The notes below the pieces were generated by a model, which had not been told where the DNA came from, did no database searches, and worked only from the letters and a program-made list of their open reading frames with translations. Shown one piece after another: positions 1 through 64,000 of a stretch of DNA of 64,000 bases. This DNA comes from Bradyrhizobium sp. WSM471. Its GTDB lineage: Bacteria > Pseudomonadota > Alphaproteobacteria > Rhizobiales > Xanthobacteraceae. The translations under genes were made by a program, and so were the position numbers. Every line of letters begins with the position of its first letter. Position 1 is the first letter of the stretch. The DNA is taken from the NCBI RefSeq assembly GCF_000244915.1, contig NZ_CM001442.1:2914001-2978000 (forward strand), read 5' to 3'.

Positions 1-114
1 AGGCAGCGGCTATCGAACCGATTGTGGATCGGCATTTCCGCCTTGGCGGCTTCCGCCGTTCGATGGCAGGGCGTCCGATTGGCGGGCGTTTACGTCAATC
101 CGGAGAAACATCTC

Positions 115-381
115 ATGACGAAACTGTCCAAGACTCTCATTGCCACCGCCGCGTTCGCGGTTATCGCCACATCTGCCTTCTCGGAAGCCGCCTGGGATTT
201 CAAGGCCGGCATGGCCTACATCTATGGTGGGCCCGGCAAGATGTCGGCGATGGCCATGGCCTCGACCGAGAAGAACCATGAGTCCATGATGAAGAACGCC
301 AAGAAGGTGCCTGAGCATACCGTCTTCTTCATGGACGATGGGTCGCTGGTCGGCTCGATCCGACCGGCAATTTCTACGTGA
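115..381 (+). CDS. Small exported protein, C-terminus probably frameshifted
   Basis: Reads as an 88-residue protein with an N-terminal signal peptide (hydrophobic segment about residues 7-22, ending near SAFSEA) and a short mature domain rich in Met, Lys and Gly. The start at 115 was chosen because GGAG lies 9-10 bases upstream and it puts the signal peptide at the N-terminus. No function is recognised. The last residues after GSLV look out of frame: the next frame continues RLDPTGNFYVN and stops at 386, a more natural tail than IRPAIST. A one-base loss near 346-350, or a sequencing error, would explain this. Confidence 0.6.
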   Translation: MTKLSKTLIATAAFAVIATSAFSEAAWDFKAGMAYIYGGPGKMSAMAMASTEKNHESMMKNAKKVPEHTVFFMDDGSLVGSIRPAIST

Positions 382-466
382 ACTAGGTCGATCCCCGCGT
401 AGCGGCCGCCCCTTGCGGACGGCCGGACCAGGAAACTAGTATTGGAACCGAAAGCCGGAGCGCAAA

Positions 467-1183
467 ATGACTGCCCTTTCGACAACCGATGCCGAACGGC
501 TCAAGGTCGCCTTCCAACGCTGTCGGGACATGGAGGGCCCGCTGAACGAGCAACTCCGCGCCTATGCAGATGCGGGGCGTGAAATCTTTCCGGCGTATGG
601 CGAAGCCGTCGACCGCCTCGTCACAAGGCTAGGCCAGAACGGCGGCGGCGATAACGCGCCGCGACCAGGCGAGGCAATGCCGCCTTTCATGCTGCCTGAC
701 GAGACCGGACGGCTGGTCTCGCTGCCGTCGCTACTGACGAACGGCCCGGTCGCGGTAATGTTCTTCCGCGGCCATTGGTGTCCCTATTGCCGGCTCAATG
801 TCCGCGCCGTGATCCAGGCGCAGGATCGCATCGCGGCAATGGGCGCGCAGATCGTGGCGATCATGCCGGAAACGCAGGAGTTCACCGGCGTATTCAAAGC
901 TGATTCGAGTGCGCCGTTCCCGGTGCTTACCGATCTCGATAACGGCTATGCGTTGTCTCTCAACCTGGCGATCTGGCTCGGGACGGAGATCCAGCAGCTG
1001 CTGTCCTACCAGGACATGGCGAGATTTCACGGCAACGATGGGTGGATGTTGCCGATCCCCGCCGTATTCGTGGTCGGCCGCAATGGTCTCGTGAAAGCCC
1101 GCTTCGTCGATCCTGATTTCCGCAAGCGCATGGAGATTGACGATCTGCTCGAGGCGCTCGAAAGCGCGAGCCGTGAACACTGA
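467..1183 (+). CDS. Peroxiredoxin-like protein (AhpC/TSA, thioredoxin fold)
   Basis: 238 residues. A helical N-terminal extension of about 65 residues precedes a thioredoxin-fold AhpC/TSA domain. The motif FRGHWCPYC places two cysteines at 105 and 108, a CxxC arrangement typical of the peroxiredoxin-like family that reduces peroxides with thiols in the cytoplasm. The cis-Pro loop is visible in MLPIPAVFVV. No signal peptide is present. It stands alone between a small exported protein and a convergent LysR gene, so partner reductase and regulation cannot be read from context. Family assignment is firm; the exact substrate is not known. Confidence 0.8.
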   Translation: MTALSTTDAERLKVAFQRCRDMEGPLNEQLRAYADAGREIFPAYGEAVDRLVTRLGQNGGGDNAPRPGEAMPPFMLPDETGRLVSLPSLLTNGPVAVMFFRGHWCPYCRLNVRAVIQAQDRIAAMGAQIVAIMPETQEFTGVFKADSSAPFPVLTDLDNGYALSLNLAIWLGTEIQQLLSYQDMARFHGNDGWMLPIPAVFVVGRNGLVKARFVDPDFRKRMEIDDLLEALESASREH

Positions 1184-1237
1184 GCTTCGTGCGAGGTGAG
1201 CTCTGTTCCTTCCCGTAGGGGACAGCAGCCCGCAACA

Positions 1238-2125
1238 CTATCCCGCAATCGGTCGCCAGTCCGCGCCGCGCAGCATGCGCATCACGGCGTTGGCGACCGC
1301 CGTGCGCTGGCGGCCCGCGACGCCATAGAGATTGACGGTGCGCCGCGCGTCCAGCCCTGAGACGGCGGTGCGCTTCAGGCTGTCCGGGACCGGTGAGGTG
1401 TGCGGCAGCATGGCGACGCCGATATCGGCCTCGATCAGTTCGATCAGGTCGCGTTCGCTGGAAATTTCGTGGCCGCGATCGAAGTCGATGCCGTGTTCGC
1501 GAAGGCTCGCCCCGATACGCTTGGCGTGCTCACAATAGTTGCGGACGAGCATTTGCTCGGCGCGGAGATCATCCAATTCGATGCTGCTGCACTCGGCGAG
1601 CCGATTCTCTTTGCTGACGACGAGCTCGAAAGGTTCGGTGAACAGCGGCCAGACGTCGAGACGATCCCAGGCTTCGTCGATCTCGGCGGCGATGCCGAGT
1701 TCGGCTTCGCCCTTTTTCAGGAATTCACCGACCTCGCGGCTCGAGCCGCGCAGGAAACGGAGCTCGAGCCGGTTGAACTGTCGTTTGATTTCGTTGAGGT
1801 GCGGGATGAGCAGCGCCAGATCGATCGAATGCGTCAGGGCGACCCTCAGGGCGCCGATTTCGCCGCTTCGAAACGAGGAGGCGAGCGAACGCGCACCGGC
1901 GGCGGCATCATAGCATTGCTTCAGCAGCGGATGCATGCGCTGGCCGAGCTCGGTCAATTGCGCCGCGGGGCGTTCGCGGCGAAACAGATCGCCGCCGAGC
2001 TCGGCCTCGAGCTGCTTGATCGCACGCGTCAGCGAAGGCTGCGTCACGTTGCAGTCCTCGGCGGCACGCGTGAAGTTCAAGAGTTGCGCCACCGCGAGGA
2101 AATAGCGGACCTGGTGCATTTCCAT
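1238..2125 (-). CDS. LysR-family transcriptional regulator
   Basis: 295 residues, the usual LTTR length. The N-terminal winged helix-turn-helix is clear (residues about 1-60, MEMHQVRYFLAVAQLLNFTRAAE, then TQPSLTRAIKQLEAELGGDLF), followed by a type 2 periplasmic-binding-protein-like effector domain. The sequence resembles the CynR/OxyR-like subgroup whose members often sense small oxidants or anions, but the ligand is not determinable. It is divergent from the 3-hydroxybutyrate dehydrogenase at 2311 across about 185 bases, so that gene is a candidate target as well as its own promoter. Confidence 0.87.
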   Translation of the reverse strand: MEMHQVRYFLAVAQLLNFTRAAEDCNVTQPSLTRAIKQLEAELGGDLFRRERPAAQLTELGQRMHPLLKQCYDAAAGARSLASSFRSGEIGALRVALTHSIDLALLIPHLNEIKRQFNRLELRFLRGSSREVGEFLKKGEAELGIAAEIDEAWDRLDVWPLFTEPFELVVSKENRLAECSSIELDDLRAEQMLVRNYCEHAKRIGASLREHGIDFDRGHEISSERDLIELIEADIGVAMLPHTSPVPDSLKRTAVSGLDARRTVNLYGVAGRQRTAVANAVMRMLRGADWRPIAG

Positions 2126-2310
2126 GGATCGGCTCCTGGCAAAACCGACCGGAACCTAACCGATTAGCCAGGCGAATGACATCCCGACCGTGATAGCGCG
2201 CGGGCATGGTTTCGGAAGCCAACGGGCATTTCCTTAGGAATGGGTCATCCCCCAGAGTTGGCGAAAGCCAGGGTCCGCGCGGCGCGGGCCTCATTGGAGG
2301 GATTTGCACC

Positions 2311-3135
2311 ATGAATATTCCAGTCAAACCACAGACCTCGGTATCCTCACGCGCGCTCGCCGGCAAGATTGCGCTGGTGACCGGTTCGACCAGCGGTATC
2401 GGGCTCGGCATCGCCCGAGCGCTTGCCGCAGCCGGCGCCGACATCGTGCTGAACGGCCTCGGCGCCGCTGACGAGATCGGCAGGACGCGCGAGCAGATCG
2501 CCGCCGATTTCGGCGTCAACGCCAGCTTCTCGCCGGCGGACATGACGAGGCCAAAATCCATCGCGGAGATGATTGCGGCCACCATAGCCCAATGCGGCCG
2601 GCTCGACATTCTCGTCAACAATGCCGGCATCCAGCATGTGGCGCCCCTCGATCAATTCCCGGTCGAGAAGTGGGACCAGATCCTGGCGATCAACCTGTCG
2701 TCGGCCTTCCACACCACCCGAGTTGCGCTGCCGGCCATGCGCAAGAATGGGTTTGGCCGGATCATCAACATTTTCTCGAGCCATGGCCTGGTCGGATCAC
2801 CGTTCAAGGCCGCCTATGTCGCCGCTAAACACGGCATCCTCGGGCTCACCAAGGTGACGGCACTCGAGACGGCTGAAGAAGGCATCACCTGCAACGCGAT
2901 CTGCCCCGGTTACGTCTACACGCCGCTGGTCGAGGCGCAGATCGACGGGCAGGCGAAAGCACACGGCATCTCGCGCGACCAGGTGATCCACGATGTGCTG
3001 CTGGCGCAGCAGCCGAACAAGCGCTTCTCGACGGTCGAAGAGCTCGGCGCGCTCGCCGTGTTTCTGTCGACCGATGCGGCGGCCACGATCACCGGGATTG
3101 CGTTGCCCGTCGACGGAGGCTGGACCGCGCATTGA
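2311..3135 (+). CDS. bdhA: 3-hydroxybutyrate dehydrogenase (SDR family)
   Basis: 274-residue classical short-chain dehydrogenase. The nucleotide-binding motif GSTSGIGLG, the NNAG motif, the catalytic YVAAKHG (YxxxK) and the C-terminal AVFLSTDAAATITG-type region match D-beta-hydroxybutyrate dehydrogenases, which interconvert 3-hydroxybutyrate and acetoacetate with NAD in polyhydroxybutyrate turnover. The start at 2311 has GGAGG ideally spaced upstream; the open frame extends to 2206 but the extension lacks conserved content. The patatin gene follows within about 70 bases, so the two probably form an operon concerned with storage-polymer or lipid degradation. Confidence 0.87.
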   Translation: MNIPVKPQTSVSSRALAGKIALVTGSTSGIGLGIARALAAAGADIVLNGLGAADEIGRTREQIAADFGVNASFSPADMTRPKSIAEMIAATIAQCGRLDILVNNAGIQHVAPLDQFPVEKWDQILAINLSSAFHTTRVALPAMRKNGFGRIINIFSSHGLVGSPFKAAYVAAKHGILGLTKVTALETAEEGITCNAICPGYVYTPLVEAQIDGQAKAHGISRDQVIHDVLLAQQPNKRFSTVEELGALAVFLSTDAAATITGIALPVDGGWTAH

Positions 3136-3204
3136 AGGCGAATGCGTAACAAACGATCGCGAGGAACGAACATGGCAAGGATACGGGCTCTCAGGGAGCA
3201 GGAT

Positions 3205-4350
3205 ATGAACGGTGTGAAGCGCGATACCAGCGCGTCGAAGGATCTGCCCGGCCAGGTGGTGCTGGTGCTTCAGGGCGGCGGTGCGCTCGGGTCCTATCAG
3301 GCCGGGGTGTACCAGGCACTGCACGAGGCCGGCATCGAGCCGGACTGGATCATCGGCACCTCGATCGGCGCCATCAATGCCTGCCTCATTGCGGGCAACG
3401 CGCCTGATCAGCGGCTGCAGCGCCTGAAGGAGTTCTGGAAACGAATGGAGCAAAATCCGGTCTGGAATCTGCGCACCGCGTTTCCCGGCTTCAACGAAAA
3501 GCTCGCCTATTGGTCGACCGTGACCCACGGCATTCCCGGTTTCTTTCGCCCCAATCCATTGGCGCATGCGGGCGATTCCTATCCGCTCGGAGCCGATCAC
3601 GCGGGCTTCTATTCGACGGCGCCGCTGGAGCGGACGCTGCTCGAGCTCGTCGATTTCGGCCGGATCAATCGCTGCGCGCCACGATTGACGGTCGGTGCCG
3701 CTCACGTCCGCAGTAGCCAGATGCGCTATTTCGACAGCCGCGACGGCGAGCTGACGGTGAAGCATGTCATGGCGTCAGGCGCGCTGCCGCCGGCGTTTCC
3801 GGCCGTGCGCATCGACGGCGAGCTCTATTGGGACGGCGGCATCCTGTCCAACACGCCGACGGAAGCGGTCTTCGACGACAATCCGCGCAAAGACTCGCTG
3901 ATCTTCGCCGTACACCTATGGAACCCCGTCGGCGCCGAGCCGACCACCATGGCGGAGGTGCTGAACCGGCACAAGGATGTGCAATATTCCAGCCGGATCG
4001 CGAGCCAGATCGCGCGCCAGCAGCAAGCCCATCGCCTGCGCCACGTCATCAACCAGCTCGCCGCGCGACTGCCCGAGGGCGAGCGCAGCGATCCGGCCGT
4101 GAGGGAGTTGACCAGCTACGGCTGCCCGACCAGGATGCATGTCGTGCGCCTGCTTGCGCCGCAGCTCGACCGCGAGAGCCACACCAAGGATATCGACTTC
4201 AGTCCGTCCGGCATCATGCGGCGCTGGGATGCCGGCTATTCGCACACCAAGTCCGTGCTGGAGCGAAGGCCGTGGGTTGGCGAGTTCGATCCGCTCGCGG
4301 GCGTGGTGCTGCACGAACATATGGACGTCATGCCGATTGCGGCGGAGTAA
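3205..4350 (+). CDS. Patatin-like phospholipase
   Basis: 381 residues from this start. The patatin catalytic apparatus is complete: oxyanion-hole loop GGGALG (about 24-29), nucleophile elbow GTSIG with Ser at about 53, and a DGG catalytic-dyad motif in YWDGGILS. A C-terminal extension typical of DUF3734-type patatins follows. The role is probably acyl-ester hydrolysis in the cytoplasm, consistent with its place right after 3-hydroxybutyrate dehydrogenase. Starts at 3172 (GAGG, 7-base spacing) and 3205 (AGGGAG, similar spacing) are both credible; 3205 keeps the N-terminus compact. A small palindrome lies 11 bases after the stop. Confidence 0.85.
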   Translation: MNGVKRDTSASKDLPGQVVLVLQGGGALGSYQAGVYQALHEAGIEPDWIIGTSIGAINACLIAGNAPDQRLQRLKEFWKRMEQNPVWNLRTAFPGFNEKLAYWSTVTHGIPGFFRPNPLAHAGDSYPLGADHAGFYSTAPLERTLLELVDFGRINRCAPRLTVGAAHVRSSQMRYFDSRDGELTVKHVMASGALPPAFPAVRIDGELYWDGGILSNTPTEAVFDDNPRKDSLIFAVHLWNPVGAEPTTMAEVLNRHKDVQYSSRIASQIARQQQAHRLRHVINQLAARLPEGERSDPAVRELTSYGCPTRMHVVRLLAPQLDRESHTKDIDFSPSGIMRRWDAGYSHTKSVLERRPWVGEFDPLAGVVLHEHMDVMPIAAE

Positions 4351-4360
4351 GGGCTTCGTC

Positions 4361-4383
4361 CGTCATTGCTTCTCGCAGTGACG
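4361..4383. repeat. Truncated palindromic repeat / possible terminator
   Basis: CGTCATTGC and GCAGTGACG form a hairpin with a 5-base loop just after the patatin stop. The outer arms match the ends of the longer palindromic element at 9640-9726, so this looks like a shortened copy. It could stop transcription before the next gene, although no T-tract follows. Confidence 0.5.
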
Positions 4384-4438
4384 ATTTCACGGGAAGGCAG
4401 TCCGGGTTATTGTCGCCCGCTGTCTTCGTCGCGAGGCC

Positions 4439-5425
4439 TTGCAATTGGTCGCTGAGAGAGATCTGGAATCTGCCCTCGATCATGTCCGCGCCGATGCGGC
4501 GGGACCGGTCGCCGGCGTGTTCGGTCCTGACACGGTGACCTGGCAGATCGATCGCGAGGCCGTGATCTTTCTCGGCGCCGGTCGCGCGCTGTTGCTGCAG
4601 CTGGCGCATCCCTGGGTCGCCGCCGCCATCGCCGAGCATTCGAAAACCTTTGCTGATCCGATCGGACGATTTCACCGTACCTTCGACATCGTCTTTGCCA
4701 TGGTGTTCGGCTCGCTTGACCGCGCGCTGTTATCGTCGCGGCAATTGCACCGGCGCCACAGCATGATCGTCGGCGAGATGCCGGAGACCGTCGGTCCGTT
4801 CGCGGCAGGCTCGCGCTACTGTGCCAACGATATCCCGTCGCTGCGCTGGGTTCATGCAACGCTGGTCGAGACCGCGCTGATGGCGCATGATCTGGTTTTG
4901 CCGCCGCTCTCGGCGGAGGAGCGCGAACGCTACTGGACCGAGAGCCGGCTGTTCGGTGCCCTGTTCGGATTGACGGCGCACGATCTGCCGGCGGACTGGT
5001 CGGGCTTCGCGGCCTACACCGCGGCAATGACGCAGTCGGACACGCTGACTGTCAGTCCGGCGGCGCGCGAGATTGCCGCGCAGATCTTTGGTGGCGCGCG
5101 CCCGTGGTTGCGTCCGCCGCGCTGGTATCGCGCGCTCACGGGAAGCCTGCTGCCGGAACGCCTGCGTGTGGGATTCGGGTTCGAGCTTGATGAGCGCGAC
5201 ACCAGATCCGCCGAGAACGCGCTGCAATGGATACGGAGGGTCTATCCAAGATTGCCAGACCGGCTGCGCTACGTCGGTCCCTACCAGGAAGCGCAAGCGC
5301 GGCTGCGCGGCGAACCGCAGCCCGACTGGATGACACGGTGCCTCAACAGGATCTGGATCGGCCGCCCGCAGATGGATCGGCGCGGCAAGGAACGAAGTGC
5401 TCCGCCCCTAACCCCGTCATCCTGA
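4439..5425 (+). CDS. Oxygenase MpaB family protein (DUF2236)
   Basis: About 328 residues, all-helical, matching the MpaB/DUF2236 family (VTWQIDREAVIFLGAGRALLLQ and the WVHATLVETALMAHDLVL region). Family members bind b-type haem; relatives include latex-clearing proteins and fungal MpaB, which cleave prenyl chains oxidatively, but most bacterial members have unknown substrates. The frame opens with TTG at 4439 and no strong ribosome site is seen, so the true start may be somewhat downstream. Not clearly linked to neighbours. Family call is good; reaction unknown. Confidence 0.72.
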   Translation: MQLVAERDLESALDHVRADAAGPVAGVFGPDTVTWQIDREAVIFLGAGRALLLQLAHPWVAAAIAEHSKTFADPIGRFHRTFDIVFAMVFGSLDRALLSSRQLHRRHSMIVGEMPETVGPFAAGSRYCANDIPSLRWVHATLVETALMAHDLVLPPLSAEERERYWTESRLFGALFGLTAHDLPADWSGFAAYTAAMTQSDTLTVSPAAREIAAQIFGGARPWLRPPRWYRALTGSLLPERLRVGFGFELDERDTRSAENALQWIRRVYPRLPDRLRYVGPYQEAQARLRGEPQPDWMTRCLNRIWIGRPQMDRRGKERSAPPLTPSS

Positions 5426-5549
5426 GGTGCGAGGCTTGCGATGCGACTGCATCGCAAGGGGAGCCTCGAAGGATGCACGGCCCCGTTGCTGCAGCCGGGC
5501 CGTCGCCCTTCGAGGGCCGCTGAAGAAGCGGCCACCTCAGGGTGACGGG
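5415..5549. repeat. Palindromic intergenic repeat, CGTCATCCTGAGG family
   Basis: A long imperfect palindrome starting CGTCATCCTGAGG and ending CCTCAGGGTGACGG, with inner palindromes (GCGATGC...GCATCGC and GAGCCTCGAAGGATG...CGCCCTTCGAGG). The same ends recur at 43064-43195 and, in part, at 47400-47510. It begins inside the last codons of the upstream gene and lies between two convergent genes. Confidence 0.75.
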
Positions 5550-5563
5550 AGATGGAGTGGCGC

Positions 5564-6979
5564 TCACACCGCCGCCAGCTTCCGGTACAGCGCGTTGTAG
5601 CTGCCGGCCGGGATGCTCCAGGAGAACGACCGTCCCATCGCGCTGCGACGCATGGTGTCGAGTTGGTCCTGCGCCATGAAGGCGGAGAACGCCCGGCGGA
5701 CGCCGCCGAGGAAGGATTCGTGCGAAGGCTTTGAGAACAGGAAGCCGGTTTCGCCGTCGGTGATGGTCTCGGCGAGGCCGCCGGTCTGGTGGCCGATCGG
5801 CAGCGAGCCGAAGCGCTGGGCGTACATCTGGCTGAGCCCGCAGGGCTCGAAGCGTGACGGCATCAATGTGAAGTCGCTACCGGCGAAGATGCGGCGCGCC
5901 TGGGCCTCGTTGAAGCCGATCACGACCCCGATCGCGTCAGGCCGCCGGCGATGCGCGTCGATCAGCGCCTGCTCGAGCGCCGGCTCGCCGGAGCCGGTGA
6001 CCACGATCTGCCCGCCGGCATCGACGATCTCGTCGGCCGCCGCCAGCACGAGGTCGATGCCCTTCTGGTGCACCAGCCGGGCGACGATGCCGAACATCGG
6101 GCCGCGCGACACCGCAAGCCCAAACTGCTTGCGCACATAGTCCGCATTGGCCTTCTTGCCGATCCAGTCGCCGGCGCCGAACTGCTGGGCAAGCTGGGCG
6201 CAGGAACGCGGGTCCCAGCTCTCGTCGATGCCGTTGAGGATGCCGGTGAGCTCGGCCGCGTCGGAGCGGACTCGAAGCAGGCCTTCGAGACCGCAGCCGA
6301 ATTCATCCGTGGTGATCTCCCGCGCGTAGGTGCCGCTGACGGTGGTGAGATGCGAGGCGTAGACCAGCCCGGCCTTGAGGAAGGAGAGCTGGTCGTAGAA
6401 CTCGACGCCGTCGATGTGGAAGGAGCTCTCCGGTGCGCCGATCCGCCGCAGCGAGTCCTTCGGGAAGAGGCCCTGATAGGCGAGGTTGTGAATGGTCAGG
6501 ATCGACGGCAGCTTGGAGCCGCGCCAGGCGAGGTAGGCCGGCACGAGCGAAGCCTGCCAGTCATTGGCATGGATCAGGTCTGCTGCCCAATCCTTGTCCA
6601 GCGTGCCCATGGCCAGCTCAGCGGCGGCCGAGGCAAAGCGCGCGAAACGGATGTCGTTGTCGGGCCAGTCGCGCCCGGACTCGTCGCCATAGGGGTTGCC
6701 AGGCCGGTCGTAGAGTTGCGAGCACAACAGCACATAGACCGGCAGGCCGTCCTTGGTCGCGGCGCGGCCGAGCGAGCAGGCCGGCATCTCCGCGAACGCC
6801 GGACAGCGGCCAACGACCTGAATATGCGTGAGTTGTTCGATGATGTCGCGATAGCCGGGCAACATGACCCGGATGTCGGCGAAAGGACGAAGGGCTCGGG
6901 GGAGTGCAGCGGAAACGGCTCCAAGTCCGCCGACGCGGACAAAGTCGTCCATTTCTGTCGTAACGAACAAGACCCTCAA
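5564..6979 (-). CDS. glgA: Glycogen synthase, GT5 family, with Arg in place of the KTGGL lysine
   Basis: 471 residues, the normal bacterial GlgA length. The GT5 catalytic domain and GT1-like C-terminal domain are both present: HANDWQASLVPAYL, ILTIHNLAYQG, the ARLVHQKGID loop (Arg and Lys binding ADP-glucose phosphates) and PSRFEPCGLSQMY. It would add glucose from ADP-glucose to alpha-1,4-glucan. The N-terminal KTGGL motif reads RVGGL, so the usual Lys15 is Arg. The start is TTG with AGAGGG about 9 bases upstream. No glgB, glgC, glgP or glgX is nearby, so this is an orphan copy. Confidence 0.85.
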   Translation of the reverse strand: MRVLFVTTEMDDFVRVGGLGAVSAALPRALRPFADIRVMLPGYRDIIEQLTHIQVVGRCPAFAEMPACSLGRAATKDGLPVYVLLCSQLYDRPGNPYGDESGRDWPDNDIRFARFASAAAELAMGTLDKDWAADLIHANDWQASLVPAYLAWRGSKLPSILTIHNLAYQGLFPKDSLRRIGAPESSFHIDGVEFYDQLSFLKAGLVYASHLTTVSGTYAREITTDEFGCGLEGLLRVRSDAAELTGILNGIDESWDPRSCAQLAQQFGAGDWIGKKANADYVRKQFGLAVSRGPMFGIVARLVHQKGIDLVLAAADEIVDAGGQIVVTGSGEPALEQALIDAHRRRPDAIGVVIGFNEAQARRIFAGSDFTLMPSRFEPCGLSQMYAQRFGSLPIGHQTGGLAETITDGETGFLFSKPSHESFLGGVRRAFSAFMAQDQLDTMRRSAMGRSFSWSIPAGSYNALYRKLAAV

Positions 6980-7174
6980 GAACTGCTGCCCTCTGCCGGA
7001 GCCCGATTGCTGCTATGCAAGAACGGGTCCAGTTGCCCTGGAATTCCCAAGCCCGCCCGCGAGACGTGTCTGTTCGGTAAAGACTTTCCTACTCAGCCGC
7101 CGCCCTCTAGGGTCGGCGCACTAACAACAGAGAACTTCGATAAGTTCCTAAGTGACTCGAGGACGCAAGCAGGC

Positions 7175-8371
7175 ATGCAGCTATCAGATAAGCATGAGAG
7201 GACCACGACAAAGGCCTTCGCCGGCCTCAGGGTCCTGGATTTTTCGACCACCATCGCCGGTCCCCATTGTGCGCGGATGCTCGCCGACATGGGCGCCGAG
7301 GTCATCAAGATCGAGACCGACGGCGGCGAGACGATGCGGACCCGGCCGCCGCTGCGCAAGGGCTGCAGCACCGTTTTCGGCCAGCTCAACGTCGGCAAGA
7401 AGAGCGTCGTGCTCGACCTCAAGTCTGAGGACGGCAAGGAGGCGGTTCGCCGGCTGGCCGCGACTGCCGACATCCTGGTCGAGAATTTTCGCCCCGGCGT
7501 GATGCATCGGCTGCGGCTCGACTATGACAGACTGCGCGCCGTCAACCCGAAGCTGATCTACTGCTCGATCTCGGGCTACGGCCAGAGCGGCCCGTCGGCC
7601 GAGCTGCCGGCCTATGCGCCGGTGATCCATGCAGCCTCCGGCTACGACATGGCGCATCTCGCCTACCAGCCCGGTCGCAGCCGCCCGGATTATTGCGGCA
7701 TCTACCATGCCGACGTCGTCACCGGCACCTACGGGTTTGGCGCGATCGCGTCGGCGCTCTACCAGCGGACCCTGACCGGGCTCGGCCAGCACATCGACGT
7801 TTCCATGCTGGAATCGATGCTGACGCTGACATTGATCGAGTTGCAGAACTCGCAGTTCACCGTGAAGCCGCCGCCGCGCCCGATGTTCGGCCCGACCGAG
7901 ACGGCAAGCGGTTATGTCATGATCACGGTTGCAAGCGAAAAGACGTTCAAGGGACTGATGGGCGTGATCGGCCGCCCCGAATGGATCTCCGATCCGCGCT
8001 TCTCCACCTATGCCGCGCGTCGCGATAATTGGGCCGACTTGATGGACGGTGTCGAGGCCTGGTCGCGGCAGCTCTCGACCGATGTCTGTCTTGTCGCGCT
8101 AGGTGCGGCGGGCGTGCCGGCGTCGGCCTACCGCACTGTGTCCGAGGCACTGGCCGATCCGCAGCTTACGCATCGTGAGGCGCTCTCGTCTGTGGAGGAC
8201 GAAGGCGGCACGTTCCAGGTCCTCAATCTGCCGTTCCGGATGTCCGGTGCCGACACGGCGCCGGCCAGGACGATGGCCGTGCTTGGCGAGCACACCGACC
8301 GGCTGCGCGCGGAGATCGGGCTCACCGACAATGCGCCAATTCCGTCAGGCAAAACAGCCGTGCAAGGCTGA
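7175..8371 (+). CDS. Class III CoA-transferase (CaiB/BaiF family)
   Basis: 398 residues. The N-terminal segment GLRVLDFSTTIAGPHCARMLADMGAEVIKIE is diagnostic of CaiB/BaiF transferases; the predicted catalytic Asp is residue 180 in IYHADVVTG, and GQHIDVSMLESML is also conserved. Such enzymes move CoA between carboxylic acids (formyl-CoA:oxalate, carnitine, racemase-type relatives). The same frame is open back to 5951 but that stretch is antisense to glgA and carries no domain, so the start at 7175 was taken. The alcohol dehydrogenase follows after 184 bases. Substrate unknown. Confidence 0.85.
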   Translation: MQLSDKHERTTTKAFAGLRVLDFSTTIAGPHCARMLADMGAEVIKIETDGGETMRTRPPLRKGCSTVFGQLNVGKKSVVLDLKSEDGKEAVRRLAATADILVENFRPGVMHRLRLDYDRLRAVNPKLIYCSISGYGQSGPSAELPAYAPVIHAASGYDMAHLAYQPGRSRPDYCGIYHADVVTGTYGFGAIASALYQRTLTGLGQHIDVSMLESMLTLTLIELQNSQFTVKPPPRPMFGPTETASGYVMITVASEKTFKGLMGVIGRPEWISDPRFSTYAARRDNWADLMDGVEAWSRQLSTDVCLVALGAAGVPASAYRTVSEALADPQLTHREALSSVEDEGGTFQVLNLPFRMSGADTAPARTMAVLGEHTDRLRAEIGLTDNAPIPSGKTAVQG

Positions 8372-8555
8372 GGGCAAGTCTCACGGCAAATCTGAGGGGA
8401 AGGCTGATGGATACCACGCTGCGGCATGCAATGCGGCCGTGCGCGTGGCCGGCTTGCCATCGTCCGTCAGCCTAAATTAGACAGGTCCGCGTTTGTCTCG
8501 TCCTGCCGCCCATGGCATGGTGGCGACGACAAGAAAAGTATCCGGGAGGACGCCA

Positions 8556-9623
8556 ATGAAAAGTTTCAAGGTCGCCGATTTCAAGGCGCCGCTGCAGGAG
8601 TTCGACGAGGCGACGCCGCAGCCGTCCGGCACGCAGGTGCTTATCAAGGTCAAGGCCGCCGGCGTCTGCCACAGCGACCTCCACATCTGGGAAGGCGGCT
8701 ACGATCTCGGCCACGGCCGCAAGCCGCTCTCGCTGAAGGACCGCGGCATCAACCTGCCGCTGACCATGGGGCACGAGACCGTCGGCGAGGTCCTGGCGTT
8801 CGGCCCGGACGTGAAGTCGTCGGACCAGGGCGACGTGAAGATCGGCGATGTCGGCCTGGTCTATCCCTGGATCGGCTGCGGCAAATGCGCAACGTGCCTC
8901 GCCGGTGACGAGAACATGTGCCTGACACCGCGTTCGCTCGGCGTCTATTGCGACGGCGGCTATTCCGACCACATGCTGGTGCCGCATCCGCGCTATTTGC
9001 TCAATCTTAGAGGCCTCGATCCCGCGTCGGCTGCACCCTACGCCTGCTCGGGCGTCACGACCTACAGCGCGCTGAAGAAGCTCGAGCAGCACTTCGACAC
9101 GCCGATCGTGATGTTCGGTGCCGGCGGACTTGGCCTGATGGCACTGTCGCTTCTGAAGGCGATGGGCGGCAAGGGCGCGATCATGGTCGACATCGACGCG
9201 AAGAAGCGCGAAGCCGCAGAGAAAGCCGGCGCGCTCGCGACCGTCGATCCCAAGGCGCCCGACGCGCTGGAGCAGCTTGCCAAGAAAGCCGGTGGTCCCA
9301 TCCGCGCCGTGCTCGATCTGGTCGGCAACGCCGCCACCACGCAACTCGGCTTCGACTGCCTGACCAAGGGCGGCAAGCTCGTGATCGTCGGCCTGTTCGG
9401 CGGCGGTGCGACCTGGGCACTGCCGCTGATCCCGATCAAGGCGGTGACGATCCAGGGCAGCTATGTCGGCAATTTGCGCGAGACGCAGGAGCTGCTCGAC
9501 CTCGTGCGAGCGAAGAACATAGCGCCGATCCCCGTGACGCGGCAGCCGCTCGCGAGAGCCAACGACGCGCTGGTGCAGTTGCAGCAGGGCGCGGTGGTTG
9601 GCCGCACGGTGCTGACGCCGTAA
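8556..9623 (+). CDS. Zinc-dependent alcohol dehydrogenase (MDR superfamily)
   Basis: 355 residues. The catalytic-zinc ligands are visible in GVCHSDLHIWEGG and GHETVGEV, and the structural-zinc cysteines in GCGKCATCLAGDENMC; the Rossmann motif is GAGGLGLMA. It should oxidise an alcohol or reduce an aldehyde with NAD(P) in the cytoplasm. The start has a strong GGGAGGA site 6 bases upstream; the in-frame extension back to 8493 is not needed. Isolated by a palindromic repeat downstream, so likely a single transcription unit. Substrate cannot be told. Confidence 0.88.
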   Translation: MKSFKVADFKAPLQEFDEATPQPSGTQVLIKVKAAGVCHSDLHIWEGGYDLGHGRKPLSLKDRGINLPLTMGHETVGEVLAFGPDVKSSDQGDVKIGDVGLVYPWIGCGKCATCLAGDENMCLTPRSLGVYCDGGYSDHMLVPHPRYLLNLRGLDPASAAPYACSGVTTYSALKKLEQHFDTPIVMFGAGGLGLMALSLLKAMGGKGAIMVDIDAKKREAAEKAGALATVDPKAPDALEQLAKKAGGPIRAVLDLVGNAATTQLGFDCLTKGGKLVIVGLFGGGATWALPLIPIKAVTIQGSYVGNLRETQELLDLVRAKNIAPIPVTRQPLARANDALVQLQQGAVVGRTVLTP

Positions 9624-9639
9624 CATCCGCTCTATCCGC

Positions 9640-9726
9640 CGTCATTGCGAGCGTAGTGAAGCAATCCAGAAATCCCTCCGCGGACACAGTCTGGATTGCT
9701 TCGTCGCAAGAGCTCCTCGCAATGAC
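9640..9726. repeat. Palindromic intergenic repeat, CGTCATTGCGAGC family
   Basis: An 87-base near-palindrome beginning CGTCATTGCGAGC and ending CTCGCAATGACG, with a second inverted pair AGCAATCCAGA / CTGGATTGCTTC inside. It sits 17 bases after one stop and 28 bases before the next start. A shortened relative is at 4361-4383. Confidence 0.8.
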
Positions 9727-9754
9727 GAGTCTCTCTCCTTCATTCGGAAACCCG

Positions 9755-10834
9755 ATGTCCGCAAATAACGCCTTCCACATTGCCGTGCTCGCCGGTGACG
9801 GCATCGGTCCCGAAGTCATGGCGCCGGCCATCGAAGTCCTGCGCAAGATCGAGACGAAATCCGGCTTGAGCTTCCGCTTCACCGAGGCGGCGGCGGGCGC
9901 CAATCATTATCTCGCCACCGGCAAGTCGATGCCCGACACCACCATCAAGCTGTGCGAGGAGGCGGACGCGATCCTGCTCGGCGCCTGCGGCCTGCCGTCG
10001 GTGCGTTATCCCGACAACACCGAGATCGCGCCGCAGATCCAGTTGCGCTTCATCTTCGATCTCTATGCCGGTGTGCGCCCGGCGCGTCTCATTCCGGGCG
10101 TGCCGAGCCCGATCGTCGGCGCCGACCAGCGCGGCATCGATCTCGTCGTGATCAGGGAGTCCACCGAAGGCCTGTTCGCCTCGATGGGCAAGGGCGTCGT
10201 CACCCATGAGGAGGCGCGCGAGACCATGGTGATCACGCGCAAGACGTCCGAGCGCCTGTTCGAGTTCTCGTTTCGCCTCGCCGAGCGGCGCAAGGCGCGC
10301 GGCAAGCCCGGGGCGCTGGCCTGCGTCGACAAGGCGAACGTGTTCAAGGCCTTTGCGTTCTTCCGCGGCATCTTCGACGAGATCGCCAAGCGTCATCCGG
10401 AGGTGAAGACCGACCGGCTCTATGTCGATGCCTGTTCGGCGATGCTGGTGAAGCGTCCCTGGGATTTCGACGTGATGGTAATGGAGAACATGTTCGGCGA
10501 CATCGTTTCCGACATCACCGCGAGCCTGATCGGCGGCCTCGGCATGGCGCCGTCGGCCGACATCGGCGACAAGTACGCCGTGTTCCAGCCGTGCCACGGC
10601 ACCGCGCCCGACATCATGGGGCAGGGAAAGGCCAATCCCACCGGCATGATCCTGTCGGCTGCAATGATGCTGGACTGGCTCGCCGACAAGCACGGCGTCG
10701 AGGGCGCGGCCGAGGCCGGCGAGCAAATCGAGCGCGCCGTGGACAAGGTCTACGCCGGCGGCCTCAAGCCGATGGAGTTCGGCGGCAGTAATGGCACGGC
10801 CGACATCACGAAGGCGGTGCTCGCGGCGCTGTAG
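9755..10834 (+). CDS. Isocitrate/isopropylmalate dehydrogenase family protein
   Basis: 359 residues, beta-decarboxylating dehydrogenase family. The N-terminal motif LAGDGIGPEVM, the substrate-Arg region, and the signature NMFGDIVSDITASLIGGLGMAPSADIG are all present, as are the NAD-binding HGTAPDIMGQGKANPTG residues. It would oxidatively decarboxylate a 2-hydroxyacid such as 3-isopropylmalate, isocitrate or tartrate. LeuB is usually next to leuCD, which is absent here, so a paralogue acting on tartrate, homoisocitrate or a related acid is as likely. The start was set at the conserved N-terminus; the upstream frame runs into the palindromic repeat. Confidence 0.82.
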   Translation: MSANNAFHIAVLAGDGIGPEVMAPAIEVLRKIETKSGLSFRFTEAAAGANHYLATGKSMPDTTIKLCEEADAILLGACGLPSVRYPDNTEIAPQIQLRFIFDLYAGVRPARLIPGVPSPIVGADQRGIDLVVIRESTEGLFASMGKGVVTHEEARETMVITRKTSERLFEFSFRLAERRKARGKPGALACVDKANVFKAFAFFRGIFDEIAKRHPEVKTDRLYVDACSAMLVKRPWDFDVMVMENMFGDIVSDITASLIGGLGMAPSADIGDKYAVFQPCHGTAPDIMGQGKANPTGMILSAAMMLDWLADKHGVEGAAEAGEQIERAVDKVYAGGLKPMEFGGSNGTADITKAVLAAL

Positions 10835-10843
10835 TTAAGGAAG

Positions 10844-10861
10844 AGGGGCCTCGCGGCCCCC
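10844..10861. terminator. GC-rich hairpin between convergent genes
   Basis: GGGGCC-TCGC-GGCCCC stem-loop 10 bases after the dehydrogenase stop and 7 bases before the end of the opposite small gene. No T-tract on either strand, so termination efficiency is uncertain. Confidence 0.55.
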
Positions 10862-10867
10862 TGTAGT

Positions 10868-11152
10868 TCACCAGCGACGCCAGTGGTGGCGGTGGCCCCA
10901 GCCCCACGGACGTGGGCCGTAGAAGCGTCGCGGGCCGCCGTAATAGCCGTAGGCGCCATAATAGTTCGGACGCCGGAAGCAGCGACCCCAGGGGTTGCAG
11001 ACCCAGCGCACCTGGTCGACGTCGGCTGCCGGGCCGCTCGCGATACGGTCGGCCTGCGGAATGCCATTCGGCATCGCCGCCAGCGCCTGTCCTGACATGA
11101 GCGCTGCGCCGCCCAGGGCAGCCAGACCAACAACAGCAAATTTGAGTTTCAT
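10868..11152 (-). CDS. Small secreted Trp/Tyr/Arg/Gly-rich protein
   Basis: 94 residues. A signal peptide (about residues 1-25, hydrophobic, ending SGQALA) precedes a mature peptide with two cysteines in VCNPWGRCFRRPNYYG and a tail dense in Tyr, Gly, Trp, Arg and His. This composition matches a family of small rhizobial exported proteins with a conserved Cys/RPN motif; function is not known. It is monocistronic on the minus strand with a GGGAG-type ribosome site upstream. Confidence 0.75.
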   Translation of the reverse strand: MKLKFAVVGLAALGGAALMSGQALAAMPNGIPQADRIASGPAADVDQVRWVCNPWGRCFRRPNYYGAYGYYGGPRRFYGPRPWGWGHRHHWRRW

Positions 11153-11296
11153 CGCAATCTCCCTCGTTTGATGGCGAGAGAACTTCCAGCAAATCAGCTG
11201 GTTGCTATGGTGTTGCAGCGGCGTGGGAATTTAATCTTCCTGAATGCATGTTCACGTTGCCTGCCGTCGTCGCTGCGCGTCGTGGCAATAACGGAA

Positions 11297-12118
11297 TCAC
11301 CATCCCTGGAACTGCGGCTTGCGCTTCTCCATGAAGGCCTGCCGGCCCTCGCGAAAGTCGGCGCTGTCCATGCAGGCCGTGCCGACGGCCCTGATTGCCT
11401 CCATGTCGCGCGCGCTTTCGTCCTTCAGCACCTGAGCAATGGTGAGCTTGGCGGCCTTGATCGCGAGTGGCGCATTTTGCGAGATCGTTTCGGCGATGCC
11501 CATGGTCTCGCCCCAGAGCTGATCCTCCGGAACCACGCGCTCGACCAACCCGATGCGCAGCGCTTCGGTGGAATCGATGTGCATGCCCGTGTACATCAGG
11601 AGCCGTGCCCAGGACGGTCCGACCAGCGACACCAGGTGCTTCAATCCATCATAACCGTAGGCGATGCCGAGCTTCGCCGCGGGAATGCCGAACTGGCTGC
11701 CATGGGAGGCGATGCGGATGTCGGCGAGCATCGCCACCTGCATGCCGCCGCCGAGACAAAAGCCCTGGATGCAGGCAATGGTCGGCTTGGGATAATCGGC
11801 GAGCAGCGCGCGCTGGGCGGCGCTGCGTTTGCCATATTCCTCGGAAGCGGCGGCGTTATGCCGAGTCTTCTCGAACTGGCTGATGTCGGCGCCCGATACG
11901 AACGCCTTGCCGCCGGCGCCGCGCAGGATGACGACGCGCACGGCAGCGTCGTCGCGCAAGGCCGTCAGCGCCTCGCCAAATCCCTCCCACATCTCCAGCG
12001 ACATCGCGTTGCGCTTGTCGGGATTGTTGAAGGTGATCACGCCGACGCCACCGGCTGTGTGCTTGAGGATTTTGCCGTCGGCGTAGGGAATTTCGGTTGT
12101 GCTTGATATGTCGGACAT
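11297..12118 (-). CDS. Enoyl-CoA hydratase/isomerase family protein lacking both usual catalytic glutamates
   Basis: 273 residues, crotonase fold: NNPDKRNAMS, the oxyanion-hole segments KAFVSGADISQF and GFCLGGGMQVAM, and the C-terminal KRKPQFQGW typical of acyl-CoA hydratases. In rat mitochondrial enoyl-CoA hydratase the two acid/base residues are Glu144 (GGGxE) and Glu164 (PEV); here the corresponding places read GGGMQ and GIPAAKLG, that is Gln and Ala. CoA binding is expected, but hydration by the normal mechanism is doubtful, so another crotonase activity is possible. Start is an ATG with GAGCG upstream. Confidence 0.82.
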   Translation of the reverse strand: MSDISSTTEIPYADGKILKHTAGGVGVITFNNPDKRNAMSLEMWEGFGEALTALRDDAAVRVVILRGAGGKAFVSGADISQFEKTRHNAAASEEYGKRSAAQRALLADYPKPTIACIQGFCLGGGMQVAMLADIRIASHGSQFGIPAAKLGIAYGYDGLKHLVSLVGPSWARLLMYTGMHIDSTEALRIGLVERVVPEDQLWGETMGIAETISQNAPLAIKAAKLTIAQVLKDESARDMEAIRAVGTACMDSADFREGRQAFMEKRKPQFQGW

Positions 12119-12229
12119 CGCGCTCGCTTTCGTTGGCGAGGTGCAATGTTCGTCCGGGGCGAGGCCTGGGTCAACCGCGGCAGCGGAGGTGGCTTTGCAG
12201 TCGCCTGTGCCGCGATTGCATGGCGCGGT

Positions 12230-13588
12230 CTATCTCGTCATGTGCGCGGTCAGCGGATGGCTGCCGGCATTGCTGAAGAAGGCCGCCTCTTCGGCGGTCG
12301 CCTCCAGCAGCTGCTCGTCCTGGTTATAGACGTCGTTGCGGAACTGGACGGTCTGGTCCCTGGTCATCCACGCCGTGAGATAGATCCAGGCCACCGGCAC
12401 TTTCTTCACCATGGCGACGTCGAGATGCTGGCCGCTGGCGATTTCCGCGTCGATCGCGGCGCGGCTCCATTTCGGCTGGTCCTTCAACAGCCATGCGGCG
12501 AGATCGCGCACATTGTCGACGCGCGAGCAGCCATGAGAATCGAAGCGGTAGTCATCGCTGAACAGATTGCGCTGGTTGGTGTCGTGCATGTAGACCGAGT
12601 AGGAATTCGGCATGTCGATCTTGACCGCGCCGAGCGCGTTGAACGTGCCGTTGTGCTGGCGCACGGTAAAATTCGGCGTATGCGTGCCCGACCAGTCGAC
12701 CGAATTCGGGTCGATCGGATTGTCGTGGGCGTCGAGCACCTCCATGTGCATGCGCGACAGATAGGTGGGATCCTTGCGCATATGCGCGGAGATCTCGGTC
12801 TTGGCGATCGAGGAGGGCACCGTCCAGGTCGGATTGAGGACGACGCTGCTGATCTGGGCCGTGAGCGTCGGCGAGGGCTTTTCGGTCTTGCCGACGATCA
12901 CGCGATAACGCCTTACCACGACGTCGTTCTCGACCGCTTCGGCGAAGGCGGCGGGGATGTTGACGACGACATAGCGCTGGCCGAAGCCGAAATTCATGTT
13001 CTCGAGCCGCTGCAGCGAAGCCTCCAGCTGCCGGATGCGCTTCTGCACCGGCACGTTCATCGCCGCGATCGTGCGCGGCGTCATCGTTCCGGTCGGCGCG
13101 AGGCCGTGGCGGGCCTGGAAGCGTTTCACGGCGTCGGCGAGATCCTGGTCGAAGGCGCCGCTCGCCTTGTCGGCGGAAAGATCGCCGGAGACGACCAGCC
13201 GCTTGCGCAGGAGATCGTCATTGGCGCCCTGGGCGCCGGGCGCGAATTTGGCGTCTGCCGGGATCGCCGGCCAGCCGCCGCGCACTGCCAGATCGGAATA
13301 GCTCAGCGCCGCATCCTTGATGCGATGGGCGGATCCTTCGTCATAGGTCGGCTCATGCGTCAGCGCGAGCGCCGCGGCCGAACGGCTCTCTGCCGTCGAA
13401 GCGGATGCCGGCGCGGCAGTTTTCGGTGGGGCTGCGTGGGCCGGATTGGCGGTGGCCGGCACCGTGCCAGCCGCAGTCGCCGGCTTGGGCCCGGCCTGTC
13501 CAATGGTCTCGGTCTGAGCAAGCGCAGAGGCACTCGCAAGCATGCCGACGGCAATGATCATCGCATGGCGTTTCGACATGTGTCCCAT
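12230..13588 (-). CDS. L,D-transpeptidase (YkuD domain) with peptidoglycan-binding region
   Basis: About 452 residues. A signal peptide (SKRHAMIIAVGMLASASALAQ) is followed by an Ala/Pro-rich linker, a peptidoglycan-binding-like helical module (AVKRFQARHGLAPTGTM), and a YkuD domain whose motif SHGCSRVDN gives the nucleophile Cys at about 354 with the conserved upstream His in YMHDTN. It should form 3-3 cross-links or attach proteins in periplasmic murein. Starts at 13588 and 13579 are both possible. The open frame to 13678 is probably untranslated. Confidence 0.87.
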   Translation of the reverse strand: MGHMSKRHAMIIAVGMLASASALAQTETIGQAGPKPATAAGTVPATANPAHAAPPKTAAPASASTAESRSAAALALTHEPTYDEGSAHRIKDAALSYSDLAVRGGWPAIPADAKFAPGAQGANDDLLRKRLVVSGDLSADKASGAFDQDLADAVKRFQARHGLAPTGTMTPRTIAAMNVPVQKRIRQLEASLQRLENMNFGFGQRYVVVNIPAAFAEAVENDVVVRRYRVIVGKTEKPSPTLTAQISSVVLNPTWTVPSSIAKTEISAHMRKDPTYLSRMHMEVLDAHDNPIDPNSVDWSGTHTPNFTVRQHNGTFNALGAVKIDMPNSYSVYMHDTNQRNLFSDDYRFDSHGCSRVDNVRDLAAWLLKDQPKWSRAAIDAEIASGQHLDVAMVKKVPVAWIYLTAWMTRDQTVQFRNDVYNQDEQLLEATAEEAAFFSNAGSHPLTAHMTR

Positions 13589-13810
13589 CTTCCCATGAGA
13601 GCGAGGCCCGGACGAGCGATCGCATCGGAAATTCCCGGTTCGTCGTGCTGATTCGAGAAATCGGCGGGAGGCTAGCACCTCCCGGTTGCGGTCCCCTTAA
13701 GCACGGCGCATCGCGAGCCCGGACGTCGGACGGCGGTCTCTGGATTGGGTCGCGACAGCGGCGGAATGGGTTCGCGAAAACTGCGGGCGACAGCGGGAAA
13801 AATGGTCAAC

Positions 13811-13834
13811 AAAAAGGGGCGGTCATGCCGCCCC
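13811..13834 (-). terminator. Rho-independent terminator for the XRE/LysR operon
   Basis: On the minus strand a GGGGCGG / CCGCCCC stem with a 5-base loop is followed by TTTTTG. It lies about 117 bases beyond the stop of the XRE-type regulator and points the right way to end that operon. Confidence 0.75.
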
Positions 13835-13950
13835 GAGAAGTCCGCGCGAGCGCGGGCCGGATAGATCTCGTCCGGGTCTCGTCCAATCCAGCCGCGCCCC
13901 GTGACGCGGCGGATTGAACATCGGGCGGAAAGGCGCGAACGCCGATCGGC

Positions 13951-14355
13951 TCAGGCTTCGTTCGCCGCGATCGATTCCATCAGCGAAACGAGCTGACGCT
14001 GCACCGTCTGGTCCTTGATCTTGCTGTAGGCGCGCAGCAGGCGGAGGCTGAAGGCCGAGTCCAGGAAGAGCAGGCTCTCGACTTCGCGCGCCTTGTTGTC
14101 GCCGTCATAGAAGAAGGTCACGGGCACATCGAGGGCGGTGGCGATCTGCTGAAGCCGGGCCGCGCCGACGCGATTGACGCCCTTCTCGTACTTCTGGACC
14201 TGCTGGAAACTGACGCCGAGCTTCTCGCCGAGCTCGGCCTGCGAGACCTTCATCTCGACGCGCCGCAGACGGATTCGCTTGCCCAGCTCAATGTCCGGCT
14301 TGCCGGCACTGCGCTGCTTCATTCTCTTCGCCGCTGTCTTCATCTTTTTTCTCAT
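13951..14355 (-). CDS. XRE-family helix-turn-helix regulator
   Basis: 134 residues. A basic N-terminus (Lys/Arg-rich) leads into a Cro/C1-type helix-turn-helix (about residues 24-78: GKRIRLRRVEMKVSQAELG, then VSFQQVQKYEKGVNRV) and a C-terminal helical region. Related rhizobial proteins are single-domain DNA-binding regulators. Its ATG overlaps the TGA of the upstream LysR gene (ATGA), so translation is probably coupled and the two are one operon; an internal Met at 14343 is an alternative start. A terminator lies downstream. Confidence 0.85.
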   Translation of the reverse strand: MRKKMKTAAKRMKQRSAGKPDIELGKRIRLRRVEMKVSQAELGEKLGVSFQQVQKYEKGVNRVGAARLQQIATALDVPVTFFYDGDNKAREVESLLFLDSAFSLRLLRAYSKIKDQTVQRQLVSLMESIAANEA

Positions 14356-15398
14356 CGGTCTTCGGTTGAAAACCCCCCGAAGAGCTGGGTCAGGGGTTCG
14401 CCCATATACTCGTCCTTGAATTCATGCGGGTGCACGAACTCTTCCTTAAACCACGGGAAGCGCGCCGGATTGAAGGCTTCGATCAGCCAGTCAATCATGT
14501 GCCGCACGCGCGGAATCCGGCCGCTACTGGGATGGTAGGACAACCAGATATCCAGCGGTCTGTTCAGCTCGACCTCCAGTGGAATCAACTTCCCGCCAAG
14601 CGCAATGGCGTAGCTCGGGAATACGCCGATTCCGGCGCCATTCGCGACCGCCCAGTAGTTGGCGCTCGAGACGTTGGTCTTCATGACCAGAAGGTCACGT
14701 TCCGGAACGCCGGGGAAGAAGCTCTCGAAAGTTTGCTTGGCGGCGAGCTGGTCGGCGAACTGCAGCACCAGGCGGTGCTTGATCAACTCCATCGCCGAGC
14801 GCGGCGCGCCATATTTCGAAATGTATTTCTCGGAGGCCCAGAACATCAGATGCATGCGGCCGAGCCGCACCAGCTTGACGTCGAGCGCGGAGGGCCGCGA
14901 CAGGTGAATGGCGACGTCGGCCTCGTGGCGGGAGACGTCGGCCGAGCGCATCGCGCAGTGCAGGTCGACCAGGATCTTCGGATAGGTCTGCTGGAATTCG
15001 ACCAGCCGGGGGGCGAGCCAGAATGTGCCCAGTCCCTCGGTGACGGCGACGCGGACCTCGCCGGACAGGGCGTTCGCCGTCGAATCGCTGGTGCGCAGCA
15101 CGTCGAACGCGGCCGCCTCCATTTGCTCGACGGCGGAGACCACCAGCGCGCCTTCGTCGGTCAAACGGGTGCCGTGGACGTCGCGGGTGAACAGGGTGGT
15201 GCCAGTCTGGCGTTCGAAATCATCGATCCGGCGGCGGACGGCGTTGATCGACAGCGACAGGCGCTCGGCCGCCGAGCGGAAACTTCCGCATCGGACGACT
15301 TCCAGGAAAATGCGCGCCGCATCCCAGTCCGACAGGCCGCTGATGTTTGTCTTTGGGCGTTCCTCCAGTGGAACGCCCCTTTCCGCCAAGGAGTGCAT
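14352..15398 (-). CDS. LysR-family transcriptional regulator
   Basis: 348 residues, longer than typical by an N-terminal extension of about 20 and a C-terminal tail of about 35. The helix-turn-helix is GLSDWDAARIFLEVVRCGSFRSAAERLSLSINAVRRRIDDFE; the effector domain follows (VRVAVTEGLGTFWLAPRLVEFQ). It belongs to the AaeR/DsdC-like group with no definable ligand. First gene of a two-regulator operon with the XRE gene (4-base overlap). A 527-base stretch without a clear gene lies upstream. Confidence 0.85.
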   Translation of the reverse strand: MHSLAERGVPLEERPKTNISGLSDWDAARIFLEVVRCGSFRSAAERLSLSINAVRRRIDDFERQTGTTLFTRDVHGTRLTDEGALVVSAVEQMEAAAFDVLRTSDSTANALSGEVRVAVTEGLGTFWLAPRLVEFQQTYPKILVDLHCAMRSADVSRHEADVAIHLSRPSALDVKLVRLGRMHLMFWASEKYISKYGAPRSAMELIKHRLVLQFADQLAAKQTFESFFPGVPERDLLVMKTNVSSANYWAVANGAGIGVFPSYAIALGGKLIPLEVELNRPLDIWLSYHPSSGRIPRVRHMIDWLIEAFNPARFPWFKEEFVHPHEFKDEYMGEPLTQLFGGFSTEDR

Positions 15399-15925
15399 AC
15401 AAGTCCCTTCGGGTCGCTAAACTGGCAGAATCTGGGGCAAACCACAACCACGGCGGGTTGGGGAACGACGAGTTTTGAACGTCATCCTTACTACGCCGCA
15501 GGTGGTATTCTGGTGCTCCAGGGCCGGGAACAAGGGTTGGAATCGGGCAAACCATCGCCCGTATGAGGGGTGTGGCGTGAGTTCCGTTGTGAGCCGCGAC
15601 AGGGCTGCGGGATCGTCGGCATTGTCCGCAATGAACGTCCTTGCGCGAGAGCCGGTGCCTTCCGCGATGGATCAATTGCAGCACGCCAGGCGTTTTACGA
15701 CTGAGGGTTTTACGATCGAGGGCTTTACGATCGAGGGCGTTACGACTGAGCGTTTCGACGGCCGGCGGCGCGACGCAATACGCGCCGGAACCGCGGTTTC
15801 AAGGCAGAAACACACTGAAATCATATTCGGGGGCGCAGCGGCCTCGTGTTATCCTCGACGCTCCATGGGGGCCAAAGAGGTCGTCACAACCACGTCTCAC
15901 AGGCCGAATTAGCGGAAAGAACGCC
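15399..15925. other. Gene-poor stretch upstream of two divergent genes
   Basis: 527 bases between the LysR start and a small conserved gene. It contains a 15-base tandem repeat (15692-15751). A rightward frame opens with GTG at 15573 (GAGGGG just upstream) and runs to 15912; it would encode about 112 residues including the repeat as TTEGFTIEGFTIEG. This is not similar to anything recognised and may not be translated. Promoters for the flanking genes must lie here but no clear consensus was seen. Confidence 0.4.
15692..15751. repeat. 15-base tandem repeat, four copies
   Basis: Four consecutive 15-mers of the form GTTTTACGAYYGAGG (variants GTTTTACGACTGAGG, GTTTTACGATCGAGG, GCTTTACGATCGAGG, GCGTTACGACTGAGC). 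Because 15 is a multiple of three the array keeps any reading frame through it. Confidence 0.8.
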
Positions 15926-16192
15926 GTGTCGCATTCAGACGAACAGTTGCAGTCGGTGCTGGAAACGCTCGAAGAGTGCCGCAGGGTGCTCAACGAGAGC
16001 AACAGCCGTGAGTCGGCCGAGCTGCTGTCCATCGTCATCCTGGACGTGCGGATGAAGCTCAAAGGAATTGACGGTGCCGATCTCAAGGCGCTGTGCGACG
16101 AAATGCTGCGGACGGCCACGAGCGAACCGCAGCCCCCCTCCAAGCAGACGCAGGACCAGCCCCGGCGTCCGCTGCTCCGCGTGGTGAAGTAG
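15926..16192 (+). CDS. Small conserved protein of unknown function
   Basis: 88 residues from a GTG with GGAAAGA about 8 bases upstream. Predicted to be mostly helical (EQLQSVLETLEECRRVLNES, then AELLSIVILDVRMKLKG and ADLKALCDEMLR), acidic in the first two thirds and with a basic Pro-rich tail ending RRPLLRVVK. No signal peptide or membrane segment. The pattern suggests a cytosolic helical-bundle protein; no function is assigned. The frame extends upstream to 15641 through the tandem repeat, but the GTG start gives the compact protein. Confidence 0.65.
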   Translation: MSHSDEQLQSVLETLEECRRVLNESNSRESAELLSIVILDVRMKLKGIDGADLKALCDEMLRTATSEPQPPSKQTQDQPRRPLLRVVK

Positions 16193-16398
16193 CCGCGCCG
16201 CCGAGTTTCGCTTTTTGGCGAGATTTGTGCGTGTCCCGATGCCGCATCTGTGATTGCAGACGGCATCGGGAGGAGCCCTGGTTTTGCGCGCCTCTGTTGC
16301 GCATTCGCTGGCATCGGCTACACCAGAGCCGGTTCGGCTCCGGGCCGCGCGCATTCCCCGCGCGCCGCACCGGCGCCTGAGATGGCTCCGACTGCATC

Positions 16399-17130
16399 AT
16401 GCAAAATGTTTCGATCCCGGCGGCGCTGATTGCCGGCCTTGTCAGCTTCCTCTCCCCTTGCGTCCTGCCGCTGGTTCCGCCCTACCTGATCTATCTGACG
16501 GGCGCGACGATCGAGCATGTCGAAAGCAACGAGCCCGCATCAGCCTCCAAACGCGCGATCATGATGTCGGCGCTCCTGTTCGTGCTCGGCTTCTCCACGG
16601 TGTTCGTGGCGCTCGGCGCCAGCGCCTCGCTGATCGGCGGGCTGATCCGCGCCTGGTCGGCCGAACTCTCGATCCTCGCCGGCATCGTCATCATCGTCAT
16701 GGGCCTGCACTTCCTCGGCCTGACGCGTATCGGCTTCTTGATGCGCGAGGGACGCTTGACCGCGCCCAAGCCCGTCGGCCTCTGGGGTGCTTATGTGATG
16801 GGGCTCGCCTTTGCCTTTGGCTGGACGCCCTGCATCGGCCCGATCCTCGCCGCGATCCTCTCGGTCGCCGCCGCCGAAGCGACGGTGACGAAGGGCGCCG
16901 GCCTGCTCGCGGTCTATTCGGCCGGCCTCGGCATCCCCTTCCTGATCGCCGCCCTCATGATCGAGCAGTTTTCCACCCTGTTCGCGCGCATGAAGGGCCA
17001 TCTCGTCAATGTCGAGCGCGCCATGGGCGTGTTGATGGTGATCACCGGCATTGGATTCCTCACCGGCGCGGTCTCGAATGTGAGCATCTGGCTGCTGGAG
17101 ACGTTTCCGGCGCTGCAGACGTTCGGTTAG
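16399..17130 (+). CDS. ccdA: Cytochrome c biogenesis protein CcdA
   Basis: 243 residues, six or so membrane helices, DsbD transmembrane-domain family. The two redox cysteines sit in the family-typical contexts SPCVLPLVPPY (Cys21) and GWTPCIGP (Cys146). CcdA carries reducing equivalents from cytoplasmic thioredoxin across the inner membrane to periplasmic thiol reductases used in cytochrome c maturation and disulfide control. No thioredoxin-like or ccm gene is adjacent. Its 3' end overlaps the convergent enolase-family gene by 4 bases. Confidence 0.9.
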   Translation: MQNVSIPAALIAGLVSFLSPCVLPLVPPYLIYLTGATIEHVESNEPASASKRAIMMSALLFVLGFSTVFVALGASASLIGGLIRAWSAELSILAGIVIIVMGLHFLGLTRIGFLMREGRLTAPKPVGLWGAYVMGLAFAFGWTPCIGPILAAILSVAAAEATVTKGAGLLAVYSAGLGIPFLIAALMIEQFSTLFARMKGHLVNVERAMGVLMVITGIGFLTGAVSNVSIWLLETFPALQTFG

Positions 17131-18263
17131 GCGTCCGCCGCAAAGCGCGCCAGCGCGGCGCGGTCGATCTCGATGCCGAGGCCTGGCCCCTCGGGCACCT
17201 GCACGACGCCCTTCGCGTGCTCGATCGGCTCCTTTAAAATCGCCTGCCGGATCGGATGTTCGGTGCGGTCGAATTCAAGCATCGGCTCGAGCGGTGACAG
17301 CGAAGTCGGCGTGTGCGAGGGCAGCACGGCGAGAAGCTGGAGCGAGGCGGCGACCGCGATGCCGGTGCCCCAGACGTGCGGATTGTAGCGGATGCCGAAC
17401 GCCTCGCTCATGTCGGCGATCTTCTTGCATTCACTCAAACCACCTGCCGCGCAGGTGTCGGGCTGGGCGATGTCGATCGCGCGAGAAGCGAAGAGGTCGC
17501 GGAAGCCGAAGCGGGTGAATTCGCATTCGCCGCCGGCGATGGGGATCGAGAGCGCCGACCGCACCGCGCGATAGCCTGCAACATCCTCCGGCGGCACCGG
17601 CTCCTCGAACCATCCGATGTCATGGCGTTCGATCATGCGGCCGAGCCGGATCGCCGCGACCGAATCGTAGGCGTGGTTCGCATCGACCATCAGCGCAACA
17701 TCGGGGCCGATCGCCTCGCGCACCGCGCGGGTGATCGCGGCATCCTCCGCGATGCCGAAACCGACCTTCAGCTTCACGGCGCGGAATCCTTCGGCGGCAT
17801 AGCCCGCCGCTTCCTCCGGCAGATAGGTCAGCGGATCGCCTGACTTGCGCCGGTAGAGACCGGTCGCATAGGCCGCAACCTGCTTGCGCGCGGCGCCGCC
17901 GAGAAGCTGATGCACGGGCACGCCAAAATGCCTGCCCTTGATGTCCCATAGCGCGATGTCGATGCCGCTCATCCCCTGGATCACGACGCCCTTCTGGCCG
18001 TGATCCCGCAGGCGCGCGTAGACCATCTGCCACAGCACGTCGGTGCGCAACGGATCCTCGCCGATCAGCCATGGTTCGATGTTGCGAACCACCGCCGCCG
18101 TCATGCGTGCCGGACCGTAGCATTCGCCCCAGCCGACAAGACCGTCGTCAGTCTCGATCTCGACCAGCATCGCGGTGCGCGTGTCGTACCAGGCGCGCGA
18201 ATAGGCGAAGGGCTGCGACAGCTTTGCTTCGAGAATGTGCGTGCGAACCCTTGTGATCTTCAT
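17127..18263 (-). CDS. Mandelate racemase/muconate-lactonizing (enolase superfamily) enzyme
   Basis: 378 residues. The capping domain is followed by a barrel with the MR/MLE signatures: AVKLKVG (KxK base), metal ligands in MVDANHAYD, WFEEPVP and AGGECEF, and the C-terminal NPHVWGTG His. The KxK plus His pattern is that of the mandelate racemase subgroup, acting on sugar acids or related carboxylates by proton abstraction next to the carboxyl. GGAGG precedes the start. It lies 13 bases after the histidine kinase gene on the same strand, so the two may be cotranscribed. Substrate unknown. Confidence 0.85.
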   Translation of the reverse strand: MKITRVRTHILEAKLSQPFAYSRAWYDTRTAMLVEIETDDGLVGWGECYGPARMTAAVVRNIEPWLIGEDPLRTDVLWQMVYARLRDHGQKGVVIQGMSGIDIALWDIKGRHFGVPVHQLLGGAARKQVAAYATGLYRRKSGDPLTYLPEEAAGYAAEGFRAVKLKVGFGIAEDAAITRAVREAIGPDVALMVDANHAYDSVAAIRLGRMIERHDIGWFEEPVPPEDVAGYRAVRSALSIPIAGGECEFTRFGFRDLFASRAIDIAQPDTCAAGGLSECKKIADMSEAFGIRYNPHVWGTGIAVAASLQLLAVLPSHTPTSLSPLEPMLEFDRTEHPIRQAILKEPIEHAKGVVQVPEGPGLGIEIDRAALARFAADA

Positions 18264-18276
18264 TGCCAGCCTCCGT

Positions 18277-19785
18277 TCATCGCGCCTCGTCCAGCGCGCA
18301 AATCACCGTGCAGACCACGCCGCGGGGCAGGAAGTCGACCGTTGCCTCGCCGCCGAGCTGGTCACGCGCGCTACGCTCGATCAGGCGCGAGCCGAAGCCG
18401 CGTTGCACCGGCGCCGTTACCGGCGGTCCGCCGATCTCGGTCCAGATCAGGCGCAGCCGCGGCTTCGGCGCCTCGGCAAGGACCTCCCACTCCAGCGTCA
18501 CTCGGCCGGTCTCGTTGGACAGCGCGCCGTATTTCGCGGCGTTGGTGGCGATCTCGTGCACGATCATCGACAGCACCACGGCGAGCCGCGGCGACAGCGG
18601 CACCGCGGGGCCGGCCATGCGGATGCGCTCGGGATTGTTCAGCAGGAACGGTTGTAGAGCACGTGTGATCACGTCCCGCAGCTCGGAGCCTGCCCATTTC
18701 TCCTGGCTGAGCAAATTATGAGCCTCGGCCAGCGCGCCGAGCCGGCCCTCGAATTTCGTCCGCTCGTCCCGGCTGGCGCTGCGGAAGGTCTGCACTGCGA
18801 TCGCCTGCATCAAGGCGAGCGTGTTCTTGACGCGATGGTTGAGCTCGTCGATCAGGAGATCGTGCAGCATCTCGCCGCGCGCGATCGTGGTCGCCATCCT
18901 GACCGCGAAGGTCAGGCCGGTCAGCAGCAGGATGCCCCCGATCAGGCTGGTGATCGCGATGTTGCGCCAGAGCGGCGCGATCAGCGAGCTCTCGGCGACG
19001 CCGGCCACGATGGTCCAGCCGGTCAGCCGCGACCTCGTATAGACGGTGGACAACGCAACACCGTCGAGCGAAACCGTCGAGAGTGCGGCTTCCTGCGTGC
19101 GCAACATACTCTCATACAGCGTGCCGGTAGCCCGTTTGCCGAAGATCTCCGTAGGTTTCGGCGTGCGCGCGAACACGAAAGCCTTGGTGTCGAGCAGGGA
19201 AACCGTCCAGTCCCGGTCGGGCCGCTGCTTCTCGACCAGGTCCTGAAAGATGCTGATCGGCGGACTGAAGCAGAGGTCGTAGATCACTTCGCCGTCGCGG
19301 AGCACCGGAACCTCGACCGTAAGCACTGGCCGGCCGTTGATCGCGCCGGTGAACAGGTCGGAATATTGCGGCGACCTGGTCGCAAACACCTTCTCGATGA
19401 TCTCGAGATGACCGCGGGGCGGCAGGCTCGCGGTGTCCTCGGTCGCAGAGGAAAACAACAGCCGGCCCTTGCGATCGGAGATCAGCACGAGGCCACCCTT
19501 GCCGTACTGGTCGACGAAGCCGAGCGCGATGCGGCGGAAGCTCTGGAAGTCGTCGTTGCGCAGCGAATTCGTCAGCGCAAGCACCTGCAAGCCGCCGGTC
19601 ATCCGCTGCACCTCGGAATCCAGCACGAGGCGCATGCTGCGCACGTTCTCCAGCACGCGGCGGGTCGCATCGTTGCGGTCCTGCTTGTAATTGTAGACCG
19701 CAATACCGACCGCGAAGACGATCAGCGGCAACATCGTTCCCGTGACCAGAAGAGCGAGCCGGACCGGCAAAGTGAGCTTTGACAA
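18277..19785 (-). CDS. Membrane-bound HWE-family sensor histidine kinase
   Basis: 502 residues. Two membrane helices (about 8-30 and 276-297) flank a periplasmic sensor domain of dCACHE/PAS-like length. The phosphoacceptor is His317 in DELNHRVKNTLALMQAIA; the N box HEIATNAAKYGALS and the WTE motif in LIWTEIGG are hallmarks of HWE kinases, which usually lack a classical F box. It ends GFGSRLIER...GGEATVDF. The start codon is TTG. No response regulator is nearby, so the partner is elsewhere. The enolase-family gene follows by 13 bases. Confidence 0.88.
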   Translation of the reverse strand: MSKLTLPVRLALLVTGTMLPLIVFAVGIAVYNYKQDRNDATRRVLENVRSMRLVLDSEVQRMTGGLQVLALTNSLRNDDFQSFRRIALGFVDQYGKGGLVLISDRKGRLLFSSATEDTASLPPRGHLEIIEKVFATRSPQYSDLFTGAINGRPVLTVEVPVLRDGEVIYDLCFSPPISIFQDLVEKQRPDRDWTVSLLDTKAFVFARTPKPTEIFGKRATGTLYESMLRTQEAALSTVSLDGVALSTVYTRSRLTGWTIVAGVAESSLIAPLWRNIAITSLIGGILLLTGLTFAVRMATTIARGEMLHDLLIDELNHRVKNTLALMQAIAVQTFRSASRDERTKFEGRLGALAEAHNLLSQEKWAGSELRDVITRALQPFLLNNPERIRMAGPAVPLSPRLAVVLSMIVHEIATNAAKYGALSNETGRVTLEWEVLAEAPKPRLRLIWTEIGGPPVTAPVQRGFGSRLIERSARDQLGGEATVDFLPRGVVCTVICALDEAR

Positions 19786-19933
19786 ACGCGGGCGTCCCGG
19801 TTCCAGCGCAGAGGAGCGCCGGATTTATGGTTTTGGGAGACCATAAGGGCGGGATTTGCGCTGCGCCATAATTTTTCGCGTCCGGACGAGCCGCCCAGGG
19901 ACAAGGTTTTGCAGCGCAGTCCGCGGCTGCGCC

Positions 19934-20026
19934 TCAGCTCATGCTGATTGCGGTCAGCAGCAGGCACATGGCGTAGACGGCAGCCAGGCTGAGCCCGGCG
20001 ATCCGGGCCTCTCGATACGATTTCAT
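19934..20026 (-). CDS. 30-residue single-helix membrane microprotein
   Basis: Encodes a 30-residue peptide, MKSYREARIAGLSL at the N-terminus then a hydrophobic stretch to residue 28 ending AISMS. A basic N-terminus followed by one membrane helix suggests an inner-membrane microprotein. CCGGGAG lies about 8 bases upstream of the ATG. It follows the DUF1236 gene on the same strand, separated by a GC-rich hairpin. Function unknown; the good ribosome site and composition are the only evidence. Confidence 0.55.
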   Translation of the reverse strand: MKSYREARIAGLSLAAVYAMCLLLTAISMS

Positions 20027-20048
20027 TACTTCAACTCCCGGAGAGGGC

Positions 20049-20067
20049 GGCCGCCTTCAAGGCGGCC
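20049..20067. terminator. GC-rich hairpin after the DUF1236 gene
   Basis: GGCCGCCTT and AAGGCGGCC form an almost perfect hairpin about 15 bases past the DUF1236 stop, without a T-tract. It may attenuate rather than end transcription into the microprotein gene. Confidence 0.5.
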
Positions 20068-20081
20068 CCCTTACACCTGGA

Positions 20082-20426
20082 TCAATCAATTTCCTGAACG
20101 ACGGTGCGCGAGCCGGGATCGACGAGCATCACGTGATCGCCGGAGTAGACGTAGCGATACTTGGTCAGCGACGGACCCCAGTCTGCGGGAACGGCCTCGA
20201 GTTCGACGTCGCTCGGCACGGCCGCACCGACAACGATCTTTTCCTTGGTCGTCACCGGACGGACGCGGTGCTCGGTGACGTAGGATTTGATCTTGGTTCG
20301 GTACTGCGGCTCGATCTGAACGGCCGCCGCGTGGCCCGTCCCGGTCGTCGTCACGACGGTCGATTGCGCGAAAGCACCGGTCGAAATCAGGACCGCGGCG
20401 GCGGAAAGCAGGAACAACTTCTTCAT
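20082..20426 (-). CDS. DUF1236 domain-containing exported protein
   Basis: 114 residues. Signal peptide (KKLFLLSAAAVLISTGAFAQ) then a DUF1236 domain: YRTKIKSYVTEHRVRPVTTKEKIVVGAAVPSDVELEAVP and the YRYVYSGDHVMLVDPGSRTVVQEID end. These are small periplasmic proteins common in Rhizobiales with no known activity. The start at 20426 has AGGAG upstream; the longer frame to 20468 lacks a signal sequence at its N-terminus. Confidence 0.82.
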   Translation of the reverse strand: MKKLFLLSAAAVLISTGAFAQSTVVTTTGTGHAAAVQIEPQYRTKIKSYVTEHRVRPVTTKEKIVVGAAVPSDVELEAVPADWGPSLTKYRYVYSGDHVMLVDPGSRTVVQEID

Positions 20427-20564
20427 CTCGTTCTCCTCGTTCGAATATGCGCCGCAACAACCCCTCATCGCCGACAGCGTTCCCGGCGCAGGGAACTAAT
20501 TGCCGCTTTTTCCCGTTTATAGCTCACCGAGTTGAACGGCTCGGGCTCTGGAGGAGGACGACAA

Positions 20565-20798
20565 ATGAAGTTGAAGATAGTAACTGCAGCACTGATGCTT
20601 GCCGCAATATCCCTGCCGGCGTTCGCGGCCGACGAGTTCTACGTCGTGCAAGACGTCAAAACCAAGAAGTGCACGATCGTGGACAAGAAGCCGACGGACA
20701 CGTCCATGACCGTCGTCAGCCCGTCGGGCACGATCTACAAGTCGCGCACCGAGGCTGAAAGCGGCATGAAGACCGTCAAGGTCTGCACGTCCAACTGA
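20565..20798 (+). CDS. Small exported protein with two cysteines
   Basis: 77 residues. Signal peptide ending near SLPAFAAD and a 55-residue mature part (EFYVVQDVKTKKCTIVDKKP...VKVCTSN) whose two cysteines could form a disulfide. GAGGAGGA precedes the ATG. A 26-residue membrane peptide follows 12 bases later, so the two are probably cotranscribed. Similar small proteins occur widely in Bradyrhizobium-type genomes; no function is known. Confidence 0.72.
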   Translation: MKLKIVTAALMLAAISLPAFAADEFYVVQDVKTKKCTIVDKKPTDTSMTVVSPSGTIYKSRTEAESGMKTVKVCTSN

Positions 20799-20810
20799 GG
20801 AGGATGACAA

Positions 20811-20891
20811 ATGCCAGTTCTGATTCTCTGGGCCGTGCCGGCCGTGCTGGTGATCGGCGGCGGCATCTATCTGATCGGCCATTTGCATTAA
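20811..20891 (+). CDS. 26-residue membrane microprotein
   Basis: Encodes MPVLILWAVPAVLVIGGG followed by IYLIGHLH, a single hydrophobic helix ending in His-Leu-His. GAGGAGGA lies directly upstream and overlaps the stop of the preceding exported-protein gene. Too short for standard gene callers; supported by its strong ribosome site and clean hydrophobic profile. Function unknown. Confidence 0.55.
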   Translation: MPVLILWAVPAVLVIGGGIYLIGHLH

Positions 20892-21176
20892 AGCACAGTG
20901 GAAGGCGAGCGGGTCTGTGCGTGCAGCGCACAGGTCCGCAAGCCGTCTGCTCCGAGAGGAGGAGGGCGCCCCTCGGCCTGCCACGCATCGGCAGGAGCGC
21001 AAGTTGCAGTGCAGCAGTTCGCGAAAAGGGTGGCCCTGCGACGAAGAGGACCCTCCGCGCACGCGAAATGACTTCCGTCGCGCCGACGTTTTCCATACGC
21101 TTCCCTCTCGCAAGCCGCATACCGGCTGCGCTCACGGCCCGGCGACAGGGCCGGAGCAACAAAGGGAGGGGAGACG

Positions 21177-22175
21177 ATGAAGCGAAGGTCATTTCTCGCT
21201 GGGATCGGTGCGACCACTGCAGCGGCTGCGATCGGCATGCCGTCGATCATCAGGGCACAGTCGCCGATCACGCTGAACGGCGCGGTCCAGTTCAACGACG
21301 ACCACGCCTTCAACCGGGCACTGCTCCGGTTCGAAGAGCTGGTGAAGAAGTATTACGGCAAGCCCGTCAACTTCACACTGCACAGGAATTCCTCGCTTGG
21401 CCTCGAAAAGCAGTATTTCGAGTACATGTCGCAGGGCAAAGCCGTCGACTACGGCATCGTCTCGCCGGCTCACATGTCGACCTTCGCCAAGGCGGCCCCG
21501 TTCATCGACGCGCCCTTCGTGTTCAAGGGCATCGAACACATGAACAAGGTCGTCGAAGCCAATATCCTGGCGCCGATCGCCGACGAAGTTGCGGCCAAGG
21601 CCGAGGTCGTTCTGATCGGCTATTCCGGTGGTGGCATCCGCAACATTTTTGCCAACAAGCCGCTCAAGACTCTCGCCGACCTGAAGGGACTCAAGGTGCG
21701 CGTACAAGGCGCGCCGATCTGGTCGAAGACCTTTGCGGCCGTGGGCATGAGCCCGACGGTGATCGCCTATAACGAAATCTACAACGCGATCCAGAACGGC
21801 GTGATAGCGGCCGGGGAGAACGAGGCGGCCGGCGTCGAGGCGATGAAGTTCTACGAAGTGGCTCCGCATCTCAACCTGACCCAGCACGCCGTGTCGATAC
21901 GGCCGATCTGCTTCTCGGTGAAGACGTTGAAGACCTTGCCCAAGGACTTGCAGGACGCGATCATGAAAGCCGGCAAGGAAGCCGGCGACTATGGTCGTCA
22001 ACTGGAGTCGAGCGAGGAGGTCGTCAAGCTCGACACGCTGGAGAAGGCCGGCAAGCTCAAGCGCGTTCCCTTCGAAGAGCGCGACGCCATGAAGAAGCTC
22101 GCCGATCCCGTGATGGCCACCTACGCCAAGGAAATCGGCGCGGAAGGCATTTTCGAGAAGATCAACGTCGTCTGA
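21177..22175 (+). CDS. TRAP transporter substrate-binding protein (DctP family)
   Basis: 332 residues. Twin-arginine-like signal (MKRRSFLAGIGATTAAAAIG, cleavage near IRAQS) and a DctP-type periplasmic binding fold; the substrate-anchoring Arg is expected in LKGLKVRVQGAPIWSKTFAAVG. It captures an organic acid or similar solute and hands it to the DctQM permease encoded next. GGAGGGGAG lies upstream. The 285 bases before it hold no recognisable gene or operator. Confidence 0.88.
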   Translation: MKRRSFLAGIGATTAAAAIGMPSIIRAQSPITLNGAVQFNDDHAFNRALLRFEELVKKYYGKPVNFTLHRNSSLGLEKQYFEYMSQGKAVDYGIVSPAHMSTFAKAAPFIDAPFVFKGIEHMNKVVEANILAPIADEVAAKAEVVLIGYSGGGIRNIFANKPLKTLADLKGLKVRVQGAPIWSKTFAAVGMSPTVIAYNEIYNAIQNGVIAAGENEAAGVEAMKFYEVAPHLNLTQHAVSIRPICFSVKTLKTLPKDLQDAIMKAGKEAGDYGRQLESSEEVVKLDTLEKAGKLKRVPFEERDAMKKLADPVMATYAKEIGAEGIFEKINVV

Positions 22176-22259
22176 GAACTGTCGCCGCCCACGCGACAGG
22201 ACGTCGGGGCAAGCCAGACGGCTTGCCCCATTGCATGATTGTGATCCTCCGGAGTCGTA

Positions 22260-22775
22260 ATGACCGAAATATCGATGCCACCGAACCCGTCGCCATGGCG
22301 CCGAGCAACGGCGGCCTATGCAAAACTGCTGGAAATCCTGCTCGCCGCCTCTGTCGGCCTTCTGGTCATTCCGGTCACGTTGCAGATCATCTCGCGCTAC
22401 ACGCCTTTGATTCCGTCCTACATCTGGACCGAGGAGATGGCGCGGTTCATGTTTATCTGGACGATCATGATCGGCGCCATGGTCGGCATCAGAGAGTCGC
22501 AGCATTTTGAAGTCGACGTCTGGCCTGACCTGTCACGCCGAAGCGAGGCCATGGTGCGGATTCTCGCGCGGCTCGGCGTGCTGGCGCTGGCGCTGGTGTT
22601 CGTATCCGCCGGCATCGAGTTTACCCGTTTTGCCTGGAATAGAACCTCGGAGCTGGCCGATCTGCCGCTTTGGCTGATCCACGTCGCCTGGCCGGTTGCC
22701 GGCGCGACCTGGATCGTGTTCGCCGGTGAACAGATTGTCGACGAGGCGCGGATTCTGGTTGGGGCAAATCAATGA
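22260..22775 (+). CDS. TRAP transporter small permease (DctQ)
   Basis: 171 residues with four predicted membrane helices (RATAAYAKLLEILLAASVGL onward, then IWTEEMARFMFIWTIMIGAMVG, a third near VLALALVFVSAG, and the last near WPVAGATWIVFAG). The motif RYTP...WTEEMARFMFIW is typical of DctQ. Works as the small subunit with the DctM channel. Its stop overlaps the DctM start (ATGA), so translation is coupled. Confidence 0.88.
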   Translation: MTEISMPPNPSPWRRATAAYAKLLEILLAASVGLLVIPVTLQIISRYTPLIPSYIWTEEMARFMFIWTIMIGAMVGIRESQHFEVDVWPDLSRRSEAMVRILARLGVLALALVFVSAGIEFTRFAWNRTSELADLPLWLIHVAWPVAGATWIVFAGEQIVDEARILVGANQ

Positions 22776-24091
22776 GCGGCAATGTTCTCTCTGCCGGACA
22801 GGCCGCAATGGTCCTGTTCGGTACTTTCGTTGGCCTGCTCATCATACGCGTGCCGGTCGCGTTCGCGCTTGGCCTTGCCTGCGTGCCGATCCTGCTGATC
22901 GAGCCGCATCTGTCGCTGATGACGCTCGCGCAGGAAACCTTCAACGCCTACAATTCGTTCATTCTGCTGGCGGTGCCGTTCTTCCTGCTCACCGCCAATC
23001 TGATGAGCATCGGCGGCATCACCGACCGGCTGGTGGCGCTGTCCCGCTCAATGGTCGGGCACTGGCCGGGGTCGCTGGCGCAGATCAACGTGGTGCTGTC
23101 GGTGTTCTTTGCCGGCATCTCCGGCTCCTCCACCGCGGACGCGGCGAGCCAGTCCAAGATCTTCATCGATGCCCAAACCAAGGAGGGTTACGACCTCTCG
23201 TTCTCCATCGCCATCACCGCGGTCTCGGCCGTGCTCGCCGTCATCATCCCGCCCTCGATCCTGATGATCGTGTGGGGCGGACTGATCTCGACCTCGATCG
23301 CCGCGATGTATCTCGCGGGCATCGTGCCGGGATTGCTGATCGCCGGCGCGCAGATGGCGACCGTGCATGTCTACGCGACGCGTCGCGGTTATCCGACCTA
23401 TCCGAAGGACACCTGGAGGGAGATGTGCTGCGCCATCTGGCGCTCGATACCGGCGCTGCTGACGCCGTTCATCATCGTCGGCGGCATCCTGCTGGGGTGG
23501 TTCACCGCGACCGAATCCGCCTGCGTCGCGGTGCTTTATTCCGTCGCGCTGTCGACGTTCTTCTACCGTGAAACCGGCGCGCGCGAACTCTACAAGGCTT
23601 TGCTCGACACCGGGCGCCTGGCCGGCGTCGCGCTGTTCTGCGTGGGCACCGCGAGCGCGTTCGGCTGGCTGCTGGCTTACTACAGGATTCCGCAGGAACT
23701 GCTGGCCAACGTCTCGACCTGGGGCATGGGCGCGATCGGGGCCGGCTTCTTCATCGCGCTCTGCTTTCTGGTGGTGGGCTGCTTCCTCGACGCCATTCCG
23801 GCGATCATCATCGTCGGCACCGTTCTCGAACCCCTGGCGAAATCAGTCGACCTCCATCCGGTCCAGTTCGCGATCATCTCCATCATATCGCTGGCCTTCG
23901 GGTTGGTGACGCCCCCTTATGGCCTGTGCTTGATGATCGCCTGCTCGATCGCGGGGGTGCGGCTGCGCTATGCCCTGAAGGACACGGTGATCATGCTGAT
24001 TCCGATGCTGCTCGTGCTGGCGGCCGTCATCGTCTGGCCGAGCGTGTCGCTGTTCCTGCCGCGTCTGATCGTGCCGGAGATGTTGAAATGA
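22772..24091 (+). CDS. TRAP transporter large permease (DctM)
   Basis: 439 residues, about 12 membrane helices. DctM signatures are present: LAVPFFLLTANLMS, SGSSTADAASQSKI, IPPSILMIVWGGLI and FGLVTPPYGLCLM. Na+-driven channel subunit that imports the solute delivered by the DctP protein at 21177. Last gene of the three-gene operon; a strong hairpin follows. The substrate of the whole system is not determinable from the sequence. Confidence 0.9.
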   Translation: MSGNVLSAGQAAMVLFGTFVGLLIIRVPVAFALGLACVPILLIEPHLSLMTLAQETFNAYNSFILLAVPFFLLTANLMSIGGITDRLVALSRSMVGHWPGSLAQINVVLSVFFAGISGSSTADAASQSKIFIDAQTKEGYDLSFSIAITAVSAVLAVIIPPSILMIVWGGLISTSIAAMYLAGIVPGLLIAGAQMATVHVYATRRGYPTYPKDTWREMCCAIWRSIPALLTPFIIVGGILLGWFTATESACVAVLYSVALSTFFYRETGARELYKALLDTGRLAGVALFCVGTASAFGWLLAYYRIPQELLANVSTWGMGAIGAGFFIALCFLVVGCFLDAIPAIIIVGTVLEPLAKSVDLHPVQFAIISIISLAFGLVTPPYGLCLMIACSIAGVRLRYALKDTVIMLIPMLLVLAAVIVWPSVSLFLPRLIVPEMLK

Positions 24092-24100
24092 GCAGGGGTT

Positions 24101-24128
24101 GATCCCGCGGCTCTGATGCCGCGGGATC
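24101..24128. terminator. Terminator after the TRAP operon
   Basis: GATCCCGCGG and CCGCGGGATC form a 10-base stem with an 8-base loop, 9 bases after the DctM stop, with a loose T-run (CAATTTT) downstream. The opposite hydrolase gene ends 13 bases further on, so it may act both ways. Confidence 0.75.
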
Positions 24129-24140
24129 GGTCCAATTTTC

Positions 24141-25415
24141 CTACAGATTGCTCTCGGTGATCGCGGCGTAGACCATGCTGCGCAGCTCGCGCCGGAGCGG
24201 GTAGGCGCTCGACGGCAGCACCTGCGTCATGAAGATGGTGATCAGCTCTTCGGCCGGGTCGATCCAGAACGACGTCGTGGCCGCGCCGCCCCAATTGTAT
24301 TCACCGGGGCTGCCGGCGACCAGTGTCTCGGCCGGGCGCATGGTCACGGCGAAGCCGAGGCCGAAGCCAATGCCGTTATAGGTCGCTTCGGAGAACAGCG
24401 AGCGCGACACCTCGGGGAGGAAGCGACCGCCCGGAATGTGGTTGGTCGTCATCAGCGCCAGCGTCTTCGGCCCGATCAACCTGACGCCGCCGAGTTCGCC
24501 GCCATTGAGCAGCGCACGGCAGAAGGTGAGATAGTCGGCCGTCGTCGAGCACAGCCCGCCGCCACCCGAGATCAAGGACGGCGGCGACAGGAACGAGCTC
24601 TTGGCTGGATCGTCCTGCAGGGTCAGGCCCTCGCGCCGCTGGCCGGCATGGAAGGTCATGCCGCCACCCGGGTCGGCCGAGTAACAGGCGGCGAACCGGT
24701 GGGCCTTGGAAGCCGGCACGTGGAAATCAGTGTCGGTCATGCCGAGTGGATCGAGGATGCGTTGTTTCAGGAACTGCTCGAAGGGTATGCCGGAAATTTT
24801 GCCGACGAGATAGCCGAGCACGTCGGTCGAGACGGAGTAGTTCCAGGCCTCGCCCGGCGAGAATTCCAGCGGAATTTTTGCGAGGCTCTCGATCATGGTC
24901 TGGAGCGTGCCTGATTTCTCGACCTCGCCGATCTTTTCAGCGCGGTAGGCGGCATCGACGTTCGAGCGCTGCTGGAAGCCATAGGTGAGGCCGGACGTGT
25001 GGCGCAGCAGGTCGACGATCAGCATCGGCCGCGTCGGCGGACGGGTCAGGAAGGAAGGCGCGGTGCCGGCGACGAACACGCCGAGATCCCTCCATTCCGG
25101 AATGTACTTGGCGACGGGTTCATCGATCGCGACGAGGCCCTGCTCGACCAGCATCATGAAGGCGACGCTGGTGAGCGGCTTGGTCATGGAATAGATGCGG
25201 TAGATGGTGTCGTCCTTGACGGGCAGCTTGCGCTCGACGTCGGCAAAACCCTGCACCGAGCTGTGGGCGATCTTGCCACGGCGATAGACCAGGAGATGCG
25301 TGCCCGGGAAGCGACCGGCATCGATGTACCGGCTCTTCAGATGCGCATCGACGCGGTCGAGCGCGGCCTTGGACATGCCAACGGATTCGGGCGAGGCGGG
25401 GGTGGGGGCGAGCAT
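24141..25415 (-). CDS. Serine hydrolase of the class C beta-lactamase fold
   Basis: 424 residues. SxxK nucleophile motif SMTK (Ser76, Lys79) and YxN-type motif WNYSVSTD (Tyr193) identify a beta-lactamase-family esterase/peptidase. No signal peptide is seen, so it probably acts in the cytoplasm as an esterase rather than on murein or antibiotics. GGAGGAA precedes the ATG. It is divergent from the intradiol dioxygenase gene at 25587; the pairing might reflect an aromatic-ester route, which is speculation. Confidence 0.83.
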   Translation of the reverse strand: MLAPTPASPESVGMSKAALDRVDAHLKSRYIDAGRFPGTHLLVYRRGKIAHSSVQGFADVERKLPVKDDTIYRIYSMTKPLTSVAFMMLVEQGLVAIDEPVAKYIPEWRDLGVFVAGTAPSFLTRPPTRPMLIVDLLRHTSGLTYGFQQRSNVDAAYRAEKIGEVEKSGTLQTMIESLAKIPLEFSPGEAWNYSVSTDVLGYLVGKISGIPFEQFLKQRILDPLGMTDTDFHVPASKAHRFAACYSADPGGGMTFHAGQRREGLTLQDDPAKSSFLSPPSLISGGGGLCSTTADYLTFCRALLNGGELGGVRLIGPKTLALMTTNHIPGGRFLPEVSRSLFSEATYNGIGFGLGFAVTMRPAETLVAGSPGEYNWGGAATTSFWIDPAEELITIFMTQVLPSSAYPLRRELRSMVYAAITESNL

Positions 25416-25586
25416 CAGTTCCTCCGGGCAGTTTTGTCCGACGTTGATAGCCGATATGGCGGTCTCATTCCAAGCCGGTCGCGCTTAACGCCGGCCGGCT
25501 GTTTGGTGTAGGCTTCACCTTGGAACGCCTCCAAGCAGCCCAAAAGATCCCCAACGGGCCAACGAGAAAACGCAGGCAAACGCACC

Positions 25587-26504
25587 ATGACCCAGTTCAA
25601 CGAGACCGAACTCACCGAAGCCGTCGTCCGGAGCTTTGACCGGACACCCGACCCGCGCGCGAAATTCCTGCTCCAGGAATTGGTGAAGTCGCTGCACGAT
25701 TACGTGAGCAAGACCGGCCTCACCTTCGGGGAGTGGGAATACGCCATCGATTTCCTGACCCGCACCGGCCAGAAATGCACGGATACCCGGCAGGAATTCA
25801 TCCTGCTGTCCGACGTGCTCGGCGTCTCCATGCTGGTCGACGCGGTCAACCATCGCGAGCGCGAGGGTGCCACCCAGACCACCGTGCTTGGGCCGTTCTA
25901 TGTCGGCGAGCACAAGGTGACGGCGCACGGCACCGACATCTCTCCGAACAATCAAACCGGCGAACGGATGTTCGTGCAGAGCCGTGTCACCGATCTCAAG
26001 GGCGAGCCGCTCGCGAATGTCCCCGTCGACGTCTGGCATGCCGACGATGACGGCTTCTACGACTCGCAGAAGCCGAACTATGACGAGGTCGGCGCCTCGG
26101 CGCGGGCGCGCTTCATCACCGACAGCGACGGCCGCTTCTTCTTCCGCACCATCTTGCCATGCAGCTACCCGATCCCGACCGACGGCCCGGTCGGCGAGAT
26201 GATCGTGCAGACCAACCGCCACCCGATGCGCCCGGCGCATGTGCACTTCCTGGTCAATGCCAAGGGCTACGAGCCGCTGATTACCCACGTCTTCATGGAC
26301 GGCGACAAATATCTGGATTCCGACGTGGTATTCGGCGTGAAGGATGACCTCGTCGCCAAGGTCGAGCCGCGCAACGACCTTGAGATGCCCGACGGCACCA
26401 AGGCGAACGGGCAGTGGCACCTGATGACCTATGAATTCCACCTCAAGCCCGGCGGCGGCATGGCGCCGAAGCCGCTGGGAACCAAGGCTGAGGAGCCCGC
26501 CTGA
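25587..26504 (+). CDS. Intradiol ring-cleavage dioxygenase (probably hydroxyquinol 1,2-dioxygenase)
   Basis: 305 residues. An N-terminal helical dimerisation domain (LTEAVVRSFDRTPDPRAKFLLQELVKSLHDYV) precedes the beta-sandwich. Fe(III) ligands are visible: Tyr158 (DDGFYDS), Tyr194 (CSYPIPTDGPVG), His218 and His220 (RPAHVHF). Overall pattern is nearer hydroxyquinol than catechol dioxygenases, giving maleylacetate from 1,2,4-benzenetriol. No maleylacetate reductase or monooxygenase gene is adjacent. The LysR gene at 26538 is convergent. Confidence 0.82.
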   Translation: MTQFNETELTEAVVRSFDRTPDPRAKFLLQELVKSLHDYVSKTGLTFGEWEYAIDFLTRTGQKCTDTRQEFILLSDVLGVSMLVDAVNHREREGATQTTVLGPFYVGEHKVTAHGTDISPNNQTGERMFVQSRVTDLKGEPLANVPVDVWHADDDGFYDSQKPNYDEVGASARARFITDSDGRFFFRTILPCSYPIPTDGPVGEMIVQTNRHPMRPAHVHFLVNAKGYEPLITHVFMDGDKYLDSDVVFGVKDDLVAKVEPRNDLEMPDGTKANGQWHLMTYEFHLKPGGGMAPKPLGTKAEEPA

Positions 26505-26537
26505 CCGTCAGGCGCGAGCAGCGCCCGCCGTCTCTCA

Positions 26538-27428
26538 TTACCCGATAAAGGCCGCCAGCTCATCAGGCGTCCCCATCGGAAAGGCTTCTTTGATAAAGTC
26601 GAGGAAGGCGGATACGCGCGCGCTCAGGAGCCGGCGGGATGGATAGAGCGTCCACAACGCGATCTCTGGTCCCTCGATGTCGCCCCAATGCACCAGCGTG
26701 CCGGCAGCCAGGTCGTGACTGACCAGTGACACCGGAAGGCGGGCGGCGCCGACGCCCGCCCGGACCGCATCGCGGACCATGACGAGCGATGACAGGCGCA
26801 GGACCGGATCAATCGCGATCCGCGATCTTCCGCCTGGCATCATCACTTCCCAGCTTGTCAGCTGGTCGCCCGCGCCGCGCATGACAGCCGGCACAGCGAT
26901 GCCGTCCCTCGGTCGTTCCAGGTTTGGGCTCGCCACCACCACCAGCCGATCGCGCAGAAAGATTCGTCCGACAAGGCTGTCATCCGGATCGGGATTGACC
27001 CGAATGACGAGGTCATACCCTTCCTCCACCATGTCGACGGAGCGATCTTCCGTCGTGACGTCAAGACGGACCTCCGGGTATCTGAGCGCGAACCCCGCCG
27101 CGAGGTTTCCCATTGCAGTCTGCGAGAACAGCAAAGGCGCGCTGATCCGCAAGCGCCCCCGCGGCCTGTCCCCGCCCGAAGCGATCGCTGTCGCCGTCTC
27201 GTCAAGCTCGGTGAGCAAGGCCCCCGTCCGCTCGTAAAGGGCGCGCCCTTCCTGCGTGAGTTTCAGGGTGCGCGCTCCCCGTTCGAACAGGCGGAGGTCG
27301 AGGGCAGCCTCCAGCTCGGCGACCCGCCGGGACAGGGTGGCTTTCGGGCGTCCGGCGGCCCGTGCGGCCCGTCCGAACCCGCCGTGCCGGGCGACGAGAT
27401 TGAAGTCAGTGAGTGCGAGCAGGTCCAT
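26538..27428 (-). CDS. LysR-family transcriptional regulator
   Basis: 296 residues. Helix-turn-helix MDLLALTDFNLVARHGGFGRAARAAGRPKATLSRRVAELE, then a CrgA-like substrate-binding domain (GRLRISAPLLFSQTAMGNL, DLVIRVNPDPDDSLVGR). The start at 27428 has GGTGGAA upstream; the frame is open to 28412 only because it lies antisense to the next gene. Divergent from the NmrA-like gene at 27531 across 102 bases that contain a small palindrome, so it very likely controls those oxidoreductases. Confidence 0.87.
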   Translation of the reverse strand: MDLLALTDFNLVARHGGFGRAARAAGRPKATLSRRVAELEAALDLRLFERGARTLKLTQEGRALYERTGALLTELDETATAIASGGDRPRGRLRISAPLLFSQTAMGNLAAGFALRYPEVRLDVTTEDRSVDMVEEGYDLVIRVNPDPDDSLVGRIFLRDRLVVVASPNLERPRDGIAVPAVMRGAGDQLTSWEVMMPGGRSRIAIDPVLRLSSLVMVRDAVRAGVGAARLPVSLVSHDLAAGTLVHWGDIEGPEIALWTLYPSRRLLSARVSAFLDFIKEAFPMGTPDELAAFIG

Positions 27429-27458
27429 CGTTCCACCAGTGAGACAGTCCGTCCAGAT

Positions 27459-27469
27459 ATAGCGGCTAT
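27459..27469. promoter_or_regulatory. Candidate LysR operator in a divergent promoter
   Basis: ATAGCGGCTAT, a perfect 11-base palindrome flanked by AG and CT, lies midway between the LysR start and the NmrA-like gene. Position fits an LTTR binding site; the T-N11-A consensus is only loosely met. Confidence 0.4.
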
Positions 27470-27530
27470 CTGTTCGTTTGTGGATCACTAATTTCCCTTG
27501 TGTCTTCTGACCCAACCCGGAGTGATCCCC

Positions 27531-28400
27531 ATGACCATCCTCGTTACCGGCGCAACCGGCACCATCGGCCGCCACGTCGTCGAACAGCTCGTCAAGCGCG
27601 GTGCCGATGTCCGTGCTCTCGCCCGCGATCCTGCCAAGGCAAACCTCCCGGCAGGCGTTACCGTCGTGCGGGGCGACCTGCTCGACGTCGACTCGATCCG
27701 TAGCGCATTCAAGGGCGTCTCGACCCTGTTCCTGCTCAACGCAGTGGTGCCGGATGAATTCACGCAGGCACTGATCGCGCTCAACGTCGCCCGCGACGCC
27801 GGCGTCGAGCGGGTGGTCTACCTCTCGGTGATCCACAGCGATCGCTACGTGAACGTCCCGCACTTTGCCGGCAAGTTCGGCGTCGAGCGGATGATCGAGC
27901 AGATGGGCTTCAACGCCACCATCCTGCGCCCCGCCTATTTTATGAACAACGATCTCACGATCAAGGACGTGGTGACCGGATATGGCATCTATCCGATGCC
28001 GATCGGGAGCAGGGGACTCGCCATGATCGACGCGCGCGACATCGGCGAGATCGCGGCCCTCGAGCTCATCCGTCGTGAGCGCGCCGCAACACCGCTTCCG
28101 CTCACGCGCATCAATCTCGTCGGTCCCGATACGCTGACCGGCGCGAAAGCCGCCGCCGTCTGGTCGGAGGTGCTGGGCCGCGCGATCGCCTATCCCGGTG
28201 ACGATACCGCCGGCTTCGAGAAGAATCTCCGGCAGTTCATGCCGAGCTGGATGGCTTTCGACATGCGGCTGATGAGCGAGCGTTTCCTCACCGAGGGAAT
28301 GGTCCCCGAGACAGGCGACGTCGAGCGCCTGACCGCGCTGCTGGGCCGTCCCCTCCGCTCCTATCGCGACTTCGTCTCCGAGATCACGGCCACTGCCTGA
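27531..28400 (+). CDS. NmrA-like NAD(P)-binding protein
   Basis: 289 residues. Rossmann motif VTGATGTIGRHVVEQL at the N-terminus and the NmrA/azoreductase-like pattern (VYLSVIHSDRYVNVPHFAGKFGVERMIEQMGFNATILRPAYFMNN) indicate an atypical SDR that lacks the YxxxK catalytic pair; related proteins are NAD(P)-dependent reductases or redox sensors. GGAG lies 8 bases before the ATG. First gene downstream of a divergent LysR regulator, with a second Rossmann protein 42 bases later. Confidence 0.82.
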   Translation: MTILVTGATGTIGRHVVEQLVKRGADVRALARDPAKANLPAGVTVVRGDLLDVDSIRSAFKGVSTLFLLNAVVPDEFTQALIALNVARDAGVERVVYLSVIHSDRYVNVPHFAGKFGVERMIEQMGFNATILRPAYFMNNDLTIKDVVTGYGIYPMPIGSRGLAMIDARDIGEIAALELIRRERAATPLPLTRINLVGPDTLTGAKAAAVWSEVLGRAIAYPGDDTAGFEKNLRQFMPSWMAFDMRLMSERFLTEGMVPETGDVERLTALLGRPLRSYRDFVSEITATA

Positions 28401-28442
28401 CGGCATGGGCACGTCCCCATCACGACAACGAGGACTCCTATC

Positions 28443-29117
28443 ATGACCTCTTCAATCGCCACTGTTCCGGTGAATCCGGGAGGCGCAACGAAGATATTGG
28501 TGCTTGGAGCGACCGGTGGCACCGGTCGCCTGATCGTCAACCAGGCGGTGGCGCGGGGCTACGACGTCACTGTGCTGGTGCGTTCCGCAGGGAAGGCAAG
28601 TGACATCACGGGGGCGAAGCTCATCGCCGGAGACGCCCGCGACGAAACAGCCCTGCGCGAAGCCCTCATAGGCCGTGACGCCGTGGTCAGTGCGCTGGGT
28701 ACACCGGTAAGCCCGTTCCGCGAGGTGACGCTTCTCTCGACCGCGACGCGCACGCTCGTGAGCGCGATGAAGGCCGAGCAGGTCTCGCGGCTGGTTTGCA
28801 TCACGGGGATGGGCGCCGGCGACAGTGCAGGGCACGGCGGCTTTGTCGCCGACAATGTGATCTTTCCGCTTCTCCTCAAGAAGGTGTACGCCGACAAGAA
28901 CCGACAGGAAGCGATCGTCAGAGACAGCGGGCTGGACTGGGTCCTGGTTCGCCCCTCGATCCTCAATAACAAGTCCCGCCGAGGCTCGGTTCGGGCCCTG
29001 ACGGATCTTTCAGGCTTCCATGGCGGCAGCATCGCGCGCGAAGACGTTGCGAAATTCGTGCTCGATCAGGTGCGCAACGATACCTGGCTGCATCGTTCTC
29101 CGCTCATCACGTGGTGA
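28443..29117 (+). CDS. NAD(P)-binding oxidoreductase, SDR-like (BVR-B/NmrA type)
   Basis: 224 residues. After a short N-terminal extension the motif VLGATGGTGRLIVNQAVARGYDVTVLVR gives the dinucleotide site; RLVCITGMGAGDS and LDWVLVRPSILNN resemble biliverdin-reductase-B-like flavin reductases. Probably cotranscribed with the NmrA-like gene (AACGAGGACTCC just before the ATG). The two may form a redox-stress unit under the divergent LysR protein. Confidence 0.82.
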   Translation: MTSSIATVPVNPGGATKILVLGATGGTGRLIVNQAVARGYDVTVLVRSAGKASDITGAKLIAGDARDETALREALIGRDAVVSALGTPVSPFREVTLLSTATRTLVSAMKAEQVSRLVCITGMGAGDSAGHGGFVADNVIFPLLLKKVYADKNRQEAIVRDSGLDWVLVRPSILNNKSRRGSVRALTDLSGFHGGSIAREDVAKFVLDQVRNDTWLHRSPLITW

Positions 29118-29140
29118 CCCTTGCGTGGCGACACCCCTGA

Positions 29141-30877
29141 TCAGCGCGCGTGCAACATCGCAAGCAGGACCAAGACGACGCAGGCGAGCGCTGCCGTGGT
29201 CAATTTCCAGAACATCAACGGGCTGCGCTCCAATAGCGGCGTGATCCGTGTGTCGAGATAGGCCGGATTGGGCGTGCGAAGCTCGAAGACGAATTCGGAC
29301 AGATCCTCGTGCCGCTTGTAGGGATCCGGATGGAGCGCACGTCTGAGCGCGCCGTCGACCCAGGCAGGCACGTTGCTGTCGTCATCGGCCGGGCGGTATT
29401 TGAGCCTCCGCACGTCCGCCTTGCGCCGGATCCTGGCGATTTGGGTGCCGTAGGGAAGCTTTCCCGTCAGCATCTGGTAGCAGATCACGGCGAGTGAAAA
29501 CATGTCGGAGCGCGGCGAGCCGCCCTGCCCAAGAAAATATTCCGGCGCCGTGTACTGGACCGTTCCCAGAATTTCGTCGGCCTCGTCCTGTGGCGCGGCC
29601 TCCGCGACGCCAGCCACCTTCACCGATCCGAAGTCGATGATCTTCGCGGTGCCGGTCTTGTCGATCAGGATGTTGTCGGGCCTGAGATCCTGATGCAGCA
29701 TTTCCATGCGGTGGAAGGCGCGCAGGCCCGCGGCGATTTGCTCGACCAGTCTGCGGACGGTTTCGAGATCGGGGCGCGGGTTGTCCGTCATCCATTGCCG
29801 CAAGGTCTGACCTTCGACGAATTCGGTCGCGACGTAGAGGTAACCGCGCCGGCGCGACTGTGAGAGCGGTTTGAGCACATGCGGGCTGTCGATCCGGCGC
29901 GCGATCCACTCCTCCATCAGGAAGCGCTTCAGGTAGGCGGCATTGTCGCGCAAATCGATCGACGGCAGCTTGAGCGCGACCGGCTCCTCGGTCATAGCGT
30001 CGACGGCAAGGTAGATATGGCTGCGGCTGCTGGCGTGGATTTCGCGGACGATCCTGTAGCCGTCGAAGATGGCCCGCGGCTCCGGCAGCGGGGGAAGCGG
30101 CAGCTGCGAGGTCTGGTTGAAGATGCCGGCCGGCTCGCGCTGCGGCACCGCGTCGATGCGGAGGATCTGGACCGTGATGTTGTCGTCGCTGCCGCGCCGG
30201 TAGGCTTCCTCGACGATCGCCTTCGCCGCCCCGTCGAGCTCGGCTGCATGCTCGCTGAGCGCGCTGGTGACGAAACGCGCGTCGACGAATTCATAGGCGC
30301 CGTCGGTCGCCAGCAGGAACGTGTCGCCAGTCTCGATCTCGAAATTCTGGTAGTCGATCTCGAGCTGTGGATTGATGCCGAGCGCACGGCCAAGATAAGT
30401 CTGCTCCGAGGACACGATGATCCGGTGATCGTCGGTCAGCTGCTCGAGCGCCTTGCCCGCCACGCGGTAGACGCGACAGTCGCCGACGTGGAAGATGTGC
30501 GCGGTGGTCGCCTTGATGACCATGGCGCTCAGCGTGCAGACATAACCCTTGTCGCGGTCATAGGCATATTGGCTCTTGCGCGTCTGCGCGTGGAGCCAGG
30601 AATTGGTCGCGTCGAGCACGCGGCGGGCGGAGGTCTTCACCGTCCAGGATTCCGACGTGCAGTAATAGTCCATCAGGAAGCTCTTGACCGCCGACTCGCT
30701 GGCGATCTGGCTCACCGTGCTGCTGGAGATGCCGTCGGCGAGGACCGCCGCAATGCCCTTCAGACTGAGCATCGGCTCGTCCGGAACGAGGACGCCGTGA
30801 AAATCCTGGTTGATGGGCTTGCGACCCTTGTCGGAATGCTGGCCGACCGAGATCTGAAGTCCGCGGGTCATCGTCAT
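29141..30877 (-). CDS. Membrane-anchored PP2C phosphatase / Ser-Thr protein kinase fusion
   Basis: About 578 residues. N-terminal PP2C domain (about 5-245) with metal-site Asp in LADGISSST, HVGDCRVY, ATDGAYEF and GSDDNITV. Kinase domain (about 272-540): VALKLP lysine, HQDLRPDNILI catalytic loop, DFGSVKV, and TAPEYF in place of APE. The usual HRD Arg is Gln, a non-RD type. A single C-terminal membrane helix (about 556-576) anchors it with both domains in the cytoplasm. Lies 55 bases after the FNT channel gene, same strand, so probably under the same sigma-54 promoter. Confidence 0.87.
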   Translation of the reverse strand: MTMTRGLQISVGQHSDKGRKPINQDFHGVLVPDEPMLSLKGIAAVLADGISSSTVSQIASESAVKSFLMDYYCTSESWTVKTSARRVLDATNSWLHAQTRKSQYAYDRDKGYVCTLSAMVIKATTAHIFHVGDCRVYRVAGKALEQLTDDHRIIVSSEQTYLGRALGINPQLEIDYQNFEIETGDTFLLATDGAYEFVDARFVTSALSEHAAELDGAAKAIVEEAYRRGSDDNITVQILRIDAVPQREPAGIFNQTSQLPLPPLPEPRAIFDGYRIVREIHASSRSHIYLAVDAMTEEPVALKLPSIDLRDNAAYLKRFLMEEWIARRIDSPHVLKPLSQSRRRGYLYVATEFVEGQTLRQWMTDNPRPDLETVRRLVEQIAAGLRAFHRMEMLHQDLRPDNILIDKTGTAKIIDFGSVKVAGVAEAAPQDEADEILGTVQYTAPEYFLGQGGSPRSDMFSLAVICYQMLTGKLPYGTQIARIRRKADVRRLKYRPADDDSNVPAWVDGALRRALHPDPYKRHEDLSEFVFELRTPNPAYLDTRITPLLERSPLMFWKLTTAALACVVLVLLAMLHAR

Positions 30878-30932
30878 CACCGGCAAAGGGGAGCCTCACC
30901 CTGATCGGGCGAGGCTCTCCTGTCGAGACGTA

Positions 30933-31772
30933 TCAGGCCGCAATGCGGGGCGACGAGGCCTTGCTCGCCTGGCGCTTCGGCTGGGTCAGGACGTGCGTGG
31001 CGTAGAGGGTCATGCCGGTGAAGGCGAGGCCGCCGACGAGATTGCCGAGCACGGTCGGGATCTCGTTCCAGATCAAATAGTCCATGATCGAGAATTTCGC
31101 GTGCAGCATCAGGCCGGACGGGAACAGGAACATGTTCACGACGGAATGCTCGAACACCATGTAGAAGAACACCAGGATCGGCATCCACATCGCGATGACC
31201 TTGCCGGGGACCGAGGTGGAGATCATGGCGCCGACGACGCCGGTCGAGACCATCCAGTTGCAGAGCATTCCGCGGATGAACAGCGTCGCCATGCCGGCCG
31301 CGCCGTGCGCGGCATAGCCGAGCGTGCGGCCTTCGCCGATATTGCCGATCGCCGTGCCGACCTTGTCCGGATCCTGCGTGAAGCCGAAAGTCGTGACGAA
31401 GGCCATCATGAAGGCCACCGTAAGGGCGCCTGCGAAATTGCCGACGAAGACGAGGCTCCAGTTCCGCAGCACGCCGCCGAAGGTTACGCCGGGGCGCTTG
31501 TCGATCAGCGCCAGCGGCGCCAGCACGAACACGCCGGTCAAAAGGTCGAAGCCCAACAAATAGAGCATCGAGAATCCGACGGGGAACAGCAGCGCGCCGA
31601 TCAGCGGCTGCCCCGTGTTCACGTTGATGGTGACGGCGAACCACGCCGCGAGCGCCAGGATGGCGCCGGCCATATAGGCGCGGATGATGGTGTCGCGGGT
31701 GGACATGAAGATCTTGGATTCGCCCGCATCCACCATCTTGGTGACGAATTCCGAAGGCGCGAGATACGACAT
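30933..31772 (-). CDS. Formate/nitrite (FNT) family channel
   Basis: 279 residues, six membrane helices. FNT signatures: the central-pore His region YMVFEHSVVNMFLFPSG corresponds to the conserved EHxxxNM motif of FocA/NirC, and GNFAGALTVAFM matches the first half-helix repeat. In a nitrate cluster the likely substrate is nitrite, moved in or out of the cytoplasm. Start at 31772 has AAAGGA upstream; the frame to 31943 is not needed. First gene of a two-gene leftward operon with the kinase/phosphatase; see the sigma-54 promoter at 32029. Confidence 0.88.
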   Translation of the reverse strand: MSYLAPSEFVTKMVDAGESKIFMSTRDTIIRAYMAGAILALAAWFAVTINVNTGQPLIGALLFPVGFSMLYLLGFDLLTGVFVLAPLALIDKRPGVTFGGVLRNWSLVFVGNFAGALTVAFMMAFVTTFGFTQDPDKVGTAIGNIGEGRTLGYAAHGAAGMATLFIRGMLCNWMVSTGVVGAMISTSVPGKVIAMWMPILVFFYMVFEHSVVNMFLFPSGLMLHAKFSIMDYLIWNEIPTVLGNLVGGLAFTGMTLYATHVLTQPKRQASKASSPRIAA

Positions 31773-31909
31773 CAATGGTTCCTTTTGCTCGTGTGAGAAT
31801 AGCGTGGCGGTTTCGGACGGTACCGTTGTCGAGACGCTGCCTCCGCACGAGCCGGTGAACCGGCAATCTGCGGACCAAAGGAATTCGGAATCTCGCTTGG
31901 GATCGCGTG

Positions 31910-32006
31910 ACGACGACTGTGCCCGATGGGCCCAGCGAAGCAATATTGCTCTCCCCGAGTTTCAGCCTTTGGAGGCCTCAACATGTCGGCGGACCGCAGT
32001 CGTCGT
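31910..32006. repeat. Long-range inverted repeat in the FNT 5' leader
   Basis: ACGACGACTG at 31910-31919 is the exact reverse complement of CAGTCGTCGT at 31997-32006, enclosing 77 bases that include the 12-base palindrome AGCAATATTGCT (31939-31950) and GAGGCCTC. Transcripts from the sigma-54 promoter would start near 32017 and contain the whole element, so a large folded leader is possible. Confidence 0.55.
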
Positions 32007-32028
32007 TGACTGAGTGGTTACTGTGCAA

Positions 32029-32043
32029 GCAATCCACGTGCCA
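32029..32043 (-). promoter_or_regulatory. Consensus sigma-54 promoter for the FNT/kinase operon
   Basis: On the minus strand TGGCACGTGGATTGC fits the RpoN consensus TGGCAC-N5-TTGC exactly, with GG and GC 10 bases apart. Predicted transcription start near 32017, leaving a leader of about 245 bases before the FNT ATG. Implies RpoN control, probably with NtrC, as expected for nitrogen assimilation. Confidence 0.75.
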
Positions 32044-32158
32044 GATGACGGGCCACGCATCGCGACCAGTGCTGGCGCGGTTACGGTGTGTTTTGCGCCT
32101 TTCCATGTCGAGCGGACCATCGATGGACCAAGGTTCCGAGAGGCACGAAGTCAGGCCT

Positions 32159-32191
32159 GCCCAATTTTTGTGCGACGCACAAGAACTGGGC
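32159..32191 (+). promoter_or_regulatory. 33-nt hairpin element of the nrtA 5' region
   Basis: Arms from GCCCAATTTTTGTGC pair with GCACAAGAACTGGGC around a GAC loop: 15 positions with one mismatch and one T-G pair. The core TTGTGCGACGCACA recurs in the same form upstream of narK (36851-36883), while the outer arms differ but still pair. A TCGCCAAATTTG box follows at 32195, the same 4-nt offset as in the narK copy. Confidence 0.7.
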
Positions 32192-32261
32192 TGTTCGCCA
32201 AATTTGACGGCGTGCGGAGATTTGCCAACAGAGAGTCGCTTCGGCGCAACGCTCTGTTTTT
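32191..32261 (+). terminator. Mutually exclusive hairpins, the second terminator-like
   Basis: CTGTT (32191-32195) pairs with AACAG (32227-32231), with an inner CAAAT/ATTTG stem. The same AACAG begins a second stem, AACAGAG (32227-32233) with CTCTGTT (32252-32258), containing an inner CGC-TTCG-GCG tetraloop hairpin and ending in five Ts (32257-32261). The two stems share bases, so only one can form: an attenuator-like layout. It lies upstream of the predicted sigma-54 start, so it matters only if a further upstream promoter exists. Confidence 0.5.
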
Positions 32262-32287
32262 GCTTGGCATTGTCGATTTCTTCGCTT

Positions 32288-32302
32288 TGGCACGCTTCTT
32301 GT
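32288..32302 (+). promoter_or_regulatory. Sigma-54 type promoter for nrtA
   Basis: TGGCACGCTTCTTGT: TGGCAC, 5 bases, TTGT, with GG and GT 10 bases apart. The narK promoter has the same element and both are followed by CGCGACGCCA at identical spacing (TGGCACG-N17-CGCGACGCCA), which supports a shared promoter and start region near 32313. Leader to the nrtA ATG is about 147 bases. Confidence 0.65.
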
Positions 32303-32459
32303 TTGAGAATGCGCGACGCCATCGATGCCGTCCCTCGAAGATCTCCATCCGAATTGTGACTTCTGCCATCCGGGGCTTCCCCGGAGACGCGCCGCCGTGC
32401 GCGTCGTGCGGTCGGCATGTGCGGATAGTCGCTCCGGTCACAAAGGATCATCACATTCA

Positions 32460-33923
32460 ATGACGAAGCCAATTGATCAGTCCTCGCGCAGCGGTCGTCA
32501 CGGCCACCATCTTGGCGGAGCCAGCGCGAACGCGCTCATGCTCCTCGACCGCCGCACGTTCCTCGCCGCAGGCACCGTCGCCGCGGCGTTTGCGGTCGCT
32601 CCCGGCCGCGTCCGCGCCGCCGCGCTCAAACCCGAGAAGGAAGAACTGAAGCTCGGATTCATCAAGCTCACCGACATGGCGCCGCTCGCGGTGGCCAAGG
32701 AGAACGGGTACTTCGAGGACGAAGGTCTGTTCGTCACGCTGGAGGCGCAGGCCAACTGGAAAGTTCTGCTGGACCGCGTCATCAGTGGCGAGCTGGACGG
32801 CGCGCACATGCTGGCGGGCCAGCCATTGGCGGCCACGATCGGCTTTGGCACGAAGGCGCACATCATCACGCCGTTCTCGATGGACCTCAATGGAAACGCC
32901 ATCACGGTCTCGAACGAGATCTTCGCGATGATGAAGCCGAACATCCCGAAGGATGCGAGCGGCAAGCTCGTGCATCCGATCAAGGCCGATACGTTGCGTC
33001 CGGCGATCGAGAAGCTGAAGGCCGACGGCAAGTCTTTCAAAATGGGCATGGTCTTCCCGGTGTCGACCCATAATTACGAGCTGCGCTACTGGCTCGCTTC
33101 GGGCGGCATCAACCCCGGCTATTATTCGTCCGGCGACGTGACCGGAACGGTCGGGGCCGAAGCGCTGCTGTCGGTGACGCCGCCGCCACAGATGCCAGCG
33201 ACGCTGGAAGCCGGCACCATCAACGGCTACTGCGTCGGCGAGCCCTGGAACCAGGCCGCGGTGTTCAAGGGCATCGGCGTGCCCGTGATCACCGATTACG
33301 AGATCTGGAAGAACAATCCGGAGAAAGTGTTCGGCATCACCGCGGCCTTTGCCGACAAGAATCCAAACACCGTGCTGGCGCTGACCAAGGCGCTGATCCG
33401 CGCCGCGATGTGGCTGGACGAGAATGCCAACGCCAATCGCGCCAAGGCCGTCGAGCTGTTGTCGAAGCCCGAATATGTCGGCGCCGACAAGGCGGTCATC
33501 GCCAATTCGATGACCGGCACTTTCGAATACGAGAAAGGCGACAAGCGCTCCATTCCGGACTTCAATGTGTTCTTCCGCTATTTCGCGACCTATCCCTACT
33601 ATTCCGACGCGGTCTGGTATCTGACGCAGATGCGCCGGTGGGGGCAGATCGCGGAGGCCAGGGACGACGCCTGGTACGAGGCGACGGCCAAGAGCGTGTA
33701 TCGTCCGGATATCTATCTTTCCGCGGCCAAGCTTCTGATCGCCGACGGCAAAGCGAACAAGGACGACTTCCCCTGGGAGAGCGAGGGTTATCGTGCGCCG
33801 ACCTCGGAATTCATCGATGGCGTCACTTACGACGGTCGCAAGCCCAACGCCTACATCGATAGCCTGAAGATCGGTCTGAAGGGCAAGCAGAAGATCGACG
33901 GTGCCAAGGTCATCGACGGCTGA
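32460..33923 (+). CDS. nrtA: Nitrate ABC transporter substrate-binding protein
   Basis: 487 residues. A Tat-type signal ([19 protein letters not shown], preceded by about 28 residues rich in His, Ser and Gly) and a NrtA/CmpA-family periplasmic domain: [53 protein letters not shown]. Binds nitrate (possibly nitrite or cyanate) and delivers it to the NrtB permease. The ATG at 32460 has a weak AAGGA 13 bases away; an internal ATG at 32538 would begin right before the twin arginines and is an alternative. A hairpin separates it from nrtB. Confidence 0.88.
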
Positions 33924-33933
33924 CGCGCATGAG

Positions 33934-33958
33934 CCGGGCCGCCGTCAGGACGGCCCGG
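33934..33958 (+). terminator. Intercistronic stem-loop between nrtA and nrtB
   Basis: CCGGGCCG (33934-33941) pairs with CGGCCCGG (33951-33958) around a 9-base loop, 10 bases after the nrtA stop, with no T-tract. Typical of hairpins that stabilise binding-protein mRNA and lower expression of the downstream permease genes. Confidence 0.6.
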
Positions 33959-34002
33959 TCTCCTCACTCGAAGTCGGGCGATGAACGCCGAGGGACAAGA
34001 CT

Positions 34003-35091
34003 ATGGCAGCGGTTACCGACTACATCGACCTCAGCGCAGAGGAGCGCAAGCGTGCCCGCCGGGAGCGGGTGTTTGCGCGCATCAATGCAGCAGCGATTTA
34101 TCTCAACATCCTCGGATTGGGATGGCTCGTGCCGCTGGCCCGCATTGCGGCCGGCGACAGCGTCAAGCCGCAGTTGAAGGAGCTACGCCAGGGATTGCTG
34201 GTGCCGCTGATTGGCATCGGTGTCTTCCTTCTGGCATGGGCCTGGGCCGCGCCGCGGGTCAAGACGTCGCTCGGCGCCATCCCGGGGCCCGCCGAGGTCT
34301 GGACGCAGGCCGGAAACCTGTACGCCGACCATCTGGCGGAGCGCGCCAAGCGGGCGGCCTTCTACGAACGCCAGGATCAACGTAACGCCAAAGTGGTCGC
34401 TGACGGTCATCCCGAGGATGTCCGGCATCGTGGCTATGCCGGCAAGCCAACTTACTTCGACCAAATACTAACCAGTCTCATGACGGTGGCGCTCGGCTTT
34501 GCCGTGGCGACGCTTGTTGCCGTGCCGCTCGGTATCCTGTGCGGCCTCTCCCGGACCATGAACAGTGCTCTCAATCCGCTGATCCAGATATTCAAGCCGG
34601 TATCGCCGCTTGCGTGGCTCCCGATCGTGACCATGGTGGTCTCGGCGCTTTATGTGAACCCGTCGGAATTGCTACCGAAGTCGTTGGTCATCTCCGCCAT
34701 CACGGTGACGCTGTGTTCATTGTGGCCGACGTTGATAAACACGGCGCTTGGAGTGGCTTCGATCGACAAGGACCTGCTCAACGTCGGCCGCGTCCTGCAG
34801 CTGCCGACATGGCGCACCGTCACCAAGCTGGTCCTGCCAAGTTCGCTGCCGCTGATCTTCACCGGATTGAGACTCTCTCTCGGCGTGGGCTGGATGGTGC
34901 TGATCGCGGCGGAAATGCTCGCGCAGAATCCGGGCCTTGGGAAATTCGTCTGGGACGAGTTTCAGAACGGCTCGTCGCAGTCGCTGGCCCGGATCATCCT
35001 GGCTGTGCTGACGATCGGGATCATCGGCTTCCTGCTCGATCGCGTGATGTACGCGCTCCAGTCCGCTTTCACCTTTTCCAGCCAGCGCTGA
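34003..35091 (+). CDS. nrtB: Nitrate ABC transporter permease
   Basis: 362 residues. BPD-type permease with membrane helices from about residue 35 onward and the EAA-loop region [40 protein letters not shown] roughly 90-residue hydrophilic insert ([35 protein letters not shown]) precedes the main transmembrane core, as in NtrB-type permeases. Pairs with the double ATPase encoded 7 bases downstream; the two-domain ATPase implies a dimer of this subunit. GGGACAAGACT lies before the ATG. Confidence 0.88.
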
Positions 35092-35098
35092 GGCCCTG

Positions 35099-36814
35099 AT
35101 GTCGTTCCTGTCGCTGAAAGGGCTCCGCAAGGGCTACGGTACCGGCGCCAAGCGCACCGACGTGCTGTCGAATGTCAATCTTGAGGTCGCCGAGGGCGAG
35201 TTCATCGCCATCGTGGGCTTCTCGGGCAGCGGCAAGACGACACTGATCTCGGCGATCGCCGGGCTGGTGCAGCCGGATGCCGGCGAGATCACGCTCAAGG
35301 GCAAACCGGTCGCGGGGCCCGGCCCGGACCGCGGCATCGTCTTTCAGTCGTACTCGCTGATGCCGTGGTTGACGGTACGCGGCAACATCGCTCTCGCTGT
35401 CGATCAGGTGTTTGCCCGCGAAAGCAAGGCTCAGCGCGCCGGCCGCGTCGACCGCTACATAGACATGGTCGGGCTTACGCACGCGGCGACCCGCCTGCCG
35501 GCCGAACTGTCCGGCGGCATGCGTCAGCGCGTCGCCGTTGCCCGTGCGCTTGCAACCAGCCCTGAGATATTGCTGCTCGACGAGCCGCTATCGGCACTCG
35601 ACGCGTTGACCCGCGCCAAGCTCCAGGACGAGATCGTCGACATCTGGTCGCGCGACAAGCGCACCGTGGTGCTGGTTACCAATGACGTCGACGAAGCGAT
35701 CCTGCTCGCCGATCGCATCATTCCGTTGTTGCCGGGCCCGAACGCGACGCTCGGGCAGCAGTTCAAAGTCGACATCCCGCGCCCGCGCGACCGGTCCTCG
35801 ATCAACGAGGATCCGCATTTCAAGCGGCTGCGGCAGGCCGTCACCGGCTATCTCCTTGACGTCGCGAAAGAGCGCTCGGCCGATGCCGATGCGACGGTTC
35901 GTACGCTGCCCAACGTCGTATCCATCACACAGATGGACAAGCCGCCGACGGCCTATCAGAAGGCGGCTGCTACGGTGACCATCAACACCGACCGCTATCT
36001 CGAATTCTCCCGGCTCTCGAAGGTCTATCCGACGCCGACGGGGCCGCTGACCATCGTGGAGAACTTCGATCTCAAGGTTCGCAAGGGCGAGTTCATCTCG
36101 GTGATCGGTCATTCCGGCTGCGGCAAGTCGACGGTGCTGTCGATGACCGCAGGTCTCAACGAGGTCTCTCTCGGGGGCATCATTCTCGACGGCCGCGAGG
36201 TAACGACGGCCGGTCCAGACCGAGCGGTCGTGTTCCAGGCGCCTTCATTGTTTCCCTGGCTGACGGCGCGCGAGAACGTTGCGCTCGGAGTCGACCGTGT
36301 CTATCCGCACGCCACGCGGCGGCAGCGCGACGAGATCGTCGACTATTACCTCGAGCGGGTCGGGCTTGCGGATTCTTTCGACAAGTCGGCTGCGGCAATG
36401 TCGAACGGCATGCGCCAACGAGTCGGCATCGCGCGTGCCTTCGCGCTGTCGCCAAAATTGCTGTTGCTGGACGAGCCGTTCGGCATGCTGGACAGCCTCA
36501 CCCGCTGGGACCTCCAGGAGGTACTGATGGAGGTCTGGAAGCGCACGCAAGTGACGGCGATGTGCGTGACCCATGATGTCGACGAGGCGATCCTGCTTGC
36601 CGACCGCGTGGTGATGATGACCAACGGACCATACGCCCGGATCGGTCACATCATGGAGGTCGACATCCCTCGGCCGCGCACGCGAAAGGCTCTGCTCGAG
36701 CACCCCAATTACTACCGATATCGCCGCGAGTTGCTCGATTTTCTCGAAGCTTACGAGCATGGAGCCGTGTCAAAGGCGCCGACGAAACCAGCGGTCAATC
36801 CGGAAGCGGCGTGA
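35099..36814 (+). CDS. Double-domain ABC ATPase for nitrate import (NrtC/NrtD-type fusion)
   Basis: 571 residues with two complete nucleotide-binding domains in one chain. NBD1: Walker [10 protein letters not shown] (40-48), signature LSGGM (137-141), Walker B ending DE (161-162), but Asn195 replaces the switch His (VTNDVDEA). NBD2: Walker [10 protein letters not shown] (337-345), signature MSNGM (434-438), Walker B DE (458-459), normal His492. Each defect falls in the same composite ATP site (NBD1 core with NBD2 signature); the other site is canonical. No NrtC-style solute-binding domain is attached. Confidence 0.88.
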
Positions 36815-36850
36815 GCAGGCGCGCATGCACGTTCAAATCGGTTGCATCAA

Positions 36851-36883
36851 GCTCAATCCTTGTGCGCCGCACAGGGATTGAGC
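36851..36883 (+). promoter_or_regulatory. 33-nt hairpin element of the narK 5' region
   Basis: GCTCAATCCTTGTGC pairs with GCACAGGGATTGAGC around a GCC loop: all 15 positions pair (one T-G). The core TTGTGCGCCGCACA matches the nrtA element at 32159-32191 in all but one base, while the flanking arms differ in sequence and keep pairing. TCGCAAAATTTG follows at 36887-36898, the same 4-nt offset as in nrtA. Confidence 0.7.
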
Positions 36884-36977
36884 GAATCGCAAAATTTGCG
36901 TGCGAAATAGTCCTGCGAAAGTCCGGAGCACTACGAACAAGCTCCTGAATCTCTTGCGTTTCCGGAATGCGGGCAGT

Positions 36978-36992
36978 TGGCACGGAAATTGA
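36978..36992 (+). promoter_or_regulatory. Sigma-54 type promoter for the narK operon
   Basis: TGGCACGGAAATTGA matches TGGCAC-N5-TTGC except for the final C. It is followed, at the same distance as in the nrtA promoter, by CGCGACGCCA; start predicted near 37003. The -24 GG is about 112 bases from the centre of the hairpin element (114 in nrtA). Confidence 0.6.
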
Positions 36993-37141
36993 AGCACCAA
37001 TCGCGACGCCAACGACGACGTCCCTCAACATCATCAATCAGCATCGTAACTCGCCACCGGGGGTGAAGCCTCGGAGCGCGCCTCCGTGGCCGGAGGCTGA
37101 GCCTGCAACGACGCAGCGGTGAGCCTGGAAGGGATTCTGCA

Positions 37142-38521
37142 ATGACCAAGAGTCGGACTTGGATTTCGGACTGGCGTCCCGAAGATGAGGCGTTCTGGAA
37201 TGCGACTGGCAAAACTATCGCGGGACGCAACCTGATCTGGTCGATCGTGGCCGAACATATCGGCTTCTCGGTCTGGCTGATCTGGAGCATCGTCACCACC
37301 AAGCTGCCGCAGGCGGGCTTCCACTACACCACCGACCAGCTGTTCCAGCTCGTCGCGGTGCCCGGGCTGATCGGCGCGTTGATGCGCTTTCCCTACACCT
37401 TCGCGGTGACGACCTTCGGCGGTCGCAATTGGACCATCTTCAGTGCGGCGATCCTGTTCATTCCGACGCTCTCGCTCGCCTATTTCGTCGGCCAGCCCGA
37501 CACGCCGTTCTGGCTGATGCTGCTGATTGCCTCGACCGCCGGCCTAGGCGGCGGCAATTTTGCCTCCAGCATGACCAACATCTCGTTCTTCTTCCCGGAC
37601 CGGATGAAGGGGTGGGCGCTCGGACTGAATGCGGCCGGCGGCAATATCGGCGTGTCCAGCGTGCAGCTCCTGACCCCGATCCTGATGACGCTCGCCGTCA
37701 TCAACCTGTTCCAGGCAACGCCTGTCGATGGTGTTTTCCTGCAAAACGCCGGCCTGATGTGGGTGCTGCCGATCGCGATCGCGGTGTTCGGCGCAGTGTT
37801 CTTCATGAACAACCTGACCACGGCCAAGTCGTCGATCAAGAACCAGCTCGCCGTGGTCAAGCGCAAGCACACCTGGATCATGGCGTATCTCTATATTGGC
37901 ACGTTCGGCTCCTTCATCGGCTACTCGGCGGCATTTCCGCTGCTGATCAAGACCCAGTTCCCGCAAGTCACGATTGCGATCGCGTTCCTGGGACCGCTGG
38001 TCGGCTCGCTGTCGCGGCCGCTCGGCGGCTGGCTTGCGGACAGGATCGGCGGCTCGGTGATCACGTTCTGGAATTTCATCGTGATGGCAGGCGCCACGAT
38101 CGGCGTGCTCTATTTCGTCGGGCACAAGGATTTCATCGGCTTCCTCTCGATGTTCCTGGTCCTGTTCGTGACGACGGGAATCGGCAACGGCTCGACCTAC
38201 CGCATGATCCCCTCGATCTTCCGCGAGCAGAATTTGTTCAAGGTGCGCGGCAAGGGCGCTGCGGAGCGCGCGGTCGCCTTGAAGACGGCGAGCATCGAGA
38301 GCGGTGCTGCGGTCGGCTTCATCGGAGCGGTCGGCGCCGTCGGCGGCTATCTGATCCCGACCGGATTCGGCAAGTCGATCGCGCTGACCGGCGGGCCGCA
38401 GCTCGCGCTTGCGATCTATCTCGGCTTCTACGCCTCCTGTCTCGCGCTGACCTGGTGGTTCTATCTGCGTCGCAGCCCGCAGGGTGAAGGCGCGTCAAGC
38501 CTCGCCGGCGCGCGAGTTTAA
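37142..38521 (+). CDS. narK: Nitrate/nitrite transporter NarK (MFS)
   Basis: 459 residues, 12 membrane helices. The two NarK signature regions are present: GGGNFASSMTNISFFFPDRMKGWALGLNAAGGNIGVS and the C-terminal equivalent GIGNGSTYRMIPSIF, together with the Arg in MRFPYTF that binds substrate. Imports nitrate or exchanges it with nitrite across the inner membrane. First gene of narK-haemoglobin-flp-nasC. A second nitrate importer (nrtABC) lies just upstream, so the cell has both high-affinity ABC and MFS uptake here. Confidence 0.9.
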   Translation: MTKSRTWISDWRPEDEAFWNATGKTIAGRNLIWSIVAEHIGFSVWLIWSIVTTKLPQAGFHYTTDQLFQLVAVPGLIGALMRFPYTFAVTTFGGRNWTIFSAAILFIPTLSLAYFVGQPDTPFWLMLLIASTAGLGGGNFASSMTNISFFFPDRMKGWALGLNAAGGNIGVSSVQLLTPILMTLAVINLFQATPVDGVFLQNAGLMWVLPIAIAVFGAVFFMNNLTTAKSSIKNQLAVVKRKHTWIMAYLYIGTFGSFIGYSAAFPLLIKTQFPQVTIAIAFLGPLVGSLSRPLGGWLADRIGGSVITFWNFIVMAGATIGVLYFVGHKDFIGFLSMFLVLFVTTGIGNGSTYRMIPSIFREQNLFKVRGKGAAERAVALKTASIESGAAVGFIGAVGAVGGYLIPTGFGKSIALTGGPQLALAIYLGFYASCLALTWWFYLRRSPQGEGASSLAGARV

Positions 38522-38640
38522 CACTTGGTACGAATCTCGCTTCTCCCCGTACGCGCGGAGAAGCATTGCCCGACAGTTTGACAATGAACCTGGTTCGCAA
38601 TGGCGCGCACCAAGGCAAACCCAACAGGCAGGAGAACATC

Positions 38641-39069
38641 ATGACGTCAGAACAGATCACCCTCGTCCAGCAGAGCTTTGCCAAGGTCGCGCCGATTTCC
38701 GCGCAGGCCGCGGTGCTGTTCTACGATCGCCTGTTCGAGGTCGCGCCGTCCGTGCGCGCGATGTTCCCCGAGGACATGACCGAGCAGCGCAAGAAGCTGA
38801 TGGGCATGCTCGCTGCCGTCGTCGGCGGTCTGTCGAACCTGGACTCGATTCTTCCGGCGGCCTCGGCGCTTGCGAAGCGTCACGTCGGCTACGGCGCCAA
38901 GGCCGAGCACTACCCGGTGGTCGGCGCGACCTTGCTGTGGACCCTGGAGAAGGGGCTCGGCGAGGCCTGGACGCCCGAACTCGCCACCGCCTGGACCGAC
39001 GCCTACGGCGTGTTGTCCGGCTACATGATTTCCGAGGCCTACGGCGCACAGCCGCAGGCCGCTGAATAG
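38641..39069 (+). CDS. bjgb: Single-domain haemoglobin (Bjgb-like)
   Basis: 142 residues, globin fold with no reductase domain. The proximal His is in LAKRHVGYGAKAEHYPVVGATLLWTL (F helix), the B10 Tyr in AVLFYDRLFE. In B. diazoefficiens a globin in this position (Bjgb) protects against nitric oxide made during nitrate assimilation, with electrons from Flp. Start at 38641 has CAGGAGAA upstream. narK ends 119 bases before; flp starts 10 bases after the stop. Confidence 0.87.
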   Translation: MTSEQITLVQQSFAKVAPISAQAAVLFYDRLFEVAPSVRAMFPEDMTEQRKKLMGMLAAVVGGLSNLDSILPAASALAKRHVGYGAKAEHYPVVGATLLWTLEKGLGEAWTPELATAWTDAYGVLSGYMISEAYGAQPQAAE

Positions 39070-39079
39070 GAGATGCGTT

Positions 39080-40297
39080 GTGAGTGAACCGCTGGTCATC
39101 GTCGGTAACGGTATGGCGGCCGCGCGTCTGGTCGACGAGCTCGCGAAGACCGCGCTCGGCCGCTACGCGGTCGCCGTGATCGGCGAAGAGCCGCGGCTCG
39201 CTTACAACCGCGTTCTGCTCTCCTCGGTGCTGGCCGGCGAGACCGGCTCGCACGAGATCGAGCTCCGGCCCGCCGACTGGTGGCGCCATCGCGGCGTCAC
39301 GGTGCGCTACGGCTATCGCGTCACCGAGATCGACACCGGCCGACGCGAGCTCAAGATCGAAGGCGAAGAGAGCATGGAATATTCCAAGCTCGTGCTCGCC
39401 GTCGGCTCGACGCCGCTGCGGCTCAACGTGCCGGGCGCCGATCTCGCCGGCGTGCACACCTTTCGCGACACCCGCGACGTCGATCTGCTGCTGACCCTTG
39501 CCGCAGCTAAGAAACGCGTGGTCGTGGTCGGCGGCGGTCTGCTCGGTCTTGAAGCGGCTTATGGCCTCGCCAAGGCCGGAGCGCCCGTGACGCTGCTGCA
39601 CCTGATGGACCGGCTGATGGAGCGCCAGCTCGATGCCCCCGCCGCCGACCTGCTCAAGACGCTGGTCGAGCGCAAGGGCATTCGCATCCTGCTCAATGCA
39701 TCCACAGCCCGCATCCATGGCGAGGGCCATGTCGAAGCGGTCGAGCTTGCCGACGGCAGCCGCATCGAGGCCGACGCGGTGATCTTCGCTGCCGGCATCA
39801 GGCCCAACATTGCGCTCGCAAAAGACGCCGGCATCGCAGTCAACCGCGGCATCGTCGTCAACGACGAGATGCAGACGGCGTCACCCGATATCTACGCGCT
39901 CGGCGAGTGCGCCGAGCATCGCGGAACTTGCTACGGCCTGGTCGAACCTGCCTACGAGCAGGCGCGCGTGCTGGCGCGGCATCTCTCCGGCCGTCCCGCG
40001 GCCTATCAGGGCAGCGTGGTCTCGACCAATCTGAAAGTGTCGGGCGTCAGCGTATTCTCCGCCGGCGACTTCATGGGCGGGGAGGGCAGCGAGAGCCTCG
40101 TGCTGTCAGACCGCAGGCGCGGCACCTACAAGAAGCTCGTCATCGCCGAGGGCCGGCTCACCGGCGCCCTGCTGATTGGCGATACCGTCGATGCGCTCTG
40201 GTATCTCGAACTGATCCGCAACCGCGAAAAGGTGGCGGCGATCCGCGCCGACATGATGTTCGGCCGCGCGCTCGCGGGTCCCTCCAAAGCGGCTTGA
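39080..40297 (+). CDS. flp: FAD/NAD(P)-dependent oxidoreductase (Flp, NirB N-terminal-like)
   Basis: 405 residues from a GTG with AGGAG upstream. FAD motif VIVGNGMAAARLVDEL, second dinucleotide motif VVVVGGGLLGLEAAYGLA, FAD-ribityl Asp segment SPDIYALGECAEH, and a C-terminal domain like that of the NirB reductase subunit but without siroheme or [2Fe-2S] cysteines. It is expected to pass NADH electrons to NasC and/or the haemoglobin. 10 bases from the globin stop and 15 from the nasC start, so clearly one operon. Confidence 0.88.
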   Translation: MSEPLVIVGNGMAAARLVDELAKTALGRYAVAVIGEEPRLAYNRVLLSSVLAGETGSHEIELRPADWWRHRGVTVRYGYRVTEIDTGRRELKIEGEESMEYSKLVLAVGSTPLRLNVPGADLAGVHTFRDTRDVDLLLTLAAAKKRVVVVGGGLLGLEAAYGLAKAGAPVTLLHLMDRLMERQLDAPAADLLKTLVERKGIRILLNASTARIHGEGHVEAVELADGSRIEADAVIFAAGIRPNIALAKDAGIAVNRGIVVNDEMQTASPDIYALGECAEHRGTCYGLVEPAYEQARVLARHLSGRPAAYQGSVVSTNLKVSGVSVFSAGDFMGGEGSESLVLSDRRRGTYKKLVIAEGRLTGALLIGDTVDALWYLELIRNREKVAAIRADMMFGRALAGPSKAA

Positions 40298-40312
40298 TAG
40301 AGGCGGCTTGAT

Positions 40313-43018
40313 ATGACGGCGATCGATCCTGAGCTCCGCGCCACCAAGACGACCTGTCCGTATTGCGGCGTCGGCTGCGGCGTGCTGGCGACGCCAGACG
40401 GCAAGGGCGGCGTGGCGATTGCCGGCGACCCCGATCATCCTGCCAATTTCGGCCGGCTCTGCTCCAAGGGTTCGGCGCTCGGCGAGACCGTCGGGCTGGA
40501 AAGCCGGCTGCTCTATCCGATGATCCGCTGCAAGGGCGTGCTCGAACGCGTCGCCTGGAGCGATGCGCTCGATCACGTCGCCCACCGCATGCAGCACATC
40601 GTCGCGCGCGACGGCGCCGACGCGGTCGCATTCTATCTCTCGGGCCAGTTGCTGACCGAGGATTATTACGTCGCCAACAAGCTGATGAAGGGCTTTGTCG
40701 GCACGGCGAACGTCGACACCAATTCGCGGCTATGCATGTCGTCCTCGGTCGCCGGTCACCGTCGCGCCTTCGGCGCCGACACCGTACCCGGCTGCTACGA
40801 GGATCTCGACCAGGCCGATTTGCTCGTCTTTGTCGGCTCGAACGCCGCATGGTGCCATCCCGTGCTGTTTCAGCGCATGCTGAAGAACCGGCAGGAACGC
40901 GGCGCGCGCATGATCGTGATCGATCCGCGCCGCACCGACACCGCGACCGACGTCGATCTGTTCCTGGGCCTCAAGCCCGGCACCGACACGGCGCTGTTCT
41001 CCGGCCTGTTCGTTCACCTCGCCGACAATGGTGCCCTGGATCAGGACTACATCGGGCAAAACACGTCGGGCTTTGACGGCGCGCTGGCGCGCGCACGCAG
41101 CATCGCCGGCAGCGTCACCGCCACCGCACTGGCGACCGGTCTTTCCGAGCTGGACGTTGCCACCTTCTTCAAGATGTTCCGTGACACGCCCCGCGTCGTC
41201 ACGCTGTACTCGCAAGGTGTCAACCAGTCGGCGCAGGGCACCGACAAGGTCAATGCGATCCTGAACTGCCATCTCGCCACGGGCCGCATCGGCAAGCCCG
41301 GCGCCTCGCCGTTCTCGCTCACCGGCCAGCCCAACGCGATGGGCGGCCGCGAGGTCGGCGGCCTCGCCAACCAGCTCGCCGCACACATGAACTTCACGCC
41401 GCCGGACATCGATCGCGTGCGGCGGTTCTGGAAGGCGCCGCGTATCGCGACCCATGAAGGGTTGAAGGCAGTGCAGCTGTTCGAAGCCATCAACCGCGGC
41501 GAGGTCAAGGCCTTGTGGGTGATGGGCACCAACCCCGCGGTGTCGCTGCCCGACGCGGACTTCGTGCGCGAGGCGCTGAAGAAGCTCGAGCTGTTCGTGG
41601 TCTCCGAGAACGTGCTCTCCAACGACACGGTCGATGCCGGCCCGCACGTGCTGCTGCCCGCGCTCGCCTGGGGGGAGAAGTCGGGCACCGTGACCAATTC
41701 CGAGCGACGCATCTCGCGCCAGCGCTCGTTCCTGCCGGCGCCCGGCGAGGCGCGGCCGGACTGGTGGATCCTGAGCGAAACCGCAAAGCGCCTCGGCTTC
41801 GGCGACAGTTTTAATTACAAATCCGCAGCCGACATCTTTCGCGAGCACGCCGCGCTCTCGGCGTTCGAGAACGATGGCAGCCGCGACTTCGATATCGGCG
41901 CGCTGACATCGCTGTCCGACGAAGCCTTCGATGCGTTGAAGCCCGTGCAGTGGCCCGCGCGCGAAGGCGTGGCGCCCGGTGAGCGCTTCTTCGCGGCCGG
42001 CGGCTTCTTCACCAATGACGGCAAGGGCCGCTTCGTCGCGCTGGAAGTGCCTGCGCTGCGCGGCGAGACCGGGCCGTCGCGGCCGCTGCGGCTCAACACC
42101 GGACGCATTCGGGACCAGTGGCACACCATGACCCGTACGGGTCTCAGCCAGCGGCTCGGCGCGCATCTTCCCGAGCCGTTCGTCGAGATTCATCCCGCTG
42201 ACGCCAACAAATACAACATCGTCCATGACGGCTATGCCCGCGTCACCACCGATTACGGCCAGTGCACCCTCAAGGTCGTCGTCAGCGACCGTCAGCAGCG
42301 CGGCACGCTATTCGCGCCGATCCACTGGAGTGCGATGAACGCCTCGCACGGTCGCGTCGGGGCGCTGATCGCACCGTTCACCGATCCGTTCTCGGGACAG
42401 CCGGAGTCCAAGGCGACACCGGCTGCGATCGCGCCTTATGAATACGTCTTCCGCGGCTTTGCGTTGTCGCGCAAGCAGCTGGAGCTGCCGCCGAACCTGA
42501 TGTGGACCCGCGTCACTGTTACCGGCGGCTTCGGTTACCTCTTCGCCGACAATGCGGATCTGTCGCGCTGGCCGGCCTGGCTCGAGAGCGTCGCCGGCGA
42601 GGACGTCGCCGACTATCGCGACTTCGGCGGTGGCGTTTATCGCGCGGCGTCGTTTACCGGCGACCGCATCGAAACCTGCCTGTTCGTCGGCCCCGCGCAT
42701 GATGCCGGGGACTGGGACGTGGTGAAGAGCCTGTTCGTGGCCGACCATGTCACCGACGAGCAGCGCCGCATGCTGCTGTCCGGCAAGTCGAGCGAGGGCG
42801 CGGCCTCGACCGGCCCTGTCGTCTGTGCCTGCTTCGGCGTCGGCCGCGGCACCATCTGCGACACCATCGCCGCAGGCGCGCGCACGGCCGTCGAGATCGG
42901 CGTAAAGCTCAAGGCCGGCACCAATTGCGGGTCCTGCATCCCCGAGCTGAAGCGCCTGATCGCGACGACGGAGGTGGCTCCGGCAAAGCAGGCCAAGCTC
43001 GCTGGCGCGGCGGGGTAG
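40313..43018 (+). CDS. nasC: Assimilatory nitrate reductase catalytic subunit
   Basis: 901 residues, molybdopterin oxidoreductase. N-terminal [4Fe-4S] site: Cys15, 18, 22 and 50 (TTCPYCGVGCGV...GRLCSKGS). Mo-bis-MGD domains follow (VDTNSRLCMSSSVAG with the likely Mo-Cys; QPNAMGGREVGGLANQLAAH). A C-terminal BFD-like [2Fe-2S] domain carries CACFGVGRGTICDTI and GTNCGSCIPELKRL. Cytoplasmic, no Tat signal. Reduces nitrate to nitrite using electrons from Flp. A nitrite reductase is not encoded in this window. Translationally close to flp. Confidence 0.93.
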   Translation: MTAIDPELRATKTTCPYCGVGCGVLATPDGKGGVAIAGDPDHPANFGRLCSKGSALGETVGLESRLLYPMIRCKGVLERVAWSDALDHVAHRMQHIVARDGADAVAFYLSGQLLTEDYYVANKLMKGFVGTANVDTNSRLCMSSSVAGHRRAFGADTVPGCYEDLDQADLLVFVGSNAAWCHPVLFQRMLKNRQERGARMIVIDPRRTDTATDVDLFLGLKPGTDTALFSGLFVHLADNGALDQDYIGQNTSGFDGALARARSIAGSVTATALATGLSELDVATFFKMFRDTPRVVTLYSQGVNQSAQGTDKVNAILNCHLATGRIGKPGASPFSLTGQPNAMGGREVGGLANQLAAHMNFTPPDIDRVRRFWKAPRIATHEGLKAVQLFEAINRGEVKALWVMGTNPAVSLPDADFVREALKKLELFVVSENVLSNDTVDAGPHVLLPALAWGEKSGTVTNSERRISRQRSFLPAPGEARPDWWILSETAKRLGFGDSFNYKSAADIFREHAALSAFENDGSRDFDIGALTSLSDEAFDALKPVQWPAREGVAPGERFFAAGGFFTNDGKGRFVALEVPALRGETGPSRPLRLNTGRIRDQWHTMTRTGLSQRLGAHLPEPFVEIHPADANKYNIVHDGYARVTTDYGQCTLKVVVSDRQQRGTLFAPIHWSAMNASHGRVGALIAPFTDPFSGQPESKATPAAIAPYEYVFRGFALSRKQLELPPNLMWTRVTVTGGFGYLFADNADLSRWPAWLESVAGEDVADYRDFGGGVYRAASFTGDRIETCLFVGPAHDAGDWDVVKSLFVADHVTDEQRRMLLSGKSSEGAASTGPVVCACFGVGRGTICDTIAAGARTAVEIGVKLKAGTNCGSCIPELKRLIATTEVAPAKQAKLAGAAG

Positions 43019-43063
43019 GTCCGGCTCTGCCTTCTCTCGTGCCCGCTTGCGACAATCTATCAC

Positions 43064-43195
43064 CGTCATCCTGAGGCGCCGGAGCGAAGCGGAAGCCTCG
43101 AAGGACGGCGGCCCGGCCGCATCGGGGCCGTTCATCCTTCGAGGCTCTGCATACGATGCGTCCGCATCGTATGCCTCGCACCTCAGGATGACGGA
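43064..43195. repeat. Palindromic intergenic repeat, CGTCATCCTGAGG family
   Basis: Begins CGTCATCCTGAGGCGC and ends CACCTCAGGATGACGG, with an inner perfect palindrome ATACGATGCGTCCGCATCGTAT-like pair (arms ATACGATGCG / CGCATCGTAT) and CCTCGAAGGA / TCCTTCGAGG. Same family as 5415-5549. About 45 bases after the nasC stop. Confidence 0.8.
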
Positions 43196-43315
43196 GCCTA
43201 ATGACCGTCCAGGCGCAGGTCATCCCTCCGCGCAGCCATGCCTCCACCCCAATCGACGCACGCCCCGTTGTGCCCTATGGTGCCGCGCTCTCGCCCTCAA
43301 CACGCAAAAACAACA

Positions 43316-44185
43316 ATGATGTACCTGGAAACGCCGCCGCGCCTGATCGAGACCAGGCTCTTCTCCGCCATGCCCGACGAATTCCGCCGCAAAGGCGAGC
43401 GAACGGATTGGGCCGATGCCAACCGGCCGGGTGTGCCGACGGATTCCTTCATCGAAGGGCCGTCGTTCGACAAGGATGGCAATCTCTACATCGTCGACAT
43501 TCCGTTCGGCCGGATCTTCCGCATCGCGCCCGACGGCGAGTGGTCGCTGGCGATCGAATATGAGGGTTGGCCGAACGGGCTGAAGATCGCGGCCGACGGC
43601 CGCATCCTGGTCGCCGACTACAGGCACGGCATCATGGAGCTCGACGCCGAGGTAGGACGCATCAGGCCTGTTCTGACCGCGCGCAATTCGGAATCATTCC
43701 GCGGCTGCAACGATTTGCATCTCGCTTCCAACGGCGACATCTATTTCACCGACCAGGGTCAGACCGGCCTGCATGACCCCAGCGGCCGTGTCTATCGCCT
43801 GACGCCAGGCGGCCGGCTGGATTGCCTTGTTAACACCGGCATCAGTCCGAATGGTCTGGTGCTCGATCCAACCGAGACCGTGCTGTTCGTCGCGATGACG
43901 CGCGACAACGCGGTGTGGCGGTTGCCGTTCATGAAGGACGGCAGCGTGTCGAAGGTCGGCCGCTTCTGCTCGCTGTTCGGTACCAGCGGCCCCGATGGCA
44001 TGACCATGGATGCCAAGGGCCGCCTGTTCGTCGGCCACGCCTCGCTCGGCCATGTCTTCGTGTTCGCGCCCAATGGCGAATTGATAGCGCGGGTCAAGTC
44101 GTGTGCAGGGCCGAATTTGCACCAATGTTGCCATCGGTGGTGCGAACAAAGATCGGCTCTACATCACGGAGTCCGCAACCGGTAG
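43316..44185 (+). CDS. SMP-30/gluconolactonase family protein with frameshifted C-terminus
   Basis: 289 residues as read. Six-bladed propeller of the SMP-30/LRE family: FIEGPSFDKDGNLYIVDIPFGRIFR (metal Glu), RGCNDLHLASNGDIYFTDQGQ (metal Asn/Asp region), ISPNGLVLDPTE, SGPDGMTMDAKGRLFVGH. Would hydrolyse a sugar or other lactone. After CAGPNL the frame turns into a Cys/His/Arg-rich tail; shifting frame at about 44120 (one extra base) restores TNVAIGGANKDRLYITES and a natural stop at 44222. So the last 30-odd residues are probably altered. The start (ATG ATG at 43316/43319) lacks a clear ribosome site. Confidence 0.75.
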   Translation: MMYLETPPRLIETRLFSAMPDEFRRKGERTDWADANRPGVPTDSFIEGPSFDKDGNLYIVDIPFGRIFRIAPDGEWSLAIEYEGWPNGLKIAADGRILVADYRHGIMELDAEVGRIRPVLTARNSESFRGCNDLHLASNGDIYFTDQGQTGLHDPSGRVYRLTPGGRLDCLVNTGISPNGLVLDPTETVLFVAMTRDNAVWRLPFMKDGSVSKVGRFCSLFGTSGPDGMTMDAKGRLFVGHASLGHVFVFAPNGELIARVKSCAGPNLHQCCHRWCEQRSALHHGVRNR

Positions 44186-44267
44186 CGTATTGGTCGCTGA
44201 CATCGGCGTATTGAACTCTTGAGCTCGATGGCGGTTGCCTGAGCGAACGAGCGGTATCGGAGCAACT

Positions 44268-45107
44268 ATGAACACAAAACCCTTCGGCAAAACCGGCGCC
44301 AGCGTCTCCATCATTGGGCAGGGCACCTGGTATCTCGACCACGGCGATCGCAAGCGCGCGGTCGCGGCGCTGCAGCGCGGCCTCGACCTCGGCATGACCC
44401 ACATCGACACCGCCGAGATGTATGGCGATGCCGAGCTCGTCATTGCCGATGCGATCGCGGGACGACGCGATGAGGTGTTCCTGGTGTCCAAGGTGCTTCC
44501 GAGCAACGCCTCGCGCCGCGGAACCATCACCGCCTGTGAGCGCTCGCTGAAGCGGCTGAAAACTGATCGGCTCGATTGCTATCTGCTGCATTGGCGCGGC
44601 TCCTATCCGCTGGAGGACACCGTCGCCGCGTTCGAGGAACTGGTGAAGGCCGGCAAGATCAAGTCCTGGGGCGTCTCCAATTTCGATGCCGACGATCTCG
44701 ACGAGATGCTCGACGCCGCCGGCGAAGACCGCATCGCCTGCAATCAGGTGCTCTATCATCTGAAGGAACGCGCGATCGAGCACGCGGTGATCCCGTGGTG
44801 CGAACAGCATGGTGTTGCCGTGGTCGCCTATTCGCCGTTCGGCCACGACGATTTCCCTGCGGGCAACAGCAGGGGCGGCGCAGTACTGGCGCGCATCGCG
44901 GAGGCGCGGCGCGCGACGCCGCGCCAGGTCGCACTGAGCTTCCTCACCCGTGCGACTACGGTGTTCGCCGTCCCGAAGGCGTCGTCCGCGGAACATGCCG
45001 GCGAAAACGCCGCGGCCGGCGATCTCGTGCTGACGAAAGATGAGATTGCGGCGCTCGATGCGGCGTTTCCGCGCGGTCCGAAGCCGCGCGGCCTGCCCAT
45101 GCTGTAG
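44268..45107 (+). CDS. Aldo/keto reductase
   Basis: 279 residues. AKR catalytic tetrad contexts are visible: HIDTAEMYG (Asp, Tyr), VSKVLP (Lys) and CYLLHW (His); the NADP-binding tail is AVPKASSAEHAGEN. Reduces a carbonyl compound with NADPH in the cytoplasm. CGGAG lies 5-6 bases before the ATG. It follows the frameshifted lactonase gene after about 45 bases, so both may serve sugar metabolism. Substrate not defined. Confidence 0.87.
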   Translation: MNTKPFGKTGASVSIIGQGTWYLDHGDRKRAVAALQRGLDLGMTHIDTAEMYGDAELVIADAIAGRRDEVFLVSKVLPSNASRRGTITACERSLKRLKTDRLDCYLLHWRGSYPLEDTVAAFEELVKAGKIKSWGVSNFDADDLDEMLDAAGEDRIACNQVLYHLKERAIEHAVIPWCEQHGVAVVAYSPFGHDDFPAGNSRGGAVLARIAEARRATPRQVALSFLTRATTVFAVPKASSAEHAGENAAAGDLVLTKDEIAALDAAFPRGPKPRGLPML

Positions 45108-45247
45108 TGCACAAACGCCTGTTATTAATGGAGTCTTGACGCGCGCGGACGTGAGCGCATATCGGCATCCTGTTTTCGGAAGTTGTGAAAGCGGCGCAAT
45201 TATCGTTTTTTACGATCATTCCCGATTCGCATTCCTAGGTTCCAGCC

Positions 45248-46234
45248 GTGACCCCGCCGCCCGCCGCAGCCGCAAGGCTCGACAGTATTCCCATGTCCAT
45301 GCCGGAAAAGAAGCCGCAGGTGCGCCGCGCGCCGGCGCGCGTCGATCATCCCTTCAAGGGCATCGCGCTGGTGCTGCTGTCGACGATCTTTCTCGGCTGC
45401 TCCGATGTCACCGCGAAATATCTGTCGTCGAGCCTGCCGTCGATCGAGATCACCTGGATCCGCTTCGTGACGTTTGCGCTGATGTTCACGCCGGTGATGC
45501 TGCCGGGCTCGCCGCTTCATGCCATGCGCACCGAGCGCCTCGGCCTGCAGCTGATGCGCGGCGCGGCATTGCTCGGCTCTTCGCTGTTCTTCATCACCGG
45601 CCTGAGCTTCCTGCCGATCGCGGAAGCGTCCGCGACCGGCTTCGTCTCGCCACTGTTCGTCACCGCGCTCTCGATCGTGTTCCTGAGCGAGAAGGTCGGC
45701 ATGCGCCGCTGGATCGCGACCGCGATCGGCCTGACCGGCGTGCTGATCATCCTGCGCCCGGGCTCCAGCGCGTTTCACGCCGCCGCGTTCTTTCCGATCG
45801 TCTCGGCGTTCTGCTGGGCTGCGGCGCTGATCCTGACGCGCATGATGAGCGGGCGTGAAGCCGTCCTCACCACGATGGCCTATTCGGCGCTGACGGGCGT
45901 TGCGATCCTCTCTCTGATGGTACCGTTCGTCTGGGTCACGCCGACCTGGACCGCGATCGGGCTTGGCATCGTGATCGGCGTCGCCTCCACCGTCGGCCAG
46001 TGGATCATCGTGCTGGCCTATCGCTACGGCGATGCCTCGGTGCTGGCGCCGTTTTCCTACACCCAGCTGCTGTGGGTCAGCATTCTCGGCTTCTTCCTGT
46101 TCGGCGAAGTGCCGGATGTCTGGACCGTCACCGGCGCGGCCTTCATCGTGGCCAGCGGCCTCTACATCGCCCATCGCGAGCGCATCCGCCGCGCCCAGCT
46201 CCTGATCATGGAAGAGCGGTCCCCGAACCCCTGA
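45248..46234 (+). CDS. DMT-family (EamA) transporter
   Basis: 328 residues from a GTG at 45248, with about ten membrane helices in two EamA repeats (KGIALVLLSTIFLGCSDVTAKYL... and AFFPIVSAFCWAAALIL...). A hydrophilic Arg/Pro-rich N-terminus of about 35 residues lies in the cytoplasm; an ATG at 45293 is an alternative start. Drug/metabolite superfamily members export amino acids, nucleotide derivatives or other metabolites. Stands alone; 59 bases to the next gene. Substrate unknown. Confidence 0.83.
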   Translation: MTPPPAAAARLDSIPMSMPEKKPQVRRAPARVDHPFKGIALVLLSTIFLGCSDVTAKYLSSSLPSIEITWIRFVTFALMFTPVMLPGSPLHAMRTERLGLQLMRGAALLGSSLFFITGLSFLPIAEASATGFVSPLFVTALSIVFLSEKVGMRRWIATAIGLTGVLIILRPGSSAFHAAAFFPIVSAFCWAAALILTRMMSGREAVLTTMAYSALTGVAILSLMVPFVWVTPTWTAIGLGIVIGVASTVGQWIIVLAYRYGDASVLAPFSYTQLLWVSILGFFLFGEVPDVWTVTGAAFIVASGLYIAHRERIRRAQLLIMEERSPNP

Positions 46235-46293
46235 CGCAAGTTCGCGCGTCCGCTTCGTGCTATCAACGGCTCCAATAAAACGGGAGGAGCCGG

Positions 46294-47373
46294 ATGCGCG
46301 CTGCGATTTTCAGGAACGGCGAGATTGTTGTCGACCGGATGGCGGAGCCAAAGCCGGGCTCCGGCCAGGTGCTGGTCAAGACGCTCGCCTGCGGCATCTG
46401 CGGCTCCGATCTGCACGCGTGCCAGCACGCCCACCGCATGGTGGAGATGGCGCGGAAGACCGGACGCAAGCCGATGGACCTCGCCCGCGACGTCGTGTTC
46501 GGCCACGAGTTCTGCTGCGAGATCGTCGATTACGGCCCGGGGACTGTGCGCAAGCTCAAACCGGGCACGCGCGTCTGTTCGCTGCCGGCCCTCGTGACGT
46601 CGCAGGGCATCGAGGGCATCGGCTATTCCAATGACAATGTCGGCGGCTATGCCGAGGCGATGCTGCTGAGCGAAGCGCTGCTGCTCGAGGTGCCCAACGG
46701 TCTCGCGCCGGAGCACGCCGCGCTCACCGAACCGCTCGCGGTCGGCGTTCACGCGGTCGCCAAGGCCAACATCCGAGGCGGCGAAGTGCCGCTCGTGATC
46801 GGCTGCGGCCCGGTCGGGCTGGCGGTGATTGCGGCGCTGAAGCTCAAGGGCCTGCATCCGATCGTCGCGGCCGACTATTCGACGGCGCGGCGCGCGCTTG
46901 CGGCAAAACTCGGCGCCGATATCGTCGTGGATCCCAGGGTGTCGCAGCCCTATGCGACCTGGGCCGAGCATGCGCAGATGTCGGATGCGGAGAAGGCGGC
47001 GCGGCCACCATTCCAGGCGATGCTGCCCGCCCTGAAGCCCGCGATCATCTTCGAATGCGTCGGCGTGCCCGGGCTGTTGCAGCAGGTGTTCGAGGGCGCA
47101 CCACGCGATGCCAGGATCGTCGTGGTCGGCGTCTGCATGGAGACCGACACAAGTGAGCCCATGCTCGGCATCATGAAGGAGCTCAACGTCCAGTATGTGC
47201 TCGGCTATACGCCGGACGAATTCGCAGCCTCACTGCGCCTGATCGCGGAAGGGCAGGTGGATGCGGCGGCGATGGTGACGGCGGAAGTCGGCATCGACGG
47301 CGTCGCAAAGGCTTTCGTCGATCTCGCCAATCCCGAAGCGCACACCAAGATCATCGTGCAGCCATGGCGGTGA
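46294..47373 (+). CDS. Zinc-binding dehydrogenase (MDR superfamily)
   Basis: 359 residues. The catalytic-zinc region ACGICGSDLHACQ and GHEFCCEIVDYG is conserved and the Rossmann motif is VIGCGPVGLAVIAAL, but the four-Cys structural-zinc loop of classical alcohol dehydrogenases is missing (GTRVCSLPALVTSQG instead). An approximately 25-residue insert is present after GADIVVDPR. Likely an NAD(P)-dependent alcohol or polyol dehydrogenase. GGGAGGAG is ideally placed before the ATG at 46294. Followed by a palindromic repeat. Confidence 0.85.
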   Translation: MRAAIFRNGEIVVDRMAEPKPGSGQVLVKTLACGICGSDLHACQHAHRMVEMARKTGRKPMDLARDVVFGHEFCCEIVDYGPGTVRKLKPGTRVCSLPALVTSQGIEGIGYSNDNVGGYAEAMLLSEALLLEVPNGLAPEHAALTEPLAVGVHAVAKANIRGGEVPLVIGCGPVGLAVIAALKLKGLHPIVAADYSTARRALAAKLGADIVVDPRVSQPYATWAEHAQMSDAEKAARPPFQAMLPALKPAIIFECVGVPGLLQQVFEGAPRDARIVVVGVCMETDTSEPMLGIMKELNVQYVLGYTPDEFAASLRLIAEGQVDAAAMVTAEVGIDGVAKAFVDLANPEAHTKIIVQPWR

Positions 47374-47399
47374 AGGCTGGTTGAACATCTCTCTGCGGC

Positions 47400-47510
47400 C
47401 ATCCTTCGAGACGCCCGCCTGCGGCGGGCCCTCAGGATGAGGTCCTGACATGCGGCGAAATGCTAGACCCTCGTGGTGAGGAGCCCGCGAAGCGGGCGTC
47501 TCGAACCACG
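47400..47510. repeat. Palindromic intergenic repeat, partial CCTGAGG family
   Basis: ATCCTTCGAGACGCCCGC and CGGGCGTCTCGAACCACG arms surround CTCAGGATGAGG and GACCCTCGTGGTGAGGAG. It shares the TCCTTCGAG and CTCAGGATGA words with the 5415 and 43064 elements but in a rearranged order. Lies between convergent genes. Confidence 0.6.
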
Positions 47511-47533
47511 CAGGCCGCGCTCGTTCACCTTCG

Positions 47534-48454
47534 TCAATACTTCGAAGGCACGTGCATCTCCGCCGGAATCGGTCCGCGGTGATAGTCGGGGTTGCGGACG
47601 CGCGGCGGCAGCACCACAGGCGCGCGCGAGACCTCCTGGTAGGGGATCTGGCTGAGCAAATGCGAGATGCAGTTGAGCCGGGCGCGCTTCTTGTCCACGG
47701 CATCGACGATCCACCACGGCGAATCCGGCAGATGCGTGTACTCCAGCATCGTCTCCTTGGCCTTGGTGTACGCCTCCCAGCGGCTGCGCGCCTCGACGTC
47801 CATCGGGCTCAGCTTCCACTGCTTGAGCGGATCCTTGATGCGCATGGTGAAGCGGAACTGCTGTTCGTCGTCGGTGATAGAGAACCAGTATTTGATCAGG
47901 ATGGTGCCGGAGCGGATCAGCATCCGCTCGAATTCCGGCACCGACTGGAAGAACTCCTGGTATTGCTCGTCCGTGCAGAATCCCATCACGCGCTCGACGC
48001 CGGCGCGGTTGTACCAGCTGCGATCGAACAGCACCATTTCGCCGCCGGCCGGCAGGTGCGAGACATAGCGTTGGAAATACCATTGCGTGCGCTCGCGCTC
48101 GCTCGGTGCCGGAAGCGCGGCGACACGGCAGATGCGGGGATTGAGGCGCTGGGTGATGCGCTTGATCACGCCGCCCTTGCCGGCGGAGTCGCGGCCCTCG
48201 AACAGCACCACGACCTTCTTCTTCTCGCTCTGCACCCAGTCCTGGAGCTTGACCAGCTCGCCCTGAAGGCGGAGCAGCTCACGGAAATAGAGCCTGCGAT
48301 CCACCGTCGGTCGGAGCGCGTCGGTCTCGTCCAGCAGTTCGTCGAATCTGGAGTCGTCGAGCTCGAGTTCCAGCTCTTCGTCGAGATCGTCGGTCATTTC
48401 CCGGATGATGCGCTCGCGTTTGGCCATTTCAGGGGTGCGGTCGGATGCGGTCAT
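47534..48454 (-). CDS. ppk2: Polyphosphate kinase 2
   Basis: 306 residues. An acidic N-terminal segment (DDLDEELELELDDSRFDELLDE) precedes the PPK2 kinase fold: Walker A-like FEGRDSAGKGGVIK, RYVSHLPAGGEMVLFDRSWYNRAGVERVMGFC (Walker B) and the lid region FRFTMRIKDPLKQWKLSPMD. Transfers phosphate between polyphosphate and nucleoside diphosphates, thereby making or using GTP/ATP. Class I by the single domain. AGAAGGA precedes the start; the frame to 48523 is not needed. Confidence 0.9.
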   Translation of the reverse strand: MTASDRTPEMAKRERIIREMTDDLDEELELELDDSRFDELLDETDALRPTVDRRLYFRELLRLQGELVKLQDWVQSEKKKVVVLFEGRDSAGKGGVIKRITQRLNPRICRVAALPAPSERERTQWYFQRYVSHLPAGGEMVLFDRSWYNRAGVERVMGFCTDEQYQEFFQSVPEFERMLIRSGTILIKYWFSITDDEQQFRFTMRIKDPLKQWKLSPMDVEARSRWEAYTKAKETMLEYTHLPDSPWWIVDAVDKKRARLNCISHLLSQIPYQEVSRAPVVLPPRVRNPDYHRGPIPAEMHVPSKY

Positions 48455-48550
48455 GGGTCCTTCTTTCGGCAGGGTACCTGTCGGCCGTGACCATCGGCGG
48501 GGCTTATTGCGTCCATGTGACACCGGTTCCGAAATAGCCCGGCGGGGCCG

Positions 48551-49012
48551 TCACACCGGCAGCGCGATCGAATATTTCACCTGGCTGAGCGCAAAGCTGG
48601 ACTCGATCGAGGCGATGCCGTCGAGCCGGGTCAGCTTGGTCTTCAGGAAGGTCTCGTAGGAGGCGAGGTCGGCCGCGACCACGCGCAAGAGATAGTCGCG
48701 GTTGCCGGTCATCAGATAGCACTCCAGCACCTCGTCCCATTTCGAGATCGCCCGCGCGAAGCGGTTGAGATCCTCCTCCTTCTGCCGCGCCAGCTTGATC
48801 GAGATGAAGACGCTGACATGCAGCCCCAGCGCCTTCTGGTCGACGGTCGCGATGTAGCGCGAGATGACGCCACGCTCCTCCAGCAGCTTGACCCGGCGAT
48901 GGCAGGGCGAGACCGACAGCCCGACCTTGTCGGCCAGCTCCTGCATGGTCAGCCGGCTGTCGTTCTGGAGGTAGCCGAGGATTTTGCGGTCGATGGCGTC
49001 GAGGTCGGGCAT
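48551..49012 (-). CDS. Lrp/AsnC-family transcriptional regulator
   Basis: 153 residues. N-terminal helix-turn-helix (LDAIDRKILGYLQNDSRLTMQELADKVGLSVSPCHRRVKLLEERGVI) and C-terminal RAM/ligand domain (GLHVSVFISIKLARQKEED; CYLMTGNRDYLLRVVA). Such proteins respond to amino acids or 2-oxo acids. Divergent from the E1-like enzyme at 49146 over 133 bases holding two dyads, so that gene is the prime target. The longer frame to 49222 lacks similarity. Confidence 0.9.
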   Translation of the reverse strand: MPDLDAIDRKILGYLQNDSRLTMQELADKVGLSVSPCHRRVKLLEERGVISRYIATVDQKALGLHVSVFISIKLARQKEEDLNRFARAISKWDEVLECYLMTGNRDYLLRVVAADLASYETFLKTKLTRLDGIASIESSFALSQVKYSIALPV

Positions 49013-49036
49013 TGGGATGAACCTGTCGTTTTCGGC

Positions 49037-49051
49037 GATTACTTGGTAATC
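49037..49051. promoter_or_regulatory. Candidate Lrp-type operator
   Basis: GATTACTTGGTAATC: perfect 6-base arms around TTG, a 15-base dyad 25 bases upstream of the regulator start. Length and AT-rich centre fit Lrp/AsnC sites, suggesting autoregulation. Confidence 0.55.
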
Positions 49052-49073
49052 TATCCCAACATTAGTTGGTATT

Positions 49074-49099
49074 GCGCCAAAAATTGAGAAGTTTGGCGC
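49074..49099. promoter_or_regulatory. Second dyad in the Lrp/E1 intergenic region
   Basis: GCGCCAAA and TTTGGCGC are exact reverse complements separated by 10 bases, 47 bases before the E1-like gene. Could be a second operator or a hairpin near the promoter. Confidence 0.45.
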
Positions 49100-49145
49100 T
49101 CCCCGCAGGGGTATCATCGGGCACCTGTTTTCCGGGAGCATTGCC

Positions 49146-51509
49146 ATGCCCGTTGATACCGCCCGCCTCGACAGATTGACCGCGCTCGCCCGCAAGGCGC
49201 TGTGGCTGTCGTCATGGACCATCCATCACGCCAACCACGTTCGCGCGAACACGGACGGCCTGAAGGTCGGCGGACATCAGGCCTCGTCGGCCTCGCTCGC
49301 CACCATCATGTCGGCGCTGTATTTTCACGTGCTGAAGCCCGAAGATCGCGTCGCGGTGAAGCCGCATGCGAGCCCGGTGTTCCACGCCATCCAGTATCTG
49401 TTCGGCCGGCAGAGCCGCGAGAAGCTGGAGAATTTTCGTGGCTTCAAGGGCGCGCAGTCCTATCCCTCGCGCACCAAGGACGTCGACGACGTCGATTTCT
49501 CCACCGGCTCGGTCGGCCTCGGCGTTGCGCAGACGCTGTTCGCCTCGCTGGTGCAGGACTACGTCAAGGCGCATGGCTGGATGAAGGATCGCCGCGAGGG
49601 GCGGATGATTGCCCTGGTCGGCGACGCCGAGATGGACGAGGGCAACATCTTCGAGGCGCTGGCGGAAGGCTGGAAGCACGGCCTGCGCAACACCTGGTGG
49701 GTGGTCGACTACAACAGGCAGTCGCTCGATGCCGTCGTCCGCGAAGGTCTCTGGGAAAAGTTCGAGACCGTATTCCGCAATTTCGGCTGGGACGTGGTGA
49801 TCGTGAAATACGGCCGCCTGATGCGCGAGGCCTTTGCGGAAGCTGGCGGCGAGGCGCTGAAGCGCTGGATCGACAATTGCCCGAACGCGCTCTACGCCGC
49901 CTTGTGTTTCCAGGGCGGCGCGGCATTCCGCAAACACCTCCACGACGAGATCGGCGATCAGGGCCCCATCACCAAACTGATCGACAGGCGCAGCGACGAC
50001 GAATTGCTGGCGCTGATGTCGAACCTCGGCGGCCACGACATGGCGAGCATGCTGGACGCCTTCGAATCCATCGATCACGATCGCCCGGTCTGCTTCATCG
50101 CCTACACCATCAAGGGCGTCGGTCTGCCGTTCCAGGGCCACAAGGACAATCACGCCGGTCTGATGACGATCGCGCAGATGGAGAAATATCGCGACAGCCA
50201 GAACATTCGGCCCGGACACGAATGGGACAGATACGAGGGTCTCGCCCAAAGTGCCGCCGAGCTCGATGCCTTCCTCGCGGGTGTGCCGTTCAACCAGGAC
50301 GGCCGCCGGCTCACCGCGCCTGTGATCGAGGTGCCGTCGCAGCTCGCCTTCAAGCCGGCGCCGCAGATGTCGACCCAGCAAGGTTTTGGGCTGGTGCTGA
50401 ACGAGATCGCGCGCGGCGACAGCGAGCTCGCACAGCGCATCGTCACGACATCGCCTGACGTCACCGTCTCGACCAATCTCGGTCCGTGGGTGAACCGGCG
50501 CGGCCTGTTTGCGCGCGGCGAGAAGGCGGACTTATTCCGCAGCGAGAAAATTCCATCCACCTTCAACTGGGATTTCTCGCCCAAGGGTCAGCATCTCGAA
50601 CTCGGCATCGCCGAGATGAACCTGTTCATCATGCTCTCGGCCCTCGGCCTGTCGCACCAGATCAACGGCGAGCGGCTGCTGCCGGTCGGCACGCTCTACG
50701 ATCCCTTCATCGAGCGCGGTCTCGATGCGCTGAATTATGCCTGCTACCAGGATGCCCGCTTCATGGTGGCGGCGACGCCGTCGGGCATCACGCTCGCACC
50801 CGAAGGCGGCGCGCATCAGTCGATCGCAACGCCTTTGATCGGCATGGCGCAGGACGGCCTCGCCTCGTTCGAGCCGGCCTTCGTCGACGAACTCGCCGTG
50901 ATCATGGGGTGGGGCTTCAATCACATGCAGCACGATCCGGGCGAGGGCGGCTCGGTCTATTTGCGGCTCTCGACGCGGAGCATCGAGCAGGCGCAGCGGA
51001 TCATGACGCCCGAGCTTGCACAGGGCATCACCGACGGCGCCTATTGGCTGCGCAAGCCGGGCCCCAATGCCGAACTCATTATCGCCTATACCGGCGCAGT
51101 TGCGCCGGAAGCGATCGAAGCGACCGGCTTCATCGGCGAGAGCCGGCGCGACATCGGTCTGCTCGCGATCACGTCCGCGGATCGTCTGCATGCGGGGTGG
51201 ACCGCCGCACGGAAATTGCGCCGTGATCGGAGGGGCGTGCAGCATCTCAGCCACATCGAAAGACTGCTCGCGCCGCTGCCGCGCGACTGCGGCATCGTGA
51301 CCGTGATCGACGGTCATCCGGCGGCTCTCGGCTGGCTCGGCAGCGTCCGCGGCCATCGCGTCGAGGCGCTCGGCGTCGAGCAGTTCGGTCAGACCGGCAC
51401 CATCGCCGACCTGTACCGCCACCACGGCATCGACGCCAACGCCATCATCGATGCGGCCGAAAGCCTCACCACCGGCGCGCCGGTGTTGCATCGGAAGATG
51501 GCGGTGTAA
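49146..51509 (+). CDS. 2-oxoacid dehydrogenase E1-like / transketolase-family enzyme
   Basis: 787 residues, homodimeric PDH-E1/transketolase architecture: N-terminal ThDP-binding half (GGHQASSASLATIMSALYF, GDAEMDEGNIFEAL...WWVVDYNRQS with the GDx Mg/ThDP signature), pyrimidine-binding half (HLELGIAEMNLFIMLSALGLS with catalytic Glu) and C-terminal domain. Shorter than E. coli AceE by about 100 residues. Related to MdeB-type 2-oxobutyrate enzymes, which pair with an Lrp-like regulator, as here. No E2, E3 or methionine gamma-lyase gene is adjacent. ACCTGTTTTCCGGGAG lies before the ATG. Confidence 0.82.
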   Translation: MPVDTARLDRLTALARKALWLSSWTIHHANHVRANTDGLKVGGHQASSASLATIMSALYFHVLKPEDRVAVKPHASPVFHAIQYLFGRQSREKLENFRGFKGAQSYPSRTKDVDDVDFSTGSVGLGVAQTLFASLVQDYVKAHGWMKDRREGRMIALVGDAEMDEGNIFEALAEGWKHGLRNTWWVVDYNRQSLDAVVREGLWEKFETVFRNFGWDVVIVKYGRLMREAFAEAGGEALKRWIDNCPNALYAALCFQGGAAFRKHLHDEIGDQGPITKLIDRRSDDELLALMSNLGGHDMASMLDAFESIDHDRPVCFIAYTIKGVGLPFQGHKDNHAGLMTIAQMEKYRDSQNIRPGHEWDRYEGLAQSAAELDAFLAGVPFNQDGRRLTAPVIEVPSQLAFKPAPQMSTQQGFGLVLNEIARGDSELAQRIVTTSPDVTVSTNLGPWVNRRGLFARGEKADLFRSEKIPSTFNWDFSPKGQHLELGIAEMNLFIMLSALGLSHQINGERLLPVGTLYDPFIERGLDALNYACYQDARFMVAATPSGITLAPEGGAHQSIATPLIGMAQDGLASFEPAFVDELAVIMGWGFNHMQHDPGEGGSVYLRLSTRSIEQAQRIMTPELAQGITDGAYWLRKPGPNAELIIAYTGAVAPEAIEATGFIGESRRDIGLLAITSADRLHAGWTAARKLRRDRRGVQHLSHIERLLAPLPRDCGIVTVIDGHPAALGWLGSVRGHRVEALGVEQFGQTGTIADLYRHHGIDANAIIDAAESLTTGAPVLHRKMAV

Positions 51510-51514
51510 GTCTC

Positions 51515-51640
51515 CGTCGTCGTCCTGGCGAAGGCCAGGACCCATACGCCGCGGCAGTTGTTGTTGGCCGCAGGCAGTAGACGCTAGAGCAAACCATCCG
51601 GCCCCTGTGATAATGGGTCCTGGCCTTCGCCAAGACGACG
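51515..51640. repeat. Palindromic intergenic repeat, CGTCGTCCTGGCGAAGGCC family
   Basis: CGTCGTCCTGGCGAAGGCCAGGACCC and GGGTCCTGGCCTTCGCCAAGACGACG are near-exact inverted arms about 70 bases apart, the centre containing CCATACGCCGCGGC. A relative with the same CCATACGCCGCGGC word is at 63751-63887. Separates the E1-like gene from the aldehyde dehydrogenase gene. Confidence 0.8.
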
Positions 51641-51791
51641 TCCATGACGGCCTTGCCACCCCTCCGCCATCGGCTCATATAACCTCAGTCCGCCGCAATG
51701 CTGGCCCCGCATATGGCGGGTTCAATTGCCGGCGCTTTCGTGCAAGGATGCCTGCCGAAACGCCCCCTCCAAGCCCAAGAAGAGGTTCACT

Positions 51792-53222
51792 ATGGTCAAT
51801 CGCATGCAGTTCTACATCGACGGCGCCTGGGTCGATCCCGCCGTCAAGAAGTCCACCGCCGTGGTCAATCCGGCGACGGAAGAGGCGATGTACGAGGTTG
51901 CGCTGGGCTCCAAGGCCGACGTTGATAAAGCTGTCGCCGCCGCCAAGCGCGCGTTCGTGACATTCTCCCAGACCAGCCGTGACGAGCGCGTCGCGCTGCT
52001 CACCAAAGTCATCGAGATCTACAAGGGTCGCCTCAAGGAGATCGGCGCCGCCGTCTCCGACGAGATGGGCGCGCCGCTGCCGATGGCCGAAAAGCTGCAG
52101 GCCGGCGCCGGCCTCGGCCACCTCATGACCACGCTCGACGTGCTCAAGAACTATCATTTCGAGGAACCGGTCGGCACCGCCATGGTGCTGCGCGAGCCGG
52201 TCGGCGTGGTCGGCATGATCACGCCCTGGAACTGGCCGCTCAACCAGATCGCCTGCAAGGTCGCGCCTGCGCTCGCCGCCGGCTGCACCATGATCCTGAA
52301 GCCGTCGGAATTCACCCCGACCTCGGCCTTGATCTTTGCGGAAATCCTCCATGAAGCCGGCGTGCCGAAGGGCGTGTTCAACCTCGTCAACGGTCTCGGC
52401 CCCGAGGTCGGCGCCGCCATGAGCGAGCACCCCGATATCGACATGATCTCCTTCACCGGTTCGACCCGCGCCGGCATCGACGTGGCCAAGCGCGCGGCAC
52501 CGACCGTGAAGCGCGTCAGCCAGGAGCTCGGCGGCAAATCGCCGAACGTCATTCTGGAAGGCGCCGATCTCACGAAGGCGGTGACCGGCGGCGTGATGCA
52601 CATGTTCAACAACTCCGGCCAGTCCTGCAACGCGCCCTCGCGCATGATCGTGCCTGCCGCGAAGATGAAGGAAGTTGCCGCAATCGCGAAAGCCGTCGCC
52701 GACAAGACCAAGGCGGGCGATCCGCGCGCCGAAGGCACCACCATCGGTCCCGTGGTCAACCGCGGCCAGTGGGACAAGATCCAGGGTCTGATCAAGAAGG
52801 GCATCGACGAGGGCGCAACGCTGGTTGCCGGTGGCCCCGGCCTGCCTGAAGGGGTCAACAAGGGCTTCTATGTCCGTCCGACCATCTTCGCCGACGTCAC
52901 CCCCGACATGACGATTGCGCGTGAAGAGATCTTCGGACCGGTGCTGACCATCATCGGCGCCAAGGACGAAGCCGAAGCGGTGCACATCGCCAACGACACG
53001 CCCTATGGGCTTGCCGGCTACGTCACGGGTGCGTCCGTCGAGGACGCCAAGCGTGTCGGCCGCCAGATCCGCGCCGGCAACGTCAACCTGCAGGGCGTGC
53101 CCAACGACCGCTCCGCGCCGTTCGGCGGCTACAAGCAGTCCGGCAACGGCCGCGAGTGGGGCAAGTACGGCCTCGAGGACTTCCTCGAAGTGAAGGCGGT
53201 TGCCGGCTTCAACGCGGCGTAA
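51792..53222 (+). CDS. Aldehyde dehydrogenase family protein
   Basis: 476 residues. ALDH signature residues: TPWNWPLNQ, nucleotide site FTGSTRAGID, general-base Glu245 (VSQELGGKSPNV), nucleophile Cys279 (NNSGQSCNAPSRM) and the EEIFGPVL region. Oxidises an aldehyde to the acid with NAD(P). Many alphaproteobacterial relatives are annotated as betaine or other aldehyde dehydrogenases; the substrate is open. AAGAAGAGG precedes the ATG at 51792. Monocistronic: a repeat upstream and a strong terminator downstream. Confidence 0.88.
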   Translation: MVNRMQFYIDGAWVDPAVKKSTAVVNPATEEAMYEVALGSKADVDKAVAAAKRAFVTFSQTSRDERVALLTKVIEIYKGRLKEIGAAVSDEMGAPLPMAEKLQAGAGLGHLMTTLDVLKNYHFEEPVGTAMVLREPVGVVGMITPWNWPLNQIACKVAPALAAGCTMILKPSEFTPTSALIFAEILHEAGVPKGVFNLVNGLGPEVGAAMSEHPDIDMISFTGSTRAGIDVAKRAAPTVKRVSQELGGKSPNVILEGADLTKAVTGGVMHMFNNSGQSCNAPSRMIVPAAKMKEVAAIAKAVADKTKAGDPRAEGTTIGPVVNRGQWDKIQGLIKKGIDEGATLVAGGPGLPEGVNKGFYVRPTIFADVTPDMTIAREEIFGPVLTIIGAKDEAEAVHIANDTPYGLAGYVTGASVEDAKRVGRQIRAGNVNLQGVPNDRSAPFGGYKQSGNGREWGKYGLEDFLEVKAVAGFNAA

Positions 53223-53240
53223 GCGTTAGCGCCTGAACCA

Positions 53241-53286
53241 ACAAAGCGCCGGAGCGGGCAACCGCTCCGGCGTCTTTGTTTTTTCG
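53241..53286 (+). terminator. Strong rho-independent terminator
   Basis: GCCGGAGCGG and CCGCTCCGGC pair around a GCAA loop, with the flanking AACAAAG partly paired to CTTTGTT and six Ts after (53280-53285). The clearest intrinsic terminator in the window, 18 bases after the aldehyde dehydrogenase stop. Confidence 0.9.
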
Positions 53287-53354
53287 TAGCCCGCATGGAG
53301 CGAAGCGGAATGCGGGGACTGTCCCGGATTGCGCTTCGCTCCATCCGGGCTACG
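53286..53354. repeat. Palindromic intergenic repeat, CGTAGCCCG family
   Basis: CGTAGCCCGCATGGAGCGAA and its partner TTCGCTCCATCCGGGCTACG are near-perfect inverted arms about 30 bases apart (69 bases in all). The element abuts the preceding terminator. A different family from the CCTGAGG, CATTGCG and CCTGGCG elements. Confidence 0.8.
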
Positions 53355-53377
53355 GGCTCAGAAAGACGGCGGAGAAA

Positions 53378-54355
53378 CTATCCCCCGAGCGCGCCTTGCG
53401 TATTCACATACAACGCGTAGATCGACTGGCTCGCGGCCATGAACAGGCGGTTGCGCTTGACGCCACCGAAGCAGAGATTGGCGCAGCGCTCGGGCAGTGC
53501 GATGCGGCCGATCATGACGCCGTCGGGCGCGAACACCACGACGCCGTCGAGCTCGGGATCGCCCATGCCCCAGCCGCACCAGAGATTGCCGTCGATGTCG
53601 GAGCGCATGCCGTCCGGCGTGCCCGGACCTGCGTCGATGTGGACGCGCTTGTTCGAGATCGTGGTGCCATCGGGCGAGACGTCATAGGCGAGGATCTTGC
53701 GGTTCGGCACGCCGCGCGATTCCACGACGTAGAGGATTTTCTCGTCCGGCGAGAAGCACAGCCCGTTGGGGCCGAGCACGCCTTCGGCAACGATGGTCGC
53801 CTTGCCGGTCGCGGGATCGAACCTGTAGACGTTCGGCTCGATCTCGGGCTCGGCCTTGTAGCCCTCGTAATTGCCGAGCAGGCCGAAAGTGGGATCGGTG
53901 AACCAGACCGCGCCATCGGATTTCACCACGACGTCGTTTGGCGAGTTGAGCTTCTTGCCGCCGAACGAGTCCATCAGCACGGAGATGCTGCCGTCATATT
54001 CGGTACGGGTCACGCGGCGCCCGCCATGCTCGCAGGTGACGAGCCGGCCCTGGCGATCCCGGGTGTTGCCGTTGGCGAAATTAGAAGGCTTGCGGAACAC
54101 GCTGACGGCGCCGGTCTCCTCCTCCCATTTGATGATGCGCTGGTTCGGAATGTCGCTGCACAGGAGATATCGCCCGTCGCCGAACCACACCGGACCCTCG
54201 GCCCAGCGCAGGCCGGTCGTCAGCCGCTCCACCGCCGAGAGTTTTAGCCAGTATTTTTCGAAGCGGGGATCGAGTGCCTTTATCGCCGGATCGGGATAGT
54301 AGCTCGCCGGCCGCCAGCCTGGCCGCTCCTGGGGATGGGACGATGCCTCATTCAT
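53378..54355 (-). CDS. SMP-30/gluconolactonase/LRE family lactonase
   Basis: 325 residues. Propeller motifs: GLRWAEGPVWFGDGRYLLCSDIPNQRI (metal Glu), GKKLNSPNDVVVKSDGAVWFTDP (metal Asn), GVLGPNGLCFSPDEKILYVVES, GTPDGMRSDIDGNLWC (metal Asp). Hydrolyses sugar lactones such as glucono- or galactaro-lactone. GAGAGAACC precedes the start at 54355. Divergent from the uronate dehydrogenase, whose product is a lactone, so they plausibly act in succession. No signal peptide. Confidence 0.86.
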   Translation of the reverse strand: MNEASSHPQERPGWRPASYYPDPAIKALDPRFEKYWLKLSAVERLTTGLRWAEGPVWFGDGRYLLCSDIPNQRIIKWEEETGAVSVFRKPSNFANGNTRDRQGRLVTCEHGGRRVTRTEYDGSISVLMDSFGGKKLNSPNDVVVKSDGAVWFTDPTFGLLGNYEGYKAEPEIEPNVYRFDPATGKATIVAEGVLGPNGLCFSPDEKILYVVESRGVPNRKILAYDVSPDGTTISNKRVHIDAGPGTPDGMRSDIDGNLWCGWGMGDPELDGVVVFAPDGVMIGRIALPERCANLCFGGVKRNRLFMAASQSIYALYVNTQGALGG

Positions 54356-54444
54356 GTCGGTTCTCTCGTTTCGTTCCCTCTGGACAATCCTGCTATCATT
54401 AGAGACATGTGACCGCAAATTGGTTGCCAAAGGCGAGAAAAGAC

Positions 54445-55269
54445 ATGCCGCGTATCTTGATGACGGGAGCTTCGGGCGGAATTGGAACGCGTCTGCGGAA
54501 GCTGTTGCCGCCGATCTATCCCGACCTGCTGCTCTCTGATATCCGCCCGCCGGCCGATCTCGGCGCGAACGAGCAATTCAAGGCGGCGGACCTGTCAGAC
54601 CTTGCGCAGTGCGAGGCGATCTGCGAGGGCGTCGACGGCATCATCCATTTCGGCGGCTATTCGGTCGAGGGTCCCTGGAACGACATCCTCCAGGCCAACA
54701 TCATCGGCGGCTACAATCTGTTCGAGGCCGCGTATCGCAAGGGCGTCAAGCGCGTGGTGTTCGCCTCCTCGAACCATGCCGTCGGATTCTATCCGCGCCA
54801 CCACAAGATCGGCACCGACGTGACCCCGCGCCCCGACGGCCGCTATGGCGTCAGCAAGGTGTTCGGCGAAGCGGTTGGGGCGCTCTATGCGGACAAGCAT
54901 GGCCTGAAGGTGACTTGCCTTCGCATTGGTAATTTCGGCGACGTGCCGCTGGATCATCGCCGGATCTCGATCTGGCTGAAGCCGGAAGACCTGGTGCAGC
55001 TCTGCCAGATCGGGCTCGAGCATCCCGACATTCATTTCGAGATCTTCTACGGCGTGTCCCTCAACGAGCGCGCCTGGTGGGACAACCACCGCGCCTACGA
55101 GTTCGGCTACCGTCCCACGGGCCGCTCCGAGGACCACGTGGCGCATGCGATGGCCGAGCAGGCCAAGTTGAAGCCCGATCCGATCGGCGATCACTATCAG
55201 GGCGGCGCGTTCTGCAGCAACGAGTTCGACGGCGACACAAGTCGCATCATCGATTGGAATAAGCGGTAG
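54445..55269 (+). CDS. udh: Uronate dehydrogenase-like SDR/epimerase
   Basis: 274 residues, extended SDR. N-terminal GASGGIGTRLR, catalytic Tyr134/Lys138 (RYGVSKVFGE), SSNHAVGFYPRHHKIG and WWDNHRAYEFGYRPTG resemble the Agrobacterium uronate dehydrogenase, which oxidises galacturonate or glucuronate to the 1,5- or 1,4-lactone with NAD. Length and motif order fit. The start at 54445 has AAAGGCGAG upstream. The divergent lactonase and convergent MFS permease strengthen a uronate role, although specificity is not proven by sequence. Confidence 0.8.
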   Translation: MPRILMTGASGGIGTRLRKLLPPIYPDLLLSDIRPPADLGANEQFKAADLSDLAQCEAICEGVDGIIHFGGYSVEGPWNDILQANIIGGYNLFEAAYRKGVKRVVFASSNHAVGFYPRHHKIGTDVTPRPDGRYGVSKVFGEAVGALYADKHGLKVTCLRIGNFGDVPLDHRRISIWLKPEDLVQLCQIGLEHPDIHFEIFYGVSLNERAWWDNHRAYEFGYRPTGRSEDHVAHAMAEQAKLKPDPIGDHYQGGAFCSNEFDGDTSRIIDWNKR

Positions 55270-55287
55270 GAGCGCATTCGCGAATCC

Positions 55288-55309
55288 AGGGCGTCGGAAT
55301 CGACGCCCT
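55288..55309. terminator. Hairpin between convergent udh and MFS genes
   Basis: AGGGCGTCG and CGACGCCCT pair perfectly (9 bases) around GAAT, ending inside the MFS stop codon. No T-tract on the udh side; probably a bidirectional or partial terminator. Confidence 0.6.
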
Positions 55310-56579
55310 AGACCACGCGCTTGCCGGCCTGGGCCGCGATGGGCCGCTGCACAAAGTACATCAGGATCAGGGAAATCACCGCCGTCGTCACGACGACGTA
55401 TCCCAGCCGGTCGAAATGCCGCAGCGTACCGTCGGGATCCTGCGCGATCAGCGCGGCGGCGAGCACGGAGCCGAGCCCGCCGGAGAGCTGTTGCAGCGAC
55501 GCGCCGACCGCGCTGAAGGAGCCGCGTTGCGCCGGCTCGGGGATTGCGGAAATCAGCGCCTGCGACGGGATCATGCGGGAGAAGATGCCGACGAACATCA
55601 GGACGTTGACCAGGATCGCGACCGTCAGGCTCACCTCGCCGAGGTGCGTGTAGATCAGCACCATGACGATGGACATGGCGCTGCCGAAGACAAAGGTGGG
55701 ATATTTGCCGAAGGCATCGCTCGCCCGTCCCACTAGCGGGCCGATGACAATGCTGAACAGGCCGGAGACGAGATAGATCGTCGGCAAATGCACGATGTCG
55801 ATGCCGAGATTGTGCACGGTGTAGGCGCTGCCGAACGGCATCAGCATGTAGCCGCCGGTCGCCAGCAGCGTCGTCACCGAGAACGCCATCCAATAACGCG
55901 GCTGCGAGACCGTTGCGATCAGATGCCGGAACGGGTTTCGATCCTGCTTCAGCCCGAGATGACCGTTCACCGGCTTCATCAGGAACATCACGGCGGCCAT
56001 GCCGATGACAGACAGGCCGACCAGTGCGCCGAACGCGACGTGCCAGTTCCACTGGTTGGCGAGGAAAAGACCGGCGGGGATACCCAGCACCTGGCTCGCG
56101 GCAAAGGCGGTTTGCACGAAACCCATGACGCGGCCGCGTAATTGCAGCGTAAACAGATCGGTGACGATGGCGAGCACGACCGAGCCGATCACGCCGCCGA
56201 ACAGGCCGGTCACGATCCGCCCCAGCAGCAACAGATGATAGTTGGGCGCGATCGCGCACAGCATCGTGCCAAGGGTGAAGCCGGCGTAGAAGAACAACAG
56301 CAGCCGTTTGCGGTCGAACCGATCGGCAAAGCCGGCCGCCAGGATGCCGGAAATTCCCGCGCTGAATGCGTAGGCCGAGACGGCCACCCCGAACTGGGCG
56401 GCCGAAATATCAAGCGCCGGCATCATGATGGCGCCGAGCGGCGACATGATCATGAAATCGATGATGATCGTGAACTGGACCAACGCCAGCAGCGCAACGA
56501 GGATCGCCTGGTAGCGCGAGAAGCTGCGGGACAGCTGTTGCGGCTCGACGATCGGCTCGGTCAGGGTTTGTTCGGTCAT
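55308..56579 (-). CDS. MFS transporter
   Basis: 423 residues with 12 predicted membrane helices. Major facilitator features: helix 2-3 loop GFADRFDRKRLLLFFYAGFTLGT and the LNAL-type motif of drug/sugar efflux members in IPAGLFLANQW. Related proteins are annotated as multidrug or arabinose efflux permeases (AraJ-like); import of uronates is equally possible from its place beside udh. The ATG at 56579 has weak upstream spacing. Substrate unknown. Confidence 0.85.
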   Translation of the reverse strand: MTEQTLTEPIVEPQQLSRSFSRYQAILVALLALVQFTIIIDFMIMSPLGAIMMPALDISAAQFGVAVSAYAFSAGISGILAAGFADRFDRKRLLLFFYAGFTLGTMLCAIAPNYHLLLLGRIVTGLFGGVIGSVVLAIVTDLFTLQLRGRVMGFVQTAFAASQVLGIPAGLFLANQWNWHVAFGALVGLSVIGMAAVMFLMKPVNGHLGLKQDRNPFRHLIATVSQPRYWMAFSVTTLLATGGYMLMPFGSAYTVHNLGIDIVHLPTIYLVSGLFSIVIGPLVGRASDAFGKYPTFVFGSAMSIVMVLIYTHLGEVSLTVAILVNVLMFVGIFSRMIPSQALISAIPEPAQRGSFSAVGASLQQLSGGLGSVLAAALIAQDPDGTLRHFDRLGYVVVTTAVISLILMYFVQRPIAAQAGKRVV

Positions 56580-56770
56580 GCCATTTCATTCGGGAGGGAG
56601 GTGGAGGAGGACGCGCGACGTGGCGCCGGAGCCCGGGCGGTATTTATTTCCGGCGCTGCGAAATTTCGATGGCTTGACAAACAGTTTTAGTGTCCGTCCT
56701 GCCGCGGTGCCTCGATTCACACAGGGCGAGCGACGCAAAGGCCTGAGCCTCGCTTTGGCCGTTCCGCCCA

Positions 56771-56784
56771 TTGATCCAGATCAA
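56771..56784. promoter_or_regulatory. FNR/FixK-type box
   Basis: TTGATCCAGATCAA fits the FNR/FixK consensus TTGAT-N4-ATCAA exactly. It lies 95 bases before the start of the exported-protein gene at 56879, leaving room for a class II position (about -41.5) with a start near 56819. Confidence 0.65.
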
Positions 56785-56878
56785 CGTTGCTCTGGCCGTC
56801 TGGCTCTCGATTTTGCGACCGCAATTCGGCAATCGGTGCCTTGATCACGGCTCAACGGCGGCAGCGCGAGTCAGGACA

Positions 56879-57292
56879 ATGAGAATCAAATTGCCAGCCG
56901 TCGTACTGCTCCCGTTGATCATCTCGGGACCGGCGCGAGCCGCGATGCTCAGCGACGCCGAGGCGACGTTTCTCGACCAGCTCGTCACCGCGTCCGCGGT
57001 GCTCGAACAACGATGCGTCGGCTACGAGGTCAATGGTGCCGGCAGTGTCCAACTCGGCGCCCGGCTTCTCGGCAGCACGGATGCCGCGATGGCGATGATC
57101 GACGCTTATGCGGCGGCCATTAAGACCCGCGATGGCGAGAGCTCCGATCCCGGTAAATTCCGCCCCGAAGTGTCCGACGCGGCCGGCAAAACGTTCAGGC
57201 GCGTCCGGACCGATCTGATCAGAAACCCGAAGAGAGCCTGCGCCGACTATGGCGATACCAGCGTGGATCGCGGCCTGCTGAGACGGTATTGA
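56879..57292 (+). CDS. Small exported protein, possibly oxygen-regulated
   Basis: 137 residues. Signal peptide (RIKLPAVVLLPLIISGPARAA) and a mostly helical mature domain with two cysteines (EQRCVGYEVNG and KRACADYGDT) that could form a disulfide. No family is recognised. CAGGA precedes the ATG at 56879. A perfect FNR/FixK-type box at 56771-56784 suggests induction at low oxygen. Neighbours (MFS, hybrid kinase) give no functional hint. Confidence 0.65.
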   Translation: MRIKLPAVVLLPLIISGPARAAMLSDAEATFLDQLVTASAVLEQRCVGYEVNGAGSVQLGARLLGSTDAAMAMIDAYAAAIKTRDGESSDPGKFRPEVSDAAGKTFRRVRTDLIRNPKRACADYGDTSVDRGLLRRY

Positions 57293-57418
57293 ACGCGCGT
57301 TCTGGCCTGCCGCGGCCTGACGGGAATCGGCGCCAGAGTGGGCCCGTGGGAGCGACATCTGCGTATGACGGCGGGGCGCAACGTACCCCGTTGCGCAGAA
57401 CCGGTGCGCTCTCGCTGG

Positions 57419-59842
57419 CTAACCGTCCAGCACCTCTCGCACCTTCGCTGCGAGTTCCTCGACAGTGAAAGGCTTGCTGAGCACGGCCACGCCGGGTCTT
57501 GCCACACGATTGTGGAGCATCGCGTTGGGCGTATAGCCGGTCGTGAAAAGAACTTTCAGATCCGCTCGGCGCCGAAGCGCTTCTTCAGAGAGCTTCGCCC
57601 CGTTGATGTCCGGCATGACGATGTCTGTGAATAGCAGGTTGACGTCCGGGTTTTCGTCCAAAAGCTGCAGCGCCGCTTCTGCGCTTTCTGCCTCCATCAC
57701 GCGGTAGCCCAGTTCAATCAATGCATCGACACTATACTGGCGCACTGCCGGCTCGTCCTCGACCACCAGTATAAGCTCGTGATTGTCGTCGGTAGGCAGG
57801 AACGCGGCTGCTTTTTCCGTGAAAACGGGCTCGGTCGCATCCACGAGCCTCGGTAGGTAGACCTTGAATGTTGTCCCTTCGCCGGGCTCCGAGTAGATCT
57901 TGACGTGGCCGCCCGACTGTTTGACGAAGCCGTATACCTGGCTGAGACCTAGGCCAGTGCCTTTGCCCACAGCCTTGGTGGTGAAGAAGGGGTCGAAGGC
58001 TTTGGCCATTACGTCCGCAGGCATGCCGGAGCCGGTGTCCGTCACCGCGATTAATACATATTGCCCTGCCAGGACGCCTGGTTCGCTTGCCAGATAGCGG
58101 TCGTCCAAATCAGCGTTGTGAGTTTCGATGGTGAGCCGGCCGCCCTCCGGCATTGCGTCGCGGGCATTCACTGCAAGGTTGAGAAGGACATTTTCAAGTT
58201 GGTTTGCATCGGCTGAGATGCGCCAGACGTCTGAATCCAGCACAGTCTCTAGCCTGACATCGCTGCCGAGTGAGCCGCGTATGAACCCGGACATCCCCGA
58301 GACGAGCTTGTTGATATCGATGGGTTGGGGCTTCAACGGCTGTTGCCGGGAGAACGCAAGGAGGCGCTGCGTAAGCAAGGCAGCGCGGCGCGCCCCGTCC
58401 ATGGCAGCTTCGAGATAGCGCTTGGCGCGGGGGTCGATCTCGACCGTTCGGCGCTTCAGAAGATCGAGTGAGCCCATCACGATCGACAACATGTTGTTGA
58501 AGTCGTGCGCGATGCCGCCCGTGAGATGCCCGACGGCTTCCATTTTTTGCGCTTGGCGGAGGGCCTCTTCGGCGGCTCTCAGAGCTTCGGCCTGCTCTTT
58601 CTGACGATGGATGTCACGACCGATACAGTGAAAAGCTCCCTTGCTGGCGGTGACCGACCAGGCGATCCAACGATAGGCTCCGTCTTTGCATAGGTAACGG
58701 TTCTCGAATTCGCCGGATTCATCGTTAGCCGCGAGTTCGTTGGCCCAGAGGCGCGATCCTTCGATGTCATCGGGGTGGATGAACTGCGTATAGGGTCGTC
58801 CCACGATCTCAGCCTGCGACCAGCCGAGCAGCGCTGGCCAGGCCGGATTGACCTCTCGGATGGTCGAGTCGAAAGCGACCACCGCGACCAACAGGTTGGT
58901 CCCACTCCAGAGCTGATTGCGCTCCTCCGTGCGCTCCTGAACCAGGTGTTCGAGCTGTTCGCGCGATCGGGCCAGGATCTCCCGAGCGGCGACCATGTCC
59001 TCGATGTCTGTACAGGTCCCGTACCAACGCAAGATCACACCATCTGCGTCGCGCACTGGCTGCGCACGTCCAAGCACCCATCGGTACTGCCCGGATCGAT
59101 GACGGAGACGATACTCGATCTGATACGGTTCGCCGGTTTCCAGGGAGTGACGCCAAGCGGACCATGCGGCCTCTCGATCTTCGGGGTGGAACATTCCGTT
59201 CCAAGCTTCGCCGTCGGTGGAACCTTGTGGTACGCCGGTGAACTCGTACCAACGCTGATTGTAGAAGTCGTGGAACCCATCAGGTCGCGTCGACCAGATC
59301 ATCTGGTCGATGGAGTTCGTGATCGCCGCGGCCCTGGCTTCGCTTTCCCGCAGCGCGGCTTCTGCAAGCACCTGGCCGGTGGTCTCCGCGACGGCGCAGA
59401 ACATGCCCATCACTTCGCCCGCAGGCTCGCGGACCGACGAGTAGGAGAAGGTGAACCAGGTCTGCTCGTCGTAGCCGCGCCGGTTCATGATGAGCGGCAG
59501 GTTCTCCTGCCAAGTTGCCTCGCCAGCCATGGCTTTTTGGATCAGGGGCGAGATGTCGTCCCAGATCTCGGCCCAAATGTCATGGAAGCGAGCGCCGAAA
59601 GCGGCCGGATGCTTGTCGGCGAGGATCTCAGCGTAGGCGTCGTTGTAAATGAAACCGAGTTCCGGGCCCCAAGCCACGAACATCGGAAATTTCGAGTCCA
59701 TCGCAAGACTGACGACCGACCGAAGCGTCGGTGACCACCCCTGCGGTGGGCCGAGCGGTGACTTGGACCAATCGCAGCTGTGCAAGAGCGCCTGGACCGG
59801 CGGGCCTCTCTCCGGCGGCTGTGCGCTAGGCAGGTCAACCAT
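57419..59842 (-). CDS. Cytoplasmic hybrid histidine kinase (PAS-PAS-HisKA-HATPase-REC)
   Basis: 807 residues, no membrane helix. Order: an N-terminal PAS/GAF-like segment (about 40-165; SLAMDSKFPMFVAWGPELGFIYND), a PAS with PAC (about 170-290), a second PAS/PAC (about 315-420), HisKA with phosphoacceptor His in GHLTGGIAHDFNNMLS (near 454), HATPase with NARDAM, DTGSGM and GTGLGLSQVYGF, and a receiver domain with phospho-Asp near 740 (LLFTDIVMPDINGAKL). The fused receiver may feed back on the kinase. Signal unknown; the start is the ATG at 59842, one codon inside a TTG. Confidence 0.88.
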   Translation of the reverse strand: MVDLPSAQPPERGPPVQALLHSCDWSKSPLGPPQGWSPTLRSVVSLAMDSKFPMFVAWGPELGFIYNDAYAEILADKHPAAFGARFHDIWAEIWDDISPLIQKAMAGEATWQENLPLIMNRRGYDEQTWFTFSYSSVREPAGEVMGMFCAVAETTGQVLAEAALRESEARAAAITNSIDQMIWSTRPDGFHDFYNQRWYEFTGVPQGSTDGEAWNGMFHPEDREAAWSAWRHSLETGEPYQIEYRLRHRSGQYRWVLGRAQPVRDADGVILRWYGTCTDIEDMVAAREILARSREQLEHLVQERTEERNQLWSGTNLLVAVVAFDSTIREVNPAWPALLGWSQAEIVGRPYTQFIHPDDIEGSRLWANELAANDESGEFENRYLCKDGAYRWIAWSVTASKGAFHCIGRDIHRQKEQAEALRAAEEALRQAQKMEAVGHLTGGIAHDFNNMLSIVMGSLDLLKRRTVEIDPRAKRYLEAAMDGARRAALLTQRLLAFSRQQPLKPQPIDINKLVSGMSGFIRGSLGSDVRLETVLDSDVWRISADANQLENVLLNLAVNARDAMPEGGRLTIETHNADLDDRYLASEPGVLAGQYVLIAVTDTGSGMPADVMAKAFDPFFTTKAVGKGTGLGLSQVYGFVKQSGGHVKIYSEPGEGTTFKVYLPRLVDATEPVFTEKAAAFLPTDDNHELILVVEDEPAVRQYSVDALIELGYRVMEAESAEAALQLLDENPDVNLLFTDIVMPDINGAKLSEEALRRRADLKVLFTTGYTPNAMLHNRVARPGVAVLSKPFTVEELAAKVREVLDG

Positions 59843-60037
59843 CAATATTCTCGCAGCTCTGCGCCGCCGTACGGTCGATCATGGGCATGAGGCTCAACCA
59901 GTGCGCCAGCTGTTTGTTACCAACATACAGTTGAAACCCGTCTCGGCCAAAGGTGCAAGATCGGGTTCGGAACGCGAGGCGGAAGCCGAAATCGCGGCTT
60001 TGTCCGAACGAATCTCAGCGGTGTAAGTGGACGTCTT

Positions 60038-60742
60038 TCACTTATTCGGCGCGTCCCGACGTTCGACCTCGCCGCCCGCAATCCGCGCCAGGTAATCCTT
60101 CTTGCTGAACTGCATATGATCGACGCAGAGCTGGGCCAGCGCCCAGCTGTCACGGCCCTTCAACAGCTCGATCATGAACTCGTGCTGGCGCCGCGATTGT
60201 GCCAGCCCGTCGCTGTCAGCGAGATTCTTGGCGCGCATCGGCAGGGTCAGGTTCATGTAGTCCTGCAGCGAGCGCACCAGATAGGGATTGCCGCAGGCCG
60301 AGAACAGCGCGAGATGGAAGGCGTCGTTGGCTTCGTGGATGCCGCGTAGGTCCTGCAAATCCGCTCTCGCGCAATATTGCCGCTGCAATGCAGAGAGCTC
60401 GTCGATCAGGCCTTGCTGTGCGGGCAGGGGGATCATCAGCGCCGCCTGCCGGGTCAGCATCTCCCGGACCTCGTAGATCTGCCGGACCTCTTCGGCCGAA
60501 TAGAACCGTACGGTGGCGCCGACATTCTTTTCGCGGCGGACGATGCCGCGGCGCTCCGCATCCACCAGCGCCTGGCGCACGAAGTGGCGCGAGGTGCCGT
60601 AAGCCGACATCAGCGCGTCTTCCGTGAGGCGCGCGCCGGGCGCGAGACGGCCGAAGATGATGTCCTCCTCCAGCCGCGCGACGATGTCGTCCGGATCGTC
60701 GCGCCGGACCATCATGGTGTCTGCGGTGTGAGTGTCGGACAT
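60038..60742 (-). CDS. GntR-family regulator, FadR/FCD subgroup
   Basis: 234 residues. Winged helix-turn-helix (DDIVARLEEDIIFGRLAPGARLTEDALMSAYGTSRHFVRQALVDAERRGIVRREKNVGATV) and an all-helical FCD effector domain with metal-binding type residues (HEANDAFHLALFSACGN, RRQHEFMIELL). FCD regulators commonly bind sugar acids or other carboxylates. Divergent from the IlvD/Edd dehydratase and TRAP genes, with matching operator arms in between, so it probably represses that operon. The longer frame to 60805 lacks a ribosome site. Confidence 0.88.
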   Translation of the reverse strand: MSDTHTADTMMVRRDDPDDIVARLEEDIIFGRLAPGARLTEDALMSAYGTSRHFVRQALVDAERRGIVRREKNVGATVRFYSAEEVRQIYEVREMLTRQAALMIPLPAQQGLIDELSALQRQYCARADLQDLRGIHEANDAFHLALFSACGNPYLVRSLQDYMNLTLPMRAKNLADSDGLAQSRRQHEFMIELLKGRDSWALAQLCVDHMQFSKKDYLARIAGGEVERRDAPNK

Positions 60743-60796
60743 ACCCTCGGCCTCCGGGCGCTTGGCCGGTCCGTCCTGTGGAGCAGGGAAGGCTCG

Positions 60797-60873
60797 GATT
60801 GTCAATAATCCGGTCGTCTACCAGGACACAGATCCAGAAAACAACAGGTTTGACGTCTGTCTTATTGACAATC
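60797..60873. promoter_or_regulatory. Paired GntR operator half-sites
   Basis: GATTGTCAATAA (60797-60808) and TTATTGACAATC (60862-60873) are exact reverse complements 53 bases apart, each itself close to the palindrome ATTGNCAAT. They bracket the intergenic region between the GntR and dehydratase genes; the right arm is 43 bases from the dehydratase start and contains a TTGACA -35-like hexamer. Confidence 0.65.
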
Positions 60874-60915
60874 AAGGGGCAGGCTGTACGACAATGACCC
60901 GGGAATGGGAGTGGT

Positions 60916-62649
60916 ATGATGACGAGTGGGTTGCGCAAAGGGCTGACGAGCTATGGCGATGCCGGCTTCTCGCTGTTCCTGCGCAAGGCGTTCATCAAGG
61001 CCATGGGCTATTCCGATGACGCGCTGGAGCGCCCGATCGTCGGCATCACCAACACCTATAGCGACTACAATCCCTGCCACGGCAACGTCCCGCAGATCAT
61101 CGAGGCCGCCAAGCGCGGCGTGATGCTGTCGGGCGCGATGCCGTTCGTGTTCCCGACCATCTCGATCGCGGAGAGCTTTGCGCATCCGACTTCGATGTAT
61201 CTGCGCAATCTGATGGCGATGGACACCGAGGAGATGATCCGCGCGCAGCCGATGGATTCGGTGATCGTCATCGGCGGCTGCGACAAGACACTGCCGGCGC
61301 AGGTGATGGCCGCAATCAGCGCCGATCTGCCGACGGTGGTCATTCCCGTTGGCCCCATGGTGGTTGGTCATCACAAGGGCGAGGTGCTGGGCGCCTGCAC
61401 CGATTGCCGCCGTCTCTGGGGCAAGTATCGCGCCGGCGAAATGGACGATGTCGAAATCGAGGCGGTGAACGGCCGTCTGGCGCCGTCGGTGGGCACCTGC
61501 ATGGTCATGGGTACCGCCTCTACGATGGCCTGCATGATCGAGGCCATGGGCCTGTCGCTGCCGATGAGCGCGACGATTCCTGCGCCGCATGCGGAGCGCT
61601 TTCGGCTTGCCGAGGCGAGCGGCAGGGTGGCCGCCGAGATGGCCAAGACCAAGGGGCCGAAGCCGAGCGAGGTGCTGACGCCGGCATCTTTCAAGAACGC
61701 GCAGGTCGTGCTCCAGGCGATCGGCGGCTCGACCAACGGCCTGATCCATCTGACCGCGATGGCCCATCGCTCGCCGCACCGGCTCGACCTTGGGCTGTTC
61801 GACCAGATCGGCCGCGAGGTGCCGGTGCTGATCGATCTCAAGCCGTCGGGCGAGCATTACATGGAGCATTTCCATCACGCCGGCGGCGTGCCGAAACTGC
61901 TGGCGCAGCTTGGTGACCTCGTCGATCTCGACGCGAAGACCATCACGGGCGAGAGCCTGCGCGATGTCGTCGCCAACGCGGAAGACGTGCCCGGCCAGGA
62001 CGTGATCCGCCCGCGCGACAATCCGATCAAGAAGGAAGGTGGCCTCGCCGTGCTGCACGGTAACCTCGCCCCGCGCGGCGCGGTGATCAAGCAGTCAGCT
62101 GCAAGCCCGAAACTGTTGCAGCACACCGGACGTGCCGTGGTGTTCGAATCCGTCGAGGATATGACGCTGCGGGTTGACGATCCTGATCTCGACGTCACCT
62201 CCGATGACGTGCTGGTGCTGCGCAACGCCGGCCCCAAGGGCGCGCCCGGCATGCCCGAGGCGGGCTATCTGCCGATCCCGAAGAAGCTCGCGCGCGCCGG
62301 CACCAAGGACATGGTGCGCATTTCCGACGCACGCATGAGCGGCACCGCGTTCGGCACCATCGTGCTGCACATCACACCGGAATCCGCCGTCGGCGGGCCG
62401 CTGGCGCTGGTGCAGAACGGGGACATGATCCGGCTCGACGTCGCCAAGCGCAGCATCGAGCTTCTCGTCGATGCTTCTGAGCTGGAACGGCGGCATACGG
62501 CATTGAAACCCGCGGCTGCGCCGGACGAGGCGCGGCGCGGCTATGCCTGGCTGTTCAACGAGACCATCATGCAGGCCGACGAGGGCTGCGATTTCGATTT
62601 CATGCAGAGGACTGGGAAGAAGACTGAGCAGAAAACTAAGAGAGGGTGA
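60916..62649 (+). CDS. IlvD/Edd-family sugar-acid dehydratase
   Basis: 577 residues. IlvD/Edd signatures: TYSDYNPCHGN, VIGGCDKTLPAQ, GTCMVMGTASTMACMIEAMGLSLP, and the C-terminal DARMSGTAFGTIVLHI. Cysteines in NPCHGN, GGCDKT and GACTDCRRLWGKY/GTCM are suited to an Fe-S cluster. Dehydrates a 2,3-dihydroxy acid; in this family many enzymes beside TRAP systems and GntR regulators act on aldonates (arabonate, xylonate, galactonate) rather than in valine synthesis. GGGAG precedes the ATG. First gene of an operon with the TRAP genes. Confidence 0.85.
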   Translation: MMTSGLRKGLTSYGDAGFSLFLRKAFIKAMGYSDDALERPIVGITNTYSDYNPCHGNVPQIIEAAKRGVMLSGAMPFVFPTISIAESFAHPTSMYLRNLMAMDTEEMIRAQPMDSVIVIGGCDKTLPAQVMAAISADLPTVVIPVGPMVVGHHKGEVLGACTDCRRLWGKYRAGEMDDVEIEAVNGRLAPSVGTCMVMGTASTMACMIEAMGLSLPMSATIPAPHAERFRLAEASGRVAAEMAKTKGPKPSEVLTPASFKNAQVVLQAIGGSTNGLIHLTAMAHRSPHRLDLGLFDQIGREVPVLIDLKPSGEHYMEHFHHAGGVPKLLAQLGDLVDLDAKTITGESLRDVVANAEDVPGQDVIRPRDNPIKKEGGLAVLHGNLAPRGAVIKQSAASPKLLQHTGRAVVFESVEDMTLRVDDPDLDVTSDDVLVLRNAGPKGAPGMPEAGYLPIPKKLARAGTKDMVRISDARMSGTAFGTIVLHITPESAVGGPLALVQNGDMIRLDVAKRSIELLVDASELERRHTALKPAAAPDEARRGYAWLFNETIMQADEGCDFDFMQRTGKKTEQKTKRG

Positions 62650-62711
62650 CCAACCACCCGGAAGCGTAGCCCAGACCGCACAAGCGGCGGGCGTTAAAAC
62701 AGGGGGAAACG

Positions 62712-63719
62712 ATGATCGCACGATCCATGCCAAGATTCTTACATCGGCTGGCGGCAACGGCCGCGATCCTGTTCGTCACGGGCGCATCGGCACAGGAGGT
62801 GAAGCATTATCGCTTTGCCTACGACCAGCCGCGCAACACCGGCTATTCCATCGCGGGCGACCTCTTTGCCGACAAGCTCAAGGAATTGAGCAAAGGCACC
62901 ATGATCATCGACCAATATCCGGGCGCGCAGCTCGGGCAGGAGCCGCAGGTGCTTCAGCTCGTGAAAGCGGGCGACGTCGAATTTGCGATCATCTCCTCGG
63001 CGAACACCGCGACGATCTCGCCGCAAGCGGGCGTGATGTCGTTGCACTTCCTCTTCCGCGACGAGAACCACGTGGTCAAGGGTCTGGCCGATCCAAAAGT
63101 GTTCGCAGCGCTAAAGACCATGATCGACGAGACCACGCAGGGTCTGCATGTGATCGCGACCGGCTCGCAGGGCGTGCGCCACATGTACTCCAAGAAGGAG
63201 ATCCACAATGTCGGCGACATCAAGGGCCTGAAGATCCGGGTGCAGGCGACCGCGACCGAGGACACCATGTTCCCGGCCTACGGCGCCCAGACCGTGCACA
63301 TGCCGTTCGGCAGCGTCTACACGAGCCTGCAGACCGGCGTCGTCGACGTCGCCGAGAACAGCATCAATGTCTACCTCGTCAACAAGCACTACGAGGTCGC
63401 GCCGGTCCTGAACATCACCGAGCATGAGGCCAACAACGCGCTGGTGTTCATCTCCGATAAGCTCTGGCAGAGCCTGTCGGCCGAGCAGAAGGGGTGGGTG
63501 CAGGCAGCGGGGAACGAGGTCAGCTCCAAGGAGCCGCAGAAGGCCTTCGACCTCGAACGCACTGCGGCAGAGAAGCTGAAGAAGATGGGCGTGAAGATCG
63601 TCGACAACGTCGACAAGAAGACCTTCACGGCGGTCGCCGATCCCTATCTCGACAAGCTCGCCAAGGAGCTCGGCCCGCACGCCGAGAAGATCAAGGATTT
63701 GATCCGCTCGATCAACTAG
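62712..63719 (+). CDS. TRAP transporter substrate-binding protein (DctP family)
   Basis: 335 residues. Signal peptide (SMPRFLHRLAATAAILFVTGASAQ) and a DctP-type domain: PQVLQLVKAGDVEFAIISS, GLKIRVQATATEDTMFPAYGAQTVHMPFGSVYTSLQTGVVDVAEN with the conserved Arg that holds a carboxylate. Expected to bind the sugar acid dehydrated by the upstream enzyme. AGGGGGAAA before the ATG. A palindromic repeat of about 137 bases separates it from the small permease gene. Confidence 0.87.
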   Translation: MIARSMPRFLHRLAATAAILFVTGASAQEVKHYRFAYDQPRNTGYSIAGDLFADKLKELSKGTMIIDQYPGAQLGQEPQVLQLVKAGDVEFAIISSANTATISPQAGVMSLHFLFRDENHVVKGLADPKVFAALKTMIDETTQGLHVIATGSQGVRHMYSKKEIHNVGDIKGLKIRVQATATEDTMFPAYGAQTVHMPFGSVYTSLQTGVVDVAENSINVYLVNKHYEVAPVLNITEHEANNALVFISDKLWQSLSAEQKGWVQAAGNEVSSKEPQKAFDLERTAAEKLKKMGVKIVDNVDKKTFTAVADPYLDKLAKELGPHAEKIKDLIRSIN

Positions 63720-63750
63720 GCCGCCCGCGGAAATGTCCGTGCCTCCACGA

Positions 63751-63887
63751 GTCGCCCCGGCGAAGGCCGGGATCCATACGCCGCGGCGGAGCTTGGGGCA
63801 GGATAGCCGCCAGCTTGCTTTGACCACACGCAGCTGGGGCTATGGGTCCCGGCCCCCGTGCGCAGTAGCGCACTAGGCAGGGACGAC
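63751..63887. repeat. Palindromic intergenic repeat inside a TRAP operon
   Basis: Starts GTCGCCCCGGCGAAGGCCGGGATCC and ends GGGACGAC; inner word CCATACGCCGCGGC shared with 51515-51640, but with CCGG in place of CTGG arms. It separates dctP from the permease gene. Confidence 0.7.
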
Positions 63888-63891
63888 ATTG

Positions 63892-64000
63892 ATGGCCATC
63901 GCCGACAAACTGCTGGTGCAACGACAGCGCCACCTCAAATGGCGCGGGCTCGACTGGCTTGAGCTCACCTTGATGATCCTCTGCGGCGTGCTCTGCTTCG
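63892..64000 (+). CDS. TRAP transporter small permease, N-terminal part
   Basis: 36 codons from an ATG at 63892 to the window edge, reading a hydrophilic start (MAIADKLLVQRQRHLKWRG) then a membrane helix (LDWLELTLMILCGVLCF). Composition and position after a DctP gene indicate a DctQ-type small permease; the large subunit should follow beyond the edge. Truncated by the window, not by mutation. Confidence 0.6.
   Translation, partial: MAIADKLLVQRQRHLKWRGLDWLELTLMILCGVLCF

Follow-up and report, generated by a model that had tools for sequence, protein, structure and literature searches.

The closest described systems are the NtrC/sigma54 and NasS-NasT systems of Paracoccus nas and of Bradyrhizobium narK and nirA, which have the same sigma54-type promoter, NtrC-like sites and NasT-type hairpin as the locus described here. 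Leaders recognized by NasT, an ANTAR protein, carry a hexaloop with A at its first and G at its fourth position. In Bradyrhizobium diazoefficiens, the available part of one report predicts NasT hairpins in the narK and bjgb leaders; speaking against such control, in a nasT mutant under denitrification narK rose rather than fell (PMC6759348). Two further elements resemble the locus: the PhaR boxes of phasin promoters (TGCRNYGCASMA), which share its 15-bp core and have AT-rich flanks in other genera, and the Rfam narK RNA (RF03032), whose consensus, on our own reading of the alignment, resembles a sigma54 element with a hexaloop hairpin downstream of it. What sets the present locus apart from the Paracoccus nas and Bradyrhizobium narK/nirA systems is that two NtrC-like sites mirror each other about an invariant 15-bp dyad and that a single repeat lies between the divergent promoters of FNT and nrtA.

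Within the window, the 64,000-nucleotide stretch of Bradyrhizobium sp. WSM471 DNA analyzed here, the initial annotation had described a two-copy cis-module shared by the nrtA and narK 5' regions, and each of its parts could be located in both. The unstranded 33-bp inverted repeats lie at 32159-32191 (nrtA), where two mirror-image NtrC-like spacings surround a PhaR-type box, and at 36851-36883 (narK), with cores TTGTGCGACGCACAA (32168-32182) and TTGTGCGCCGCACAG (36860-36874), and are followed by AT boxes that are exact in both modules (32195-32206 and 36887-36898). The sigma54 -24/-12 elements are on the plus strand, that of nrtA being TGGCACGCTTCTTGTT (32288-32303, TGGCACG-N4-TTG) and that of narK TGGCACGGAAATTGAA (36978-36993), with CGCGACGCCA downstream of both. 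The distance from repeat centre to TGG is 113 bp for nrtA and 111 bp for narK, which bears out the matched spacing. The -12 elements deviate at both loci (TTGT, TTGA), the -12 C departing in nrtA as well as in narK. In Bradyrhizobium DOA9, nrtA is among the genes lowered in rpoN mutants in the part of that study available to us (PMC13207237).

Exact matches to the core in the window are confined to the two modules, and the 7.78-Mb genome has five exact copies of TTGTGCGNCGCACA. Beyond what chance would give, a matrix derived from phasin promoters alone ranked the two modules first and second among 159 window tiles (29.0 and 11.9; 99th percentile 7.85). The AT box is not rare in the window, with 10 matches at up to two mismatches against 6.75 expected, and only 26/80 genus narK relatives keep it unchanged. 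Conservation was assessed in 80 narK orthologs, 14 of 94 narK matches having been dropped at 50–51% identity, and duplicates were removed wherever sequences are called unique. The core lies 5' of narK in 79/80 of these orthologs (in 77 under a stricter pattern, and perfectly palindromic in 58), and the sigma54 pattern TGGCAY-N5-NTG is found in 80/80. Comparison with relatives thus shows the parts of the module, their conservation, their spacing and their link to sigma54; the shared cis-module is real and strongly conserved, and its constant core and spacing are upheld, as is the placing of the repeat at an enhancer position relative to the -24/-12 element.

The arms of the repeat outside the core had been taken as an RNA hairpin or cruciform on account of compensating changes. 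Of 65 unique narK sequences, 54 do show 81–100% Watson-Crick pairing at every arm position, with some double changes, but in the other 11 sequences, positions 8–12 from the centre pair at only 0–18%, while the core and the outermost GC pairs are retained (L191, in which no core was found, was left out of this count). One subclade has lost the pairing, and in other genera the narK promoters with the core show, by eye, no long arms. Moreover, the core is invariant, whereas an RNA stem could covary, and the sigma54 promoter is located downstream of the repeat. Template switching at palindromes could also maintain arm symmetry. A hairpin or cruciform accordingly appears very improbable; with a near-invariant core, pairing lost in one subclade and the core kept without long arms elsewhere, the repeat is better explained as protein-binding DNA than as RNA.

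The initial annotation had also stated that the repeat does not fit the NtrC consensus GCAC-N7-GTGC. This is correct only for that enteric consensus, which is absent as such from the modules, but the alphaproteobacterial and rhizobial spacing TGC-N11-GCA is formed by each arm together with the adjoining half of the core, so that the repeat can be read as a pair of mirrored NtrC-like sites, with a third at the box. This third site is CGCCAAATTTGACGGCG on the nrtA side (32196..32212, unstranded), which encloses the AT box and matches 9/11 consensus positions, and CGCAAAATTTGCGTGCG on the narK side (36888..36904, unstranded; 8/11), where GC recurs at 13-bp intervals from 36888 to 36941. Such dyads 5' of the -24 element are present on both sides of the core (GC at +13 and -13) in 77/77 distinct genus contexts, L287, which has no box, being left out of this test. 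In 27 distant nrtA promoters selected for the box, GC at ±13 is the top offset on each side (48% and 30%; mean 10%), and in unselected narK promoters of other genera the ±13 partners occur in only 4/10 per side. By itself the spacing is frequent (0.89 per 140 bp), yet it occurs four times at nrtA and seven times at narK (99th percentile 4.4). To the alphaproteobacterial consensus YGCMNNNNTTNNTRGCA the window matches 8–9 of 11 positions at best, the narK arms scoring lower; in 4/32 distant nrtA promoters it is matched at 11/11, three of these sites overlapping the box, and in two others (L011 and L017) the NtrC site lies apart from it. The glnB and glnK promoters offered too few independent sites and were dropped as an NtrC training set, and CRP/FNR and NifA spacings were set aside as presumably inapplicable readings of the repeat. 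In Caulobacter, NtrC ChIP peaks are described at narK and nasT in the available part of one study, according to which NtrC there is without the sigma54 contact loop (PMC10274813). These sequence patterns suggest that the module is probably a docking site for the nitrogen-starvation activator, for which NtrC is the candidate.

The 15-bp core can also be read as an operator in itself for PhaR, the PHB-responsive regulator of carbon storage; free PhaR, when there is little PHB, would repress or assist the nitrate-transport promoters there while NtrC uses nearby sites. Both window cores match the PhaR operator core by the phasin matrix, and the core is that of the PhaR footprints at phaP1 in the portion of the report consulted (PMC6201568). 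Of 34 perfect 15-mers in 15 genomes, phasin genes account for 14 and nitrate-transport genes for 17. The phasin-only matrix recovers the core in 9/11 narK promoters from other genera (shuffle p ≤ 0.007) and, at a score of at least 12, in 22/80 alphaproteobacterial nrtA upstream regions against 1.05–1.9% of control pieces, which may themselves include real sites. This matrix, unlike a later box pattern (23/32 against 0.8% of control pieces), was not derived after seeing the same loci. The core was not found in three of three nasT-nirA loci, nirA itself being read and named in two, and as a negative control 30/30 glnB and glnK promoters, which are without the core, score below the lowest narK score. 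In addition, Sinorhizobium meliloti PhaR weakly binds the promoter of SMb21115, a NasT homolog. Against this reading, in many narK and nrtA promoters of Alphaproteobacteria the phasin matrix places the box about 90–145 bp 5' of -24 and in association with sigma54, whereas phasin sites flank -35, and the outer GC partners at 13 bp were not found as conserved features at 15 phasin loci. A term search found neither narK nor nrtA named in the main texts of two B. diazoefficiens PhaR papers, nor nrtA in that of one on S. meliloti PhaR. PhaR is encoded in 49/50 genomes whether or not they have the box (22 with it and 28 without, selected from 80), and its presence is thus uninformative as a discriminator. 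We rate the core as a PhaR operator only a little short of an even chance. Another nitrate-specific regulator or enhancer-binding protein could bind the repeat, as the core is specific to phasins and to sigma54 promoters of nitrate transport and is absent from glnB, glnK and nirA, but it seems unlikely because most of the conserved bases are already accounted for by the NtrC spacing and the PhaR core.

The tie to sigma54 extends beyond the genus. The box is present in 21 of the 32 distant nrtA promoters that show a sigma54 match, Azospirillum soli (L077) being tallied as box-negative though a box was found near another sigma54 match, and the distances from box to -24 are helically phased with one outlier at 91 bp. 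The genus and family sets favour 11–11.5 bp phasing, relatives there not being independent. Of 38 plasmid nrtA hits 12 were fetched and eight had a sigma54 match, six of them alphaproteobacterial; the exact box is present in three of these six (two Sinorhizobium, one Roseibium), and two Azospirillum have weaker versions (7.0 and 13.9). The box pattern was not found in the plasmid nrtA of A. brasilense or in either of the two gammaproteobacteria.

At the RNA level, CGCGACGCCA, which the initial annotation had listed without recognizing the structure, is the start of a NasT-type hexaloop hairpin that is kept in 80/80 genus leaders; the A1 and G4 rule holds in 80/80 by pattern and in 22/22 non-redundant leaders. 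The plus-strand hairpins have stems GACGCC/GCCGTC around ATCGAT for nrtA (32315..32332) and GACGCC/GACGTC around AACGAC for narK (37005..37022). The FNT promoter had been said to lack the module, but it has its own sigma54 element (TGGCACGTGGATTGC, 32029..32043, minus strand), which is separated by 132 bp from the centre of the nrtA repeat, and its own hexaloop hairpin (CAGTC/GACTG around AACGAC, 31997..32012, minus strand). The consensus fold of the leaders is weak (-5.8), with the first hairpin alone clear and no clear second helix of the sort that a NasT leader would form beside the first hexaloop, ahead of a terminator. An Rfam search gave nothing near the gathering score: RF03032 over FNT reached 21 bits against 43.2, and no match to it was reported at nrtA or narK. 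An ANTAR protein is encoded in this genome.

The best explanation, to which we assign a probability of roughly 0.6, is an NtrC/sigma54 enhancer combined with NasT antitermination, perhaps with PhaR input. We infer the binding proteins and the regulatory logic as three layers. In DNA, an enhancer about 80–145 bp 5' of the sigma54 promoter would carry NtrC-like half-sites, marked by GC dinucleotides at a 13-bp interval; two such sites, mirrored around TGC-RNY-GCA, would come from the inverted repeat, and a third would contain the AT box. In nitrogen-starved cells NtrC would assemble on these sites and contact the sigma54 polymerase through looping at the second layer, the sigma54 promoter. The 15-bp dyad in the middle also forms a perfect PhaR-type operator, to which PhaR may bind in addition. 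In RNA, the transcript would begin with the NasT-type hexaloop hairpin, and elongation would then depend on nitrate freeing NasT from NasS. At the nrtA locus the single repeat stands between two divergent sigma54/NasT promoters, those of FNT and nrtA.

More tentatively, and at rather less than even odds, a PhaR operator may lie inside the enhancer from which NtrC would act on sigma54 promoters of nitrate transport in many Alphaproteobacteria, with the carbon reserve PHB directly gating nitrate uptake alongside nitrogen starvation (through NtrC) and nitrate itself (through NasT). If so, two regulators would read one 33-bp repeat, which could serve divergent operons, and a composite NtrC/PhaR dyad would wire carbon storage to nitrate uptake at the promoter. 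The box phased 5' of sigma54 sites also offers a recognizable signature by which operons of this type could be spotted in genomes that lack annotation. Soil and symbiotic bacteria take up nitrate that goes into denitrification and N2O release, and the organisms concerned are of a type applied to soybean as inoculants.

The window encodes FNT (minus strand), nrtA, nrtB, nrtC-like genes, narK, a haemoglobin-like protein, a NirB-like flavoprotein and a NasC-like reductase, a layout that matches the one given for B. diazoefficiens (PMC4724949); on the basis of these genes we refer to the genus as Bradyrhizobium. The repeats (32159–32191 upstream of nrtA and 36851–36883 upstream of narK), boxes, −24 elements and CGCGACGCCA of both modules were found as described in the initial annotation, with the repeat centre 113 bp from the −24 element at nrtA and 111 bp at narK. 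A NarK search of 146 genomes yielded matches at E ≤ 1e-100 in 93; we retained 80 orthologs of at least 82% identity and excluded 14 matches at 50–51%. All 80 upstream regions contain the sigma54 pattern and 79 the core (77 under a stricter pattern, with a perfect palindrome in 58), and the exact AT box is present in only 26. The core lies 111 bp from the −24 element in 54 of 79 cases, 135–136 bp in 15 and 89–114 bp in the other 10. At upstream loci L194 and L196 two copies of a stretch resembling AARTRAGCGAATCGC, some 25 bp from each other, separate the repeat from the box, and this doubling may account for the longer spacer of one subclade. Window-type nrtA is rare (6 of 146 genomes); a second gene type of the same Pfam family (NMT1_2 in 2/2 tested), often beside or divergent from FNT, bears the same module. 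Confidence in the module parts and their conservation is high.

The repeat had been read as an RNA or cruciform structure, or else, from its position, as an enhancer site. Pairing is extensive in 54 of 65 unique narK sequences, where each position 8–16 bp from the centre is 81–100% Watson-Crick, with some double changes; across all 65 the core pairs are nearly constant except the outermost. In the other 11, positions 8–12 pair at 0–18%, with the core and outermost GC pairs retained. Most of 11 narK promoters examined from other genera of this family keep the core, while long GC arms are, judged by eye, absent. Because of these unpaired positions and absent arms, pairing is not the conserved property, and the RNA or cruciform reading is not supported by this covariation check. 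We put the probability that the repeat is a protein-binding enhancer rather than RNA at roughly 85%.

The core is identical to that of the footprints of PhaR, the PHB-responsive regulator, at phaP1, TGCGACGCACAA and TGCGTCGCACAA (PMC6201568). Across 15 genomes there are 34 perfect copies of TTGTGCRNYGCACAA, against 1 of its backward control; of the 34, 14 adjoin a phasin gene, 17 narK, nrtA or the second gene type, and 3 lie elsewhere. Outside the nitrate and phasin loci, a TTGTGC-RNY-GCACAA site was seen at L239, L296 and L297, where it marks the beginning of a different conserved gene (the same protein family, judged by eye). A 19-bp matrix was built from phasin promoters only (28 sites, 15 loci), with no nitrate promoter included; under it the two modules rank first and second among 159 window tiles, and all 80 genus narK upstreams score at least 7.4. 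Of the 11 narK promoters from other genera, some of them close relatives, 9 have a matrix site (shuffle p ≤ 0.007; 89–124 bp from the −24 element); L284 gave p = 0.14 and L287 no site. A score of at least 12 is reached by 22 of 80 nrtA loci from Alphaproteobacteria, versus 1.9% and 1.05% of 2000 control pieces, and 21 of the 32 with a sigma54 pattern score at least 9. Their box to −24 distances cluster near 104, 114, 124, 134 and 144 bp; a single promoter has 91 bp. By simulation this gives p = 2e-4, or 8e-4 with unique values. In plasmid-record sigma54 promoters, the box is found in 3/6 alphaproteobacterial and 0/2 gammaproteobacterial cases. S. meliloti PhaR weakly shifts the promoter of SMb21115 (PMC12542648), the NasT homolog (PMC6616083). 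Against PhaR count its presence in 49 of 50 genomes, box or no box, and the main texts of the PhaR papers searched, which name neither narK nor nrtA. That PhaR acts at the core, by itself or together with NtrC, is a tentative proposal to which we give somewhat less than even odds.

The arms resemble NtrC sites, for which the alphaproteobacterial motif is quoted as (T/C)GC(C/A)NNNNTTNNT(G/A)GCA (PMC5424462) and the spacing as TGC-N11-GCA (PMC10746234). A GC lies 13 bp outside each core GC in 77/77 distinct genus contexts, with more at +20, +33 and +46 (87, 81 and 70%). The top GC offsets in box-selected distant nrtA promoters (n = 27) are +13 (48%) and −13 (30%) against a mean of 10%, and unselected other-genera narK promoters (n = 10) have GC at each of these offsets in 40% against 14–15%; at phasin loci (n = 15, both strands counted) offset 13 is not among the top GC offsets. 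Of the 32 distant promoters that match the sigma54 pattern, 4 contain the perfect consensus (L016, L017, L033, L078), which overlaps the box in 3 of them. Within the window the best matches agree at 8–9 of 11 positions, and NtrC-like spacing, common by itself, occurs 4 (nrtA) and 7 (narK) times in 140 bp against a mean of 0.89 (99th percentile 4.4). GC dinucleotides recur each 13 bp at 36889, 36902, 36915, 36928 and 36941, resembling an extended half-site array. In Caulobacter, whose NtrC has no sigma54 contact loop, ChIP peaks of this protein lie at the promoter of narK and at the nasT 5' end (PMC10274813). NtrC is the probable activator. Judged by sequence, the core is not a generic NtrC site: each of the 30 glnB/glnK upstreams has a lower score than any narK upstream, and the promoter downstream of nasT (assigned to nirA in the 2 loci where the gene was read) combines a sigma54 element with an NtrC-like dyad 137–138 bp upstream, with the core absent, in 3/3 loci.

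The predicted transcript start adjoins GACGCC[ANYGNN]GNCGTC, a pattern found in 80/80 genus narK upstreams. Loop positions A1 and G4 are kept in 22/22 non-redundant leaders, which we take to be the ANTAR rule, and an ANTAR protein is encoded in the genome; in a consensus fold of the leader the first hairpin alone is clearly supported. A second AACGAC hexaloop hairpin, CTGC[AACGAC]GCAG, lies at 37103–37116 near the narK start codon. NasT hairpins have been predicted in narK and bjgb leaders, and narK was up in a nasT mutant under denitrification and, in another study cited there, down under assimilation (PMC6759348). A sigma54 promoter with a NasT-type leader is very probable.

FNT had been said to lack the module; its promoter instead has its own sigma54 element, TGGCACGTGGATTGC, and the hexaloop hairpin CAGTC[AACGAC]GACTG (31997–32043, minus strand), where the Rfam narK RNA match is weak (21 bits). 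The distance from here to the centre of the nrtA repeat is 132 bp, so in window-type loci one repeat may, on its placement, serve both directions. Likewise, L142, L143 and L145 have an FNT sigma54 element and hairpin at 136, 134 and 178 bp; the sigma54 pattern was unmatched at five FNT loci adjoining the second gene type.

Among the matches listed in the open-licence literature, with subscription journals and supplements outside that scope, the repeat and PhaR at nrtA/narK are undescribed. Control by NtrC and NasT is already known. What is new, within the reach of these searches, is the mirror-image layout centred on a PhaR-type box, together with its phased conservation.
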